From Alkalibacter rhizosphaerae (GTDB lineage: Bacteria; Bacillota; Clostridia; Eubacteriales; Alkalibacteraceae): a stretch of 64,000 nt of DNA. The stretch's first letter is position 1, and the number at the start of each line of letters is the position of its first letter. The DNA lies in assembly GCF_017352215.1 (NCBI RefSeq), contig NZ_CP071444.1, positions 1,860,001 through 1,924,000 of the forward strand. The letters run 5' to 3'. Below are positions 1 to 64,000 of this stretch, one piece after another. The notes beneath the pieces are model-generated. The model ran no database searches, was not told the DNA's origin, and saw only the letters and a program-made list of their open reading frames with translations. The position numbers and the translations under genes were made by a program.

Positions 1-1176
1 TTGGATCGGACCGCAGATCTGGATGCGGAGATCGCCGTATCCACCTCCAACATGAACCTGGGTGGTCTGGCTGGAGAGGGAATGGAAGTGATCGTAACCG
101 GTCGCGATCTGGACTCCCTGCGTACAATATCCGATGATGTTGCCGAATTGTTGGCACAAACGGAAGGCATGGTCAACGTGGAGACCAGTTTTGTCAGTGA
201 AGCTATGGAGATCCGTGTGATCGTCGACAAGGAAAAAGCCATGGGAAAAGGGTTGACCGTGGCCCAGGTATTCCAAGCCGTCAGCTCCAGCATTTCCGCC
301 GGTAGACAATCTACTGTGCTGCTGGTGGAAAACAAGGAATTTCCGGTCATCGTAGTGGATGACAAAAGTGAAACGGTCACCAGGGAAAACCTTGGAGAAT
401 TGGAGATCCCTTTTGAATCGGAAGGAGAAAAGTCCACCGTCCGCTTGGATGAGATCGCTGACCTTCAGGAGACGGAAGGTTTGCAGGCAATCCGCAGGGA
501 TGCCCAACAGCGGTATGTTTCGGTCACCGGTGATTTGTTGCCGGATTACAACATCGGCCTGGTCAGTCGGGAACTTGAAAAGAAACTGGTCGACTACGAT
601 GTACCGGAAGGTTATGATGTTCGCATCGCCGGTGAGACGGAAACCATCAACGATACTTTGGGAGATTTGACCTTGATGATCTTGTTGGCCATCGTTTTTG
701 TGTATTTGATCATGGTGGCCCAATTTCAATCCCTCCTGTTTCCGTTCATCGTCATGTTCACCATTCCTTTGGCTTTCACAGGTGGATTTTTGGCACTGTT
801 CTTTACAGGAACGGAAATCAGCGTCATTTCCATGTTGGGTTTCCTGGTGCTCAGCGGAGTCGTCGTCAATAACGGCATCGTCTTTGTGGATTACACCAAC
901 CAATTGATGGAAGAAGGAATGGAGAAAAAGGAAGCCTTGCTGGAAGCGGGACGAGTTCGGATCCGGCCCATCCTAATGACGGCCATCACGACCATTCTCG
1001 GACTGTCCACCCTTTCCTTTGGCATGGGTATGGGCGCGGAAATGCTCCAACCCCTGGCCATCACCGCCATTGGAGGACTGACGTATGCCACATTGTTGAC
1101 ACTCTTCGTGGTACCGGTCATGTACGATCTGTTCCAACGAAAAAGCCACATCAACAAAGCGGCTATGGAGGAATAG
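1..1176 (+). CDS. RND-family efflux transporter, C-terminal part (5' end outside window)
   Basis: Fragment of 391 residues, open at the left edge, matching the C-terminal half of an AcrB/MMPL-type RND proton-driven exporter in the cytoplasmic membrane. The first ~215 residues are porter-domain sequence. From about residue 219 a series of membrane segments follows (LTLMILLAIVFVYLIMVAQF, then IVMFTIPLAFTGGFLALFF), with the family-typical GVVVNNGIVFVDYTN stretch and a final segment ending VVPVMYDLF. Full-length relatives are about 1000 residues, so some 60% is missing. The next gene, a TetR regulator, starts 3 bases after the stop, which suggests a self-regulated efflux operon. The substrate cannot be inferred. 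Confidence 0.88.
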   Translation: MDRTADLDAEIAVSTSNMNLGGLAGEGMEVIVTGRDLDSLRTISDDVAELLAQTEGMVNVETSFVSEAMEIRVIVDKEKAMGKGLTVAQVFQAVSSSISAGRQSTVLLVENKEFPVIVVDDKSETVTRENLGELEIPFESEGEKSTVRLDEIADLQETEGLQAIRRDAQQRYVSVTGDLLPDYNIGLVSRELEKKLVDYDVPEGYDVRIAGETETINDTLGDLTLMILLAIVFVYLIMVAQFQSLLFPFIVMFTIPLAFTGGFLALFFTGTEISVISMLGFLVLSGVVVNNGIVFVDYTNQLMEEGMEKKEALLEAGRVRIRPILMTAITTILGLSTLSFGMGMGAEMLQPLAITAIGGLTYATLLTLFVVPVMYDLFQRKSHINKAAMEE

Positions 1177-1179
1177 AAA

Positions 1180-1788
1180 ATGGATAAGCCATATATGGAA
1201 AAAGAAATTGCCATCATGGAGGGCGCCATTGCCCTCCTGCGATCCGGGATCCATCCATACCAACTGAAGGTCAGCGACATTGCAGATGCAGCAGAGATCG
1301 GGAAAGGAACCGTATACCAGTATTTTTCGACCAAAGAAGAAGTGATCGGCAGAAGCGTCCTCTACAACCTGGAGAAGGAAACCAATGCCATGCTTGAGAC
1401 CCTGACCACCACATCCGGATTTCGGCATCGACTGGATCTGGTTTTGGATCAGATCCAACGAAATCTCCGGGACCCCTTGTCGCCTTTCCATGTTTTGTCT
1501 TCTGCGAAGGAATACGGAGCCATCATAAAAAAATGCATGCCTGGAGACGGCAGTTTTGCCCATGAGATGGATCGTTTTCACCAGGTGGTGGATCTCGTTG
1601 TGCAGGAAGGTCTGAAGGAAGGCATCGTGGATGCCCAAGACGACCGGATGTACTGCCAAACGGTGATCAAAAGCGCTTTGTTTGCTTGGGGGCATAATCT
1701 GATTCGTTTGGCGGTGGAAGGAAATGAAGATGTGTTGTCCGACCGCAGTTCCATCTACAAGATGGTGGAACGTGCGTTCAAAATATAG
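1180..1788 (+). CDS. TetR/AcrR-family transcriptional regulator
   Basis: A 202-residue protein with an N-terminal TetR-type helix-turn-helix at about residues 12-58; the recognition part reads IADAAEIGKGTVYQYFSTKEEV, the classic TetR signature. The remaining ~140 residues form the variable ligand-binding helical domain. The gene begins 3 bases after the RND exporter stop and is followed closely by a nitroreductase gene, so it probably represses this operon and responds to a compound exported by the pump. The inducer cannot be told from sequence. Confidence 0.88.
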   Translation: MDKPYMEKEIAIMEGAIALLRSGIHPYQLKVSDIADAAEIGKGTVYQYFSTKEEVIGRSVLYNLEKETNAMLETLTTTSGFRHRLDLVLDQIQRNLRDPLSPFHVLSSAKEYGAIIKKCMPGDGSFAHEMDRFHQVVDLVVQEGLKEGIVDAQDDRMYCQTVIKSALFAWGHNLIRLAVEGNEDVLSDRSSIYKMVERAFKI

Positions 1789-1802
1789 AGAGGGTGAATG
1801 AA

Positions 1803-2321
1803 ATGTTGGAAAAACTCAAGACCTATCGAAGTATTCGCAAGTATGAGGAAAAGCCGGTGGACGATGAAGTATTGAAGACCTTGTTGGGAGCTGCCTTGCT
1901 GGCACCGTCGTCCCGGGGTTTGCGATCCTGGGAGTTCGTGGTGGTGACAGACCCTGACTTGAAAAACAAGCTCTCCAAAGCAAAAATTGGAGGAGGCGGT
2001 TTTTTGAAGGATGCTCCTGTGGTCGTCGTTGTTATGGCAGATCCTGCCGTATCCGATGTTTGGGTGGAAGACTGCAGCATCGCAGCCTACACCATTCAGC
2101 TTTGCGCCCGAGATCAAGGTTTGGGATCCTGTTGGGCCCAGATTCGATTGCGCAAGGACGGTGATGGGGTGGACGCTGAAGAGAATGTGCGGCAGATCTT
2201 GCAGATCCCGGCCAAGTATTCCGTTGACAGCATCATCGCCATCGGACATCCTGCAGAAGAAAAAGATCCATATACCCAGACGGATATGGATTGGACGAAG
2301 ATACACTACAACTCCTATTAA
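1803..2321 (+). CDS. Nitroreductase family protein (FMN-dependent)
   Basis: About 172 residues of the nitroreductase fold, a homodimeric FMN-binding oxidoreductase. The N-terminal YRSIRKYEEKPVDDEVL segment and the LLAPSSRGLRSWEFVVV segment are the FMN-binding signatures of the family, and the C-terminal half has IAIGHPAEEK. The open frame extends to a GTG at 1794, but AGAGAGGGTG at 1787-1796 is well placed for the ATG at 1803, which I chose. It is the last gene of the RND-TetR-nitroreductase run and is followed directly by a terminator. Its likely role is reduction of nitro-aromatics or quinones; the physiological substrate is unknown. Confidence 0.85.
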   Translation: MLEKLKTYRSIRKYEEKPVDDEVLKTLLGAALLAPSSRGLRSWEFVVVTDPDLKNKLSKAKIGGGGFLKDAPVVVVVMADPAVSDVWVEDCSIAAYTIQLCARDQGLGSCWAQIRLRKDGDGVDAEENVRQILQIPAKYSVDSIIAIGHPAEEKDPYTQTDMDWTKIHYNSY

Positions 2322-2347
2322 AAAAAGAGGGCCACGGCCCTCTTTTG
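2322..2347 (+). terminator. Intrinsic terminator after the nitroreductase gene
   Basis: Perfect inverted repeat AAAAGAGGGC / GCCCTCTTTT (2323-2332 and 2337-2346) starting at the nitroreductase stop codon. The stem ends in a T-rich tract. It probably ends the RND-TetR-nitroreductase transcript. Confidence 0.75.
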
Positions 2348-2371
2348 GTTTGCGCTACAGACAAAAATGTC

Positions 2372-2785
2372 CTAGCTCAATGCAGGTTTCATAAACTCTG
2401 GGATTTCCGAGTCTTCTGCACATACGCTAAGAACGAATTGAACACTGTATTTATCTTCAAGCTTTCTTATATCAGAAAACAGACTTTCCAATTGGGAGAT
2501 ATTGTCCAAATTGACGATGCGAAGCACGTTGTCGATGTAGATGGTGGTGATGTCGTAGTTTTCTGCAATGACGCCGTTCAGAAAACCGAAAAAGACTTTT
2601 GGATCATCAATGAAAAAATCTTCTACGTTGATGTAACGAATCTGGTTGTCCAATTTGACACGATATTTTTCTCGATCGTTGATGAAAACGACTTCCCCTT
2701 CGTGGTTTGCGTTGTTGTCATTGGCATAATCGATCATTGTTTTGGTCTTTCCACTTCCTTTTGGCCCTGAGACGATTTGAACCAT
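2372..2785 (-). CDS. Small P-loop ATP/GTP-binding protein, function unknown
   Basis: A 137-residue protein starting MVQIVSGPKGSGKT, where GPKGSGKT is a Walker A loop at residues 7-14. A hydrophobic strand ending in Asp (TTIYIDN, about residue 77) may serve as Walker B. The open frame extends 28 codons further upstream, but an AAAGAGGTG ribosome site lies just before the ATG at 2785. Short stand-alone P-loop proteins of this type are frequent in Clostridia and usually left unnamed; I do not assign a function. It is divergent from the V4R-PP2C phosphatase gene. Confidence 0.7.
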   Translation of the reverse strand: MVQIVSGPKGSGKTKTMIDYANDNNANHEGEVVFINDREKYRVKLDNQIRYINVEDFFIDDPKVFFGFLNGVIAENYDITTIYIDNVLRIVNLDNISQLESLFSDIRKLEDKYSVQFVLSVCAEDSEIPEFMKPALS

Positions 2786-2812
2786 GGTAGACACCTCTTT
2801 CGCTTTTCTTTT

Positions 2813-2841
2813 ATTATATAGCGAAAAGAGGAGGAATTCAA
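2813..2841 (-). promoter_or_regulatory. Sigma-A-type promoter for the small P-loop protein gene
   Basis: On the minus strand, TTGAAT (2841-2836) and TATAAT (2818-2813) are separated by 17 bases. They lie about 30 bases upstream of the ribosome site of the P-loop gene. Confidence 0.6.
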
Positions 2842-2905
2842 ACAAAGTTGGTAAATATATTGTATACATACCGGGTATTTATAAAAAAATCGAAGGAAAT
2901 TAACA

Positions 2906-2934
2906 TGGAAAATGTAGGGAGATTATACTATAAT
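2906..2934 (+). promoter_or_regulatory. Probable sigma-A-type promoter for the V4R-PP2C gene
   Basis: TGGAAA (2906-2911), 17-base spacer, TATAAT (2929-2934). An overlapping TATACT lies at 2924-2929. The -10 box is convincing and the -35 box is weak. Confidence 0.5.
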
Positions 2935-2963
2935 GATGCTAAGGCCGAAAGGAGGGTTGGATC

Positions 2964-4343
2964 TTGAGCGAATCTTTTTTACGGGATTTTAAAAATGTGA
3001 TCAGTCATCAGCTGCAAGAAATGGAAAATCAGATGCAACTTTCTTTGGAGGATATCAGTTGCCCGATTCGGGAAGAACTTGGAGGCAGCATCGACCTGCT
3101 TTACATGCGGATCATGAGGATGGCATTGCGGGAAACCTACGGTGGGAAACTTTCCGCCGCCATTTTATATGAAGCCGGAAAGAACATCGCCATGTCCTCT
3201 TTCGACATTCTGGAGATCAATGATTTGACGGATTACCTCAACCAACTGATGCTTGGGAAAACCCGGGTGGTGGAAACCAACGGAAACCACATTATCTTCG
3301 AGGAAGACGAATGTGCCGTGTGTTCCGGTCTGCCGGATATCGGGGAAGCCCTGTGTTCCTTTGAAAGCGGGTTCATTGCCGGTGGGTTGAGCAAAATGTT
3401 GGACATGGACGTCGTGGTCACGGAAACGAAGTGCTGGGGGTTGGGAGATCAGATCTGTCGGTTCGAAGCCGATCTTTTTCCGAAAGGGACCCTGCAAAAC
3501 GACGGTCGCCAAATCAATACCATGGACATGATCGCCACGCTGGCATCCAAGGCATCCATGGCCATCGAACTCAACAAGGAGCTCCAATACAAAAACGATA
3601 TTTTCAACAAACAGTTGGAATTTGCACAAAACATACAGAAGAGCATCATCCCGGATGTCTCCAAATTCAAGTCGGACCGTTTGGATTTTTACGCCTATTT
3701 GAAGCCGTTCCGAAAAGTGGGTGGAGATTTTTATGATATTTTTTCATTGAACAAAGACAAGGTGGGCATCGCCATTGCGGACATGGCGGGGCACGGCATC
3801 GATGCAGCCATGATCACCACGATGGTGAAGTTGATCCTGCGTCATTGTTCTCTGACAGAAGGGATATTGGAGGATCCTTCCAGAGTCATGAAGTATGTGG
3901 AAAGAGATATGGGGGATGTGCTCCCAAACACATATTTCAGCATGATCTATCTGACAGTAGACATGGATCATCGATCCATCACCTACAGCAATGCAGGACA
4001 TCCTTCACCGATTTTGTATCGAAAAAAGCAAAACGTGATACAATTTTTAAAAGCCAACCTCCCTTTGGTGGGATTAAACAAATACATGCCGGAACAGGGT
4101 TTTGTTTCCAATTCCATCTTGTATGAACCGGGAGACCAGCTGTTTTTGTACACCGATGGAATTCCGGAAGTTCGAAACATCAAAGGAGATTTTTTCAACA
4201 TCAACAAAATGTTGGACATCATCAAAGATCCCAAACTGGAATCCGTGGATGACATCGGCAAGGAGATCATTCGCAAAGCAACGGAATTTCGCAGCTTCAT
4301 GTCCCAGGAAGACGACATTTGCCTGATCGGAGTTCAGCTGTGA
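2964..4343 (+). CDS. V4R-domain PP2C/SpoIIE-type serine phosphatase
   Basis: A 459-residue protein with a TTG start preceded by AAAGGAGGG at 2948-2956. Residues ~75-170 resemble the V4R (4-vinyl reductase-like) small-molecule sensing domain, with cysteines in DECAVCSGLPDIGEALCSF. A short helical linker (NKQLEFAQNIQKSIIP) leads into a SpoIIE/RsbU-type PP2C domain at ~225-459, with metal-site motifs FRKVGGDFYDIF, IADMAGHGIDAA and LYTDGIPE. RsbU-like enzymes dephosphorylate anti-anti-sigma factors in partner-switching pathways. No anti-sigma or anti-anti-sigma gene is visible here, so its target is unknown. It overlaps the next start by one base (TGATG). Confidence 0.85.
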   Translation: MSESFLRDFKNVISHQLQEMENQMQLSLEDISCPIREELGGSIDLLYMRIMRMALRETYGGKLSAAILYEAGKNIAMSSFDILEINDLTDYLNQLMLGKTRVVETNGNHIIFEEDECAVCSGLPDIGEALCSFESGFIAGGLSKMLDMDVVVTETKCWGLGDQICRFEADLFPKGTLQNDGRQINTMDMIATLASKASMAIELNKELQYKNDIFNKQLEFAQNIQKSIIPDVSKFKSDRLDFYAYLKPFRKVGGDFYDIFSLNKDKVGIAIADMAGHGIDAAMITTMVKLILRHCSLTEGILEDPSRVMKYVERDMGDVLPNTYFSMIYLTVDMDHRSITYSNAGHPSPILYRKKQNVIQFLKANLPLVGLNKYMPEQGFVSNSILYEPGDQLFLYTDGIPEVRNIKGDFFNINKMLDIIKDPKLESVDDIGKEIIRKATEFRSFMSQEDDICLIGVQL

Positions 4344-5296
4344 TGGAAAACGGATCTTTGTACCATTCTTTCGCAGATGCCATGATGGAGAAATACGGGG
4401 AAAAAGTATACAAGATCCCCATCAGCATCAGCAGAAATTGTCCCAACCGGGACGGGATCCTGGGCGTGGGAGGTTGCAGCTTTTGTGGAGAATCAGGAGC
4501 CGGACATGAAACCTTGTCCAATACCATCCCAATAAAGGAACAGTTTCAACAGAATGCCAGCTACATTCAAAAAAAGTACAAGGCGAAAAAATTCATACCC
4601 TATTTTCAGGACTTTACCAATACCTACATGGATCTGGAACGGTTCCGGGAAAACATGATGGCAATAACGGATCCTTCCGTGGTAGGTATCGCCGTGTCCA
4701 CCCGGCCCGATTGCATCGACCGGGATCGTCTGGAAGTTTTGAAGCATGTATCCCGAGCCCAAGGCTGGGACATATATTTGGAGCTAGGTTTGCAAAGCGT
4801 CAATTACAAAACATTGAAAAAAATCGACCGGGGTCATAGCCTGGCGGAATTTATCGACGCTTTGGCCATGATCCGGCCCTACGGATTCGATGTTTGTGCC
4901 CACATGATCCTTAATTTGCCGTGGGACGACATGGAAGATGTGGTGGAAGGAGCCAAAGTCCTGTCTGCTTTGCAGGTGGACGGGGTCAAACTTCATGCTC
5001 TTTACATCGAGGAGAATACGAAAATGGCAATGGAATACACCCGGGGGGATTGGCCCATGATCTCCTTGGAAGAGTACGTGGACCGGGTAGTGGCGTTTTT
5101 GTGCTGGTTGTCGCCGGAAGTATCCATTCATCGACTTATAGGGAGAGCTCCAAAAGAGGGGACCCTGTTTGTCAACTGGAACCGGAGCTGGTGGGTCATT
5201 CGAGACCAGATCGAAGAAAAAATGAAAAAAGAAAACCTCCATCAGGGCATCTATTTCGACTACCTGGGAGGCAAAGGGCTCCAACCCTTCAGATGA
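4343..5296 (+). CDS. YhcC-type radical SAM protein (TIGR01212 family)
   Basis: A 317-residue radical SAM protein. The iron-sulfur ligands are the spaced set C33, C45 and C48 (RNCPNRDG then GGCSFCGE), the pattern of the YhcC/TIGR01212 family rather than plain CxxxCxxC. DFTNTYMDLERF and LGLQSVNYKTLKKIDRGH are family segments. The ATG at 4343 overlaps the upstream stop as TGATG; an upstream in-frame start at 4319 lacks a ribosome site. The biochemical role of the family is unsettled. The 3' end overlaps the convergent histidine phosphatase gene by 8 bases. Confidence 0.82.
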   Translation: MENGSLYHSFADAMMEKYGEKVYKIPISISRNCPNRDGILGVGGCSFCGESGAGHETLSNTIPIKEQFQQNASYIQKKYKAKKFIPYFQDFTNTYMDLERFRENMMAITDPSVVGIAVSTRPDCIDRDRLEVLKHVSRAQGWDIYLELGLQSVNYKTLKKIDRGHSLAEFIDALAMIRPYGFDVCAHMILNLPWDDMEDVVEGAKVLSALQVDGVKLHALYIEENTKMAMEYTRGDWPMISLEEYVDRVVAFLCWLSPEVSIHRLIGRAPKEGTLFVNWNRSWWVIRDQIEEKMKKENLHQGIYFDYLGGKGLQPFR

Positions 5297-5864
5297 AACG
5301 CCAGGTGACCGGTCCGTCATCGGGTATGCACAAATGAAGGATGGAGAGATTGGGTATGTCCAGACCACCGGTTTTTGCCGGTGTTTTTTTTGTGATGCAA
5401 TAAACCAGAAAACGGATCACCGCCTTGTGGGTGATCAGAAGACAGTCTTTTCTTTCCTTGAGCAAAGAGTTCACCAAGGGACAGATCCTTTTCGCCGCCT
5501 CTTCAAATGATTCGCCATTTGGCGGGTCGATATAGCCGTTGGACGGAATATTTTCCATCAAGAAAGAATAGCGTTGCTGTACCTCCTCCCAGGTGGATCC
5601 TTCCCAGTCTCCGAAGGATACTTCCTGGAGCCGGCTTTCCACCACCAGTGGTATTTGGTCGTTTTGACGGATGATCTGTGCCGTTTCCAGTGCTCGTGCC
5701 ATAGGACTGGTGAGAATGATTTCGAAGGTCAGATCCTGGACTTTGCGGCGTATTTGTCGGGCTTCCTCCCTGCCGGCGGGGTGGAGGGGGATGTCAGTGG
5801 CACCCTGGATCTTATGGTCCAGATTCCATTGTGTGGTGCCATGACGCAATACGTAGATATTCAT
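5289..5864 (-). CDS. Histidine phosphatase family protein (phosphoglycerate mutase-like)
   Basis: A 191-residue member of the histidine phosphatase superfamily. The RHG phosphohistidine motif appears at the N-terminus (MNIYVLRHGTTQWN). Further family features are the LTSPMARALETA segment, the catalytic Glu region ('EVSFGDWEG') and a late catalytic His (LLITHKAVIRFL). AGGAGG at 5871-5876 fits the ATG at 5864 better than the ATG at 5870. The gene lies 61 bases downstream of fba, behind a terminator, so it may be expressed by read-through. The substrate is not predictable; cobalamin-pathway CobC and general phosphatases share these motifs. Confidence 0.82.
   Translation of the reverse strand: MNIYVLRHGTTQWNLDHKIQGATDIPLHPAGREEARQIRRKVQDLTFEIILTSPMARALETAQIIRQNDQIPLVVESRLQEVSFGDWEGSTWEEVQQRYSFLMENIPSNGYIDPPNGESFEEAAKRICPLVNSLLKERKDCLLITHKAVIRFLVYCITKKTPAKTGGLDIPNLSILHLCIPDDGPVTWRFI
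5366..5391 (+). terminator. Plus-strand intrinsic terminator inside the antisense phosphatase gene
   Basis: CACCGG (5366-5371), loop TTTTTG, CCGGTG (5378-5383), then eight T residues. It would end the radical SAM transcript. It lies within the coding sequence of the opposite-strand histidine phosphatase, about 70 bases past the radical SAM stop. Confidence 0.75.
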
Positions 5865-5880
5865 TTTCATCCTCCTATTA

Positions 5881-5913
5881 AAAAAGAAGGCATGGGATCC
5901 CATGCCTTCTTTG
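5881..5913 (-). terminator. Intrinsic terminator downstream of fba
   Basis: A perfect 30-base palindrome centred on GGGATCCC (5884-5913) is followed on the minus strand by T residues (5886-5881). The T-tract runs almost into the AGGAGG of the phosphatase gene. Confidence 0.8.
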
Positions 5914-5925
5914 CGTTTGCCGCGT

Positions 5926-6855
5926 TTATCGCTTTCCGCTGGCTCCCAACACGTTCTTGATTTTATGCTGCACCATCTTTTGAATGGCATCCCGGCCTGG
6001 TCCCAGGTACTTTCTGGGATCGAATTCCGAAGGATGTTCTACAAAGGTTTGTCGGATGGATGCTGTCATGGCCAGACGAAGGTCTGTGTCGATGTTGATC
6101 TTGCAAACACCGGATTTGGCTGCTTGTCGAAGCATTTCTTCCGGGACTCCCCGAGCTCCTGGGATCTCCCCGCCGTATTTGTTGCATAAAGCCACAAACT
6201 CTTCCGGTACGCTGCTGGCTCCGTGGAGCACCAACGGGAATCCGGGCAGTTTGCTGGTGATGACTTCCAGACGAGCAAAGTCTAGAGATGGCTCTCCCTT
6301 GAATTTGTATGCTCCGTGGCTGGTTCCGATGGCTATGGCCAGGGAATCGACGCCGGTCCGCTCCACAAATTCAACGGCTTCGTCCGGGTCTGTGTAGGTA
6401 GCATCCTTGGAAGACACTTTAACGGCATCTTCCACTCCCGCCAGTTTTCCCAGTTCGCCTTCCACCGTGACACCGAATTGTTTGGCGTAATCCACCACCC
6501 GTTTTGTCAAAGCAATGTTTTCTTCCAGTGGATATTTGGATCCGTCGATCATGACGGATGAAAAACCATCGTCGATACAGGCTTTGCAGATTTCAAAATC
6601 TTCACCGTGGTCCAAGTGCAACACGATATCCAATCCTGTTTCTTCGATAGCGGCTTCCACCAACTTTTTCAAATAAATGGGATTTGCATACTTCCTGGCA
6701 CCTGCAGATACTTGAAGGATCAGGGGTGCATTTTCCGCCTGGGCGGCAGAAACGATTCCTTGAATGATTTCCATGTTGTTCACATTGAAAGCACCTACAG
6801 CGTATCCGCCTTCATATGCTTTTTTGAACATCTCGATCGAATTGACCAATGCCAT
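5926..6855 (-). CDS. fba: Fructose-1,6-bisphosphate aldolase, class II
   Basis: A 309-residue class II (zinc) aldolase of the FbaA/GatY family. It interconverts fructose-1,6-bisphosphate with dihydroxyacetone phosphate and glyceraldehyde-3-phosphate in cytosolic glycolysis and gluconeogenesis. Metal and active-site motifs are HLDHGEDFEICKACI (about residues 80-94), GTSHGAYKF (about 178) and LVLHGASSVP (about 209). The N-terminus ALVNSIEMFKKAYEGGYAVGAFNVNN is typical. The ATG at 6855 has AGGAGGT upstream. It is divergent from ogt and monocistronic apart from possible read-through to the phosphatase gene. Confidence 0.95.
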   Translation of the reverse strand: MALVNSIEMFKKAYEGGYAVGAFNVNNMEIIQGIVSAAQAENAPLILQVSAGARKYANPIYLKKLVEAAIEETGLDIVLHLDHGEDFEICKACIDDGFSSVMIDGSKYPLEENIALTKRVVDYAKQFGVTVEGELGKLAGVEDAVKVSSKDATYTDPDEAVEFVERTGVDSLAIAIGTSHGAYKFKGEPSLDFARLEVITSKLPGFPLVLHGASSVPEEFVALCNKYGGEIPGARGVPEEMLRQAAKSGVCKINIDTDLRLAMTASIRQTFVEHPSEFDPRKYLGPGRDAIQKMVQHKIKNVLGASGKR

Positions 6856-6967
6856 CGATAATGACCTCCTCTATGTTTATTGTATTTGTATGAAGTTCTT
6901 ATGATTTTAGTATACCTTATTCATTTTCAAATATCTATCATTTTTGCAAGGAAGAAGGTGACAACGA

Positions 6968-6996
6968 TTGCAGAAATGAGCCGGGGAAGATATACT
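6968..6996 (+). promoter_or_regulatory. Promoter of the ogt gene
   Basis: TTGCAG (6968-6973), 17-base spacer, TATACT (6991-6996). It lies 26 bases before the ogt start codon. Confidence 0.6.
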
Positions 6997-7021
6997 CAAA
7001 GGACAAGGGAGGAATGAAAAA

Positions 7022-7492
7022 ATGTATAAAACGTCCATGGAATCCCCCATCGGAAAGCTTTGGATCGTTGCCGGCGAGGAAGGGATCTGCCGCATCGTCT
7101 TTGGGAAAGAACCACAAGAGAAAATGGAAGCAAAGACTACGGATCTCCTTGTGCAGTGCATGATCCAGCTGGATGAGTATTTCTCGGGAAAACGCCGGGA
7201 GTTTGACATTCCCCTGGTGCCGGATTCCACGCCCTTTCAACGACGGGTATATGATCGATTGCTGGCCATTCCCTATGGCCAGACCCAATCCTACAAAGAC
7301 ATTGCCATAGCCGTCGGATCCCCTAAAGGGATGCGGGCGGTGGGAGGAGCCAACAACAAAAATCCCATACCCATCATCATACCCTGTCACCGGGTCATTG
7401 GAGCAGATGGCCGTTTGATCGGGTACGGAGGAGGAGTCTCCATCAAAAAATGGTTGTTGGATCATGAAAAAGCCCATAAGGATCATTCTTGA
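7022..7492 (+). CDS. ogt: Methylated-DNA-[protein]-cysteine S-methyltransferase
   Basis: A 156-residue DNA repair protein that transfers the O6-alkyl group from guanine to its own cysteine in a single-use reaction. The acceptor Cys122 is in the invariant PCHRV motif, preceded by the Arg-finger helix region PYGQTQSYKDIA and GGANNKNPIPIIIP. The N-terminal half is the short RNase-H-like domain. GGGAGGAA lies 7 bases before the ATG. It is a single gene, divergent from fba. Its stop codon overlaps the -35 box of the promoter for the following structured RNA. Confidence 0.95.
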   Translation: MYKTSMESPIGKLWIVAGEEGICRIVFGKEPQEKMEAKTTDLLVQCMIQLDEYFSGKRREFDIPLVPDSTPFQRRVYDRLLAIPYGQTQSYKDIAIAVGSPKGMRAVGGANNKNPIPIIIPCHRVIGADGRLIGYGGGVSIKKWLLDHEKAHKDHS

Positions 7493-7517
7493 CGAATCAT
7501 GCGGAAGGCTCTATAAT
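7489..7517 (+). promoter_or_regulatory. Strong sigma-A promoter for the raiA-type RNA
   Basis: TTGACG (7489-7494), exactly 17 bases, TATAAT (7512-7517). The predicted start is near 7524. The -35 hexamer overlaps the ogt stop codon TGA at 7490-7492. Confidence 0.8.
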
Positions 7518-7523
7518 GAAAGC

Positions 7524-7721
7524 ACCTTCAGGTCTGTGGTTGAAAATCGATGCCAGTCGCAGGCGAAACGATCCACGTAAGGCATGCAAAATGCATGCTG
7601 ATCATGGTGCGGCCTAGATGTAAGACCGTCCAACAACAGTTGAGAGGAGCAAGTAGTGAGGCGATCCCGAGCGAAACTTCCAGACGGCGAGTGTGGGGGC
7701 AAAGACCAGGTCAGCTGAAGG
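7524..7721 (+). ncRNA. raiA RNA: raiA-type structured noncoding RNA
   Basis: A ~200-base non-coding stretch bounded by a promoter and lying directly upstream of the raiA/hpf gene, the position that defines the raiA RNA motif of Bacillota and Actinomycetota. The two ends pair in nested helices: CCTTCAG (7525-7531) with CTGAAGG (7715-7721), and GGTCT (7531-7535) with AGACC (7703-7707). An internal hairpin GGCATGC / GCATGC is also visible. No credible reading frame occupies it. In clostridia this RNA is reported as abundant and linked to stationary-phase and sporulation physiology. The assignment rests on context and end pairing, not on a covariance-model search. Confidence 0.72.
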
Positions 7722-7726
7722 ACAAA

Positions 7727-7755
7727 GGATGTATCTCGTTATGCGGGATACATCC
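7727..7755 (+). terminator. Hairpin at the 3' end of the raiA-type RNA
   Basis: GGATGTATC (7727-7735) pairs perfectly with GATACATCC (7747-7755) across an 11-base loop. Only a weak T-rich tail follows, so it may be a 3' boundary or processing structure rather than an efficient terminator. Confidence 0.5.
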
Positions 7756-7789
7756 TCTGTGCATTTCTAATAATGAAAAGAAAAGGATA

Positions 7790-7817
7790 TGTTTCGTCTC
7801 TTTAGGGATAGGGTATA
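7790..7817 (+). promoter_or_regulatory. Possible sigma-B-like promoter for the hibernation factor gene
   Basis: TGTTTC (7790-7795) and GGGTATA (7811-7817), with 14-16 bases between the cores, resemble general-stress sigma-B promoters (GTTT ... GGGTA). No good sigma-A -35 box accompanies the TATAAA in the same region. Stress control of hpf is known in other Bacillota; here it is an inference. Confidence 0.4.
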
Positions 7818-7872
7818 AAAGTATAAACCAATCAGAGTCAAGACAAACATAAAGTCAAAGGAGTTGTTGTTT

Positions 7873-8403
7873 ATGCGTATCATCGTTTATGGAAAGAATA
7901 TCGACGTAACAGCGGGAATGAAGAGTATGTTGGAGAAGAAGTTGTCCAGGCTGGACAAATACTTCAACCCGGAAGTGGACGCTACTGCAACCATGAGCAC
8001 GCAAAAGGGCAAGCACATCCTGGAAGTGACCATACCGATCAACGGAACCATACTTCGAGCAGAAGAATCGTCAGACGACATGTACGCATCCATCGATTCT
8101 GCTGTAGACAAGTTGGAAGGTCAATTGCGAAAGCACAAAACAAAGTTGGAGAAAAAAATGAAGGATCACACATCCATTCGTTTGGATTTTTCCAGTGTTG
8201 CCAATGAACCGGCCTCCGAAGAACCTACAGTGGTCAAAACCAAGCGTTTTCCGATCAAGCCCATGTCTCCGGATGAAGCATCCCTGCAGATGGATCTGTT
8301 GGGACACAATTTCTTCGTATTTTTAAACAGTGAAAGCGACGAAGTCAACGTGGTCTACAAGCGAAAAGACGGAAATTACGGATTGATCGAACCTACCATT
8401 TAA
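7873..8403 (+). CDS. hpf: Ribosome hibernation promoting factor, long form (HPF/RaiA)
   Basis: A 176-residue protein that dimerises 70S ribosomes into 100S particles in resting cells. Residues ~1-95 are the HPF/RaiA beta-alpha-beta-beta-beta-alpha domain that sits in the decoding centre (MRIIVYGKNIDVTAGMKSMLEKKLSRL). A basic linker follows, and residues ~118-176 are the C-terminal dimerisation domain with KRFPIKPMSPDEASLQMDLLGHNFFVF. The long form is typical of Bacillota. The ATG at 7873 has AAAGGAG 9 bases upstream; TTG codons at 7864 and 7867 are less likely. The raiA-type RNA lies just upstream, and a strong terminator follows. Confidence 0.95.
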   Translation: MRIIVYGKNIDVTAGMKSMLEKKLSRLDKYFNPEVDATATMSTQKGKHILEVTIPINGTILRAEESSDDMYASIDSAVDKLEGQLRKHKTKLEKKMKDHTSIRLDFSSVANEPASEEPTVVKTKRFPIKPMSPDEASLQMDLLGHNFFVFLNSESDEVNVVYKRKDGNYGLIEPTI

Positions 8404-8432
8404 CACAAGACATAGAATAGGATTGGAAGTTG

Positions 8433-8465
8433 CGCCTCTTTCTTGAAAGAAAGAGGCGTTTTTTT
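8433..8465 (+). terminator. Intrinsic terminator after hpf
   Basis: CGCCTCTTTC (8433-8442), loop TTGAAA, GAAAGAGGCG (8449-8458), then seven T residues. Confidence 0.88.
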
Positions 8466-8494
8466 GATTCTTCCTCCTGTATTCGAAATACCTT

Positions 8495-8523
8495 TTCAGT
8501 TTGCCTTCCAGTTGTGTTATAAT
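8495..8523 (+). promoter_or_regulatory. Promoter of the conserved gene at 8574, extended -10 type
   Basis: TGTTATAAT (8515-8523) gives an extended -10 element. TTCAGT (8495-8500) is a weak -35 box at a 17-base distance. Confidence 0.6.
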
Positions 8524-8537
8524 TATTAACGTTAATA
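8524..8537 (+). promoter_or_regulatory. Palindromic operator candidate at the transcription start
   Basis: TATTAACGTTAATA is a perfect 14-base palindrome immediately downstream of the extended -10 box, covering the expected +1. A bound repressor there would block initiation. The cognate regulator is unknown. Confidence 0.45.
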
Positions 8538-8573
8538 GGTTCCGTCATCTTGTGTTATGAGGAGGTTGCTTTG

Positions 8574-9200
8574 TTGGAAACAGAGAGAAGAACTAGAGAG
8601 ATCGAGGAGTACATCAATCGCATTCAAAGTGTGATCAATTCCAGAGTCGTCATGGATTCCAATGAACAGATCATTGAGATCCACATTTTGGCCAACAGCA
8701 CTCGAGCGGCCAAACAAATCACAAGAGATGTACAATCTGTTTTGATGGCGGGCTTGGACATGCCTGTGGATCACAAAGTCATCAGTGTAGCTCAAGTATA
8801 CGATGAGGACGCACTAACCATCCCCAGACTGACCATACAATCAGTGGAATACGCCACGTCGGCCATGGAGGCGAAAGCCAAAGTCGTATTGGAATTCAAC
8901 GGAGCCCTGTATGAAGGGATCGCTTATGGAGTGAAGACATCCAATCAGTGTCATCGAACTGTGGCCCAAGCCACTTTGGAGGCAGTGGAATCGTTTTTAG
9001 AGAAAACCTTGAAATTTGTTGTGGAAGAGATCAAGACCGTGCCCATGGCTTCCAAAGAAGTGGTGGTTTCCGGCATTTCTCTGATCCAGAACAACTCGGA
9101 AAAATTATTGATCGGCAAATGCATTGTCGATAGTGATCTCCACAGCGCAATAACAAAATCCGTATTGGATGCGATCAATAGAACCATCCAAATCGTGTAA
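8574..9200 (+). CDS. Conserved protein of unknown function
   Basis: About 208 residues, probably starting at TTG 8574 (a second TTG lies at 8571), with AGGAGG at 8560-8565. I do not recognise the family. It contains what look like two related alpha/beta units: one ends in EIHILANSTRAAKQITRDVQSVL, and another runs through KAKVVLEFNGALYEGIAYGV to the helix TVAQATLEAVESFL. A third strand-rich part follows (VVVSGISLIQNN). There is no signal peptide, membrane segment or metal motif. It has its own promoter with a palindromic site over the start, so it is probably a regulated single-gene unit. Confidence 0.6.
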   Translation: METERRTREIEEYINRIQSVINSRVVMDSNEQIIEIHILANSTRAAKQITRDVQSVLMAGLDMPVDHKVISVAQVYDEDALTIPRLTIQSVEYATSAMEAKAKVVLEFNGALYEGIAYGVKTSNQCHRTVAQATLEAVESFLEKTLKFVVEEIKTVPMASKEVVVSGISLIQNNSEKLLIGKCIVDSDLHSAITKSVLDAINRTIQIV

Positions 9201-9220
9201 AACAGTTTAATAAGGTCGGC

Positions 9221-9271
9221 ATGAAAAAAACATTTGGTACTTTAAGCGAAGCGGTGAAGATTGTTTACTAG
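9221..9271 (+). CDS. Putative 16-residue leader peptide
   Basis: ATG at 9221 with AAGG 5 bases upstream (inside the left arm of the inverted repeat) encodes MKKTFGTLSEAVKIVY followed by TAG. It may be an amphipathic leader peptide translated ahead of the 26-residue peptide. It is very short and could be coincidental. Confidence 0.3.
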   Translation: MKKTFGTLSEAVKIVY

Positions 9272-9317
9272 CGAGAACAGTCCCTATTATTTCAAACGAT
9301 AATAAGGGGGCATTCAC

Positions 9318-9398
9318 ATGAAAGCTAAAGTAATCAAAGTGATGATGGTATTACTTTCTTTAGTCATGGCTGCAGGCGCAGGCTTTAAACTAGTTTAA
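9318..9398 (+). CDS. Putative 26-residue hydrophobic membrane peptide
   Basis: ATG at 9318 with AAGGGGG 8 bases upstream encodes MKAKVIKVMMVLLSLVMAAG plus AGFKLV and a TAA stop. Three N-terminal lysines followed by one hydrophobic stretch resemble a single membrane helix or signal-like peptide. The ribosome site lies in the 3' arm of a predicted hairpin (CCCTATTAT / ATAATAAGGG), which could block translation, and the stop codon lies in another hairpin. Candidates are a type I toxin-like peptide, a signalling peptide or a sensor peptide for the downstream HD-GYP gene. No family is recognised. Confidence 0.45.
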   Translation: MKAKVIKVMMVLLSLVMAAGAGFKLV

Positions 9399-9459
9399 GC
9401 ATTACATGCCGACCTTGTTATTATATCCAGCATGCAATCTTTAGAAGGGATTTGTGCAA

Positions 9460-10722
9460 ATGGCGCCCTTAAATAAGCAAACAAAGATTTTTTTGACAGC
9501 AGTGGTTTTTATTGCATTGGCACTGTCCGTATTTTTATTCATGAAATACCCCATACGATGGCAATTTGATTTTTTCGGGTTTATTATTTTTACGGTAATT
9601 GCGGAGTCATTGGTTATATTCACTCCCAATCGAGGGGGCGTAACACTGGGTTTCGGATTGATCCTCCCGGTTGGTATCATATTTGGACCATCCAGCGCCA
9701 TCATTTGTGCAGCCATTGGGAATTTGTTGGCAGTTTACAAAATGAATGGGGAATATAAGCATCTTTTAAGCATTGAAGCTTTTAAGACGATTGCCAACAC
9801 GTCAAACTATGTGATCAGTGCCGGACTAAGTTCGTATTTTTATACTTTGATCAATCGGGGCATTGGGATCCAAAGTGTTTACAATTCCATGTTGCTCATG
9901 CTGCTATCGGCAATGGTTTTTATTGTTACGAATATATTTATCACAGGAAATTTCATCATAAAATTAACGGATCACGATGCAAAAGAGGTTTGGAAAGAAA
10001 ATTTTAGTGGCTTGATCCCCAATGTATTGGGAGTCAGCGCCATCAGCATCATCATTGCATTGGCCTATTTGAATTTCGGCATTGAGTCCATCATCGTTTT
10101 ATTTTTTCCCTATCTTTTGATCCGCTATTCCTTCCAGTTGGTTTTCGACATGCGGGAAGCATACTTGAATACCATCAAAGCACTATCTTCCGCACTGGAA
10201 GAAAAGGACCCTTATACGAAAGGCCACTCGGAGCGAGTGGAAAAATACAGCGCATTGCTGGCCAAGGAACTAGGCCTCAACATTGACATGCAACAACTTC
10301 AATATGCAGCCATTTTCCATGACATCGGAAAAATAGGCATATACGATACGATCTTAAACAAGCCGGGGAAGTTGACGGAAGAGGAATTTGAAATGATCAA
10401 GCAACATCCGGTAAAGGGAATGAATATTCTGGGTAATGTGGGTTTCTTGAAGAAAGCAACGGAGATCATCGGCGCCCATCATGAATATCTGGATGGCAGT
10501 GGCTATCCCAAAGGATTGAAATCCTTTGAAATACCCATAGAAGCAAAGATCATCACGGTGGTCGACATCTATGACGCCGTCACCACCGATCGGCCTTATC
10601 GAAAAGCATTGTCGGAAGAAGAGGCCATCGATATATTACGCAAAGAAGCCGGTACGCGGCTGGATCCACTGCTGGTGGATGCGTTCATCAAACTTCATCG
10701 TGAAGGCAGGTTGATCAAATGA
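9460..10722 (+). CDS. Membrane-anchored HD-GYP domain phosphodiesterase
   Basis: A 420-residue protein. Residues ~1-225 hold about 6-8 membrane segments resembling an MASE-like sensor region. Residues ~235-420 are an HD-GYP domain, which in characterised members hydrolyses cyclic di-GMP or related dinucleotides. Visible metal and catalytic motifs are GHSERVEKYSALLAKEL, AAIFHDIGKIGIYDTILNKP, the HHE of AHHEYLDGSGYPKGL (which contains GYP), and VVDIYDAVTTDRPYR. All key residues appear intact, so it is probably active. ATG at 9460 is preferred over GTG 9454 because AGAAGGGA lies 9 bases before it. It overlaps the DUF5317 gene by 4 bases (ATGA). Confidence 0.88.
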   Translation: MAPLNKQTKIFLTAVVFIALALSVFLFMKYPIRWQFDFFGFIIFTVIAESLVIFTPNRGGVTLGFGLILPVGIIFGPSSAIICAAIGNLLAVYKMNGEYKHLLSIEAFKTIANTSNYVISAGLSSYFYTLINRGIGIQSVYNSMLLMLLSAMVFIVTNIFITGNFIIKLTDHDAKEVWKENFSGLIPNVLGVSAISIIIALAYLNFGIESIIVLFFPYLLIRYSFQLVFDMREAYLNTIKALSSALEEKDPYTKGHSERVEKYSALLAKELGLNIDMQQLQYAAIFHDIGKIGIYDTILNKPGKLTEEEFEMIKQHPVKGMNILGNVGFLKKATEIIGAHHEYLDGSGYPKGLKSFEIPIEAKIITVVDIYDAVTTDRPYRKALSEEEAIDILRKEAGTRLDPLLVDAFIKLHREGRLIK

Positions 10723-12458
10723 TTGCTATACTGATGCTGATCGCCATCATCATCGGGTACATCCGAAAAGGAAAATTGCGAAACCTATCCAACATCACCA
10801 TCAAATTGGTGCCACTACTCATCCTTGCATTTTTATTGCAGGGGTCCATCTATTTGGCATATGTTTACGATATTGCCGTTATTCAGGACTTCGACATCCT
10901 GATCCATTTTGTCAGCTATATCCTGCTTTTTGCAGCGTTGATGAGCAATTTTGACAACAAGTGGTTTGTGGTGATGACATTGGGCATGATCATGAATTTC
11001 CTGGTCATCTTCCTCAATGGAGGCCGAATGCCAGTGTCCGTGGATGCGGCGGAGGCCATTGGACTGGGAGAAGGATTGGAACTTCTTTTTGCCAGAAGGG
11101 CCGGTACCCACCAGCCATTGACAGAAGGCATGCTCTTGTGGTATTTGGCCGACATCATACCGATCCCATTTCCATCGGTGGCATCTTTTTTCAACAATAT
11201 CTACAGCATTGGTGATTTTTTCATTTACGGGGGGGTCATGGGTGTTATTCAAAGCGCCATGGTCAGAGATGGTTCCGATCAAGAAGTGGCGGAAAACTTG
11301 GATGTACTGCTGGAAGAAGAACTCATGACGGACAAGGCTGCCGCAGCACTCTTTGATGACGAAGTGAACGAAGAGGAAGTAGTGCGGCTGCGTGAATTGA
11401 GAAAACGAAGAGAAGAAGAGACCCGCCGGATCTTTCGAAGTGAAGCAGAGGAATATTTCGATGAAAAACCTTCTGCACCATCCATGGATGAAGATGAAAC
11501 TATTGCTATTCCTTTGGAGATGATGCACAAACAGGAAGACCAGGATAGCACGACCAAGGTCGAAGTCGAGGAAATAGAATCGAATATTCTACCATCGACG
11601 CCGGAAGAAGTAGTGGAGCCGGCAAGTGTCCCCGATCTCTCCCTTGAATCAAAACCTGAAATTGAAGGGAAAAAGGAAGAAGTCTCGGAACCGGATTGGA
11701 AGCTCTATACCCAAGATTTTGCAAATGCTTCATTGATCGGTTCTTCCCAACTGGAAGACCAGATCGTCAAAGGCGAAAACTATTCAGAAGAGGATCTACG
11801 CCAATATCGAAAATATTACACCAAGCCTCTTCACGAACGGATGGTCATTGATCTGGAGTCTGACGGGTACGATTGGAGGGAAAAACCAGCAGAACCAAAA
11901 GAAGAGGCACCTCCAGTTGAAGATCATCAAGAAGAACCGAAGCCCCAGGAAACGACAAGCAGTGATCTGCCCATCGATACCACCCATCCTTTTGTCATCG
12001 TCGATGGACGGATCGTGGAGAACACACACTACAAAAAGGCACATGGACCGGTTCAAGCAGAGGCAACCAACGGACCGGTGGCCTGGGAAGCCGTCAGCAA
12101 GCCCAGAGAGAAAACCCAGGAGCACATACCAACCTTTACGGAAATGGCGGAAGAATCAATAGAGGAACCACCTATAGAGCCGGTTGTGGAACCGGAGAAA
12201 ACCGATTTGGAAGAATTGCCGGATGAAACCTTGGACGAAAGATCCGATCCAGGGCCGGTGGAAGAACCAGTCAACGGTTGGTCTTCGCCGGAGGAGGAAG
12301 AGGAACTGGCTCCTTCTGGAAACATTCTGCAGAAGTTGCATGATGAAGACCGGATCAATCTCATGAAGAAGATGAAAGAACGAAAAGAAAAAGGATACAG
12401 CCTGGTACAGGTAAAAGTGGGGGAGAAAACCATAACCTTTTGGAAAAAAGACTTGTGA
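10719..12458 (+). CDS. DUF5317-like membrane protein with long acidic C-terminal region
   Basis: A 579-residue protein. Residues ~1-185 contain about five membrane segments and resemble DUF5317, a family I associate with HD-GYP genes (MIAILMLIAIIIGYIRKGKL at the start, LNGGRMPVSVDAAEAIGL, and an IYSIGDFFIYGGV segment). Residues ~190-560 are rich in Glu, Pro and Lys and probably disordered, with no recognisable domain. The end is a short basic segment (MKKMKERKEKGYSLVQVKVG). The ATGA overlap with the HD-GYP gene implies translational coupling. The long acidic tail is unusual for this family, whose members are mostly about 180 residues. Function unknown. Confidence 0.68.
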   Translation: MIAILMLIAIIIGYIRKGKLRNLSNITIKLVPLLILAFLLQGSIYLAYVYDIAVIQDFDILIHFVSYILLFAALMSNFDNKWFVVMTLGMIMNFLVIFLNGGRMPVSVDAAEAIGLGEGLELLFARRAGTHQPLTEGMLLWYLADIIPIPFPSVASFFNNIYSIGDFFIYGGVMGVIQSAMVRDGSDQEVAENLDVLLEEELMTDKAAAALFDDEVNEEEVVRLRELRKRREEETRRIFRSEAEEYFDEKPSAPSMDEDETIAIPLEMMHKQEDQDSTTKVEVEEIESNILPSTPEEVVEPASVPDLSLESKPEIEGKKEEVSEPDWKLYTQDFANASLIGSSQLEDQIVKGENYSEEDLRQYRKYYTKPLHERMVIDLESDGYDWREKPAEPKEEAPPVEDHQEEPKPQETTSSDLPIDTTHPFVIVDGRIVENTHYKKAHGPVQAEATNGPVAWEAVSKPREKTQEHIPTFTEMAEESIEEPPIEPVVEPEKTDLEELPDETLDERSDPGPVEEPVNGWSSPEEEEELAPSGNILQKLHDEDRINLMKKMKERKEKGYSLVQVKVGEKTITFWKKDL

Positions 12459-12474
12459 TCATGCAGGTCTTTTT
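12445..12474 (+). terminator. Intrinsic terminator overlapping the DUF5317 gene stop
   Basis: AAAAAGACTTG (12445-12455) pairs with CAGGTCTTTTT (12464-12474) with one G-T wobble, and ends in a T-tract. The left arm is the last coding sequence of the preceding gene. Confidence 0.65.
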
Positions 12475-12499
12475 CTTAAGAAAAGAATGATGTTGGTTA

Positions 12500-12508
12500 T
12501 GTTATAAT
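12500..12508 (+). promoter_or_regulatory. Extended -10 promoter of secA
   Basis: TGTTATAAT is a perfect extended -10 element 40 bases before the secA start. No good -35 box is visible at 16-18 bases. Confidence 0.55.
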
Positions 12509-12547
12509 ATACGTTGCAATAAAATACCCATTGATCGAGGTGAAACC

Positions 12548-15061
<2,514 letters not shown>

Positions 15062-15094
15062 GGCAGCAACAAATATTTGATAGAGGTGATAAAC

Positions 15095-16220
15095 ATGTTG
15101 GAATTGCAGGAATACGTCAAGCAGTTGAAAACAATAGAAGAGGGACTGAAAGAAATCGGGGATTCCCTTTGACTTGGCCAATCTGGAAGAACAAGCGGAA
15201 AAGTACAACAAGGAAATAAACAAGGAAGACTTTTGGAACGACCAGGAAAAGGCCCAAAGCGTGTTGAAAAAACTCAATGGGATGAAAAACAAGATCCAGC
15301 GACACCAGGAATTTTTGGAGCGGCTGGAAAATGCCCAGGCGTTGACGGAAATGCTGGAAGAAGAAACGGACGAGGAGTTGGCCAGAGAGCTGATCCAAAC
15401 GGTCCGTGAAATGAACAAGGACCTGGATTCCTATAACCTGGAAGTCATGCTCAGTGGAGAATACGACGGAAACAGTGCCGTATTGAGTCTCCATCCCGGA
15501 GCCGGCGGTACAGAGTCTCAGGATTGGGCGTCCATGCTTCTGCGGATGTATACCCGTTGGGCGGAGAAGAACAATTACAAAGTGAAGATCCTGGATCTTC
15601 AACCTGGAGACGAAGCCGGCATCAAAAGTGCCACCTTGGCCATTGAAGGGGCCAATGCCTATGGATATCTGAAGAGTGAAAAAGGGGTCCATCGCCTTGT
15701 TCGGATCTCCCCCTTCGATTCCTCGGGAAGACGGCATACCTCCTTTGCTTCCGTGGATATAGCCCCGGAGATCGACGACGATGTGGAGATCGACATCAAC
15801 GCCGACGATCTGCGCATCGACACCTATCGCTCCAGTGGAGCGGGAGGACAGCATGTCAATACCACGGACTCCGCCATACGGATCACCCACATTCCAACGG
15901 GAGTGGTGGTCCAGTGCCAAAACGAACGGAGCCAGCACAAAAACAAGGATATGGCCATGAAAATGCTGTATGGCAAGCTGTTGGAATTAAGATTGTTGGA
16001 GAATAAGGAAAAGATCGATGACATCCAAGGGGAATACGGGCAGATCGCCTGGGGAAACCAGATCCGATCTTATGTCTTCCATCCATACAACATGGTCAAG
16101 GACCATCGGACCAATGCGGAGGTGGGAAACATCCAAAGCGTCATGGATGGAGACATCGACCTTTTCATCAACGAGTATTTGAAAAGCCTCTCGAAGGGAG
16201 GAGAAGCCGTTGGCAAGTGA
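15095..16220 (+). CDS. prfB: Peptide chain release factor 2, with programmed +1 frameshift
   Basis: RF2 recognises UGA and UAA stop codons and releases the finished peptide. The first 25 codons run from ATG 15095 to an in-frame TGA at 15170-15172 inside the classic CTT TGA C slippery site. A +1 shift continues at GAC 15171 through to 16220, giving 374 residues. Purine-rich GGGGATTCC lies just before the site but is a weak match to the usual internal Shine-Dalgarno. The SPF specificity motif (VRISPFDSSGRRHTSFASV) and the catalytic GGQ (SSGAGGQHVNTT) are present. RF2 autoregulates by this frameshift. GAGGTGATAAAC precedes the start. Confidence 0.96.
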
Positions 16221-16923
16221 TGTGAAACCCATTATCGGAATGGTCACCTGCTTTCAAGGTGTTTTTAAAACAGGGGATGCCAATTTTCTTCGCCAAACCT
16301 ACACGACGAAGATCGGCCAAGCCGGGGGCATCCCCTTTCTCCTTCCGGCCCGACCCATGAACAAGGAAGACATCACGCCTATCTTGTCCCGGCTGGATGG
16401 CCTTTTGCTTACCGGCGGGGTGGACATCCACCCGAAACTCTACGGGGAGGAGCCCAAACGGAATCTGAACTATGTGGATGTGGTCCGGGATGAGTTTGAA
16501 GCGGCCCTTCTGGAACGGGCTTTGGAGTTGGACATGCCTGTGTTCGGGATCTGCCGGGGAATGCAGTTGCTCAACGTGGTCATGGGCGGTACCCTATACC
16601 AGCATCTGGACGAAGAGGTGGAAGAGCACATCCAACACATGCAAAAGGCCGGAGACGGCAGCGGCATCCACTCCGTATACGTTCAAGACGAGTCTTTTTT
16701 GAACAATATCTATGGGGAAAAGGCCTTTGTCAATTCCTTTCACCATCAAGCCATCAAGGACCTTGCAGATGACCTGGAACCCATTGCCTGGTCCAAGGAC
16801 CGGTTGATCGAAGGAGTGTATCATACAAAGAGGAGACATGTTTTCGGGGTCCAGTGGCATCCGGAGATCCTGCAGGACGAGGAAAGCCAAAAACTGTTCC
16901 GATATTTCATTGAAAGAATATAG
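16210..16923 (+). CDS. Class I glutamine amidotransferase-like hydrolase (PuuD type)
   Basis: A 237-residue member of peptidase family C26, the gamma-glutamyl-GABA hydrolase group. The nucleophile Cys lies in PVFGICRGMQLLNVVMGGTL, the catalytic His-Glu in VFGVQWHPEI, and the oxyanion region in LLLTGGVDIHPKLYGEE. Characterised relatives remove the glutamyl group from gamma-glutamyl-GABA in putrescine breakdown, but no other putrescine genes are nearby, so the substrate is open. TTG start with AGGGAGGAG upstream; it overlaps the prfB 3' end by 11 bases, implying coupling. Confidence 0.85.
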   Translation: MASDVKPIIGMVTCFQGVFKTGDANFLRQTYTTKIGQAGGIPFLLPARPMNKEDITPILSRLDGLLLTGGVDIHPKLYGEEPKRNLNYVDVVRDEFEAALLERALELDMPVFGICRGMQLLNVVMGGTLYQHLDEEVEEHIQHMQKAGDGSGIHSVYVQDESFLNNIYGEKAFVNSFHHQAIKDLADDLEPIAWSKDRLIEGVYHTKRRHVFGVQWHPEILQDEESQKLFRYFIERI

Positions 16924-16936
16924 CAAGGAGAGACTT

Positions 16937-19096
16937 ATGAAAATCAGCATCACGAGCCGGTTGGCAAAAGAATTCAACATCAAGGAAAGCCAGGTGGAAA
17001 CCACCGTCGACCTGATCGATCAAGGCAATACCATTCCATTTATTGCAAGATACCGAAAAGAAGCAACGGGCAATCTGGACGATGTGACCCTTCGGGATCT
17101 TCATGACCGCTTAGGGTATCTGCGAAACCTGGAGAAGAGAAAAGAAGAGGTATTGCGCCTCATTGACGAGCAGGGAAAACTGACAGAAGACCTGAGCAAA
17201 AAAATAACCAATGCCATGGTCCTCCAGGAAGTGGAGGATCTCTACCTGCCATACCGCCAAAAGCGGAAAACCAGGGCTTCCGTAGCCAGGGAGAAGGGGT
17301 TGGAACCTTTGGCAGCGTTTTTGGTGGTGGCAGAGAACAACGGAGTCGTGGAGAAACAGGCGGAAAACTTTGTGAACTTGGAATTGGGCGTGGAAACAGC
17401 AGCCGATGCCATCCAGGGCGCCATGGACATACTTGCGGAAGACCTCAGCGACGACGCAGGACATCGGAAGCGGATCCGGGAAGCCTATTTTTCCAAAGGG
17501 GTGATCCAGGTTTCCAAAACCAAGACAAAAGAGGAAGAGGCGGAATCTTTCCGCATGTACTTCGAGTTTGCGGAATCTGTCTCCAAGATCGCCAATCATC
17601 GAGTACTGGCCATCAATCGGGGAGAAAAGAAAAAGTTCCTCCAGGTCAAGATCGAGGTGCCAGAAGAGATGCTGGCCTCAGACATTGCCAAAAGGACCGG
17701 TCCCAAAGATAGAGCTTTGTGTGGATATGCCATGGACGCCATCAATGACGCACTCAAGCGATTGATCTTTCCTTCCATGGAACGGGAAGTTCGAAATGCC
17801 TTGACGGAAGTGGCGGACAAATCGGCCATCAAGGTATTTGCCGTCAACTTGAACAAGTATCTGATGCAGCCTCCCGTCAAGGGGAAAAGGGTCATGGGTT
17901 TCGACCCGGCCTTTCGAACCGGCTGCAAGATCGCATTGATGGATTCTTTTGGGGAGTTGCTGGCTTACGACACCATCTATCCCACCCAACCCCAAAACAA
18001 GGTAAAAGAAGCAAAAGAACGGCTGGTTTCCCTCATCGAAAAATACAAGATGGACATCATCGCCATCGGAAATGGAACGGCGAGTCGGGAATCGGAAGTG
18101 ATCGTGGCGGAGATGATCCGGGAATACGGTCTGAAAACCGAGTATATCGTAGTCAATGAAGCGGGCGCTTCCGTGTATTCCGCTTCCGTCATTGGAAACG
18201 AAGAATTTCCACAGCTCAACGTTTCCATACGGGGCGCGGTATCCATTGGTCGCAGATTGCAGGATCCGTTGGCGGAACTGGTCAAGATCGATCCCAAGCA
18301 CATCGGTGTAGGCCAGTATCAGCATGATGTGGACCAGAAGGAGCTGGCCAAGGCCCTGGACGGGGTCATTGAAGATGCGGTGAACGCCGTCGGGGTGGAT
18401 CTCAATACGGCCTCCGCATACTTGCTTGCCCGCATATCAGGACTCAACAAGACCACCGCGGGAAACATCGTGCAATATCGTCGGGAGAACGGTCCCTTCA
18501 CCAATCGGAAGCAGTTGATGAAGGTTCCCAAGATCGGTGCAAAAGCCTTCGAACAATGTGCAGGCTTTCTTCGGATCTCCGGAGGGGACGATCCCTTTGA
18601 CAATACGGCCCTCCATCCGGAAAGCTACGAAAGTGCAACCGCCCTTTTGGCTTCCATGGGTCTGTCCAGGAAAGACCTGGAGAAAAACCATCAGGCGACA
18701 GTGGAGGCTTTGGAGAAGGTGGACGTCCCCCAAAAGGCAAAAGAATTGGAGATCGGAGTATTGACGTTGACGGATATCGTCAAGGAACTTCAAAAGCCGG
18801 GACGGGATCCCAGGGACCAGTTTCAAAAACCGGTCTTCAAATCGGAAGTCATGGACATCACCCATCTGGAACCGGGAATGGTCCTTAGCGGGACGGTTCG
18901 AAATGTCATTGATTTTGGCGTATTCGTGGATATCGGCGTCCATCAGGATGGTCTGGTCCATATCTCCCAACTCAGCGACAAATACGTAAAAAACCCCATG
19001 GACGTGGTTTCCGTTGGAGATATCGTGTCTGTTCGCGTGTTGGATGTGGACTTGAAGCGAAACCGGATTTCTCTGACCATGAAAAAACAGGGTTGA
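16937..19096 (+). CDS. tex: Tex-family RNA-binding transcription accessory protein
   Basis: A 719-residue protein with the standard Tex layout: N-terminal helical domain (IARYRKEATGNLDD, LYLPYRQKRKTRA), a YqgF/RNase H-like domain (VMGFDPAFRTGCKIALMD), helix-hairpin-helix motifs (ISGLNKTTAGNIVQYR, LMKVPKIGAKAFEQ) and a C-terminal S1 RNA-binding domain (LSGTVRNVIDFGVFVDIGVH) at ~645-715. Tex proteins bind nucleic acid and are linked to RNA turnover and transcription fidelity. The ATG at 16937 has AAGGAG 6 bases upstream; the open frame extends further but has no ribosome site. It lies 13 bases after the amidotransferase gene. Confidence 0.95.
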   Translation: MKISITSRLAKEFNIKESQVETTVDLIDQGNTIPFIARYRKEATGNLDDVTLRDLHDRLGYLRNLEKRKEEVLRLIDEQGKLTEDLSKKITNAMVLQEVEDLYLPYRQKRKTRASVAREKGLEPLAAFLVVAENNGVVEKQAENFVNLELGVETAADAIQGAMDILAEDLSDDAGHRKRIREAYFSKGVIQVSKTKTKEEEAESFRMYFEFAESVSKIANHRVLAINRGEKKKFLQVKIEVPEEMLASDIAKRTGPKDRALCGYAMDAINDALKRLIFPSMEREVRNALTEVADKSAIKVFAVNLNKYLMQPPVKGKRVMGFDPAFRTGCKIALMDSFGELLAYDTIYPTQPQNKVKEAKERLVSLIEKYKMDIIAIGNGTASRESEVIVAEMIREYGLKTEYIVVNEAGASVYSASVIGNEEFPQLNVSIRGAVSIGRRLQDPLAELVKIDPKHIGVGQYQHDVDQKELAKALDGVIEDAVNAVGVDLNTASAYLLARISGLNKTTAGNIVQYRRENGPFTNRKQLMKVPKIGAKAFEQCAGFLRISGGDDPFDNTALHPESYESATALLASMGLSRKDLEKNHQATVEALEKVDVPQKAKELEIGVLTLTDIVKELQKPGRDPRDQFQKPVFKSEVMDITHLEPGMVLSGTVRNVIDFGVFVDIGVHQDGLVHISQLSDKYVKNPMDVVSVGDIVSVRVLDVDLKRNRISLTMKKQG

Positions 19097-19121
19097 TTAT
19101 TTCATAAATGCATGGTATACT
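19093..19121 (+). promoter_or_regulatory. Promoter of the FMN riboswitch-ribU unit
   Basis: TTGATT (19093-19098), 17-base spacer, TATACT (19116-19121). The -35 box overlaps the tex stop codon. Confidence 0.65.
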
Positions 19122-19143
19122 TCTCATTGAAAATAAAATAACG

Positions 19144-19250
19144 ATCTTCAGGGCAGGGTGAAATTCCCGACCGGCGGTACAGTCCGCGAGCCGAAAGGCT
19201 GATCTGGTGCAATTCCAGAACCGACAGTAAAGTCTGGATGGGAGAGGATG
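19144..19250 (+). promoter_or_regulatory. FMN riboswitch (RFN element)
   Basis: Contains the RFN signature segments AGGGCAGGGTGAAATTCCCG, ACCGGCGGT, CCGCGAGCC, then GATCTGGTGCAATTCCAGAA and CCGACAGTAAAGTCTGGATG. It is followed by a terminator hairpin and then ribU. In this class FMN binding favours termination, lowering riboflavin import when flavin is plentiful. Confidence 0.97.
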
Positions 19251-19265
19251 AACCAACGTTAGCAG

Positions 19266-19293
19266 CAGCTCTCCTTTTTGAGAGCTGTTTTTT
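19266..19293 (+). terminator. Riboswitch-controlled terminator before ribU
   Basis: CAGCTCTC (19266-19273), loop CTTTTT, GAGAGCTG (19280-19287), then six T residues. This is the expression platform of the FMN riboswitch. Confidence 0.85.
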
Positions 19294-19337
19294 GTTCCCC
19301 CAGGACAAACGCAATGCCTTGACACAAGGAGGAAGCA

Positions 19338-19925
19338 ATGAAAAACAACAAAGCAAAATTTTTATCCAGAGTCGGTGTGCTCACCGCCATCGCATTTGTG
19401 CTCATGTACCTGCAATTCCCCATCGCCATGCTGTTTCCCGCATTTCTGCAGTTTGACTTCAGCGAAGTTCCGGCGCTTTTGGGTACTTTTTCCCTGGGGC
19501 CTCTGGCAGGCGTCGTCATCGTTTTTTTGAAGAACGTGCTGGTATATTTGATCCGGGGATCCTTTACCGGAGGAGTTGGTGAACTGTCGAATTTCATCAT
19601 CAGCGCGGCCTGGATGATCCCCGTCGGTCTCATTTACAAAAAATCAAAAACAAAAAAGAACGCCATCAAGGGTATGGTAGTGGGAGGTCTGGCCATGATC
19701 GTGGTCGCAGCCCTGTCCAACTACTTCGTCATCATTCCCCTGTACGCAAAGATCATGCCCATCGAAGCCATCATCGGCATGGGAGCCGCCATCAATCCGG
19801 CCATCTCCAATGTGGAAATGCTGATCCTACTGGGCGTGACACCTTTCAACATATTCAAAGTCACCATCGTGTCCCTGGTAACAGCGTTGGTCTACAAGAA
19901 AGTGTCGCCGGTTTTGCATCGTTGA
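19338..19925 (+). CDS. ribU: Riboflavin ECF transporter substrate-binding subunit RibU
   Basis: A 195-residue integral membrane protein with about six membrane segments, the S component that binds riboflavin and works with a shared EcfA-EcfT module encoded elsewhere. The N-terminal LTAIAFVLMYLQFPIAMLFP, QFDFSEVPALLGTFSLGPLAG and the internal LKNVLVYLIRGSFTGGVGEL are characteristic of RibU. Placement directly behind an FMN riboswitch confirms the substrate. CAAGGAGG precedes the ATG. Monocistronic, with a strong terminator. Confidence 0.95.
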   Translation: MKNNKAKFLSRVGVLTAIAFVLMYLQFPIAMLFPAFLQFDFSEVPALLGTFSLGPLAGVVIVFLKNVLVYLIRGSFTGGVGELSNFIISAAWMIPVGLIYKKSKTKKNAIKGMVVGGLAMIVVAALSNYFVIIPLYAKIMPIEAIIGMGAAINPAISNVEMLILLGVTPFNIFKVTIVSLVTALVYKKVSPVLHR

Positions 19926-19946
19926 TGCACAAGGAAACGTTAAAGA

Positions 19947-19979
19947 CAACAATCCTGGTGGGAGGATTGTTGTTTTTTT
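19947..19979 (+). terminator. Intrinsic terminator after ribU
   Basis: CAACAATCCT (19947-19956), loop GGTGGG, AGGATTGTTG (19963-19972), then seven T residues. Confidence 0.92.
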
Positions 19980-19987
19980 GATATAAT
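19979..19987 (+). promoter_or_regulatory. Extended -10 promoter for the homocysteine methyltransferase-t6A run
   Basis: TGATATAAT immediately after the ribU terminator T-tract is a consensus extended -10 element 36 bases before the next start codon. No clear -35 box. Confidence 0.5.
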
Positions 19988-20022
19988 GAAATATCAAGTA
20001 GAATGAGTAGGGGTGAAACATC

Positions 20023-22254
20023 ATGAAACCTTGGGATAAAGATGGATTTATATTTTTTGACGGCGGAATGGGCACCCAGCTGCAAAAAAGGATCCCAGAG
20101 CGGATCCTGCCGGAGGAGGCCAACATCCGCTATCCAGAAATTTTGGAAGAGATCCAGCGGGAATACGTCAAGGCAGGTGCGGACATCATAACCACCAATA
20201 CCTTTGGCGCCAATCCCTATAAATTGGGGAAAGTCGGCTTGGATCTGGAAACGGTCGTGGAAGCGGCAGTGTCCATTGCCAGGAGAGCGGCACCGGACCG
20301 ATTGGTAGCACTGGACATCGGCCCTCTGGGAAGAATGATGGAACCGACGGGAGAAATGACCTTCGAAGAAGCTTATGATGCTTTCCGGCGCCAGGTAGTC
20401 GCCGGTGCCGGTGCTGGATGCGATCTGATCTTGATAGAGACAATGAGTGATCTCCAGGAAGCCAGGTGTGCAGTTCTGGCAGCGAAAGAAAATTCTGATC
20501 TGCCGGTCTTTTGCACCATGACCTTTGATGAAAAGGGGCATACCCTTACAGGGACGGATCCCAGGACCATGGTGGCCGTACTGGAAGGGCTTGGTGTGGA
20601 TGTTTTGGGGGTCAATTGTTCCCTGGGGCCAGACAAGCTTCTTCCCATCGTCAAGGAGGTGTTGGACAACGCCAGCATTCCGGTGATGGTGCAACCCAAT
20701 GCAGGCATGCCGGTCTATCGGGATGGACAGACCCATTACGACATCAGCAAGGAGCATTTTGCCGAGAACCTGGCCATCATGGCAGATATGGGAGCAACCA
20801 TTTTAGGCGGCTGCTGTGGAACCGATGCGTCCTATATCGAAAAAGTGCGGGAAGCTGTTACCGGGAAAGCACCGGTTCAAAGAAAAGAAAAGGCCCATAC
20901 GTTGATCTGTTCTTATCGGAAAAGTTTTTCCATGGATGAGCAAGTCACCATTGTCTCGGAAAATGTGCTGCCCCACGGCAACAAAACGCTGATGGAGGCA
21001 TTCATCCGGGAAGACTATCGAAAGATCGTCTCAAAAGTTCGAGGTGCCAAAAACAAAGGGGCACACCTGGTGGATCTACGTACCGCAGGTTTGCCCGGAA
21101 AAGACGAAACCTTGTTGATGGTGGAAACCATCAAAAACATACAAAAATCCCTGGACGTACCGCTGATGCTGGAGAGCAGGAATCCTCAGACCCTGGAAGC
21201 TGCCTTGCGGACCTACAACGGAAAGGCAGTGGTCAACGGCCTGGATGGATCCAGGAAAACCATGGAGACCCTTTTTCCGGTGGTGAAAAAATACGGAGCG
21301 GCTGTGGTGGCACTGACTCTGGATGAAGACGGGCCTGCCCGCACCTGGCAGAAGCGCTTGTCCATTGCAGAAAAGATCTTGAAAACGGCAAAGAAATTCG
21401 AACTGTCTCCCCGTGATGTGATCATTGATCCCATGGTGCTGCCCGTCGCCAACGGGGCCGACGCCATGGATACCATCCGAGCTGCAGCTGCCATCAAGGA
21501 AGAGCTTGGGTTGAAAGTGCTCCTGGGCATCGGAAATGTTTCGTTTAAAATGCCGGAGCGGGGTCTGCTGGATCGAACGTATCTGGCCATGGCCCTGTCC
21601 TGGGGAGTGGATGCCCTCCTTCTCAACGTAGAGCAGGAAGAAATGATGCAGACCATCCAAGCAGGCCTGGTTCTAACAGGAAGGGATCCGGGCGGATCAC
21701 AATACGTCCTCGCAGCCGGCAGTGTGCCGGAAGCAAGGGCCGACCTGGATGAAGTGGCCAACAGCATTTATCAGGGGCAATGCAAAGAGGAAGCTGTTGG
21801 CAGGAAAAATTCGGTACTGGAGGGATTGCTGGCGGCGGAAGAAGCCTATGCGGCCGGTGAGATCCTGTTGCCCAACCTGGCAAGAAGCGTTGCCGCTGCA
21901 GAAAACTCCATGAAGGACGAAAATGGAGAAAAAGGGATCATCCTGTTTACTGGAGATCTGAAGAAACCGGGATTGGCACTGGCAAAAACCATAGCCAGGA
22001 TCTTGGGATTTCAAGTGGTGGAACCTTCCGAAGTGATCTTGTTGCAACCGGTAAGATGCGTGGTTCTGGAGGTGCCTTTCGGCATCACGGAGGAACGTCT
22101 GAAAACCTGGATGGAGCCTTGGGTCCATTCTCATCCGGATGCAGCCCTGGTCCTCATGGGACCGGGAGGGGACCGGGTGGGATGGAAATCCCTGGGGATT
22201 TTTGGTGCGGTGACCAGAGCGGGAGACTGGATAAATTTGTTGGAGGCATTATGA
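20023..22254 (+). CDS. Methionine-synthase-like homocysteine/pterin methyltransferase with degenerate cobalamin domain
   Basis: A 743-residue protein resembling short MetH enzymes. Residues ~1-290 are a homocysteine S-methyltransferase domain with zinc ligands C199 (GVNCSLGP), C264 and C265 (GGCCGTD). Residues ~320-560 are a pterin-binding TIM barrel (VIIDPMVLPVANGADAMDTI, LLGIGNVSFKMPERGLLDRT). A helical cap-like segment follows (EGLLAAEEAYAAGEILLPNL). The last ~110 residues align in position with the B12 Rossmann domain, but its DxHxxG cobalt-binding motif is replaced by GDLKKPG (about 645), so the His ligand is missing. It may use a separate corrinoid protein, or this domain may be vestigial. 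It overlaps tsaE by 4 bases. Confidence 0.82.
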   Translation: MKPWDKDGFIFFDGGMGTQLQKRIPERILPEEANIRYPEILEEIQREYVKAGADIITTNTFGANPYKLGKVGLDLETVVEAAVSIARRAAPDRLVALDIGPLGRMMEPTGEMTFEEAYDAFRRQVVAGAGAGCDLILIETMSDLQEARCAVLAAKENSDLPVFCTMTFDEKGHTLTGTDPRTMVAVLEGLGVDVLGVNCSLGPDKLLPIVKEVLDNASIPVMVQPNAGMPVYRDGQTHYDISKEHFAENLAIMADMGATILGGCCGTDASYIEKVREAVTGKAPVQRKEKAHTLICSYRKSFSMDEQVTIVSENVLPHGNKTLMEAFIREDYRKIVSKVRGAKNKGAHLVDLRTAGLPGKDETLLMVETIKNIQKSLDVPLMLESRNPQTLEAALRTYNGKAVVNGLDGSRKTMETLFPVVKKYGAAVVALTLDEDGPARTWQKRLSIAEKILKTAKKFELSPRDVIIDPMVLPVANGADAMDTIRAAAAIKEELGLKVLLGIGNVSFKMPERGLLDRTYLAMALSWGVDALLLNVEQEEMMQTIQAGLVLTGRDPGGSQYVLAAGSVPEARADLDEVANSIYQGQCKEEAVGRKNSVLEGLLAAEEAYAAGEILLPNLARSVAAAENSMKDENGEKGIILFTGDLKKPGLALAKTIARILGFQVVEPSEVILLQPVRCVVLEVPFGITEERLKTWMEPWVHSHPDAALVLMGPGGDRVGWKSLGIFGAVTRAGDWINLLEAL

Positions 22255-22733
22255 GCAGGGGAAGACGGGAAATAAAAACATTTCAGGTGGAAGAGACCCA
22301 GACCTTGGGCCGTCTCATCGGAGAAGCGGCCCAGCCCGGCTGGATCGTTTGTCTGGAGGGACCCATGGGTGGAGGGAAAACGGCCTTGAGCCAGGGGATC
22401 CTGAAAGGATTCGGCGTCACAGGCTATATCACCAGTCCTACATTCAGCATCGTTCATACCTACGAGACCAACAGGGGAAAGATCCATCATTTTGATGTAT
22501 ACCGGCTTTCCGGCATGGACGAGTTGTTGGACATCGGATTTGAGGATTATTTGAAAGACGGCATCGTGGTCATGGAATGGGCCTCCATCGTTCGGGATGA
22601 ACTGGACGGGACGATCCTGGATGTCACCCTGGAATTGGGGGATGATCCACAGGAGAGGACCATCCTGTTGGAAGGGGAGGAATCTTTGCTGGAAGGACTG
22701 CATTTGGATAAAGGATGGGAAAAAACATGTTGA
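22251..22733 (+). CDS. tsaE: tRNA threonylcarbamoyladenosine biosynthesis ATPase TsaE
   Basis: A 160-residue P-loop ATPase needed with TsaB and TsaD to make t6A at position 37 of ANN-decoding tRNAs. The Walker A loop is in LEGPMGGGKTALSQGIL (about residues 36-52), followed by the family segments TSPTFSIVHTYE and HHFDVYRLSGMDELLDIGFEDYL. GGAGG lies 5 bases before the ATG at 22251, which overlaps the previous stop as ATGA. The open frame extends far upstream without a ribosome site. The 3' end overlaps tsaB. Confidence 0.95.
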   Translation: MSRGRREIKTFQVEETQTLGRLIGEAAQPGWIVCLEGPMGGGKTALSQGILKGFGVTGYITSPTFSIVHTYETNRGKIHHFDVYRLSGMDELLDIGFEDYLKDGIVVMEWASIVRDELDGTILDVTLELGDDPQERTILLEGEESLLEGLHLDKGWEKTC

Positions 22734-23431
22734 TACTAGGTTTGGATACATCGACCCCTGCCACTTCCGTGGCATTGTGGGAGGACGGAAAATTAGTGGG
22801 CGAAGTGCTGGCAAATCAGCGCCAATCTCATTCGGAGCAACTGGTGGGGTTGGTCAAACACCTATTGGAAACAACGTCGGTGTCCTTGGATGCAATAGAT
22901 TTTTACGCATGCACCAGAGGTCCTGGTTCCTTTACCGGATTGCGCATCGGTGCAGCTGCCGTCAAGGGATTCGCCCAATACCATGACAAGCCCATCGTGG
23001 GGGTCTCCCTACTGGAGATCACAGCTTGGAACGCTGCAGGTTATCCCGGATGGATCTGTCCCATGGTGGATGCCCAGCGAGACCAGGTCTACGCGGGTAT
23101 CTACCGCTGGGATGAGGGACGAATACAGGAAGAAAAACCGGATCATGTGGGAAGTATCGACGATGTGATGAAAATGATCAAAGCCGGAGGGGATCCCGCC
23201 ATGTGTCTGGGAAGCGGGACCAAAAAGATCCCCCTTGGCCTTGTGGAAGGAAACATACAGGTTATGGATGAGGTTTTCGGCATGCCCCGGGCATCCATGC
23301 TTTGTCAGGCGGCAGCATGGAAAATCAAAGAAAAAACAGCCATATTTACGTGGAAGGATTTCGAACCGGAATATTTTCGCCGATCTCAAGCAGAGATCCA
23401 GATGGAGCAAAGAAAGGGTGGAGGAAAATGA
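22727..23431 (+). CDS. tsaB: tRNA t6A modification protein TsaB
   Basis: About 234 residues of the ASKHA fold, beginning MLILGLDTSTPATSVAL with the N-terminal nucleotide-like loop, and containing ACTRGPGSFTGLRIGAAAVK, the TsaB signature. It forms a heterodimer with TsaD in the t6A synthase. ATG 22727 is the usual family start; ATG 22715 is an alternative that would add four residues. It overlaps tsaE by 7 bases and the SbcD-like gene by 4, so the genes are translationally coupled. Confidence 0.93.
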   Translation: MLILGLDTSTPATSVALWEDGKLVGEVLANQRQSHSEQLVGLVKHLLETTSVSLDAIDFYACTRGPGSFTGLRIGAAAVKGFAQYHDKPIVGVSLLEITAWNAAGYPGWICPMVDAQRDQVYAGIYRWDEGRIQEEKPDHVGSIDDVMKMIKAGGDPAMCLGSGTKKIPLGLVEGNIQVMDEVFGMPRASMLCQAAAWKIKEKTAIFTWKDFEPEYFRRSQAEIQMEQRKGGGK

Positions 23432-24513
23432 ACCACTATACTTTCCTTCATTCGGCAGACCTGCACCTGGGAGGAGCAGGCGCCAGCGTCGTACTTCCCA
23501 GATCCATTCGAACCAGGTTGCGGCAGGGAAGCTGGGAGGCATTTGCCAGACTGGTCCATATTTGTCGGGACAAGAACATCGATTTTTTGTTTCTTGCAGG
23601 GGATGTCTTCGACCACGACCGGATCCGTATGACGGACCTGAAGGCCATGGCTTCCACCTTGGCGTCTCTGGAACGGACCAGGGTATTTATTGCTCCCGGC
23701 AACCATGATCCAATGGAAGGTCGATTGTCCTACGGGGCTGTGGACTGGCCGGAAAACGTCATCATCTTTTCCCGGGAAACATGGACGGAAGTGGAAATAA
23801 ACGACTGGCTTTCCATCTGGGGCTTCGGTTGGAAAAACAACAGCCTGGACGGAGACCGGGTGTCCTTCGACGTGGACATGAACCTGCTCAAAACCAATGT
23901 TTTGCTGGTCCATGGGGATCTGGAATCGGCAGATTCCCCCTATTTCCCTCTGAAAAACCACAGGGATTTTTTGGAGCGGTTCGACTATGCGGCATTGGGT
24001 CACATCCACAAGCCGTCGGCACAAACGGGGAAATGGATCTACAGCGGAGCCCCTTTGGCTTCCAGCTTCAAAGACAGGGGCCCTCGCGGCTATGTGAAGG
24101 GCCATATACAAAAAGGTGGGGTATTCCACGAATTTGAAGCATTGGATCACATTCGTTTTGAAGAAGGGGAGGTGACCTTGTCTCCGGACGACGGTTGGGA
24201 AGAAGTCCGTGAGGGGATCCTTTCTGCCAGGATGGGAGATAAAACCATTTGCCGGATCCGTTTGAAGGGCGTCATGGATCCGGACCTTGATGTGGAGCAC
24301 ATCCACCGATCCTTGGAAGGAGACTTTTATCATCTGGAGATCCTGGATGAAACGATCCCGGATTATGATGTGGAACGACTGTATAAAGAAAATCAAGACA
24401 ACATCATCGGGTTGTTTCTTCGCAGCATGCTGCAGGAAGATCTGGATGATCCGGTACAACGAATGGCGCTGTTTTATGGTTTGGAAGCGCTGTTGCAGGA
24501 GAGAAGCTTATGA
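23428..24513 (+). CDS. SbcD/YhaO-type metallophosphatase (DNA repair exonuclease family)
   Basis: A 361-residue calcineurin-like nuclease with all five metal motifs: HSADLHLGG (~8), AGDVFDHDR (~55), APGNHDPMEG (~90), LLVHGDLES (~155) and LGHIHKP (~190). It pairs with the SbcC-like ATPase encoded next, giving an Mre11-Rad50-type complex of the YhaO-YhaN kind, presumed to process DNA ends. ATG at 23428 overlaps tsaB's stop (ATGA), with GTGGAGGAAA upstream; the open frame extends further but inside tsaB. The C-terminal ~100 residues are a less conserved capping region. Confidence 0.85.
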   Translation: MNHYTFLHSADLHLGGAGASVVLPRSIRTRLRQGSWEAFARLVHICRDKNIDFLFLAGDVFDHDRIRMTDLKAMASTLASLERTRVFIAPGNHDPMEGRLSYGAVDWPENVIIFSRETWTEVEINDWLSIWGFGWKNNSLDGDRVSFDVDMNLLKTNVLLVHGDLESADSPYFPLKNHRDFLERFDYAALGHIHKPSAQTGKWIYSGAPLASSFKDRGPRGYVKGHIQKGGVFHEFEALDHIRFEEGEVTLSPDDGWEEVREGILSARMGDKTICRIRLKGVMDPDLDVEHIHRSLEGDFYHLEILDETIPDYDVERLYKENQDNIIGLFLRSMLQEDLDDPVQRMALFYGLEALLQERSL

Positions 24514-26810
24514 TCATAAGAGAACTGCATCTGGTGGCATTTGGAAAATTTCACGACAAGATCCTGGTTTTTCAAGACGGGATCAATTGGATCCACGGAA
24601 GAAACGAATCGGGGAAATCCACCATCCACAAATTTATCGAGGGGATGTTTTTTGGGTTTTTCAAGGATTCCCCCACCAGAAAAGTCTACAGTGAAGATTA
24701 TGACAAATATATGCCTCTGCGGGGCAGGGACTATTTTGGGGTCATGATGGTGGAAAAGGATGGAAGACTCCTCCGGCTGGAGCGGAATTTTCTAAAGGGA
24801 AAAGACGCATTTCATATTTACGACCAGACCACGGGAGAAGACCTTTCCCATGGTTATCCATACGATTCCGGTCTTCGCCTTCCCGTGTTTTTTGAACCCA
24901 AGACCATGAACCGCAACGTATTTCGAAACACCATCAGCATGGGACAATTGAAGGTTCGAACCGACGAGGAATTGGCGGGTGAATTGAAGGAGAGGATCTT
25001 CCAGTTCAGTCATACCGGTTCCAGCGTGTCCCTGACCGGCGCCTTGGATGCCTTGAAAAAAAAGCGGGAGGAGATCGGAAGCAAGACCCGCAAAAGCTCG
25101 TCCTTGGGACAACAGGTCCAACGCCTGGATGAACTGGAGGCTCTTTGGAAGATCGCCCGTCAAAACCGGGACCGTTTGCTGATCTGGGCGGAAGAAAAAA
25201 GAAAATTGCAAGAAGAAGCCCACCGGTTGGAGCAGGAAGAAGGACAGCTGGAACATCGGCTGGAAAACATGGAAGTCAAAAAAGTACATGAAAAATACAA
25301 GGCGTATGAAAAACTCCTGAAGGAACGAACACAATGGGAAACCTATTTGCAGGAACAACCCCTTCCTTTTTTAAGTGAGGAAACATACAGCAAGGCACTC
25401 ATGCTCCATCAGGATCGACTCCGACTGGAAGAAGAGGAAAAACTGGCGGAAAAAGCCATGGCGCAGATCCAGGAGAAACTGGATCGGGATGAACTGGCTA
25501 CGGAGATGGAGCTAGACCGTCAACGGTTTGTGGTGTGGACAAAGGAGAAAGCCAGATTGAACAGGGAAAGGGAAACATTGCCGCCCAAGAGACGAAAAGG
25601 GGCTTTGGCATTGCCGATCCTTGCCGCATTGATCGCCTTGACCTTTGGTGCAGTGGGGATCGTCTACGACAACTTTTATTTGTTGGCGGCCGCGGGACTT
25701 TTTGCAGTGGCCGTGGTCTATGGCATTCGAAATGCCATGGGAAAAAGGGGAAACCAAAAGGAAGGCGAAGAAGAGGAACGACTACGTCAATATGGGGAAA
25801 AAATGCAAGGTATGATGGAGGGTTTCCTGAAAAAATATGAAGTGGAGGATGAAGAAGCCTTGACCGCACTTTGGGAAAGGGAACTGATGCATCCTCAAAA
25901 CCTGCGAAACCGGATGGAATACATCCAGGAAAACAGGGAGGAACGGCAGCGCCGGCTGGATGCAAAAATCCAGGAATTTGATGGGTTGCTGCAACAATGG
26001 GAGATCCAGGACATGGAGCAGCTCCTCCAGTTGTACCAGCGGCAAAAGAGACAACGGCGGGCAGGCGACCGCATCCGAGAGTTGGATGGGACCATGGATG
26101 CATTGATGACCGACGAAGAATTCCAGCGATTGCACTTGTTTTTCACAGGGAAAGCGCCTCTGGGCGTGACCAGGGAAGATGGAGAGGCCTTGAAGATGGA
26201 ATTGCAGCAAGTCGGGGGAAGGCGATCCGCCATATTGGAGAAGATCCACCGGCTGGAGGGAGAGATGCTCAGCCTGGAGCGGGAAGGAACGGACCTGGCC
26301 GATCTGGAAGAGGAGATGGCCTGGGTCGACCAAAAGATCGAAGAAGGCCAACGTCGCCTGAAAGCACTATCCATTGCAGAAGAAAAAATCGAAGAAGCGT
26401 CCAAAACCCTGCATCGGGAGGTGGCGCCGAAACTTCACGAATACATGGAAGCGCATATGAAAACCATCACCGGGATCCATCGGGAATTGAAGGTGGATCA
26501 AGGCAGCCACCTTCGGGTGGAAGATGCGGAAACCTCCGCCATGATGGATGCGGATCATCTGAGCATGGGGGCGGCAGACCAGTTGTATCTGGCATTTCGT
26601 CTAAGCATTATCCAGACCCTGGGTTTGGATGCATTTCCATTGATCCTGGATGAAGCATTTATGCAATTTGACGACGAAAGATTGGAGCGGGCCATGTCCC
26701 TGGTATGTGGAACCGGGTCAAACCGGCAGATACTGCTGTTTACTTCCCAGCTTCGAGAAAAAAATCAACTGGATCGGTTGGAAATGACCTATCATCCGGT
26801 ATTGTTGTAG
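24510..26810 (+). CDS. SbcC/YhaN-type SMC-like AAA ATPase with internal membrane segments
   Basis: A 766-residue protein with a Walker A loop GRNESGKST at ~30-38, long coiled coils (about 165-355 and 410-640), a signature-like segment LSMGAADQLYLAFRLSII and Walker B LILDEAFMQFDDERL near the C-terminus. Two hydrophobic segments at ~365-405 (ALPILAALIALTFGAVGIVY, LLAAAGLFAVAVVYGI) interrupt the coiled coil where Rad50 has its zinc hook. This is the YhaN arrangement and suggests tethering to the membrane. It overlaps the SbcD-like gene by 4 bases. Role in DNA end processing is inferred from the partner. Confidence 0.82.
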   Translation: MIIRELHLVAFGKFHDKILVFQDGINWIHGRNESGKSTIHKFIEGMFFGFFKDSPTRKVYSEDYDKYMPLRGRDYFGVMMVEKDGRLLRLERNFLKGKDAFHIYDQTTGEDLSHGYPYDSGLRLPVFFEPKTMNRNVFRNTISMGQLKVRTDEELAGELKERIFQFSHTGSSVSLTGALDALKKKREEIGSKTRKSSSLGQQVQRLDELEALWKIARQNRDRLLIWAEEKRKLQEEAHRLEQEEGQLEHRLENMEVKKVHEKYKAYEKLLKERTQWETYLQEQPLPFLSEETYSKALMLHQDRLRLEEEEKLAEKAMAQIQEKLDRDELATEMELDRQRFVVWTKEKARLNRERETLPPKRRKGALALPILAALIALTFGAVGIVYDNFYLLAAAGLFAVAVVYGIRNAMGKRGNQKEGEEEERLRQYGEKMQGMMEGFLKKYEVEDEEALTALWERELMHPQNLRNRMEYIQENREERQRRLDAKIQEFDGLLQQWEIQDMEQLLQLYQRQKRQRRAGDRIRELDGTMDALMTDEEFQRLHLFFTGKAPLGVTREDGEALKMELQQVGGRRSAILEKIHRLEGEMLSLEREGTDLADLEEEMAWVDQKIEEGQRRLKALSIAEEKIEEASKTLHREVAPKLHEYMEAHMKTITGIHRELKVDQGSHLRVEDAETSAMMDADHLSMGAADQLYLAFRLSIIQTLGLDAFPLILDEAFMQFDDERLERAMSLVCGTGSNRQILLFTSQLREKNQLDRLEMTYHPVLL

Positions 26811-26823
26811 AGGAGGAAGGAAC

Positions 26824-28370
<1,547 letters not shown>

Positions 28371-28436
28371 AGAGTGGATTAAGGAAATCCCGATAGAATA
28401 AGGGGACATGGAAAAAGGAGCAGGGAGCGATGGAAT

Positions 28437-29108
28437 ATGAAGGTATTGTTTGTTGAAGATGAAAAAAAAGTAACGGAAGCATTGAAGGAGCTCTGCCGAA
28501 TGCAGGGTGTCCAATGCGACGTGGCCAACGACGGGGAAGAAGGACTGCTCTTTGCACTCAATCAGATCTACGATGTGATCGTGTTGGACATCATGCTCCC
28601 CCAGAGGAGCGGCATAGAAATATTGAAAGAACTCCGTGCAAAAGGAAGCAAAACGCCGGTGCTCATGCTTACAGCCAAAGATACGGTAGACGACAAGGTA
28701 AAGGGTCTGGATGCGGGGGCCGATGATTATTTGGTCAAGCCCTTTTCCGCAAAGGAACTTTTTGCAAGGCTTCGGGCCTTGGGACGCCGCATCGATTCGG
28801 ATTACGTGGAAAATTTGGTCACATTGGGGAATTTCACCTTTGATTTGGAGAACTTTACGGCAACGGTGAATGGAGAACCTGTAAAACTTTCTTATAAGGA
28901 AGGTCTTCTGCTGGAGATGCTGATCAAACGTCCGGATCAGGTTTTCAGCAGGGAACAGATCTTGGATCGGGTCTGGGGATTTGATGCGGATGTGAATGAA
29001 AACAATATAGAGATCTACATCCATAATCTGCGAAAAAAATTGAAGGATGCACCCATCAAGATCGAGACCCTTCGAAGCATCGGATATCGATTGAAGGTGA
29101 CCGACTGA
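28437..29108 (+). CDS. OmpR/PhoB-family response regulator
   Basis: A 223-residue regulator. The receiver domain (1-~115) has the acidic pocket VEDEKK, the phospho-acceptor Asp in VIVLDIMLPQRSG (about 51), the Thr of MLTAKD, and the Lys of DYLVKPFSAKEL. The C-terminal winged helix (~128-221) includes LLEMLIKRPDQVFSREQILDRVWG and NIEIYIHNLRKKL. It is coupled to the sensor kinase gene by a TGATG overlap. The stimulus and targets are unknown; the neighbouring CapA-like gene may be one. Confidence 0.92.
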   Translation: MKVLFVEDEKKVTEALKELCRMQGVQCDVANDGEEGLLFALNQIYDVIVLDIMLPQRSGIEILKELRAKGSKTPVLMLTAKDTVDDKVKGLDAGADDYLVKPFSAKELFARLRALGRRIDSDYVENLVTLGNFTFDLENFTATVNGEPVKLSYKEGLLLEMLIKRPDQVFSREQILDRVWGFDADVNENNIEIYIHNLRKKLKDAPIKIETLRSIGYRLKVTD

Positions 29109-30400
29109 TGTTCAAGGATCTGTACCGTCGCCTGACGGTGATGAATGCCCTGATCCTCATAGCCTTTCTATTGATCTTTTCCTACTCCATCGTGGGATTT
29201 ACCAACTCCACTTTTGATGCGTCCGCCAAGCGGGCCCTGTTGGGCAGGACGACCCAGATCCAGGATGTGGTGGATCGATTTGGGGTTTTGGAGTTCACCT
29301 TGCCTGATGACAACGGCGAAACTGGAGGAGATTCACAAAGCGATTACACCCGGATCGATTATATCATTTGGGATGAAAACCTGAAACTCGCCAATTTAAG
29401 CAGTTTGCGGGACGGCTTGTTGGATCAGGCCTATATTCAAGCACAGGAGACCATGACCAGCAGGGACGGGAATCACGGGACCATTTTTTTGAACGGATTG
29501 AAATACCGCATCTACAATTTGTACGCCACCCGAAGCAACGGAAGTCCCTATGTGATCCAGGTTTACCAGTCCAGAGTCATCGATGATTTGGTGATCCGGC
29601 AGATCTTCCTGATCGTCATGGGGATCGGAACGGCCAGCTTGCTGTTTCTGATCCTGATCAGTGCCCATATGGCGAAGAAATCCCTGGAACCGGTGCGCAT
29701 CGCCTATGAACGGCAAAAGGAGTTTATTGCCGATGCCTCCCATGAGTTGAGGACGCCTTTGACCATCATCAAGACAACGGCAGAACTGCTGGGCATGAAG
29801 GAAGAGGAGACCATTGCCAAAAATGCCCACTGGCTGGAGAACATCACCGGAGAGACAGAGACCATGAGCCGCATGATCGAGAACCTGTTGATCCTGGCCC
29901 AGGCAGACAACAACCAGATCCCTGTGGTGATGGAAAAAGTGGATGTTACCGCACTGGTCAAAAATGTGGGCGACAAGTTTCAGCCCATCGCCAAGGAAAA
30001 ACAACTGCAGCTGGACAGCATCGTTTCCGACAACGTCCACATGACGGGGGATCGGGACAAGCTGAACCAGTTGATCATGATCCTGGTGGACAACAGCATC
30101 AAATATACGCCTCCTGGAGGCTGCATCACCTTGTCGCTGATGCATACAACGGACAAGGTGATCATTACGGTGAAAGATACGGGCATTGGAATGGCCCAGG
30201 AAGAGCTGGATCGAATTTTCGAGCGATTCTACAGGGTGGACAAGGCCAGAAGCAGAGAGCAAGGCGGATCCGGATTGGGATTGTCCATTGCCCGGTGGAT
30301 CATCGAAGAACATCGGGGGAAAATTCATGTGAACAGCACACCGGAAGAAGGCAGCACCTTTACAGTGGAATTGCCGAAAAAACACAAAGGTCGAGATTAG
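29108..30400 (+). CDS. Two-component sensor histidine kinase
   Basis: A 430-residue membrane kinase. TM1 is at about residues 12-32, an extracellular sensor loop at ~33-160, TM2 at ~163-185 (IFLIVMGIGTASLLFLILIS). The HisKA phospho-acceptor is ADASHELRTPLTIIKTT (~208-224). HATPase boxes are ILVDNSIKYTPPGG (N), VKDTGIGMAQEEL (G1) and GGSGLGLSIARWI (G2). No clear HAMP domain is seen. It starts on the last base of the response regulator stop. It partners the regulator encoded upstream. Confidence 0.92.
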   Translation: MFKDLYRRLTVMNALILIAFLLIFSYSIVGFTNSTFDASAKRALLGRTTQIQDVVDRFGVLEFTLPDDNGETGGDSQSDYTRIDYIIWDENLKLANLSSLRDGLLDQAYIQAQETMTSRDGNHGTIFLNGLKYRIYNLYATRSNGSPYVIQVYQSRVIDDLVIRQIFLIVMGIGTASLLFLILISAHMAKKSLEPVRIAYERQKEFIADASHELRTPLTIIKTTAELLGMKEEETIAKNAHWLENITGETETMSRMIENLLILAQADNNQIPVVMEKVDVTALVKNVGDKFQPIAKEKQLQLDSIVSDNVHMTGDRDKLNQLIMILVDNSIKYTPPGGCITLSLMHTTDKVIITVKDTGIGMAQEELDRIFERFYRVDKARSREQGGSGLGLSIARWIIEEHRGKIHVNSTPEEGSTFTVELPKKHKGRD

Positions 30401-30412
30401 ACGGAGGACACG

Positions 30413-31666
30413 ATGAAAAGAAAAAGGAATAAGAACATACCCGGTTTGGCGGTACGACTTGTCATCGTCATCATGGTGGTCCTGGTCGGGATCCAGCTGT
30501 TTCAAAGCAGAGAAGAGACAACACTGGGACAGGAAGCTGCACCATCCGTTCAAACGCCGTCTGACAGCTATATCGACGGTTTTTTCACCACTCCGGACGG
30601 GAAACCCATGGAGTATACCCAAACCGTCCGTTTGGCCTCCACGGGGGACATCATGACCCATGGCACCCAGATCAACGGTGCCTATGACCGAGCTTCCGGT
30701 GCCTATGATTTCAAACCAAATTTTGTTCATGTGAAGAAATATTTTGAAAGCGCCCACATGCCGGTGGCCAACCTGGAAACCGTGACGGCAGGTGGAACGC
30801 CTCAGGGATATCCGGTTTTCAATGCACCGGATGCCATACTGGACGCTGTCCAATATGCGGGGATCCGCTTGTTGGGAACAGCCAACAACCACAGCCTGGA
30901 CAAGGGAAAATCCGGATTGTTAAGGACTCTGGACCAGCTGAAGAGCCGAGGTCTCCTTTCCACCGGTTCCTTTCGTGAACCGGAGCAGGAGATCACCACT
31001 ATGGAAGAAAATGGCGTGAAAGTCGGATTTTTGGCCTATACGTACGGCCTCAACGGCTTGGACGGGTATTTGACGGACCAGGAACGATCGTACATGATCA
31101 ACCTGATCGACGAGGATAAAATTCGAAGCGATATCCAAAAGGCAAAAGAGCAGGGGTGCGACGCCGTAGCGGTACTGATCCATTGGGGAAACGAGTACCA
31201 GCAAACTCCCAACGCCCAGCAAAAGGATCTGGCGGAAAAGATGTTAGAATGGGGAGTCGACGTGATCTTTGGCAGCCATCCCCACGTGATCCAACCTTCT
31301 GAGATGGTGGAAGTGGACGGAGCAAAAAAATACGTCATCTATTCCCAGGGGAATTTTTTGTCCAATCAACGCAGGGAAACCCTGCCATCCATCGGGGTAC
31401 GAAATTATACGGAGGATGGAGTCATAGTCCATGTGGGACTGGAAAAGGATCCCATACGAAACAGTGTTGTCATTAGATCTGTCAGTTACACCCCCACATG
31501 GGTACATCGATACGCTACTGACACCGGGCAGCAGTACGAGATCTTGCCGGTCCGGGAGATGCTCCTGCGGGAAGATACTTCTGCATCCCTTCGATCCCGG
31601 TTGGAGGAATCCTACAACAACACCAAAAAGAACTTGACCATGTACAATGGAGATCTGGATGGATAG
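30413..31666 (+). CDS. CapA-family metallophosphatase-like protein (poly-gamma-glutamate type)
   Basis: A 417-residue protein with an N-terminal membrane anchor (about residues 11-27) and a large extracytoplasmic PGA_cap domain. Family motifs are STGDIMTHGTQINGAYD, VANLETVTAGG, GTANNHSLDKGKSGLLRTL, VLIHWGNEYQQTPNAQQ, FGSHPHVIQP and YSQGNFLSNQ. Relatives take part in poly-gamma-glutamate capsule synthesis, but no capBC genes are here, so the role is open. It follows the two-component genes by 12 bases, suggesting it is encoded with its regulators. Confidence 0.85.
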   Translation: MKRKRNKNIPGLAVRLVIVIMVVLVGIQLFQSREETTLGQEAAPSVQTPSDSYIDGFFTTPDGKPMEYTQTVRLASTGDIMTHGTQINGAYDRASGAYDFKPNFVHVKKYFESAHMPVANLETVTAGGTPQGYPVFNAPDAILDAVQYAGIRLLGTANNHSLDKGKSGLLRTLDQLKSRGLLSTGSFREPEQEITTMEENGVKVGFLAYTYGLNGLDGYLTDQERSYMINLIDEDKIRSDIQKAKEQGCDAVAVLIHWGNEYQQTPNAQQKDLAEKMLEWGVDVIFGSHPHVIQPSEMVEVDGAKKYVIYSQGNFLSNQRRETLPSIGVRNYTEDGVIVHVGLEKDPIRNSVVIRSVSYTPTWVHRYATDTGQQYEILPVREMLLREDTSASLRSRLEESYNNTKKNLTMYNGDLDG

Positions 31667-32114
31667 ACCGATGACCATGAAAGTGGAACCAATGTCCCTT
31701 CACCATCTGGATGCCATCCTTTCCTTGGAACGCAGCGCCTTCGCCATTCCATGGAGCCGGGGAATGTTCGAAGAGGAATTGAAAAATCCTCTGGCCAGAT
31801 ATTACGTACTCCAGCTGGAAAGTCAGGTTGTCGGATACGCCGGCATGTGGGTGGTGCTCAACGAAGGTCACATCACCAATATTGCCGTGGCCCCTTCGAA
31901 CCGTCGAATGGGGATCGGCAAAAGATTGCTGGAACATTTGCTGGGGGAGGGTGAAAAAATGGGCGTGGATTCCTTTACCCTGGAAGTGCGAAAAAGCAAT
32001 GGGGCTGCTTTGGCCTTGTATGGATCCTGCGGTTTTGTACCCGCCGGCATTCGAAAAAAATACTACAGCGACAACGGAGAAGACGCTGTGATCATGTGGA
32101 GGAATCATGGGTAG
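31659..32114 (+). CDS. rimI: Ribosomal-protein-alanine N-acetyltransferase RimI-like
   Basis: About 151 residues of the GNAT fold. The acetyl-CoA loop is IAVAPSNRRMGIGKRLLEHLL, preceded by VLNEGHITN and followed by LEVRKSNGAALALYGSCGF, the RimI pattern. RimI acetylates the N-terminal alanine of ribosomal protein bS18 in E. coli; in Bacillota the gene is usually found with tsaB and tsaD, as here. ATG 31659 has GGAGA 5-6 bases upstream; ATG 31647 and 31671 are alternatives. It overlaps the CapA gene by 8 bases. Confidence 0.88.
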   Translation: MDRPMTMKVEPMSLHHLDAILSLERSAFAIPWSRGMFEEELKNPLARYYVLQLESQVVGYAGMWVVLNEGHITNIAVAPSNRRMGIGKRLLEHLLGEGEKMGVDSFTLEVRKSNGAALALYGSCGFVPAGIRKKYYSDNGEDAVIMWRNHG

Positions 32115-32802
32115 AAAATGGATCGCGATAATGATAGTACTGCTTGTTCCATTGGTGCTCTTGTTGACTGGAGTGGAGATCGCCACCAGGGACGATGCTT
32201 TTTTTCGGCAGCAGTATCAAGCAAATGATGTTATGGATAATACGGGAATGAACCTGGACACCCTCATGGAGGTCACCGATGAGATCCAGGCCTACCTCTT
32301 CGGTAATCGGGAAGATCTGCATATCCGGGCCGACATCCACGGAGAAGAACAGGACGTGTTCAATGAACGGGAGATCGTCCACATGGACGACGTGGAGGTC
32401 CTCTTTGCCCGGGGGTTGTTGATTCGAAACATGGCCTTGGCTTTTTTGCTGATCACCGTGGCAGTGGCACTGTCAAGGAAGGAAACTTTCGTATGGAAGG
32501 CCTTGTTGGCGGGCTGTGTTCTGTTGATCGCAGGAGGCCTCCTTATTGGGCTGCTGCTCTATTTGGATTTCAACCGATATTTCGTCCTATTTCATGAAAT
32601 GTTTTTTTCCAATGACTACTGGATCCTGGATCCGGATCAAAGTAATCTGATCAACATGGTGCCCTTGCCCTTTTTCATCAATATCGCAAAACGGATCCTG
32701 CTATGGACAGTGGGAGGGACCGTACTGGTGGCTTTTCTGTCCGTGTTGGGTTTAAAGTTTGGAGGAAATCATGAAAAAAGACGCAATCATATTGGGGATT
32801 GA
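32107..32802 (+). CDS. Integral membrane protein of the TIGR01906 type
   Basis: A 231-residue protein with an N-terminal membrane segment (~6-23), an extracytoplasmic region with DLHIRADIHGEEQDVFNERE, and three later segments (~105-122, ~131-152, ~195-220). The layout and the NEREIVHMDDV motif match a small family of clostridial membrane proteins of unknown function (TIGR01906). It is wedged between rimI and tsaD with overlaps on both sides (8 and 32 bases), so it is co-translated with the t6A genes. GGAGGAATC precedes the ATG. Confidence 0.72.
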   Translation: MGRKWIAIMIVLLVPLVLLLTGVEIATRDDAFFRQQYQANDVMDNTGMNLDTLMEVTDEIQAYLFGNREDLHIRADIHGEEQDVFNEREIVHMDDVEVLFARGLLIRNMALAFLLITVAVALSRKETFVWKALLAGCVLLIAGGLLIGLLLYLDFNRYFVLFHEMFFSNDYWILDPDQSNLINMVPLPFFINIAKRILLWTVGGTVLVAFLSVLGLKFGGNHEKRRNHIGD

Positions 32803-33787
32803 ATCATCTTGCGACGAGACATCAGCGGCCATCGTCAAAAACGGTCGCCAGGTCCTCTCCAACGTGATCTACTCTCAAATCGACATACATCAACCCTACG
32901 GCGGTGTGGTACCGGAGATCGCTTCCCGAAATCATGTAAAGAAGATCGGCATCATCGTGGCCCAGGCCTTTAAGGATGCCAACATATCCTACGACGATGT
33001 GGACGCGGTGGCAGTGACCTATGGACCTGGTTTGGTGGGAAGCCTTCTGGTGGGCCTTTCTTTTGCCAAAGCCTTTTCCTTTGCTGCCGGCAAACCCCTT
33101 ATAGGGGTAAACCACATCGAAGGTCACATCAGTGCCAACTACATCGATAATCCCGACCTGGAACCCCCCTATCTGACGCTGGTGGTTTCCGGTGGGCACA
33201 CCCATCTGATCCGGGTGGATGATTACGATTCTTATGAAGTTCTTGGACAAACTCGAGACGATGCGGCAGGGGAGGCTTTTGATAAAATTGCCAGAACGTT
33301 GAAACTGGGATATCCGGGAGGGCCTGCCATCGACAAGGCGGCGTTGCTGGGAGATCCCCATGCCGTGGAATTCCCACGGGCCTATCTGGAAGAAAATTCT
33401 TTTGATTTCAGTTTTAGTGGATTGAAATCCGCCGTGTTGAACCATCTCAACGGATTGAAGATGAAAGGGAAAGAGTTTCGGGTGGAAGACATTGCCGCCA
33501 GTTTTCAGATGGCCGTAGTGGATGTGCTGGTGGACAAGACCGTTGCTGCAGCCGTGGCAACGGGTTTAAAAGAGATCTGTCTATCCGGCGGCGTCTCCTG
33601 CAACTCCCTGTTGCGAAAAAAAATGAGGCAGCGATGCCAGTCGGAAGGACTAGTGCTTCACTACCCAAAAGCGACTTATTGTACGGACAATGGAGCCATG
33701 ATCGCCGGTGCCGGATACTTCAAGTATGAGGCGGGTGTGTTCGCCCCGGAAGACCTGACTGCCGATCCCAATTTGCGACTGGGCTAA
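32771..33787 (+). CDS. tsaD: tRNA N6-adenosine threonylcarbamoyltransferase TsaD
   Basis: A 338-residue enzyme that transfers the threonylcarbamoyl group to A37 of tRNA, with TsaB and TsaE. Metal-binding histidines are in GVNHIEGHISANY, the nucleotide loop is LVVSGGHTHLIRV, and the N-terminal GIESSCDETSAAIV and C-terminal SGGVSCNSLLRKKM are invariant family segments. The ATG at 32771 has GGAGGAA at 32761-32767; the upstream ATG at 32759 is less likely. It is the last gene of the long run, and the DnaA-box region begins 3 bases after its stop. Confidence 0.97.
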   Translation: MKKDAIILGIESSCDETSAAIVKNGRQVLSNVIYSQIDIHQPYGGVVPEIASRNHVKKIGIIVAQAFKDANISYDDVDAVAVTYGPGLVGSLLVGLSFAKAFSFAAGKPLIGVNHIEGHISANYIDNPDLEPPYLTLVVSGGHTHLIRVDDYDSYEVLGQTRDDAAGEAFDKIARTLKLGYPGGPAIDKAALLGDPHAVEFPRAYLEENSFDFSFSGLKSAVLNHLNGLKMKGKEFRVEDIAASFQMAVVDVLVDKTVAAAVATGLKEICLSGGVSCNSLLRKKMRQRCQSEGLVLHYPKATYCTDNGAMIAGAGYFKYEAGVFAPEDLTADPNLRLG

Positions 33788-34049
33788 GCTGTGGATAAGT
33801 AACTTGTCAAGCATTTTTTTCTCCGTTAAATGGGTTTTCGACTTGTATAAAAATGTGGATAAGTACCTGTAAAGAGGTTATTTGGTGCAATTATCTGTGC
33901 AAAACTGTGGATAAACTCGTGGATAACTGTGGGAAATGTTTATAAGTCATGAAAATTCATGAAATAACAGTTTTTGTCAACAGGCGGAAACCCTCATGGG
34001 AACTGGGCTTGAGGATGTCAAGAAAAAAGTGGTTGAAAAGCAACGCAAA
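33788..34049. other. Convergent intergenic region with clustered DnaA boxes
   Basis: TGTGGATAA (reverse complement of the DnaA box TTATCCACA) occurs perfectly at 33790-33798, 33854-33862 and 33906-33914. A one-mismatch copy CGTGGATAA is at 33918-33926 and a weaker TGTGGGAAA at 33928-33936, all in the same orientation. The surrounding DNA is AT-rich with no credible gene or terminator. dnaA and dnaN are not nearby and the genes converge here, so a DnaA-binding reservoir or regulatory site is more likely than the main origin. Confidence 0.65.
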
Positions 34050-35972
34050 TTATTCTTCGCCATCCTCCAGATCCAACTGCTTTTCCGTCCATTGATCCAT
34101 CAATCGGGACAGATCGTCTTTGGCATTCTCATAGGCCTGGTTGATGCGGCAGGACTCGTCAAAATCGTCATAAAATCCTTCCGAGCAAATGAGTTTTTCG
34201 TACTCCGTGATGGAGCCTTCCAGTGCCAGGATCTTTTCTTCCAATTCATTGATCTCCCGACGAAGCTGAATGCGGGCCTGCTTGGTCCGGTTGGAGGCTT
34301 TTTTTCGTTGTGTGGCTTCCGTTTTGGTCATGGCCGCCTCCTGGGTTTGAAGTTCTTCCAGCAACTGGGCTTCTTTCACTTTTTCCAGATAGTAGTCGTA
34401 ATTACCAGGATATGAGGTAATGGAACCGTCTTTGAGGACCAGCAAACGGTCGATCACCTTGTTGAGAAAATATCGGTCGTGGGAGACCACCAGAAGGCTG
34501 CCGTTGTAGTCCTGCAAGGCCTTTTCCAATACATCCACGGAGGCAATGTCCAAATGATTGGTGGGCTCGTCCATAAGAATCAAGTTGGCTCCGGAGAGCA
34601 TGGTTTTCGCCAGGGAGATCCGACTTCTTTCTCCTCCGGACAATACGGAGAGGGGCTTAAAGACATCTTCTCCATAAAAGCGAAAATAGGAAAGGAGGTT
34701 TCGGATCTCTCCCTCGTTGGCCCGGGGTCGGTAGTCGGAGATCTCTTCCACGGGGGTGGACTCCAGGTTCAAGCCGGCGTTGTCCTGTCGAAAATAGGCG
34801 GTGGTGACCTTCTGGCCGTGGGACGCGTGTCCTTCATCGGGATCAAGTTCTCCGTTGATGATTTTAAGGAGGGTGCTTTTCCCGCTGCCGTTCATGCCGA
34901 TGATGCCGATTTTTTCTCCCCGGTACATGGTGAAGTTCACATGGGAGAAAAGAGGCTTGTCGAAGGCTTTGGCCAGCTCTTCCACTTCCAGCACCACTTT
35001 CCCGCTTTGGATGTCCGGTTCGAAAGTCATGGAAATGGTCCGTGTATCCTCAAAAGGACGATCCGTCTTCGGCATTTTTTCCAGAAGTTTTTCCCGACTT
35101 TCCGCTTTGCGAATGCTTTTTTCCCGGTTGAATTGTCGAAATCGCTTGATGATCTCCTCCTGCCGCTGGATCTCCCGCTGCTCCACTTTGTATCGGTGCA
35201 TCTGGGTCTCCAGATCTACCTGTTTTTGCCTGGTGTAACTGGAATAATTGCCGTTGTATCGATTCAATTTTTTATTTTCCACTTCCCAGATCTGATTCAC
35301 CAGGGCATCCAGAAAATAACGATCGTGGGAAATGATCATGAAAGAGCCGTTGTAGGACTTCAGGTAGGTCTCCAGCCACTGGATGGTTTCGATGTCCAAG
35401 AAGTTGGTGGGTTCATCCAATAAAAGCAAGGACGGATTTTGCAGGATCAATTTGGCCAGGGACACCCTGGTCTTTTCGCCGCCGCTGAGAGATCCGATGA
35501 CCTGCTCAAATCGTTCCGGAGGAAATCCGAGACCGGTCAGTATTCCCTTGGTACGACTCTCATGCTCGTAGCCTGCGGCGTTTTCAAAGGTTTCCGTCAA
35601 GTCGGCGTACCGCTTGAGAAGGCTTTGGATCCCTTCTTCTGGAGAAGATGCGATCTGCATTTCCAGGGAACGCAGTTCTTCTTCCATGGCCAGCACCTCG
35701 TCGAAGACGGACAAGGCTTCCTGATAGACGGTATGTTCCAGGTCCAGGTTGGACTCCTGGGTCAGGTATCCGATGGTCAGTCCCTTCGATTTATCCAGGC
35801 TGCCACCGTCCGATCCGGTGCCGCCGGCGATCATCCGAAGCAGGGTGGTTTTCCCTGTTCCGTTTTTTCCAACGATGCCGATCCTGGCGTTGTCGTCCAC
35901 CTGAAATGATATTGTATCGAATATAACGGTTACCCCGTAACTTTTTGTGATATTATTGCCATTAAGTAGCAT
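34050..35972 (-). CDS. ABC-F family ATP-binding protein
   Basis: A 640-residue protein with two ABC domains and no membrane segment. Walker A loops are GKNGTGKTT (~37) and GMNGSGKST; signature and Walker B motifs are SLSGGEKTRVSLAKLILQNP with LLLLDEPTNFLD, and VLSGGERSRISLAKTMLSGA with LILMDEPTNHLD. The inter-domain linker is rich in Arg, Lys and Glu, and the C-terminal ~90 residues form a coiled coil (YdiF/Uup-like). ABC-F proteins act on ribosomes as translation factors or antibiotic resistance proteins. The ATG at 35972 has GGAGGT upstream; the open frame extends 21 codons further without a signal. Confidence 0.9.
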   Translation of the reverse strand: MLLNGNNITKSYGVTVIFDTISFQVDDNARIGIVGKNGTGKTTLLRMIAGGTGSDGGSLDKSKGLTIGYLTQESNLDLEHTVYQEALSVFDEVLAMEEELRSLEMQIASSPEEGIQSLLKRYADLTETFENAAGYEHESRTKGILTGLGFPPERFEQVIGSLSGGEKTRVSLAKLILQNPSLLLLDEPTNFLDIETIQWLETYLKSYNGSFMIISHDRYFLDALVNQIWEVENKKLNRYNGNYSSYTRQKQVDLETQMHRYKVEQREIQRQEEIIKRFRQFNREKSIRKAESREKLLEKMPKTDRPFEDTRTISMTFEPDIQSGKVVLEVEELAKAFDKPLFSHVNFTMYRGEKIGIIGMNGSGKSTLLKIINGELDPDEGHASHGQKVTTAYFRQDNAGLNLESTPVEEISDYRPRANEGEIRNLLSYFRFYGEDVFKPLSVLSGGERSRISLAKTMLSGANLILMDEPTNHLDIASVDVLEKALQDYNGSLLVVSHDRYFLNKVIDRLLVLKDGSITSYPGNYDYYLEKVKEAQLLEELQTQEAAMTKTEATQRKKASNRTKQARIQLRREINELEEKILALEGSITEYEKLICSEGFYDDFDESCRINQAYENAKDDLSRLMDQWTEKQLDLEDGEE

Positions 35973-36006
35973 GAGATACCTCCAAATGTTCTGCTTTTCT
36001 GATAAT

Positions 36007-36035
36007 ATATTACTACAGCATGGGTTTTTAAGCAA
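36007..36035 (-). promoter_or_regulatory. Promoter of the ABC-F gene
   Basis: Minus strand TTGCTT (36035-36030), 17-base spacer, TAATAT (36012-36007), 34 bases upstream of the start codon. Confidence 0.6.
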
Positions 36036-36092
36036 TTCGTGATAAAATTAACGATTTATCGTAAAAATCTTTGAAAATACAATAACAAAAAA

Positions 36093-36121
36093 TTGACAAT
36101 AAAATTTCGAATTGCTATAAT
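36093..36121 (+). promoter_or_regulatory. Consensus promoter of rex
   Basis: TTGACA (36093-36098), exactly 17 bases, TATAAT (36116-36121), with TGC directly before the -10 box (extended -10). This is the strongest sigma-A promoter in the window. Confidence 0.9.
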
Positions 36122-36156
36122 TATTTCTAAGTGAGTGGGAACGAAAGGAGAAGGAC

Positions 36157-36801
36157 ATGCAGAAAAATTCCGTCAAAGTATCCATGGCAGTAGTACGGCG
36201 ACTGCCGAAATACTACAGATATTTGGGAGATTTGATACAAAACGGTGTGATGCGGATTTCATCCAAGGAATTGGGAAAATTGATGGGATTGACAGCCTCC
36301 CAGATCAGACAGGACCTGAACTGCTTTGGTGGCTTCGGGCAACAGGGGTACGGCTATAACGTGGAAGAGCTTCAAAAGGAGATCGGCCGGATCCTGGGGT
36401 TGAACCAAACATACAACTGTGTCATCGTTGGTGCAGGAAATTTGGGACAGGCCATTGCCAATTACGAAGGGTTTCGACGGGAAGGATTTGCTCTAAGCGC
36501 CATGTTTGACGTCAATCCACGACTTATCGGCAATACCATCCGGGATATCAAAATCTATGACATCCAAGATCTGGGGACATACGTTCTGGAAAACGACATC
36601 CAACTGGGCATCATCTGCGTGCCAAAGGAACAAAGCCAGGGTGTGGCCGATACCATGATGGAAAACGGGATCAAGGCCATCTGGAATTTTGCACCGGCAG
36701 ATGTACAGGTACGGGACAATGTGGTCATCGAAAACGTGGCCATCAGTGAAAGTTTGTATACACTGACCTACTTGATGAACGAACCCCAATTGGAGATCTG
36801 A
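36157..36801 (+). CDS. rex: Redox-sensing transcriptional repressor Rex
   Basis: A 214-residue repressor that senses the NADH/NAD+ ratio and controls fermentation and respiration genes. The N-terminal winged helix (~1-80) has RLPKYYRYL and the recognition helix region LTASQIRQDLNCFGGFGQQGYGY. The Rossmann domain begins with VIVGAGNLGQAIANY (~88), and the C-terminus holds the domain-swapped helix ending LMNEPQLEI. GAAAGGAGAAGGAC precedes the ATG. Single gene, divergent from the ABC-F gene. I saw no convincing Rex operator in the adjacent gap. Confidence 0.97.
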   Translation: MQKNSVKVSMAVVRRLPKYYRYLGDLIQNGVMRISSKELGKLMGLTASQIRQDLNCFGGFGQQGYGYNVEELQKEIGRILGLNQTYNCVIVGAGNLGQAIANYEGFRREGFALSAMFDVNPRLIGNTIRDIKIYDIQDLGTYVLENDIQLGIICVPKEQSQGVADTMMENGIKAIWNFAPADVQVRDNVVIENVAISESLYTLTYLMNEPQLEI

Positions 36802-36841
36802 TCTTCGGTTTGGGAAAAAGTGAATTATTTGGACATGGAAG

Positions 36842-36891
36842 TCTGCTAGAGGTATAATAAACGCATATTATACCTTTAGGCAGATTTTTTT
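36842..36891 (+). terminator. Long hairpin terminator between rex and glnA, possible antitermination site
   Basis: TCTGCTAGAGGTATAATA (36842-36859) pairs almost perfectly with 36866-36884 over ~18 bp, with a hexaloop AACGCA and seven T residues after. The loop has A at position 1 and G at position 4, as in ANTAR-bound hairpins. An ANTAR regulator is encoded downstream of glnA. The left arm also contains TATAAT, so a promoter within the hairpin is an alternative reading. Confidence 0.75.
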
Positions 36892-36938
36892 GATAGAAAA
36901 GGGTAGAATCCCCGAATAATGAATGAGGAGATGAAACG

Positions 36939-38267
36939 ATGACAACAACGAAAGAAGAAATCATGCAGAGTGCAAAAGATCTGGATGTGGAATTTATCCA
37001 TCTGCAGTTTACCGACTTGAATGGGGTGATGAAAAACCTGTCCGTCACCTATGAACAGCTGGAGAAAGCCTTGGATGGGGAGATCATGTTTGACGGTTCT
37101 TCCATCGACGGTTTTGTGCGGATCGAAGAATCGGACATGTATCTGAAGCCGGATTTGAACACCTTTGTGGTTTTCCCATGGAAACCCCAGGTAGGACGGG
37201 AAGCCCGTCTCATCTGCGACATTTACAATCCGGACGGGACCCCTTTTTCCGGGTGTCCCAGAAATATTCTAAAGAAGCAGATCAAAGATGCCAAGGAAAT
37301 GGGCTATACCATGTTTGTCGGTCCGGAGTGCGAATTTTTCCTCTTTGAAGTGGATGAAGACAATAATCCAACGTTGAAGACCCACGACAACGCCGGCTAT
37401 TTTGACCTGGCACCGGTAGACCTTGGGGAGAGCGCCCGACGGGACATGGTGACCACCTTGAAGGAAATGGGTTTTGAGATCGAAGCATCCCATCACGAAG
37501 TGGCACCGGGACAGCATGAGATCGACTTTAAATATTGCGACGCCCTGGAAGCCGCCGATGACATCATGACCTTCAAAATGGTAGTGAGGATCATCGCCCA
37601 GCGCCATGGTCTTCATGCCACATTCATGCCGAAACCAGTGTACGGCATTGCAGGAAGCGGGATGCACTTGAACCAATCCTTGTTCAAGGATGGGGAAAAT
37701 GCATTTTACGACCCCAATGGAAAAGACGAGCTCAGCGAAACGGCCTATCGTTACATCGCCGGTCTGATCGATCATGCCAAAGGATTGGCGGCATTGACTA
37801 ATCCGACGGTGAACAGCTACAAGCGGTTGGTGCCGGGATACGAAGCGCCGGTCTATATCGCCTGGTCTCCCAAGAATAGAAGTCCTCTGATCCGGATCCC
37901 GGCCAAGCGGGGCGCTTCCACCCGGGTGGAAATGCGAAATCCCGATCCATCCGCTAATCCGTATCTGGCCCTGGCAGTGAGCCTGGGAGCTGGTTTGGAT
38001 GGGGTAAAACGAGGTTTACAGGCTCCGGATCCAGTCTACTCCAACGTATACGAAATGACGGAAGAGGAAAAAATCGAATGCTGCATCGACTCTTTGCCGG
38101 GAACATTGAAGGAAGCCATTGATGCACTGCAACAAGACCAATTGTTGTTGGATATCTTGGGATCCCATGCCCGGGTGAAATACATCGAGAACAAGCTGGC
38201 AGAGTGGGACAACTATCGGACCCGTGTGACTCCCTGGGAGTTGGACATGTATCTGAACACAATATAA
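36939..38267 (+). CDS. glnA: Glutamine synthetase, type I
   Basis: A 442-residue enzyme making glutamine from glutamate, ammonia and ATP, normally a dodecamer. Metal and substrate motifs are [52 protein letters not shown] and the ATP/Arg segment [20 protein letters not shown]. The length fits the GSI-alpha form of Bacillota, which is feedback-regulated rather than adenylylated. It lies behind a long terminator-like hairpin and close to an ANTAR regulator, suggesting control by antitermination. TGAGGAGATGAAACG precedes the ATG. Confidence 0.97.
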
Positions 38268-38289
38268 AAAGCCGATCACTCGGCTTTTT
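38266..38289. terminator. Bidirectional terminator between glnA and the lipoprotein gene
   Basis: AAAAAGCCGA (38266-38275), loop TCAC, TCGGCTTTTT (38280-38289). T-tracts on both strands serve both convergent genes, and the structure overlaps the 3' end of the lipoprotein gene. Confidence 0.85.
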
Positions 38290-39103
38290 CCAATTCATCC
38301 ATTTTATTATAGGGGAGCCGGCGCTGTGCCAGCTGTTCCAGCAGATCGTTGATCTGTTCCATGGTCTCTGTTGCTCCGGCTATGGCGTCCACGGGATCCA
38401 TACTATTTTGCCGAAGGATCTGGGAAGCGTAATCCGTGTATATCTGATCCAGTTCCATGCCAGTTGCATTTCGATAGGCTTCCAAAACATCATCCCGGGA
38501 TTCCTTGGCTTCGTCGAAGGGGTTCAACTTGCTGTACACTACGGAAATGATGCTGTCTGCTACGTAGGTGATTTTCAGCGTGGGTACGTAGCCTTCTTCA
38601 TCCGGTTCTGACGTCAAGATGTATACCTCGTTCATGGGCAGGATGATGGGCGCCGTATTTCCGTCCCTGGCGGCATAGAGGATGCTTTCGCATAGAAAGC
38701 GAAACTGGTTGCTGATGTCGGGAAACTCTCCTGTACCGGGAAGGTTTTGGGTCCCCTGGTTTCGAATGACGCTGTTGTACAAGCGGGTGTAGAGGACGCG
38801 AAGATCCAGGTTGTGTTCCGCCTTGAATGCTTCGTAATATTCCAGATCGGATATTTTGTCTTTGCCCTCCAGGGAGAACTCGCGGAAATCGACTTTGGTG
38901 ATGATCCCTTCCCGTATGGTCAAATTCATTTCACCCCGGTACCCGTCGTTGTTGTGATGGGAGTAGGTGGCAAAGTAGATGCCGTCCCGATAAGTGGAGG
39001 GATCCTCCCTCAGTGGGATCTGGCCTTCGCTGTCGTTGATGTAGTTTTTTGCACATCCGCTCAATAGAATTACTAAAAAGACCAGGATGATCAGACGTTT
39101 CAT
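38276..39103 (-). CDS. Lipoprotein with FMN-binding-like repeats
   Basis: About 275 residues starting MKRLIILVFLVILLSGCAKN, a type II signal with lipobox LSGC (Cys17), so it is anchored on the outer face of the membrane. Two units resemble extracellular FMN-binding domains: YRDGIYFATYSHHNNDGYRG with GIITKVDFREF near the N-terminus, and a C-terminal part ending DAIAGATETMEQINDLLEQ, similar to the S/TGAT motif flavinylated by ApbE. The match is partial and no ApbE gene is nearby. ATG 39103 has AGGAGGTG upstream. Convergent with glnA. Confidence 0.7.
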   Translation of the reverse strand: MKRLIILVFLVILLSGCAKNYINDSEGQIPLREDPSTYRDGIYFATYSHHNNDGYRGEMNLTIREGIITKVDFREFSLEGKDKISDLEYYEAFKAEHNLDLRVLYTRLYNSVIRNQGTQNLPGTGEFPDISNQFRFLCESILYAARDGNTAPIILPMNEVYILTSEPDEEGYVPTLKITYVADSIISVVYSKLNPFDEAKESRDDVLEAYRNATGMELDQIYTDYASQILRQNSMDPVDAIAGATETMEQINDLLEQLAQRRLPYNKMDELEKAE

Positions 39104-39146
39104 GGGAGAACACCTCCTATAAGAGAATACCGATTGCCGATGATTC

Positions 39147-39155
39147 ATTATATCA
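39147..39155 (-). promoter_or_regulatory. Extended -10 promoter of the lipoprotein gene
   Basis: Minus strand TGATATAAT (39155-39147), about 40 bases upstream of the lipoprotein ATG. No strong -35 box. Confidence 0.5.
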
Positions 39156-39174
39156 CAAACAGGTGGGATGAAGG

Positions 39175-39744
39175 ATGAGAATGGGAACCATTTTAATAGG
39201 AATGACCAACAAGCGTAACCAAAGCCAGGTCTTGCAGCAGGCCAAACAGGCCGGCTTCCAGATCCTTGTGGTGGAAGATGGAAACAATCTGGTTCGCACA
39301 GCCAGGACCCGGGCGGTGGATCTTATACTGCTGGATGAGGAGATCAAGGGACTACGGGCCATCGATGTGGTCAATGCCATCCACGTGGAAAAGATCTGTC
39401 CTGTGGTCCTTGTCACCCAGTTGCCCAGGAGCGATTATGTCCACTGGATCGAAAAAGGGTGGATCTTCGATTACGTTCATTATAGTGCTGAATCCAGCGC
39501 CTATGCCAAAGCCATCTCCGGAGCCCTGTATTTCGGCAAGAAGATCCTGGAACTGGAAGGAGAGATCCTTCGCTTGAAAAAAGATCTTTCGGATCGAAAG
39601 ACCATAGAAAAGGCCAAGGGGATCATCATGGAAATGAAGCAGTGCAGCGAAGAAGAAGCCTATGCGTTTTTGAGGACTTCCAGCATGGACAAAAAAGTCT
39701 CCATGGAAGTACTGGCCCAGGCCATTATCAATAAATATGCCTGA
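39175..39744 (+). CDS. ANTAR-domain RNA-binding response regulator (NitR-like)
   Basis: A 189-residue protein. Residues ~1-120 form a receiver-like domain (LILLDEEIKGL around the expected phospho-acceptor, although the acidic pocket is incomplete). A coiled segment leads to a C-terminal ANTAR domain (~130-189): LKKDLSDRKTIEKAKGIIME then CSEEEAYAFLRTSSMDKKVS. ANTAR proteins bind paired hexaloop hairpins and prevent termination. In solventogenic clostridia a related gene (nitR) lies beside glnA and is linked to its control. Start could be ATG 39175 or 39181. It ends 1 base before the convergent membrane protein gene. Confidence 0.88.
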   Translation: MRMGTILIGMTNKRNQSQVLQQAKQAGFQILVVEDGNNLVRTARTRAVDLILLDEEIKGLRAIDVVNAIHVEKICPVVLVTQLPRSDYVHWIEKGWIFDYVHYSAESSAYAKAISGALYFGKKILELEGEILRLKKDLSDRKTIEKAKGIIMEMKQCSEEEAYAFLRTSSMDKKVSMEVLAQAIINKYA

Positions 39745-39745
39745 T

Positions 39746-40186
39746 CTATAGGTATTTGCGGTATTTCAGATCGGACAGGCGCATGGATGCGGAAATGCCC
39801 AGCCAACCACTGAAAAGAATGGGCGGGAACTGTTTTAGGATGTACCACAGGGGCATGGATCCAAGAAGGACGTTTGGGATATAGAAAAAGAGCTTGATCA
39901 GGGTAAAGACGATCAGGATCCCGCAGATCAGGTAACTTTGAAAACTGGCTTCCTTGATCCTGGTCAGCAAAAACAGACCGGCGGCCAAGGCCGGCAGCGA
40001 AAACAGAAGCATGATGAAAAACTCCGCCCTGGCGACCGCCTCCACTGGTTGGTCGAACAGGGTGTTTTCGCCTCTTGCTATAAAATAATGAAGAAATTCC
40101 AGGGTGTTTAGTCCCACGATCACCATCAGCAACACAGCGACGAACAGACCCCGTAAAAAAGATTTCCATGGATTTTCTGCAAACAT
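39746..40186 (-). CDS. Four-helix membrane protein, function unknown
   Basis: A 146-residue protein with about four hydrophobic segments (LFVAVLLMVIVGLNTLEFL, FFIMLLFSLPALAAGLFLL, LICGILIVFTLIKLFFYIP and a final amphipathic stretch). No family recognised. ATG 40186 has GGAGGAG upstream; the frame stays open 29 codons further without a ribosome site. An extended -10 (TGCTATAAT, minus strand 40249-40241) lies upstream. Confidence 0.65.
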   Translation of the reverse strand: MFAENPWKSFLRGLFVAVLLMVIVGLNTLEFLHYFIARGENTLFDQPVEAVARAEFFIMLLFSLPALAAGLFLLTRIKEASFQSYLICGILIVFTLIKLFFYIPNVLLGSMPLWYILKQFPPILFSGWLGISASMRLSDLKYRKYL

Positions 40187-40240
40187 CTTGAAACTCCTCC
40201 AAGAAAGTAATATTCTATCAGTTAATACTTTATAATAAGG

Positions 40241-40249
40241 ATTATAGCA
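40241..40249 (-). promoter_or_regulatory. Extended -10 promoter of the four-helix membrane protein gene
   Basis: Minus strand TGCTATAAT (40249-40241), about 55 bases upstream of the start codon. Confidence 0.5.
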
Positions 40250-40299
40250 CAAAACCGACGATTCGTCCGTCATGGTTGAATAGAAAGAAGGACAAGACA

Positions 40300-41184
40300 G
40301 TGCTCAAAGATTACAGTATCCATGGAGAGGAGATCCATGCAGTCATCACCCAGTTTGACTTGTACCAGACATTTGAATCAGGCCAGTGCTTCCGATGGAA
40401 TCAAATGACACCAAACCGGTATATGGGTATTTCCCTCGATCATGTCTTGGACGTGGAAAAAAGGGAAGACCGTTTCGTTTTGAGAGGAACAGACCGGAAC
40501 ACTTTTGAAGAATATTGGATGGATTATTTGGATTTGAAGCGGGATTATGCCGCCATTGTCAAGGCAGTATCGGTGGAGGAGTCCATTTCAAAAGCCGCCG
40601 CCTATGGTTGGGGACTTCGGATCCTCCTTCAGGAAGAGTGGGAAACCATGATCTCCTTCATCTTGTCCAGCAACAACAACGTGAAACGGATCAAAAACCT
40701 GGTAGAAGGCTTGAGCCACAAATACGGCAGGCCCATACAATACGGGGGAAGGACCCTTTACACATTCCCCAGACCGGAAGAACTGCAAGGAGTGACCTGT
40801 GAGGATCTGGCCCCCGTCCGCTGCGGCTATCGGGCATCCTACATCGTGGATGCGGTGGAAAAGGTGATGGGCGGCAGGGTCGATCCTAAAACCCTTCGAT
40901 CCCTGTCCTATCAGGAAGGGATCAGGAAACTGATGGAGATCAAGGGAGTGGGTCCCAAAGTGGCGGACTGCATCTTTCTTTATGGAGCAGGAAAGTACGA
41001 GAGCTATCCGGTGGACGTATGGGTGAAGCGGGTCACTGAGTCCATTTACATGAAAAGGGATGCCACTGCGGCAGAAATCAAGAAAAGAGCAGACGACTTG
41101 TGGGGAGATCTGGCAGGATTTGCCCAACAGTATCTTTTTTATTATGCAAGGGAAAATAATCTTAAGACAGGAGAAATCATATGA
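40300..41184 (+). CDS. 8-oxoguanine DNA glycosylase/AP lyase, OGG1-type
   Basis: A 294-residue DNA repair enzyme. The N-terminal domain contains FESGQCFRWNQM, typical of the OGG1 N-domain. The helix-hairpin-helix-GPD part reads LMEIKGVGPKVADCIFLYG, with the catalytic Lys in GVGPKVADC, and the active-site Asp follows in YPVDVWVKRVTE. It excises oxidised guanine opposite C. The GTG at 40300 has AAAGAAGGA 8 bases upstream; a TTG at 40276 opens the same frame without a good site. The stop overlaps the DUF554 gene by 4 bases. Confidence 0.88.
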   Translation: MLKDYSIHGEEIHAVITQFDLYQTFESGQCFRWNQMTPNRYMGISLDHVLDVEKREDRFVLRGTDRNTFEEYWMDYLDLKRDYAAIVKAVSVEESISKAAAYGWGLRILLQEEWETMISFILSSNNNVKRIKNLVEGLSHKYGRPIQYGGRTLYTFPRPEELQGVTCEDLAPVRCGYRASYIVDAVEKVMGGRVDPKTLRSLSYQEGIRKLMEIKGVGPKVADCIFLYGAGKYESYPVDVWVKRVTESIYMKRDATAAEIKKRADDLWGDLAGFAQQYLFYYARENNLKTGEII

Positions 41185-41858
41185 CCGGAAATATCGTAAA
41201 TACGGTAGCCATCTTGATCGGAGGCACCTTGGGCCTGGTATTCAAAAGCAAGATCTCGGAGCGCTTCAGCAACATCATGGTGGAGGCTTTGGGGATCGCC
41301 ATCATGGTTTACGGCATCAGTCAGGGGATCACCACCAACAATCCTCTGATCCTTTTTACCAGCATCGCCCTGGGAGCCTTGATCGGAGAAATTTTGGATA
41401 TTGAAAAGAAATTGAATGAACTGGGAGATTTCTTTCAGAGCAGAATGAAAAACGCCACGGGAGTCACCCAGGGATTTGTTACAGCATCCCTCCTCTTTTG
41501 TGTGGGAGCCATGGCCATCATGGGTGGGTTGCAGGGAGGTCTTCAGGGAGAGCATGATATTCTATACGCCAAGGCGTTTTTGGACGGTGTCATGTCCATT
41601 ATATTTGCTTCCGCGCTGGGAATAGGAGTATTGTTGTCGGCAGCCAGTGTCTTTTTGTACCAGGGGGCCATCGTTCTGCTCTCCGGTTTTCTGAAACCCT
41701 ACCTGGCAGCGGCGGTGGTAGTGGAAATGACGGCGGTGGGTGGTGTTCTAATTTTTGCCATCGGCATCACCATGTTGAAAATCAAGCATTTGAAATTGGG
41801 AAACATGTTGCCTGCTGTTTTCATTCCGATCTTGATCAATCTTTTTTATACCTTGTAA
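41181..41858 (+). CDS. DUF554-family membrane protein
   Basis: A 225-residue protein with about six to seven membrane segments. It begins MTGNIVNTVAILIGGTLGLV, has LIGEILDIEKKLNELGDFF and ends in LGNMLPAVFIPILINLFY, matching the DUF554/YdfK family, whose function is unknown (possible transporter). ATGA overlap with the glycosylase gene. The groES promoter begins about 45 bases after its stop. Confidence 0.83.
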   Translation: MTGNIVNTVAILIGGTLGLVFKSKISERFSNIMVEALGIAIMVYGISQGITTNNPLILFTSIALGALIGEILDIEKKLNELGDFFQSRMKNATGVTQGFVTASLLFCVGAMAIMGGLQGGLQGEHDILYAKAFLDGVMSIIFASALGIGVLLSAASVFLYQGAIVLLSGFLKPYLAAAVVVEMTAVGGVLIFAIGITMLKIKHLKLGNMLPAVFIPILINLFYTL

Positions 41859-41904
41859 AGAAATAAGGTCATACAAAGAATGTGGAAAATGTCAGCGGAA
41901 AGTG

Positions 41905-41933
41905 TTGACATTTTTCTTATTGTTTTGTATCAT
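41905..41933 (+). promoter_or_regulatory. Promoter of groES-groEL
   Basis: TTGACA (41905-41910), 17-base spacer, TATCAT (41928-41933). The predicted start lies just upstream of the CIRCE element. Confidence 0.75.
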
Positions 41934-41944
41934 TATAAATGCGA

Positions 41945-41971
41945 TTAGCACTCAAGTGTAATGAGTGCTAA
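41945..41971 (+). promoter_or_regulatory. CIRCE operator (HrcA binding site)
   Basis: Perfect TTAGCACTC, 9-base spacer, GAGTGCTAA. HrcA binding here represses groESL until heat shock. hrcA itself is not in the window. Confidence 0.98.
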
Positions 41972-41985
41972 CAAATAAAAAATAA

Positions 41986-42297
<312 letters not shown>

Positions 42298-42343
42298 GAC
42301 GGTGCCAAGAAAATCCAAGCAACGAAGAAATCAAAGAGCATAG

Positions 42344-43984
<1,641 letters not shown>

Positions 43985-44002
43985 TACCATTCAAAACATA
44001 AG

Positions 44003-44028
44003 GACGGTCCAAATCGGACCGTCTTTTT
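44003..44028 (+). terminator. Intrinsic terminator after groEL
   Basis: GACGGTCC (44003-44010), loop AAATC, GGACCGTC (44016-44023), five T residues. Confidence 0.9.
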
Positions 44029-44057
44029 ATCGGCGCCAAGGTGTAAAGACAACTGTG

Positions 44058-44087
44058 TTGACAATAAGTCGGACTGTAGGGTACAAT
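44058..44087 (+). promoter_or_regulatory. Promoter of the PTS IIC gene
   Basis: TTGACA (44058-44063), 18-base spacer, TACAAT (44082-44087), 39 bases before the start codon. Confidence 0.65.
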
Positions 44088-44126
44088 GTGTCATAGCAAT
44101 CATTCCAATCACAAAAGGAGAGAGAC

Positions 44127-45136
44127 ATGAGCAAGGTAAAAAGCTTTTTGGAGAAAAAAGACATTCGATTCACCGTAAAACGATACTTGATCGACACATT
44201 GAGTTTTATGGCTCTGGCATTGTTCGGAACCCTGATCATCGGGAGCATTTTGAATCAGGTGGGATCCATTTTGGGGATCGCCCTGTTGACCGATGTCATT
44301 TGGCCGGCTGCCCGAGGGATGACGGCGCCGGCCATTGCTGTTGCCGTGGCATATGCTTTGAAAGCACCCCCATTGGTATTGTTTGCTTCTGCCATCAACG
44401 GTGCTATCGGCGGCGATCCCGTATCGGCCCTGCTGGCGGGTATCGTAGGTGCAGAATTTGGGAAATTGGTGTCCAAGGAAACGAAGGTGGACATCATCGT
44501 TACTCCGGCGGTGACCATCCTTACCGGTGCAACAGTAGCTTTTTTCGTGGGACCTGGAATTGCCGCATTTATGGCTGGTTTTGGCCAGGTCATCATGTGG
44601 GCCACGGAACAAAACCCCATACCCATGGGCATGATCGTATCTGCACTCATGGGGATCGCCTTGACCCTGCCCATCAGTTCTGCGGCCATTGGCTTGATGC
44701 TGAGTCTGGGAGGCTTGGCGGCCGGTGCGGCCACCGTAGGGTGCAGCTGCCAGATGGTGGGTTTTGCCGTCATGAGTTTCAAGGAAAATGGAACGGGGGG
44801 CTCTTTGCCCAGGGAATCGGAACCTCCATGCTCCAAATGCCCAACATTGTGAAGAACCCCAGGGTCTGGATCCCGCCCATCGTATCTTCCATTATATTGG
44901 GACCCATCTCCACCGTATTTTTCAAGATGGAAAATGTACCATACGGATCCGGCATGGGCACCAGTGGTCTGGTGGGTCAATTCGGCACCATAGAAGCCAT
45001 GGGTACGGGTACAAATGTCTGGATCGGCATTCTTTTATTGCACATTGTTTTGCCGGCTGTTTTGACCCTTCTTGTAGCAGCTCTTTTGCGAAAAATCGGG
45101 TGGATCAAAGAAGGAGATCTTAAGCTGGATATCTAG
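44127..45136 (+). pseudogene. PTS transporter subunit IIC, PTS_EIIC_2 family, interrupted by one frameshift
   Basis: Membrane permease of about 336 residues if the frame is restored. The first part (44127 to ~44800) has IDTLSFMALALFGTLIIGSI, AVAVAYALKAPPLVLFASAI and later hydrophobic helices. Beyond a run of six G at 44795-44800 the matching sequence continues in another frame (GIGTSMLQMPNIVKNPRV to GWIKEGDLKLDI, stop 45136). One extra G would join the two halves seamlessly as GTGGLFAQGIGTSM. Because the join sits in a homopolymer and both halves look well conserved, I suspect an assembly error rather than true decay. No PTS IIA or IIB partner is adjacent. Substrate unknown. Confidence 0.8.
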
Positions 45137-45173
45137 AGACAAATATTCAGAATATTCTCACGGTCCCTACCTG

Positions 45174-45202
45174 TTGACAAAGACAACCATCAATACTATA
45201 CT
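45174..45202 (+). promoter_or_regulatory. Promoter of the guanine riboswitch-guaBA operon
   Basis: TTGACA (45174-45179), 17-base spacer, TATACT (45197-45202). Confidence 0.78.
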
Positions 45203-45229
45203 TATAAAAATATCATTTATACAACAGAA

Positions 45230-45304
45230 CCTTCTTATATAAAATCAGGGATATGGCCTGAACGTCTCTACCGAAAAACCGGAAATTTTTCGACTATAAG
45301 AAGG
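45230..45304 (+). promoter_or_regulatory. Purine riboswitch, guanine type
   Basis: P1 arms CCTTCTTATA (45230-45239) and TATAAGAAGG (45295-45304) enclose the aptamer core, with GATATGG in J1/2-P2 and GTCTCTACC. The 3' junction reads GACTATA, with C at the specificity position, which marks guanine or hypoxanthine rather than adenine binding. It sits before guaB-guaA, fitting feedback control of GMP synthesis. Confidence 0.95.
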
Positions 45305-45323
45305 AAACATGCATATTCTTCGG

Positions 45324-46857
<1,534 letters not shown>

Positions 46858-46871
46858 ATCAGGAGGAAACC

Positions 46872-48422
46872 ATGGAAAAAACGGAAACCATCATTGTATT
46901 GGACTTTGGTGGACAATACAACCAATTGATTGCCAGAAGGGTGCGGGAAGACAAGGTCTACTGCGAGATCCTTCCGTATACTGCATCTATCGAACGGATC
47001 AAGGCGAAAGAACCCAAAGGGATCATTTTCACCGGCGGTCCATCCAGCGTCTATGGAGAAAAAGCACCATCCTGCGATCCGGAGATCTTTGAACTGGGGA
47101 TCCCGGTTTTGGGTATTTGTTACGGCGCCCAGCTCATGGCTCATACCTTGGGCGGAAAAGTGGCCAGACCCCAGATTCGGGAGTACGGGAAAAAGGAACT
47201 TCACCTGACCAAGGAGAGCAAGCTCCTCCTGGGTGTGGGAGAGAGTTCCACCAGTTGGATGAGTCATACGGACTACATCGAAGAAGTACCGGAAGGGTTT
47301 GCAGTGACTTCCATTACCGATTCCTGTCCGGTGGCATCCATGGAACATGGGGATAGGGATCTGTATGCCGTCCAGTTCCATCCGGAAGTGGAGCATACCC
47401 AGTTTGGACGTCAGATCCTCCATAATTTTCTCTATGAGATCTGCGGATGTCAAGGGACATGGACCATGGCAAATTTTGCCCAGGAACAGATCCAAGCCGT
47501 CCAGGAAAAAGTGGGGAACAAGAAAGTTCTATGTGCCTTAAGCGGCGGAGTGGATTCCTCCGTTGCCGCCGTTCTGGTCCACAAGGCCATCGGCGACAAT
47601 TTGTACTGCATTTTTGTCGATCACGGACTGCTTCGTAAAAACGAAGGGGATGAAGTGGAAAAGGTGTTCAAGGAACGCTTCCACATGAACTTCTTGCGAG
47701 TCAATGTTCAGGATCGGTTTTTGGATAAGTTGGAAGGAGTCTCCGATCCGGAGACCAAGCGAAAGATCATTGGGGAAGAATTCATCCGCGTCTTTGAAGA
47801 AGAGGCCAATAAGTTGGAGGGCATTGACTATCTCCTTCAAGGGACCATCTATCCCGATGTCATCGAAAGCGGCACGGAAGACGCTGCCGTCATCAAGAGC
47901 CACCACAACGTCGGTGGCCTGCCGGAAGATCTGGGATTCCAGCTTATCGAACCTTTGCGAGACCTTTTCAAGGACGAAGTTCGGGCAGTCGGAGAAGAAA
48001 TCGGCATCCCCAAAGACCTGGTTTGGCGACAACCCTTTCCGGGACCGGGACTTGGAATACGGATCATGGGGGAGATCACTCGTGAAAAACTGGACATCCT
48101 TCAGGATGCAGACTGGGTGTTTCGGGACGAGATCAAAAAATCCGGATTGGACAACCAGATCTGGCAGTATTTTGCCGTACTGCCGGGAAATCGGAGTGTT
48201 GGTGTCATGGGAGATGAACGAACCTACGACTATACCATTGGTTTGAGAGCGGTCACCAGTACTGATGGCATGACCAGCGACTGGGCCAGGATCCCCCACG
48301 ACGTGTTGGAGCGGATCAGCAATCGAATCGTCAATGAAGTGGACCATGTCAACCGGATCGTCTACGATATCACCAGCAAGCCCCCAGCACCATTGAGTGG
48401 GAATAGCAGACAAAAACCCTGA
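46872..48422 (+). CDS. guaA: GMP synthase (glutamine-hydrolysing), C-terminus probably frameshifted
   Basis: A 516-residue enzyme converting XMP to GMP with glutamine and ATP. Amidotransferase domain (1-~195): [10 protein letters not shown], catalytic Cys in [17 protein letters not shown], His-Glu in [12 protein letters not shown]-loop [13 protein letters not shown] (~225), and a dimerisation domain with [15 protein letters not shown]. Relatives end in TSKPPSTIEWE or similar. Here the frame reads [16 protein letters not shown], but adding one C to the five-C run at 48381-48385 gives SKPPSTIEWE and a stop at 48404-48406. The annotated stop at 48420-48422 lies inside the terminator stem, which also argues for a missing base. 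Confidence 0.96.
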
Positions 48423-48457
48423 TACCATTGATGTAAAATGGTATCAGGTTTTTTTTT
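48418..48457 (+). terminator. Intrinsic terminator after guaA
   Basis: CCTGATACCATT (48418-48429) and AATGGTATCAGG (48437-48448) form a perfect 12-bp stem with a 7-base loop and nine T residues. Confidence 0.93.
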
Positions 48458-48477
48458 GTACATTAGTTGTCGTATTC

Positions 48478-49542
48478 TCAGCCTTCTGCAAGCTCCACGG
48501 TAAAAGTGAAAAGCCCATCCGTGTTTTCCACGGTGATGCTGCCGTTTTGTGTATCAAGGATCTTTCGAACGATGGCCAGTCCAAGGCCGTTTCCTTCTGC
48601 GGAACGGGAGCTGTCCCCCTTGTAGAAGCGCTCGAATATTCGTTCAAGTTCTTTTTTGTTGAGAGAAGGTCCTGTATTTATCGTCTTGAAGAAGACCTTT
48701 CCGTTTTCCTTGTTTAGGGTTACAGACAACTTGCCTCCCTGTTCAGAAAACTTGATCGCATTTTGAATGAGATTCAGCCAGACCTGGTAAAGCAGTTGCC
48801 GGTTGCCTGTGATGGTTATTTCGTCCAAATCCACATCCAGTTCCAGTTCCTTTTTTGACCACTCCGGCCCCAGAAGAAGGATCACCTGGCGGATCTCCTC
48901 GTCCAGAGAGAATCTGGTCTTTTGAGAAGGGATGGCCTTCGAATCCAGGCTGGAAAGGGTGAGCAGACTCGAGGAAAGTTGGGAGAGCCGGTCGCTTTCA
49001 TTAATGATGATGTCCACATATTCGTCGTGCTTGTCCTTGACTAGATTCTTGTTTTTGATCAGTTTGGCATAGCCTCGGATGGAGGTGATGGGGGTTCGAA
49101 ACTCATGGGAAACGTTGGAAACAAAGTTTGTCCGAAGGTATTCAATGTCCTTGAGCTCCTTTACCATCAAATTGAAGTCTTCCGTCAGTCTGCCGATTTC
49201 ATCCCTGCTTTCCACCTTCATCTGCACGTCGAAATTTCCAGCAGCTACCTCTTTGGATGCTTCGGAAAGTTGCAAAATCGGCTTCACGATGCGCTTGACG
49301 GTAAGAAGTATGATGGCAGAGCCGATCAGAATGCTGAGAAGGAAGACCAGGTTCATCTTCACACGAAGATCCGTAAATTCCCGGAACTGCACTGGGTGGA
49401 CCATTGTCAGGTCATTGAAGGTCGTACTCCGCATAAATAGGCCGATGGCGGTGAAGGTCAAGGTATTCATGAACCACCATACGAAAAGGAAAATCAGAGT
49501 AAATTTTGTATAGATGGATTTGAATGAGAATTTTCTTTTCAT
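48478..49542 (-). CDS. Two-component sensor histidine kinase of the efflux operon
   Basis: A 354-residue kinase with TM1 at about 12-34, a short extracytoplasmic loop, TM2 at ~63-83 (LVFLLSILIGSAIILLTVKR), a HAMP domain (~84-136), HisKA with phospho-acceptor VSNVSHEFRTPITSIRGY (~143-160) and HATPase boxes NLIQNAIKFSEQGG and EGNGLGLAIVRKIL. The short sensor loop resembles kinases that sense through an ABC transporter. ATG 49542 overlaps the response regulator stop as ATGA; the longer open frame lies inside that gene. Last gene of the minus-strand efflux operon. Confidence 0.9.
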   Translation of the reverse strand: MKRKFSFKSIYTKFTLIFLFVWWFMNTLTFTAIGLFMRSTTFNDLTMVHPVQFREFTDLRVKMNLVFLLSILIGSAIILLTVKRIVKPILQLSEASKEVAAGNFDVQMKVESRDEIGRLTEDFNLMVKELKDIEYLRTNFVSNVSHEFRTPITSIRGYAKLIKNKNLVKDKHDEYVDIIINESDRLSQLSSSLLTLSSLDSKAIPSQKTRFSLDEEIRQVILLLGPEWSKKELELDVDLDEITITGNRQLLYQVWLNLIQNAIKFSEQGGKLSVTLNKENGKVFFKTINTGPSLNKKELERIFERFYKGDSSRSAEGNGLGLAIVRKILDTQNGSITVENTDGLFTFTVELAEG

Positions 49543-50213
49543 GGGTTTTTCACCAACTTGTATCCAAGTCCTCGGACCGTAACAATGCTGAAGTCCGAAG
49601 TATTCTCGAATTTTTCCCGTAACCTTTTGATGTGCACGTCCACTGTGCGTTCCTCCGTATCGTTGTCGAGACCCCATATTTTCTCCATCAGGTCCTGTCT
49701 GGTGAAGATCTTGCCCGGATAGCTCATCAGTTTGAAGAGGAGCATGAATTCCTTCAATGGGAGCAGGACAGACCGTTCGTTGCTGGAGACTGTAAGCGTC
49801 TCGCTGTCCGCCGTCACGCCTCCGATAGTGATCTGTTTTTCCGTGGATATTCGTGCCCGCCGCAGAAGGGCGGATATCCTTAAGAGCATCTCATCCAGGT
49901 CGATGGGCTTGACCATGTAGTCATCTGTTCCTGATTCAAAACCTTGTCTCATGTTGTCGAATTCTTCCTTTGCCGTGATCATCAAAACGGGCAGGGTGTA
50001 TCCTGCATCTCGCAGGCTGCGGACCAAATCGTATCCGTCCATGCCAGGCATCATGATGTCCGCGACAAGAAGGTCGATGGACTCCTTGTCCATGACCTCC
50101 AGCGCCTCCAGCCCGTTCGAGGAGGTTTGGACCCGATAGCCTTCCGATCCAAGGTAGGTTGCGATCAGCTTTCGTATGTTTTCATTGTCTTCTACTACGA
50201 GTACGTTGACCAT
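49539..50213 (-). CDS. OmpR/PhoB-family response regulator of the efflux operon
   Basis: A 224-residue regulator. Receiver: VVEDNENIRKL, phospho-acceptor Asp in LLVADIMMPGMDGYDL (~53), Thr in MITAKEE, Lys in DYMVKPIDLDEM. C-terminal winged helix: LPLKEFMLLFKLMSYPGKIF, LMEKIWGLDNDTEERTVDVH, and TVRGLGYKLVKN. ATG 50213 has AGGTGA upstream; the open frame extends 30 codons further into the gap. It lies 25 bases after the permease gene, pointing to co-transcription with the exporter it probably controls. Confidence 0.92.
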   Translation of the reverse strand: MVNVLVVEDNENIRKLIATYLGSEGYRVQTSSNGLEALEVMDKESIDLLVADIMMPGMDGYDLVRSLRDAGYTLPVLMITAKEEFDNMRQGFESGTDDYMVKPIDLDEMLLRISALLRRARISTEKQITIGGVTADSETLTVSSNERSVLLPLKEFMLLFKLMSYPGKIFTRQDLMEKIWGLDNDTEERTVDVHIKRLREKFENTSDFSIVTVRGLGYKLVKNP

Positions 50214-50238
50214 TTTTTCACCTGACTTTCTACATTTG

Positions 50239-51411
50239 TTAAAGGCTCCTAAGCGCATCGATGGGGTTGAGTCTGCTTGCCTTCCTTGCCGGCATGTAGC
50301 CAAAGAGTATCCCTACCGCTGCTGAGAATCCCAGGGCGATATAGATGGTTGTAGGAGCGATGGCAAAGCCTGTCCCGATAAAGCCTGCTGCGATATAGGC
50401 GATGGCGGCTCCCAAGACAAGGCCTGCAGTTCCACCGATCAGGGATAGAAATATCGATTCGATGATGAACTGTGCCTGGATGGTTCGAGGCGTCGCGCCA
50501 AGTGCCTTCCTGAGTCCGATCTCCATCCTTCGTTCCGTAACAGAAACCAGCATCATGTTCATGATCCCGATGCCCCCGACCACAAGGGATATGGCTGCAA
50601 TGCCTGCCAGAAGCAGGGTCATCATGCCTGTGATACTCTCAAAGGAGCTGATCATATCCCCCATGTTGAAGACACTGAAAGCATTCTCTTTGTAGTTAAA
50701 GGATGCATCAAGGACCCTTTCGATTTCTTGGACGGTTTCGTCCGCCGTTGTCGTGTCGACGAGAAACGCATCAAGGCTTGTTATGTTCTGTATCCCCATG
50801 GACCGCAGTGCCGTTGTGTAAGGAATGATCACAGAGGAATTGACCGAGCTTATTCCGAATGCGCTGGACGATGCAAGGGTCCCGATGATCGAGTAAGTTC
50901 GACCTCCGATAAGAAGTTCCTGACCGACGGGATCGGTCCCGTAGAAGAGCTCATTTGCAATGTCTGAGCCGATCACCGCCACCTGGTTGTCGGATTCCAG
51001 GTCCAATATGTTGATTGCCCTGCCGGACTTGAGGAGGCTGTCGTCGTTTTTAAAATACACATCGTTGTTTCCCTGTACCGAAATGTCATCCATGACGGTG
51101 CGCTCAGAAGTCACGCTCATTTTGCGGGAGACCGTGGGGGATACCCCGGAGATGTTGGAAAGCGCAGCGATCTCTTCCACATCCACATCATCAAGACCTT
51201 GCTTGACAGCAGTGCCCATGACGTTTACGGTGACCTTGTTTACTCCCAGACTCGTCACCTGGTCCGTTATGCTGCTTGTCGCCCCCTGGACGATGGTGAT
51301 CAGTGCGATGATGGCTGCGACTCCGATCACGATGCCAAGCATGGTGAGAAACGAGCGCAGCTTGTTGGAGACGATGTTTTCAAAGGACATTCTTATGCTC
51401 TCAAATATCAT
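50239..51411 (-). CDS. MacB/FtsX-type ABC transporter permease
   Basis: A 390-residue permease of the MacB/YknZ type: TM1 at ~18-42 (FLTMLGIVIGVAAIIALITI), a large extracytoplasmic MacB core domain (~45-250), and three C-terminal membrane helices (~268-290, ~320-345, ~355-375) separated by the EIGLRKALGATPRTIQAQFI coupling segment. It works with the ATPase and membrane fusion protein encoded upstream to export peptides, antibiotics or lipids. Its ATG overlaps the ATPase stop as TAATG. Confidence 0.9.
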   Translation of the reverse strand: MIFESIRMSFENIVSNKLRSFLTMLGIVIGVAAIIALITIVQGATSSITDQVTSLGVNKVTVNVMGTAVKQGLDDVDVEEIAALSNISGVSPTVSRKMSVTSERTVMDDISVQGNNDVYFKNDDSLLKSGRAINILDLESDNQVAVIGSDIANELFYGTDPVGQELLIGGRTYSIIGTLASSSAFGISSVNSSVIIPYTTALRSMGIQNITSLDAFLVDTTTADETVQEIERVLDASFNYKENAFSVFNMGDMISSFESITGMMTLLLAGIAAISLVVGGIGIMNMMLVSVTERRMEIGLRKALGATPRTIQAQFIIESIFLSLIGGTAGLVLGAAIAYIAAGFIGTGFAIAPTTIYIALGFSAAVGILFGYMPARKASRLNPIDALRSL

Positions 51412-52093
51412 TATACCACGCTCCCTTCGGACAGATATCCGTCCAGAATATGGACCACTCGCTTTGCGTGCCTTGCGATGTGCACATCGTGGGTGATCAT
51501 GATGATGGTACTGCCTTCCGAATTCAGCTCCTCAAAGAGCTCCATGACCTGTGTTCCGGTCTTCTGGTCAAGGGCTCCTGTGGGTTCGTCCGCCAATAGA
51601 ATGGAGGGTGCGGTCACAAGTGCCCTGGCAATGGCCACCCGTTGCTGCTGTCCCCGGAGAGCTGGTTGGGAAGGCTGGAAAGCTTGTCTTCCAGCCCCAC
51701 TTTGACAAGTACGGCCTTAGCCCTCTTCTTTCTTTCGGAAATAGGGATCCCGGAATAGATCAGCGGGAGTTCCACGTTCATCAGTGCCGTCATTCGAGGA
51801 AGCAGCTGGAAGCTCTGAAAGATGAATCCGATCTCCCGGTTCCTCACCTTGGAGAGCTGGGTCTCGTCCAGGGATCCCGTGTCGTTGCCTGCGAGGGTGT
51901 ACTTGCCTGATGATGGAACATCGAGGCAGCCGATGATGTTCATTAGGGTCGATTTTCCGGAACCGGAAGGGCCCAGGACTGAAATGAATTCTCCCTTGCG
52001 GACGATCAGATCCACTCCGTGAAGGACTTCCAGGTCTTCCTCACCCATGCTGTAGCTTTTTGATATGTTTTTCATGCTTAGTATTTCATTCAT
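51411..52093 (-). pseudogene. MacB/LolD-type ABC transporter ATPase, interrupted by one frameshift
   Basis: About 227 residues if repaired. The N-terminal part has Walker A LGPSGSGKSTLMNIIG, Q-loop IGFIFQSFQLLPRM and the beginning of the signature LPNQLSG. The frame then breaks, and [24 protein letters not shown] with the H-loop [13 protein letters not shown] continues in another frame. The break is at a run of four G (plus-strand CCCC at 51652-51655); one more G restores [15 protein letters not shown] exactly, the invariant ABC signature. Because the flanking exporter genes are intact, an assembly undercall is more likely than a dead gene. It starts on the last base of the membrane fusion gene stop. 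Confidence 0.88.
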
Positions 52094-52977
52094 TAGTTGC
52101 CACCGTCCTGACCGCCTCGGCCCATTCCGCCGCCAAAAGGAAAGCCTCCTGCTTCCACGATTTCGCCTAACAGAATTTCTTCGCCCTTATCGACGCCGCT
52201 GATGATTTCAACCAGCTTACCGTCGTTGATCCCTGTAACGATGGGTGTCTTCGCGGCGATGCCTTCTGCATTTTTCTTGAACACATAGGGAGTATTGTCG
52301 TCATCGAACTGTATTGCTGTCATCGGGAGGGCAATTGCATTTTTGACCTCGTCCTTTCGAAGGGTGACTTCTGCTGTCATACCTACTTTCAGAGATTCGT
52401 CGTAATCAAGTTTCACAACAGCAATGAAGTAGGTGACGCCATTTAGGATCGTGCCTTCCTTGGAAATGCTTTCTACCACACCGGCAAACTCCTTGTCAAT
52501 GGCCTTGATCCGAACAAGTACTTCCTTGCCTGGAGTCACTGCGGCAAGCTCATATTCATCCACCTTCACGCTTACCTCAAGGTCCGTATAGTCGACGATG
52601 GTGATGAGTTTTGTGCCGGGAGATACGGTCTCATTTTCATCTACGAAAATCTCTGCGATCTCTCCGTCCATTCCTGCTTCCGGATTGGAACCGGAACTCG
52701 GGTCAAGAAGGTCTTTGCCCTCTATTACCAGCTCCCCCTCTGATACAAAGATCTCATTGATAGTGGCAGCCCTTTCAGAAAGAATGGTTTCTCTATTGTT
52801 GGCCTCGATATTGCCTGAAAAGGAATACCAAGTGGTGATGTCGGCAGCTGTTGCATTCACCGTCTCCAATGGGATTGACTTCGGTGTGAGAAGTGATCTT
52901 CCTGCGAATAGCGCTATTGCAATGCCAGCTATGATTAGTACCCAGTTTCGTAGTTTGTTTCTTTTCTTTTTATTCAA
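52093..52977 (-). CDS. Membrane fusion (HlyD/RND adaptor) protein of the efflux operon
   Basis: A 294-residue adaptor with an N-terminal membrane anchor (~11-29), a barrel-sandwich segment whose biotinyl-lipoyl halves are around TITEINEIFVSEGELV-like sequence and AEIFVDENETVSPGTKLITI, a beta-barrel with VSVKVDEYELAAVTPGKEV, and a Gly-rich tail (GGGMGRGGQDGG). Similar to YknX-type adaptors that couple MacB-like permeases in Gram-positive bacteria. TTG start at 52977 with AGGAGGAA upstream. First gene of the five-gene minus-strand operon. Confidence 0.88.
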   Translation of the reverse strand: MNKKKRNKLRNWVLIIAGIAIALFAGRSLLTPKSIPLETVNATAADITTWYSFSGNIEANNRETILSERAATINEIFVSEGELVIEGKDLLDPSSGSNPEAGMDGEIAEIFVDENETVSPGTKLITIVDYTDLEVSVKVDEYELAAVTPGKEVLVRIKAIDKEFAGVVESISKEGTILNGVTYFIAVVKLDYDESLKVGMTAEVTLRKDEVKNAIALPMTAIQFDDDNTPYVFKKNAEGIAAKTPIVTGINDGKLVEIISGVDKGEEILLGEIVEAGGFPFGGGMGRGGQDGGN

Positions 52978-53055
52978 TGGGGATTCCTCCTAGAATTCAT
53001 TTTATGTTGGAAGTATAGATCACCATTGTGAACTGAGGATGAACTTGATCAAGTG

Positions 53056-53117
53056 ATCAAGGGGACGGTTCTACCGATTACGACTGGTTTCGTAATCGGT
53101 AGAACCGTCCCCTTGAT
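53056..53117. repeat. Large REP-like palindrome with 28-bp perfect stem
   Basis: The left arm (53056-53083, containing AAGGGGACGGTTCTACCG) and right arm (53090-53117) are perfectly complementary over 28 bases around the loop CTGGTT, followed on the plus strand by a T-rich tract. This is far longer than a normal terminator. GGGGACGGTTCT-type ends recall repetitive elements linked with Y1-type transposases in Bacillota, by memory only. Confidence 0.7.
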
Positions 53118-53131
53118 TTTATTTCTATTTT

Positions 53132-53328
53132 TTAATTCGAAAACGCTTCAAAATAGCTCTTTTCTGTCGTAAAGTCGGTGATGATAAAATCCGTCAGCAT
53201 TTTGTCGATGACGGCATAGACACCGGATAATCTTCCACTACATGGATCTTGATTGGAGAGTCAGGGAATTCTTCGAAGGAATAATTCTTGTCACGGACCA
53301 TGACAAGGATTTTGTCATTGACAAATTT
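53132..53328 (-). pseudogene. Decayed or frameshifted coding remnant
   Basis: On the minus strand a protein-like reading KFVNDKILVMVRDKNYSFEE through IKIHVVEDYP breaks near 53219-53224 and continues in another frame as VYAVIDKMLTDFIITDFTTE to a TAA at 53132-53134. A single added G would join them as EDYPGVYAVIDK. The upstream end meets a stop codon, so the N-terminus is missing. No family recognised. It lies beside the large palindrome, suggesting a scar of a past insertion. Confidence 0.4.
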
Positions 53329-53400
53329 TTAGAGTCTTATTTTTTACAGTTCTTCGAGAGTATAATAGTATTTAAATGAAAAATAAAAAGGGTGGTTTTG

Positions 53401-56400
53401 ATGGGCAAGTGGAAAAGGGCATTGTCGATTTTGTTGACCGGTTTGCTATTTACGTCTTTTATGGGTAGCCCCGCTGGATGGAATAATAGCGCTGTAGCTG
53501 CAGATGTGGTCTTTGATCTTTCTGTGGGAGATATCATCGTGGAAGATGGAACGGATCCGGGAACCTACCGGGTGCTTCATGGCAATCCCCAAGTTGCCGT
53601 GGATAATATTCCTTTCAATCAACAATTGACTCTTGCGGGAACAACTGGAACCTATGGAGTTCGAGTTTCTTCCACATTCGGAACGGTGAATTTGAAGCTG
53701 GCGGGTTTGAACACCACTGCCATGGCAAATTTTGGAGGGATCGAGATTCTTAGTGACGATGATCGAGAGGTCGTCATAGTTTTAGAAGATGGAACGACAA
53801 ATGTCATAAATGGAAACATCTATAACCACTCCACCAGTTCGGGAGGAGGCTTGACCATCGCCTGTGAGCACGCCCATGAAATTGGACATGTTTGTGACAG
53901 CAGTTGCGGTTCTTTGAGTGTGACGCGACCGACCAGCTACAACGGAGCAGCCATCAGCGGTCACAATACGACAATTATAGGCGGAAACATTACAGCGGTA
54001 GGTGGAAATAGTTCTCCCGGCATCGGAAGGTACGGCACCGTATATAATCTTCAAATTTCCGGCGGAAACATATCATCTACAGGCAGAGGCAGTTATGGAA
54101 CAGCAGGAATAGGTGGGGGCGATATATCCAATGCCCATGGGATCTATTTCGATGGGGGTATCATTCATGCTCAAGGCTACCGAAATGGTGCAGGTATAGG
54201 TGCGGGCGATATTTTTTATGGAAGTGGAGGCCAAGCCCATGATGTGATCATTAGTGGAGGGACCATCCGAACGGCAGGAGGGAGCAGCGGTCAAGGAATT
54301 GGTGGAGCCGGTGTCTGCTCCAACTTTCAAATCAATGGCGGTTCTGTCAATACCACATCCATCAAGATCCAGCCCGTCAATCAGGATGGAGCAAACGTTT
54401 ATAAGACCGTCATCACATTGTCGGAGGTTTCCAGCGTCAAGCAGGTGACAGCTGTTGAGATGTCAGGAGCGGACTATTATGGTCTGAATGACGTGTTTAC
54501 GGATACTGTGGGGAAATTGTATTTTTATCTGCCGGAAGGAGCAGCCGTCACCGGCATTACGGCAGGAGGGGTGGATTACCAGGGAGAGGTGACCACTACC
54601 AGCGACAACCTGGCGGCAGCAACTTTTGGGGTGCCTACCTGTCAAATCGGAGACACCATATACACGACCCTGGCAGATGGACTGGCTGCATTGACCAATG
54701 GAGATACCTTGAAACTTCTTCGAAACATTGAGTACAACCAAACCTTTGCGTATCGAAGTTCTTTTACTCTGGACACCAACGGATTTGTGTTGGATGTAAA
54801 TGCCGGGGGCAATACTGGCCTCATAGCAGATGGATATGACATGACATTGACCGGAAATGGAGCCTTCAATATTATCAGTACAGGAATTGGCATACATGCA
54901 TATGATGGAGGATCAGCAGAGGTTACCAATGTGGTTGCCGGAACCACCGGGATCAATGTTACCGATGGAAACAGTGTGATCCGCGTTTATGAGAATGTAG
55001 AGGTGAAGGATTCTGCAGGCGATCCTTCAGGCAGGGCGGTTTATGTGGAAGCTGATTACGGCAACAAATCCTATATCACTATCGAAGGTGACGTAACAGC
55101 CCGTTATGGAGTATATGCCTATCTGGATGGAGTAGTTACCATAGACGGCATCTTGGACGTAGTAGAAAACTATGTACAAGTTTTTGATATGGTCAAGACT
55201 CCATCGGATCATGATGTCTCCACCACAAAAACCGGATATCACACCTATACCGGGCTGAACAATACGGTTTGGATCAAAGCAGCCCCACCGGAGGAACCAA
55301 TTATGACCCTCCAACCGGTCGATGTGGAGACTACCTACGGAAACATTTCAGAGACCCTGGAGGTAGCTGCTACCGTTGAAGATGGGGTGGATTTGGCCTA
55401 TGCCTGGTATGAAAGCTCGGATGGTTCATTGATCGATGGGACCGCTGTTCTTGGCGACCTAGAAGAATTTGTGATTCCGGAAACTCTCCAGGCAGGGACA
55501 TACCATTATTATTGTACGTTGTCAGTGACGGATCCGGCAACGGGTCTTAAGAGCTCCAAGACCAGCGATGTAGCTGAAGTGTTGGTCAATAAGGCCTTGC
55601 CTGACGTGGATGCCCCGACGGGATTGACGGCAAAATTCGGACAAACTCTAAAAGACGTAGAACTACCAGATGGGTTTTCCTTTGAAGATTCGCTGGACAC
55701 ATCAGTGGGAGATGCGGGCGAAAACAGTTTTACAGTACACTATACACCGGAAGATGAAGACAACTATGAGGTGGTTGCTGGTATCAAAGTGGTTGTCACA
55801 GTGAAACCAATAGCACTTGTCTTTGAAGGAACCAATTGGTCTGCAGGTGTGGAAGTATTGGATCTGGAGACCAAAGTGAATGTGGATGAACGAAATCAGC
55901 CAGGAGTGGAAAAGGTAAGAATATTCATGGGCGTTCTTCGCATTGGAGATAGTGCAGCTCATTTTGACCAGGTCGAAGAATGGGTTGGTCAAAAAGGATA
56001 TTCTCTGTTGGCTTTGTTTGATCTGGAACTCATGAAAGAGATCACATATCTGGATGGCAGGATCGAATCCGTACCTGTGCCGAAAGAAGATTTGCTCGAT
56101 CCCGTCACCATACGCTTGTTGTTGGACGAGAAACTGGCTGCAGTTTCAGATCCGGCAATTGCCTTTATCGATGAGAGTGGTGAAGTTTTGCTTTTGGAAG
56201 GAATGATCCTTGAGGTGGATGGGAAGACGTATCTGGAATTTGAAACAGACCACTTCAGCGATTATGCTGTCTTGGAAGCGATTGACATGGAAAATCCGAA
56301 AACCGGGGTACTTGGATGGATGAACTGGTTGAACATGACGCTGTTGGCATTTGGGGCATATCTGTTCCAGCGAAATCGCAAGAGACATTCGTTGAATATT

Positions 56401-56403
56401 TGA
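53401..56403 (+). CDS. Large cell-surface protein with signal peptide, Gly-rich repeats and sortase-type anchor
   Basis: A 1000-residue secreted protein. The signal peptide (1-34) ends SAVAA. Residues ~190-305 hold several Gly-rich repeats of the form I-x-GG-x-I-x-A-x-G ending in GIG (GGNITAVGGNSSPGIG, GGIIHAQGYRNGAGIG, GGTIRTAGGSSGQGIG), likely a beta-helix. Residues ~640-805 look like Ig or MBG-like modules (LQPVDVETTYGNISETLEV, then VHYTPEDEDNYEVV). The C-terminus is a sorting signal: NPKTG (965-969), a hydrophobic stretch and RNRKR. A sortase with NPKTG-like specificity would anchor it to the wall. ATG 53401 is chosen over GTG 53392 because AAAAGGGTGG lies just upstream. Ligand unknown. 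Confidence 0.82.
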   Translation: MGKWKRALSILLTGLLFTSFMGSPAGWNNSAVAADVVFDLSVGDIIVEDGTDPGTYRVLHGNPQVAVDNIPFNQQLTLAGTTGTYGVRVSSTFGTVNLKLAGLNTTAMANFGGIEILSDDDREVVIVLEDGTTNVINGNIYNHSTSSGGGLTIACEHAHEIGHVCDSSCGSLSVTRPTSYNGAAISGHNTTIIGGNITAVGGNSSPGIGRYGTVYNLQISGGNISSTGRGSYGTAGIGGGDISNAHGIYFDGGIIHAQGYRNGAGIGAGDIFYGSGGQAHDVIISGGTIRTAGGSSGQGIGGAGVCSNFQINGGSVNTTSIKIQPVNQDGANVYKTVITLSEVSSVKQVTAVEMSGADYYGLNDVFTDTVGKLYFYLPEGAAVTGITAGGVDYQGEVTTTSDNLAAATFGVPTCQIGDTIYTTLADGLAALTNGDTLKLLRNIEYNQTFAYRSSFTLDTNGFVLDVNAGGNTGLIADGYDMTLTGNGAFNIISTGIGIHAYDGGSAEVTNVVAGTTGINVTDGNSVIRVYENVEVKDSAGDPSGRAVYVEADYGNKSYITIEGDVTARYGVYAYLDGVVTIDGILDVVENYVQVFDMVKTPSDHDVSTTKTGYHTYTGLNNTVWIKAAPPEEPIMTLQPVDVETTYGNISETLEVAATVEDGVDLAYAWYESSDGSLIDGTAVLGDLEEFVIPETLQAGTYHYYCTLSVTDPATGLKSSKTSDVAEVLVNKALPDVDAPTGLTAKFGQTLKDVELPDGFSFEDSLDTSVGDAGENSFTVHYTPEDEDNYEVVAGIKVVVTVKPIALVFEGTNWSAGVEVLDLETKVNVDERNQPGVEKVRIFMGVLRIGDSAAHFDQVEEWVGQKGYSLLALFDLELMKEITYLDGRIESVPVPKEDLLDPVTIRLLLDEKLAAVSDPAIAFIDESGEVLLLEGMILEVDGKTYLEFETDHFSDYAVLEAIDMENPKTGVLGWMNWLNMTLLAFGAYLFQRNRKRHSLNI

Positions 56404-56490
56404 TGAATTTCTGATATTTTACGATCTGACACCGAAACCGGTAGGCACTATCGAATGGGAGTGAACAAAACAAGTTTCTTCTATAATTAA

Positions 56491-56530
56491 AAAGCGAGAG
56501 GGTCATGGCATGCCACGACTCTCTCGCTTT
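56491..56530. terminator. Bidirectional terminator between the surface protein and cyclase genes
   Basis: AAAGCGAGAG (56491-56500) pairs with CTCTCGCTTT (56521-56530); the interior also pairs (GTC, TGGCA with TGCCA, GAC). T-rich on both exits. Confidence 0.85.
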
Positions 56531-56548
56531 ATTAGGCTCGATATTTTT

Positions 56549-57484
56549 TTAGAATCCGCCGTAGTTGTAGACTCGTTCTGGAACGTCGTTCAAATCGTCT
56601 TCGTCGATTTCCGCAACGCAACGAACCATGGCACCGTCTCCCAGCCACCATCGGATGGGGAATGCCATAAACTTAAAGCGTTTTCCCACTACTTTATCTA
56701 GATCTCCGCCGATGTTTTCCACGCCGACAATACCGTTGCCCATCATGTACTTGTGGCAGGGCTCCCAAGTTCCTTCCAAACCATGGTCTTCCAGTTTGCC
56801 ATAGGCTTCCATGTACTTTTCCATGCCGTAGACTTCGATGAAGGTATCCTTGTGGAATTCAGCGTAGGCTTCGAGGCCGAATTTCTCGATATATTCTTGC
56901 GTGATCGGTTTTCCGGAATTTCCGATCAAGTTCATTTGTGGTGGTCCATTTTGTCCCATGGTGGTATGAAGCGGATGATCCAATGCCTGTTGATCCATGG
57001 CTACACACTTTGGTTTATATTTTTCAAACCATTGTCCGGCTTCTCGGCCGCATCCGCAAGAATAATGGTAGTAATCTTTGGAATCGTCAAATTTCAGATG
57101 CATGCCTGTACGCAAAACCAGGACCATTCCCTCTACTTCTTCGTGTTTAACGCCGGCTCTTTCCAGTGCATCATCCAAATGTGCTGCCGTGATCAGACCC
57201 CAGTCGTCCACTTTGATGTCCAGGCATACGGCATCTCCGTAGTAGGCATCCAATGGCAATTCATGGGTATACCGGGCACGACTGCCGTCGAATTCCCGTT
57301 CCATGACGTGACGAGGTGCATCGGCGTGGGTACCGCAGTGCATGACAACATCGATTTTTTGTGTCAAGACACCACTTTTTGCCAGGTTGTGCATGGTGTC
57401 GATTTTAGGCTTGGCAAAATATGGCCAGACCGGTATATCCGCATGAAACGGATGACTTAAATCTACTAAAACTTTTTTCCCCAT
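56549..57484 (-). CDS. Cyclase-family metal hydrolase (kynurenine formamidase/isatin hydrolase type)
   Basis: A 311-residue protein of the cyclase family. The metal-binding motif is MHCGTHADAPRH (H49, H53, D55), and the N-terminal VDLSHPFHADIPVWP is typical. Family members open amide or lactone rings (N-formylkynurenine, isatin) using a divalent metal. At 311 residues it is longer than the usual 210-270. Last gene of the sigma-54-dependent operon, 19 bases after the BKACE gene. By context it may open a cyclic ester or amide at the start of the pathway; this is inference. Confidence 0.83.
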   Translation of the reverse strand: MGKKVLVDLSHPFHADIPVWPYFAKPKIDTMHNLAKSGVLTQKIDVVMHCGTHADAPRHVMEREFDGSRARYTHELPLDAYYGDAVCLDIKVDDWGLITAAHLDDALERAGVKHEEVEGMVLVLRTGMHLKFDDSKDYYHYSCGCGREAGQWFEKYKPKCVAMDQQALDHPLHTTMGQNGPPQMNLIGNSGKPITQEYIEKFGLEAYAEFHKDTFIEVYGMEKYMEAYGKLEDHGLEGTWEPCHKYMMGNGIVGVENIGGDLDKVVGKRFKFMAFPIRWWLGDGAMVRCVAEIDEDDLNDVPERVYNYGGF

Positions 57485-57503
57485 AATGATTTCCTCCGAT
57501 TTT

Positions 57504-58361
57504 TTATTTTGTATGTCCCTTTACGTTCCAATTTTGAAGCCCGAGAATTTCTCTGGTTTCCTGGGGCGTTGCAACTTCCTTGCCAAACTCGGCAACGATG
57601 CGGTTTGTTCTTTCAATAAATTGCCGGTTCGACGTTGCCAGAACTTTAGGCGCATAGAAGATGTTATCCTCCATGCCGACGCGCAAGTGGCCGCCCATGG
57701 CCAGGGCAGTGTACATGATCGGTAAATGTCCCTTGCCGATTCCCAGTGCGCCCCAAGTACAATCTTCCGGGATCAGGCTTTTTAAAAAGACCAGATTTTC
57801 CACCGTTGCGCTCATGCCACCTGCTACGCCCAATACGAACTGGAAGTGCAATGGAGCTTTTAGAACGCCTTTTTTCAGATAGTACAAGGCATTGTAAACC
57901 ATACCGGCATCGAAGATCTCGATCTCCGGCTTTACGTTGACTTCCTGCATTGCCAGACCAAGCTTTTCCAAAAAGCTCGGTGAATTTTCAAAAACAGTGT
58001 TGTGCTGCCAGTTCATGGATCCACAATCGAAGGAAGACATTTCCGGTTTCAATTCATAAAAGGGTTTGATTCGAATGTCGTCGGTCAAACCGATCCCTCC
58101 GGAAGTGGTAAGGTTGATGACGATGTCGCATTTTTCCCGAACCAGCTTGACGGTTTCTGCAAACTTGTCAAAATCCATGGAAGCTTTATTTTCATCGTTG
58201 CGGATGTGGATGTGAGCCACAGACGCTCCTGCATGGTAACAATCCAAAATTTCTTCTGCGATTTCTTCCGGTTGAAGAGGGATATTTGGTGTATCGCTCT
58301 TTTGCGGCCATGCTCCCGTAGTAGCAACCGTTAATATAACTTTGTTTGATAGATCACTCAT
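57504..58361 (-). CDS. Beta-keto acid cleavage enzyme (BKACE family)
   Basis: A 285-residue TIM-barrel zinc enzyme (formerly DUF849). Zinc ligands are in VAHIHIRND (~49-55), a second region is INLTTSGG, and LGIGKGHLPIMYTALAMGGHLRVGMEDN carries the conserved Gly-His and Arg-Gly-Glu elements. Members condense a beta-keto acid with acetyl-CoA to give acetoacetate and a new acyl-CoA. The best known is Kce of lysine fermentation, but lysine-pathway partners kdd and kal are absent. The acetoacetate product fits the CoA-transferase and thiolase genes in the same operon. Confidence 0.9.
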   Translation of the reverse strand: MSDLSNKVILTVATTGAWPQKSDTPNIPLQPEEIAEEILDCYHAGASVAHIHIRNDENKASMDFDKFAETVKLVREKCDIVINLTTSGGIGLTDDIRIKPFYELKPEMSSFDCGSMNWQHNTVFENSPSFLEKLGLAMQEVNVKPEIEIFDAGMVYNALYYLKKGVLKAPLHFQFVLGVAGGMSATVENLVFLKSLIPEDCTWGALGIGKGHLPIMYTALAMGGHLRVGMEDNIFYAPKVLATSNRQFIERTNRIVAEFGKEVATPQETREILGLQNWNVKGHTK

Positions 58362-58375
58362 GGTAAACCCTCCTC

Positions 58376-59557
58376 CTATTTTCGTTTAACGATCAAGCTT
58401 GTTCCCATTCCTCCACCGATACACAGGGTGGCAAGACCGGTCTTGGCTTGACGTTTTTTCATCTCATAGAGCAAAGTTACAAAGATCCGCGCCCCGGATG
58501 CGCCGATGGGATGTCCCAATGCAATGGCGCCGCCGTTGACATTTACTTTTTCCATAGGAAAGTTCAAGTCCCGAGCTACGGCAATGGCTTGGGCTGCGAA
58601 GGCTTCATTTGCTTCGATCAGATCCAGATCGGAAACCTGGATCCCGGCTTTTTCAAATGCTTTTAAAGAGGCGGGTATGGGACCGCAACCCATCACTTCC
58701 GGATCCACACCCGCAGATCCATAAGAGACGATCTCGGCCAGGATCTCTACGCCCAATTCTTTTGCCTTTTCTTCGGACATGACTACCACCATGGCGGCAC
58801 CGTCGTTGATGCCGGAAGCATTGCCTGCAGTTACAGAACCATCTTTTTTAAAAGCGGGCCGAAGTTTTGCCAGCGATTCTGCCGTGGTGCCGAATCGAGG
58901 AAACTCGTCCGTGTCCACTACAGTAAATTCCCCTTTTCGTTTTGGTACTTGAATAGGGATGATCTCGTCTTTAAATCGACCGGACTCAATGGCTTGTTGC
59001 GCCTTTTGTTGGCTGGAAGCGGCAAAAATATCTTGCTCTTCTCTGGAGATATTGTATCGTTCTGCAATGTTTTCTGCAGTGATCCCCATGTGGATTCCCG
59101 TAAAAGCGTCGGTGAGTCCATCTTTCAACATGGTATCCACCATGGTTGCATCTCCCATTTTTGATCCCCATCGATTGGTCGGGACCACATAAGGCGCTTG
59201 GGACATGCTTTCGGTCCCGCCAGCCAGCACGATCTGTGCATCTCCTGCACGGATCATCTGTGCCGCCAGGCTTACCGCCCGCAAGCCGGATCCACATACC
59301 TTGTTGATGGTCATGGCAGACACGCTTTGGGGCAACCCGCAACGAATGGCTACTTGCCTTGCGATGTTTTGTCCAAGACCTGCGCCGAGAACATTGCCGA
59401 TGATCACCTCATCTACCATGTTTTTATCCACATTTGCTCGTTTTAGTGCTTCGTGTGCAGCCGCCACACCCAGATCCAAAGCGGATACCGTCGAAAGACT
59501 TCCGCCGAAACTGCCGATGGGGGTTCGAGCTGCACTTGCTATGACTACTTTTATCAT
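58376..59557 (-). CDS. Acetyl-CoA acetyltransferase (thiolase)
   Basis: A 393-residue thiolase, converting acetoacetyl-CoA and CoA to two acetyl-CoA, or the reverse. The nucleophile Cys88 is in [14 protein letters not shown], the His in [13 protein letters not shown] and the second Cys in LCIGGGMG near the end. NEAFAAQA is also present. ATG 59557 is used; a GTG four codons upstream overlaps the ribosome site GGTGGAGAG. In this operon thiolysis of acetoacetyl-CoA would regenerate the acetyl-CoA consumed by BKACE. Confidence 0.95.
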
Positions 59558-59570
59558 TTGTCTCTCCACC

Positions 59571-60503
59571 TTATCTGTTGTCCTTTGTTACACGGATCAA
59601 GTACTTGATGAGTCGTTCTCGAGAAGCGGCAATGTCTTCCTTGCTCCACTCCTGGAAACCTTTTCCGGTTTTGAAACCCAAATCTCCTGCTTCGACTTTG
59701 GCAACCAGCAGGGGAGAAGGTTCCGTGCTGCTTTCGATGTGCTGTAAAATATAATTGTGAATGGACAGGGTCAGATCGGTTCCGACCATGTCGGCGTTTT
59801 CCATGGGAGACAGTACGGGCAAACGCATGCCGAAACTGTACTTAATGGCCTCATCTACTGCTGCAGCGTCGGCGATCCCGTGTTCCACGATGGAAATGGC
59901 CTCCCGCCACAAGGCATGTTGCAGGCGATTTGCCAAAAAACCAGGAACGTCTTTTGCTACTTTTACAGGTTTTTTCCCCATATCCGTAAAAAAATCGAAC
60001 AGGGTGTCTACAACTTCTTCGTCGGTAAATTCTGTTCGAACGATTTCCACCAAGGGAATCAAATAAGGCGGATTCCAAAAGTGGGTGCCGACGATGCGAT
60101 TCTTGTTCTTTGCCTTGGAGGCGATTTGGGTGATGCTCATGACCGATGTGTTGGAAGCCAGGATGGTGTCCGGTTTGCAGATCTCATCCAGTTGGGCAAA
60201 TAGATGTTGCTTCATGGCCATGTCTTCCGGTATGCATTCGATGATCAGATCTGCTTCTTGCACAACGGTTTCCATATCGTCGTATACCGTGATCCGGTTT
60301 AGTACATTATCCATCTCATTGGGGTCAAAAGCACCTTCTTCCGCCATGATCTCCAAGTTTCTACGAATGATCGGAAAGGAGTCGGAGTTGTCCGGGTTTC
60401 TTAATACGCGAACGGGGATTCCTTTCGTTGCCAGTGCCTGTGCGATGCCGGCACCCATGAGGCCGAAGCCGAAGATGGATACCTGTTGAATTTTCTTGCG
60501 CAA
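59571..60503 (-). CDS. 3-hydroxyacyl-CoA dehydrogenase family NAD-dependent dehydrogenase
   Basis: A 310-residue enzyme. The NAD loop is [16 protein letters not shown] (~10-25), followed by [22 protein letters not shown] and the catalytic His region [39 protein letters not shown] opens the C-terminal domain. Besides 3-hydroxyacyl-CoA dehydrogenases this group includes L-carnitine and L-gulonate 3-dehydrogenases, which oxidise free beta-hydroxy acids and pair with BKACE in carnitine breakdown. The TTG at 60503 with AAAGGGG upstream is the likely start; the longer open frame would overlap the SDR gene. Confidence 0.86.
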
Positions 60504-60523
60504 ATCAAAGCCCCTTTCTGGTA

Positions 60524-61312
60524 TCAACCTGCAGTGCAACCGCCATCAACGTAGAGAATTTGTCCGGTGATGAAATCGGAAGCGCTGGATCCTAAAAATA
60601 CGGCAGCTCCGACCATGTCCTGAACGAGAGCGGCTCGACCCATGGGAATGCGGTCCATAAATATTTTTTTCAGTTTCTCGTCTTCCAGAACTTCTTGTGT
60701 CAAAGGAGTCCAAAATATGGTTGGTGCGATGGAATTGACGTTGATGTTGTATTTTGCCCACTCGGTTGCCAGCTGCTTGGTCAACAAGTTTACAGCACCC
60801 TTGCTGGTTCCGTAAGCAGCGTAGCCGCCAGGGTGGCCGGCGAAGGCACGTACGGAAGAGACAGTGATGATTTTACCGTACCCTTGTTCCTTCATGACGG
60901 CCCCAACGATTTTGCAGGGTATAAAAGTTCCCGTCACATTGATGTCGATAACTTGACGGAAATCATCTACAGGGAAATCTTCCGCAGGATGTCGTTTGGC
61001 AATGCCGGCAACAGTGACAAGGATATCAATTTTTCCAAAAACTTCTTTCACTTTTTGGACCATTTCGATCACCTGGTCTTCTTTGGTCACATCACAAACG
61101 ATGGCCATGGCTTTCTTGCCCAATGCCTCCACTTCTGCTACGGTTTTATCCAGGGTCTCTTTAGTTCTTCCGGTTACGACAACATCGCATCCGTGCAGTG
61201 CCAAACCTGTTGCTACACCTTCGCCCAAAGATCCTGCGCCACCGGTCACGATGGCCAGTTTGCCTTCCAGGCTGAACATGTTTTTCAGTTGTTCGTTGTT
61301 CATTATTTCCAC
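60524..61312 (-). CDS. Short-chain dehydrogenase/reductase (SDR)
   Basis: A 262-residue classical SDR. The NAD(P) motif is VTGGAGSLGEG (about 23-33), then TVAGIAKRHP, and the catalytic set is Ser in TVSSVRAF with YAAYGTSKGA (Tyr and Lys). The C-terminus ends ILYVDGGCTAG. Closest in style to gluconate 5-dehydrogenase/KduD-type enzymes, but the substrate cannot be fixed. GTG start at 61312 with AAAGGGG 8 bases upstream; ATG 61303 is an alternative. It lies 20 bases upstream of the hydroxyacyl-CoA dehydrogenase start. Confidence 0.9.
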   Translation of the reverse strand: MEIMNNEQLKNMFSLEGKLAIVTGGAGSLGEGVATGLALHGCDVVVTGRTKETLDKTVAEVEALGKKAMAIVCDVTKEDQVIEMVQKVKEVFGKIDILVTVAGIAKRHPAEDFPVDDFRQVIDINVTGTFIPCKIVGAVMKEQGYGKIITVSSVRAFAGHPGGYAAYGTSKGAVNLLTKQLATEWAKYNINVNSIAPTIFWTPLTQEVLEDEKLKKIFMDRIPMGRAALVQDMVGAAVFLGSSASDFITGQILYVDGGCTAG

Positions 61313-61331
61313 AATGCATTCCCCTTTCGGT

Positions 61332-61679
61332 CTAGTAATTGACGACGACCAGCATGGTTGCCGGCATGTTCGTTTTGTTCAGGATGGATCTCCCTTCAAA
61401 CGGTTCAATGAAGATGGAATCGTATTTCTTGAGAACGACCACCTGATCCTTGAATTGAACGGTCACTTCTCCTTCTAGAACTACATATACTTTTTCTGTC
61501 GGGGAGTCTTCATAAGCGTATTCTGCTCCGCCGCCAGGTAAAAAATGAGTCAATCCCATCCAAAACTTTTGTGTTCCGGTTTCTTCCAGTCCGTGCAGCT
61601 TTAACGTAGAACAATCAAAGTGCAAGGGGGCCTGATACGGTTTTACATCTTGGAATTCGATTTTTTTCAACGTTTTCAC
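61332..61679 (-). CDS. Cupin-domain protein
   Basis: A 115-residue single cupin barrel. Motif 1 region is THFLPGGGAEYAYEDSPTEK and motif 2 is FIEPFEGRSILNKTNMP; the usual metal His residues are mostly replaced, so metal binding is doubtful. It may be a small isomerase, a ligand-binding protein or an accessory factor of the pathway. Located between the CoA-transferase B and SDR genes in the sigma-54 operon, with AGGAGG-like GAGGTG upstream. Confidence 0.78.
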   Translation of the reverse strand: MKTLKKIEFQDVKPYQAPLHFDCSTLKLHGLEETGTQKFWMGLTHFLPGGGAEYAYEDSPTEKVYVVLEGEVTVQFKDQVVVLKKYDSIFIEPFEGRSILNKTNMPATMLVVVNY

Positions 61680-61690
61680 CTCCTCTCGTT

Positions 61691-62350
61691 TTATAATAAG
61701 TCCATGGTTTTTAAATCGTCTGAAATGATAAGGTTTGCCTCTGTGTCCTTTAGAATATCTTCGATGTCAAGACCTGGTGCCAGTTCTTTTAAAACCATTC
61801 CGTTTGAGGTCACTTCGATGACCGCCTTCTCCGTAACGACCAGATTTACTTCACCGACAGCCGTAAGAGGGAGTCGGCATTTTTTTAAGATTTTCGGAGA
61901 CCCTTTAGCGGAATGGACCATTCCGATGATCACTCGTTTTGCACCGCTGACAAGATCCATGGCACCACCCATTCCAGGGACCATTTTACCCGGGATCATG
62001 TAATTGGCCAGATTTCCTTCTTCATCTACTTCCAAAGCACCAAGCACGGTAGCATCTACATGCCCGCCCCGAATGATACCGAAAGACATGGCACTGTCAA
62101 AATATGCTCCTCCCAAATTGATGGTGGCGCACTGGCCTCCGGCATTGACAACATCGGGATCTTCACAACCTGGCAAAGGGGCCTCGCTCAATCCTACAAA
62201 GCCGTTTTCCGATTGAAGGATCACATGCACGCCTTCCGGTAAATAGTTGGCTACCATGGTCGGCAAACCGATTCCCAAGTTGACGATATCTCCATCTTTC
62301 AATTCCTGTGCAATTCTTTTTGCGATGATTTCTTTTGCTTCCAAGCTCAT
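61691..62350 (-). CDS. Acyl-CoA:carboxylate CoA-transferase, subunit B
   Basis: A 219-residue beta subunit of a class I CoA-transferase. The catalytic Glu48 sits in LQSENGFVGL; NLGIGLPTMVANYLPEGV and GGHVDATVLGALEVDEEGNL are family segments. It overlaps subunit A by 4 bases (ATGA), so the two are co-translated in equal amounts. By context it probably moves CoA onto acetoacetate (AtoA/ScoB type), giving acetoacetyl-CoA for the thiolase. Confidence 0.93.
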   Translation of the reverse strand: MSLEAKEIIAKRIAQELKDGDIVNLGIGLPTMVANYLPEGVHVILQSENGFVGLSEAPLPGCEDPDVVNAGGQCATINLGGAYFDSAMSFGIIRGGHVDATVLGALEVDEEGNLANYMIPGKMVPGMGGAMDLVSGAKRVIIGMVHSAKGSPKILKKCRLPLTAVGEVNLVVTEKAVIEVTSNGMVLKELAPGLDIEDILKDTEANLIISDDLKTMDLL

Positions 62351-63003
62351 GATCTTTCTCCCTCAACGATGTAGTCCACCAAAATTCCAGGTGTCATGAC
62401 GTGATTGGGATCCAATGCACCGATTTCTACCAGTTTTTGGGCCCCAACGATCACAGTATCCGCAGCCATGGCCATCAGCGGATTAAAATTTCTTGTCGAT
62501 GCGTTGTAAAAAGTATTTCCCATTTTGTCCACGATGGAACCTCGGATCAAAGCAACATCCGCTCGCAGTGGAAGTTCCAACAAGTAATCTTTTCCATTGG
62601 CATGGATGACTTGTTTTCCCTTTTCCACGAGGGTACCCAACCCTGTAGGCGTCAATACGCCGCCAAGACCGTATCCGCCGCAACGTATGCGTTCGGCCAA
62701 TGTTCCTTGGGGGATCAGCTCCACTTCCAGTTCGCCGGTATTCATAAGCCGGCCCGTCTCCGGATTGGTGCCTATGTGGGATGCAATCACTTTCCGAAGC
62801 CGCTTTTCAACGACCAGTCGACCCAGGCCTTTATCCACAAAACCCGTATCGTTGCAGATCACCGTCAAATCACGGATCCCTTTGTCCAGAATGGCATCAA
62901 TGAATATTTCCGGAGTACCAACGGCCATAAAACCTCCCAGCATCAATGTCATACCATTATGGATCTTTTCCATTGCTTGTTCCATTGTCAATTGTTTGTT
63001 CAT
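62347..63003 (-). CDS. Acyl-CoA:carboxylate CoA-transferase, subunit A
   Basis: A 218-residue alpha subunit with the CoA-binding loop region GMTLMLGGFMAVGTPEIFID and later LIPQGTLAERIRCGGYGLGGVLTPTGLGT, typical of AtoD/ScoA. First gene of the minus-strand operon, with the sigma-54 promoter about 45 bases upstream. GGTGGGAAAG precedes the ATG. Acetoacetate is the most likely acceptor by context, though other short-chain acids are possible. Confidence 0.93.
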   Translation of the reverse strand: MNKQLTMEQAMEKIHNGMTLMLGGFMAVGTPEIFIDAILDKGIRDLTVICNDTGFVDKGLGRLVVEKRLRKVIASHIGTNPETGRLMNTGELEVELIPQGTLAERIRCGGYGLGGVLTPTGLGTLVEKGKQVIHANGKDYLLELPLRADVALIRGSIVDKMGNTFYNASTRNFNPLMAMAADTVIVGAQKLVEIGALDPNHVMTPGILVDYIVEGERS

Positions 63004-63045
63004 ACTTTCCCACCTTCACTATATCTTCCTGACACCTTATAGTAT

Positions 63046-63061
63046 TGCAAGTATCGTGCCA
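63046..63061 (-). promoter_or_regulatory. Sigma-54 (RpoN) promoter of the CoA-transferase/BKACE operon
   Basis: Minus strand TGGCACG (63061-63055), 4 bases, TTGCA (63050-63046), preceded by T. This fits the -24/-12 consensus YTGGCACGNNNNTTGC fully. Transcription should start near 63035, about 30 bases before the CoA-transferase A start codon. Confidence 0.92.
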
Positions 63062-63138
63062 ATAATGATTTTCGCAAGAAAAGAACTCTGAAATCATGCT
63101 GTTTGTTGGGTTTCCGCTTTTTTGAAGAGATTTAAAAA

Positions 63139-63184
63139 AAGATAAAGGAAAGCGCATGATTCAATATTGAATCATGCGCTTTCC
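63139..63184 (-). terminator. Terminator of the sigma-54 activator gene
   Basis: A perfect 38-base palindrome (63147-63184, arms GGAAAGCGCATGATTCAAT and complement) is followed on the minus strand by TTTATCTTTTTTT. It insulates the operon from read-through of the activator gene. Confidence 0.85.
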
Positions 63185-63222
63185 AAATTCTTTGAGAATC
63201 AGTCGAGTAGTGCGAACTATCC

Positions 63223-63265
63223 GGTGATGCATAATCGGATCACGACGATACGTTAATGCATCACC
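63223..63265. promoter_or_regulatory. Candidate activator binding site (upstream activating sequence)
   Basis: GGTGATGCAT (63223-63232) and ATGCATCACC (63256-63265) form an inverted repeat about 160-210 bases upstream of the sigma-54 promoter. That is a usual enhancer distance for NtrC-type activators. It overlaps the last codons of the activator gene. Confidence 0.45.
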
Positions 63266-64000
63266 ATGATTCGATTCCCAGTGCTTTTGCTTTTCGAACC
63301 ACGGTAGGTTGGGAAATTCCCAGATCTTTGGCGGTCTTGTGGGTGCTGCCTGTTCGTTTTAAGGAAGATTCGATTAGATTTCTTTCGAAAGCCGCCAGGG
63401 CTTCTTTATAAGGCAGATCTTCGATTTTTTCAAGATGGTCTTTCAACGAATTTATTCCAAGAACAGCGGCGACTTTTTTTTCGGAGATCCTTGTATCATT
63501 TTCCATGATGATCAAGCGTTCCAAAACGTTCATCAATTGTCGAACATTTCCTGGCCAATCATAGTTTTCGATGAGTTGGAGTGCACCACTTTCCAACTCG
63601 GTTTCTTTGCTGTAGCGTTTGTTGAATTCTTCCAGGAAATGATAGGCCAAAATGGTGATGTCTTCTCTTCGTTCTCTCAAAGGTGGAATACTGATCGGGA
63701 TTACATTGAGGCGATAATACAAATCCTCTCGAAACGTTCCTGCAGCTATTTGTTCCGCAAGGTCTTTGTTGGTAGCTGCAACGATGCGAGCATCCAGTTT
63801 GATGGGTTTGGTACCGCCCACTCGCACAAATTCCTTTTCCTGCAACACCCGCAACAGTTTTGACTGGAGGATCATGGGCATTTCTCCGATTTCGTCCAGC
63901 AAAATGGTGCCTTGATGTGCCGTCTCGAACAATCCCAGTTTTTCTTTATTGCTGGCGCCGGTGAAGGCTCCTTTTTCATAACCGAACAATTCGGATTCCA
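63261..64000 (-). CDS. Sigma-54-dependent transcriptional activator, C-terminal part (5' end outside window)
   Basis: About 246 residues are present, open at the right edge. The AAA+ domain shows the sigma-54 contact loop GAFTGA (in [18 protein letters not shown]), Walker [32 protein letters not shown] and the arginine-finger region [20 protein letters not shown], then [17 protein letters not shown]. The C-terminal Fis/TyrR-type HTH is [20 protein letters not shown]. The N-terminal sensor domain lies outside the window, so the signal is unknown. It is encoded directly upstream of, and in the same direction as, an operon with a consensus sigma-54 promoter, and is almost certainly its activator. 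Confidence 0.95.

Follow-up and report, generated by a model that had tools for sequence, protein, structure and literature searches.

An RNA element enclosing a micropeptide gene next to a membrane HD-GYP gene in Alkalibacter rhizosphaerae and other bacteria

The mRNAs of type I toxins such as hok and aapA1 encode a hydrophobic micropeptide, hide its ribosome site and pair their own ends. In Firmicutes, signalling peptides of the Phr, SHP/XIP and enterococcal pheromone types are made from signal-peptide-like precursors with a short C-terminal tail, which is often aromatic or hydrophobic. Structured leader RNAs with a small ORF have also been described, as the uORF/sORF motifs (PMC6429828) and the Downstream-peptide motif (PMC2864571). 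The locus analysed here lies in a stretch of 64,000 nucleotides from Alkalibacter rhizosphaerae (Clostridia, Eubacteriales; contig NZ_CP071444.1, positions 1,860,001 to 1,924,000 of the forward strand; hereafter the window, whose positions are used throughout). It resembles the motifs of those two papers in that a conserved structured RNA lies 5' of a conserved short coding sequence. It shares a hydrophobic micropeptide, a hidden ribosome site and the pairing of its ends with hok and aapA1, and in composition its peptide resembles the short-tailed, signal-peptide-like precursors of the Phr, SHP/XIP and pheromone peptides.

Layout and distribution of the locus

The conserved locus consists of a gene for a protein of about 215 aa, an RNA element with a micropeptide gene, and a membrane HD-GYP gene, in that order. 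In the window all three are read from the plus strand. The upstream gene (8571..9200) encodes 209 aa from a TTG at 8571, with a MamM-CTD-like N-terminal domain followed by a domain of the LeuA/citramalate-synthase regulatory type. The micropeptide gene (9318..9398) encodes 26 aa, MKAKVIKVMMVLLSLVMAAGAGFKLV, and the 420-aa downstream protein (9460..10722) combines MASE9 and HD-GYP domains, with the HD-GYP motifs intact. By sequence comparison, positions 9208-9420 are one member of an unnamed, widespread RNA element that has the micropeptide gene inside it.

The window's genome, a single 2.45-Mb contig, holds one copy of the element at E<=0.001; at E<=1 it gives four further matches of only 18-22 nt. 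When 61 genomes were searched at the DNA level, six members of the window's family proved to carry the element (E <= 1.2e-16), the next match elsewhere having an E of 0.003. HD-GYP orthologues led to copies in two other families, and a covariance model, R1, was built from nine cores. R1 matched 13 of 67 genomes of the order, of which 10 were real on reading, and 21 of 391 in a class sample, of which 19 were real; the false matches (G037, G006 and G027 in the order, G323 and G080 in the class) were dropped. R2, a second model based on 17 loci from beyond the window's family, picked out 41 of the 391 class genomes, 40 of them real once a match to a dockerin-like protein in G150 had been dropped, and 14 of 398 genomes in a phylum sample, all real on reading and 13 of them new. 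R2 misses the window family's four genomes in the class sample and scores the window copy weakly (E 0.48); it is R1 that ties this family together with the other lineages. Both models overlooked one element, in G421, which was spotted by eye (locus L182). The element thus recurs in many Clostridia; the total stands at 62 genomes, and the counts are lower bounds because the large samples were scored with stricter filters.

The element and its upstream gene go together closely. At E <= 1e-10 the upstream gene occurs in 45 of the 391 class-sample genomes and the element in all 45 (40 by R2, four by R1, one by eye), and the other 346 genomes gave three model matches, all judged false. In the order, class and phylum scans each genome listed with a match had a single one, and wherever both sides of a locus could be read, the same two genes flanked the element. 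In a plasmid collection the element had no match. Against Rfam release 15 (4227 families), window positions 9150-9480 gave no match at E values up to 10; at the gathering threshold, 20 further loci gave only one tRNA, outside the element.

Known RNAs occur elsewhere in the window. A raiA/ModT RNA (Rfam RF03072, 173 bits) lies at 7523-7723, 1.5 kb upstream of the element, followed directly by a gene that, from its raiA neighbour, we take to encode a ribosome hibernation factor-like protein. An FMN riboswitch (19140-19253) and a purine riboswitch (45215-45316) were both found at the gathering threshold, and a search of 7000-13000 found no tRNA or tmRNA. Just after the HD-GYP gene, 10719-12458 encodes a protein matching DUF5317 in its N-terminal part, with a long glutamate-rich C-terminal half; the gene after it is presumably SecA-like.

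Structure of the RNA element

A preliminary description of this region had noted a 12-base perfect inverted repeat enclosing about 205 bases. The repeat is real, with its arms at 9212-9223 and 9405-9416, but the 205 bases include the arms and 181 lie between them. When G-U pairs are counted, the repeat extends to a long-range closing stem of 16 bp, which we call P1, between 9208..9223 (5' strand) and 9405..9420 (3' strand). The plus-strand RNA of 9201-9425 has a minimum free energy (MFE) of -66 kcal/mol compared with a mean of -45.75 for shuffled sequences (z -5.06), and none of 200 shuffles was as good; the minus strand of the same segment has a fold z of -3.75. Like the LAGGA motif of the peptide and the neighbouring genes, P1 is absent from both covariance models. 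Since a search for the best stem always returns some stem, P1 was measured against shuffled controls. It beat all 40 shuffles in 55 of the 60 testable loci, and the mean best-stem score between the flanks (base pairs plus G-C pairs, 60 loci) was 20.9 compared with 10.9 in shuffles. At least one of the 40 shuffles was as good in L034 (1), L099 (1), L135 (1), L136 (3) and L143 (16). L143 fails because about 265 nt are inserted between its P1 5' strand and the core (at about 1240-1505, counted along the strand of the element); when the searched span is lengthened, P1 is seen to pair across the insertion all the same, with 11 bp. L142, at a contig end, was excluded from the P1 and peptide counts.

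The sequence of P1 varies by lineage while each 5' strand is complementary to its own 3' strand. The 59 loci compared have 54 different 5' strands, 8-26 bp long, and 34 of these share a GGYCG or GGCC core. Even in the window's family P1 has changed on both sides, GGTCGGC/GCCGACC in the window corresponding to GACCGGC/GCCGGTC in L033. The preliminary description had proposed a MITE among other readings, and inverted repeats that bound a small segment would suit a MITE or mobile cassette with terminal inverted repeats. We give this reading barely any weight, in view of the single copy in the window's own genome, the single match in each matched genome, the same gene neighbours in each readable locus and a repeat whose sequence differs between lineages yet stays complementary. 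P1 was also considered as an intrinsic terminator, but a U-rich stretch follows it in just 13 of 61 loci, so this function is not general.

The P1 3' strand starts a median of 13 nt past the stop codon of the micropeptide gene (quartiles 9 and 23, 59 loci), with L122 and L145 at 84-88 nt. Since P1 wraps the frame and its 3' strand lies so close behind the stop, a ribosome that finishes the peptide would be expected to disturb P1.

Inside P1, cores were located with the pattern AGCG[AGT]AG before motifs were counted. AGCGRAG occurs in 59 of 61 loci and the longer AGCGRAGCG in 45; in the window it reads AGCGAAGCG (9245..9253). The motif is unpaired in the family model, or it may form a mini-hairpin, since it can be read as GC-GNA-GC with A, G or U as the middle loop base. 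In three loci (L098, L099 and L100) an additional, AAGCGAAGA-like version of the core motif precedes AGCGRAGCG, some 20-30 nt ahead of the core. The P2 hairpin, GATTGTT/AACAGTC (9259..9282), was placed by homology, and its loop holds a second motif, UAGCGR (UAGCGA in the window, 9269-9274), which is found in 56 of 61 loci.

A further hairpin (9280..9311), present in both the MFE and the centroid structure of the window copy, sequesters the ribosome site of the peptide: the Shine-Dalgarno sequence AAGGGGG (9304..9310) lies inside its stem. The 26-residue frame with its ribosome site in a hairpin arm, as first described, is borne out, and the frame is conserved; 59 of 61 loci have a ribosome site when a loose pattern is applied. 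The consensus fold of the window's family, from six sequences, shows the same hairpin. P2 is missing from that consensus fold and from both the MFE and the centroid structure of the window copy, and in these six sequences the inner pairs are nearly invariant, no pair having changed on both sides, which speaks neither for nor against pairing. In other lineages a helix, P3, encloses P2; in the window's family a local CCC...GGG hairpin sequesters the ribosome site instead.

Across lineages, the two inner helices covary, and one of them hides the ribosome site of the peptide. In 58 aligned loci (57 distinct rows) with 13 pairs in P2 and P3, 117 cells had changed on both sides compared with 23.1 in shuffles (0 of 500 reached this number). 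The corresponding values were 92.4% and 76.1% for pairing cells, and 0.474 and 0.197 for the covariation score. None of the 500 shuffles reached any of five covariation measures, and when the partners were slid as a control, double-change cells never exceeded 35 and the score stayed at or below 0.109. Since the alignment had been fitted to this structure, the absolute numbers are biased in its favour. The rows omit the window (L031), L034 and L035, all with E > 0.05. Because the ribosome site is sequestered, we argue that translation of the peptide is conditional.

Two other features that had been pointed out are present in the window but are not general. A 16-residue frame (9221..9271) is not conserved: 23 of 61 loci have a start-codon frame that begins no more than 40 nt ahead of the core and reads through it, and both its length and its start codon vary, so that we judge it incidental. 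The minus-strand TATAAT just past the right repeat (9420-9425) has a counterpart, ATTATA near the end of P1, in only 5 of 61 loci, the window included, and is likewise taken to be incidental. This bears on the possibility of a type I toxin gene whose mRNA is silenced by pairing of its ends. Such a gene would account for a short, hydrophobic, lysine-led peptide, a hidden ribosome site and long-range pairing between 5' and 3' ends. It would not lead one to expect fixed syntenic partners in the same three-part locus, one match per genome or the lack of a conserved antisense -10 box; moreover a promoter scan, covering sigma-70-type sites only, found 2 sites compared with 3.1 expected, none of them at the TATAAT. 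We consider a toxin gene very improbable.

The micropeptide and its neighbours

The consensus of the micropeptide is M-K followed by a hydrophobic stretch, L-A-G-G-A and a short tail that often bears Trp. Anchoring by pattern forces some residues, and 8 of 60 peptides did not fit the pattern, so residues were counted in an anchor-free alignment of 58 unique sequences. In this alignment A(-4) occurs in 49, G/A(-3) in 49, G(-2) in 56 and A(-1) in 58, with L(-7) in 51 and a W column in the tail in 38. With a loose pattern, an AGGA-like motif is found in 58 of 60 peptides. K or R lies within residues 2-6 in 57 of 60 and acidic residues occur in 5 of 60, so that the composition would fit a signal peptide with a putative small-residue cleavage motif. 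Where the motif was placed by pattern, the tail after it has 5 residues in 43 of 52 peptides and 4, 6, 7 or 10 in the other 9; L135-L137 have a longer tail. An internal ATG (giving 21 aa) was taken as the start by the script in L037 and L121, and the L151 peptide is strongly diverged. Four peptides tested against Pfam and NCBIfam gave no family over the cut-off, and the window's peptide had no PHROGs match at E<=0.1.

Judged from codon changes, the micropeptide is under purifying selection. In 16 independent peptide pairs that had the same length and were at least 70% identical, 103.3 synonymous differences over 299 sites compare with 75.7 non-synonymous differences over 913 sites, a dN/dS of 0.19. 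This result tells against the idea of a riboswitch-like or protein-bound control RNA for which the small frame is merely the operon's first regulated gene. Such an RNA should have motifs that hardly vary, stems that covary and a hidden ribosome site, but the peptide sequence is itself conserved, P1 closes around the frame instead of the aptamer-like core, and no Rfam family matches; we regard it as distinctly unlikely. The preliminary description had proposed comparing conservation of the peptide with that of the stems, and both turn out to be kept in the relatives. Its suggestion of a peptide signal or an attenuator for the HD-GYP gene is favoured in outline, since the locus, the peptide, the stems and the HD-GYP partner appear from sequence to be conserved together.

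The downstream proteins (a set that omits L105 and L142) all match HD_5 in a profile scan (59 of 59), and 37 of 59 match MASE9. The window protein matches MASE9 (Pfam PF20972) at 35.9 bits, above a cut-off of 24.3. Of 41 relatives scanned, 7 have a single MASE9 match each, always at the element, while three of the ten element-bearing genomes (G009, G013 and G023) had no MASE9 match. The residues H287 D288, H340 H341 and G348 Y349 P350 are invariant, and the protein, modelled by AlphaFold2 with a mean pLDDT of 91.4, aligns with the c-di-GMP-bound structure 9rbz at Z 26.4. The downstream protein is predicted to be a membrane HD-GYP c-di-GMP phosphodiesterase.

In the model, S-components of ECF transporters for metal, riboflavin, folate, biotin and thiamin align with the MASE9 region (encoded by 9460-10119) at Z of about 10-15. 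The values were Z 14.6 for 4m58 (rmsd 3.4, 186 residues), 14.4 for 5kbw (rmsd 2.9, 158 residues) and 14.1 for 5d0y; Foldseek gave E values of 0.03 or worse for S-components. There is thus good but not final support, at the level of fold only, for a MASE9 membrane domain that models as an ECF S-component; it is not final because helical models can reach Z 14 by a common arrangement. An S-component-like MASE9 would hint that this c-di-GMP enzyme has a pocket for a small ligand.

The upstream protein (set without L116; further family copies are L152-L181) was modelled with a pLDDT of 92.9, and its two halves are covered separately by different alignments. With VIA-align, the N-terminal part aligns with the MamM CTD at Z of about 9, a score equalled by other proteins that share its arrangement. 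For the C-terminal half, the aligned structures are the regulatory domains of isoleucine-bound citramalate synthase (3f6h, Z 10.4, rmsd 3.0, 117 residues) and of LeuA. Foldseek returned LeuA (1sr9, E 1.2e-4) along with tandem dsRBD and PUR proteins; we do not claim RNA binding, because the two-domain dsRBD/PUR alignments superpose at an rmsd of 12-23. Pfam LeuA_dimer was matched by 9 of 60 upstream proteins at E<=0.1 (best 7.9e-6), and the window's own protein had no Pfam family over the cut-off. Weak PADLOC, DUF4435 and NCBIfam matches look like chance and were set aside. Given its modelled resemblance to amino-acid-binding regulatory domains, the upstream protein is an obvious candidate for the sensor or RNA reader.

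Proposed mechanism and relation to known systems

We propose, with confidence about evenly balanced, that the RNA gates the micropeptide, which would act on the S-component-like domain of the co-encoded HD-GYP phosphodiesterase and so tune c-di-GMP. The motifs AGCGRAGCG and UAGCGR, unpaired in the family model, would be the natural binding place for a ligand or protein, and their reading would gate translation of the peptide. With its K/R start, hydrophobic core and small-residue AGGA motif, the peptide may then enter the membrane, as a helix or after cleavage, and could act on the S-component-like sensor domain. Action on a membrane domain is favoured because the peptide sequence is kept with a membrane-type composition and each scanned locus has a membrane HD-GYP partner.

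Divergence of the hydrophobic part follows that of MASE when corrected for the HD domain and the upstream protein (partial rank r 0.28, p 0.0005, 57 loci), in line with this model, but it tracks the upstream protein equally (r 0.27), which we count against a peptide that acts on the sensor. For the tail, no relation to MASE divergence beyond the other proteins was found (r 0.03, p 0.26), nor one to the upstream protein; it follows the HD domain instead (r 0.17, p 0.0005), an unexplained result that the peptide-sensor model does not predict and that also counts against it. Further points against the model are the absence of the window copy from the covariation rows and of P2 from its MFE, the near-invariant inner pairs of its family, the three element-bearing genomes without a MASE9 match, and the caveats on the S-component alignments given above. 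It is conceivable, though in our view unlikely, that the micropeptide is an exported signal precursor, cleaved after AGGA so that usually five residues are left, which the S-component-like domain of the neighbouring HD-GYP protein would read directly, translation taking place only once a ligand or the upstream protein has opened the RNA cage; peptide and c-di-GMP would then be linked in a signalling system of a single step.

A leader or arrest peptide that works only in cis, the main rival, would explain the position of the frame equally well, and this too counts against the peptide-sensor model. Here a ribosome that translates the 25-30-codon frame or pauses on it would open P1 and alter expression of the HD-GYP gene, and the released peptide would have no job. 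The frame immediately precedes the HD-GYP gene and is embedded in RNA structures that might switch; the P1 3' strand, at a median of 13 nt past the stop, is within reach of a ribosome at the stop codon; and conservation is strongest in the C-terminal half of the peptide, where the best-kept residues mostly stand at a constant distance from the stop. The exit tunnel would hold the whole peptide. Nevertheless, this distance departs from 5 residues in 9 of 52 peptides and the tail is longer in L135-L137, P1 of the window copy does not overlap the HD-GYP ribosome site, and to our knowledge a membrane-type composition is unusual for leader peptides. On balance we rate a cis-only leader as possible, if somewhat doubtful.

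If the peptide does act on the HD-GYP sensor domain, about one in nine genomes of the class sample (45 of 391) would carry an RNA-peptide device, so far undescribed, that is coupled to a c-di-GMP phosphodiesterase with an S-component-like sensor, and there would be a concrete idea of what some MASE domains sense. The locus would also contribute two candidate families, one of structured RNAs and one of micropeptides, that match nothing in Rfam, Pfam, NCBIfam or PHROGs, and a few reporter constructs would be enough to test the mechanism. The element was not found described in the literature searched, and an earlier unnamed listing may exist; in the main texts of PMC8632094 and PMC8040213 the terms HD-GYP, HD domain and phosphohydrolase do not occur.

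Each of the closest described systems differs from the element in its arrangement. In contrast to the uORF/sORF and Downstream-peptide motifs, the long-range stem encloses the whole frame, and a membrane HD-GYP gene lies downstream in all 59 loci scanned. Unlike hok and aapA1, the element keeps a conserved operonic position between two constant partners, gives a single match per genome and lacks a conserved antisense -10 box. The neighbours of the peptide are a protein of about 215 aa and a membrane HD-GYP protein, and not a Rap, Rgg or PrgX receptor as for the Phr, SHP/XIP and pheromone peptides. The raiA/ModT RNA is likewise a widespread structured RNA of the same host group, found 1.5 kb upstream in the window, but it is a separate known family whose model has no match to the element. 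On the protein side, the comparison is with MASE9-HD-GYP proteins and ECF S-components, the downstream protein matching MASE9 and its membrane domain modelling as the S-component fold; MASE9 also occurs elsewhere (Thermotoga maritima, Thermus composti), and the new part is its pairing with the RNA-peptide element. Small ORFs in structured leaders are known, and what appears to be new is the stem-enclosed frame, the fixed gene triad and the S-component-like HD-GYP partner, which raise the possibility of a new signalling class.
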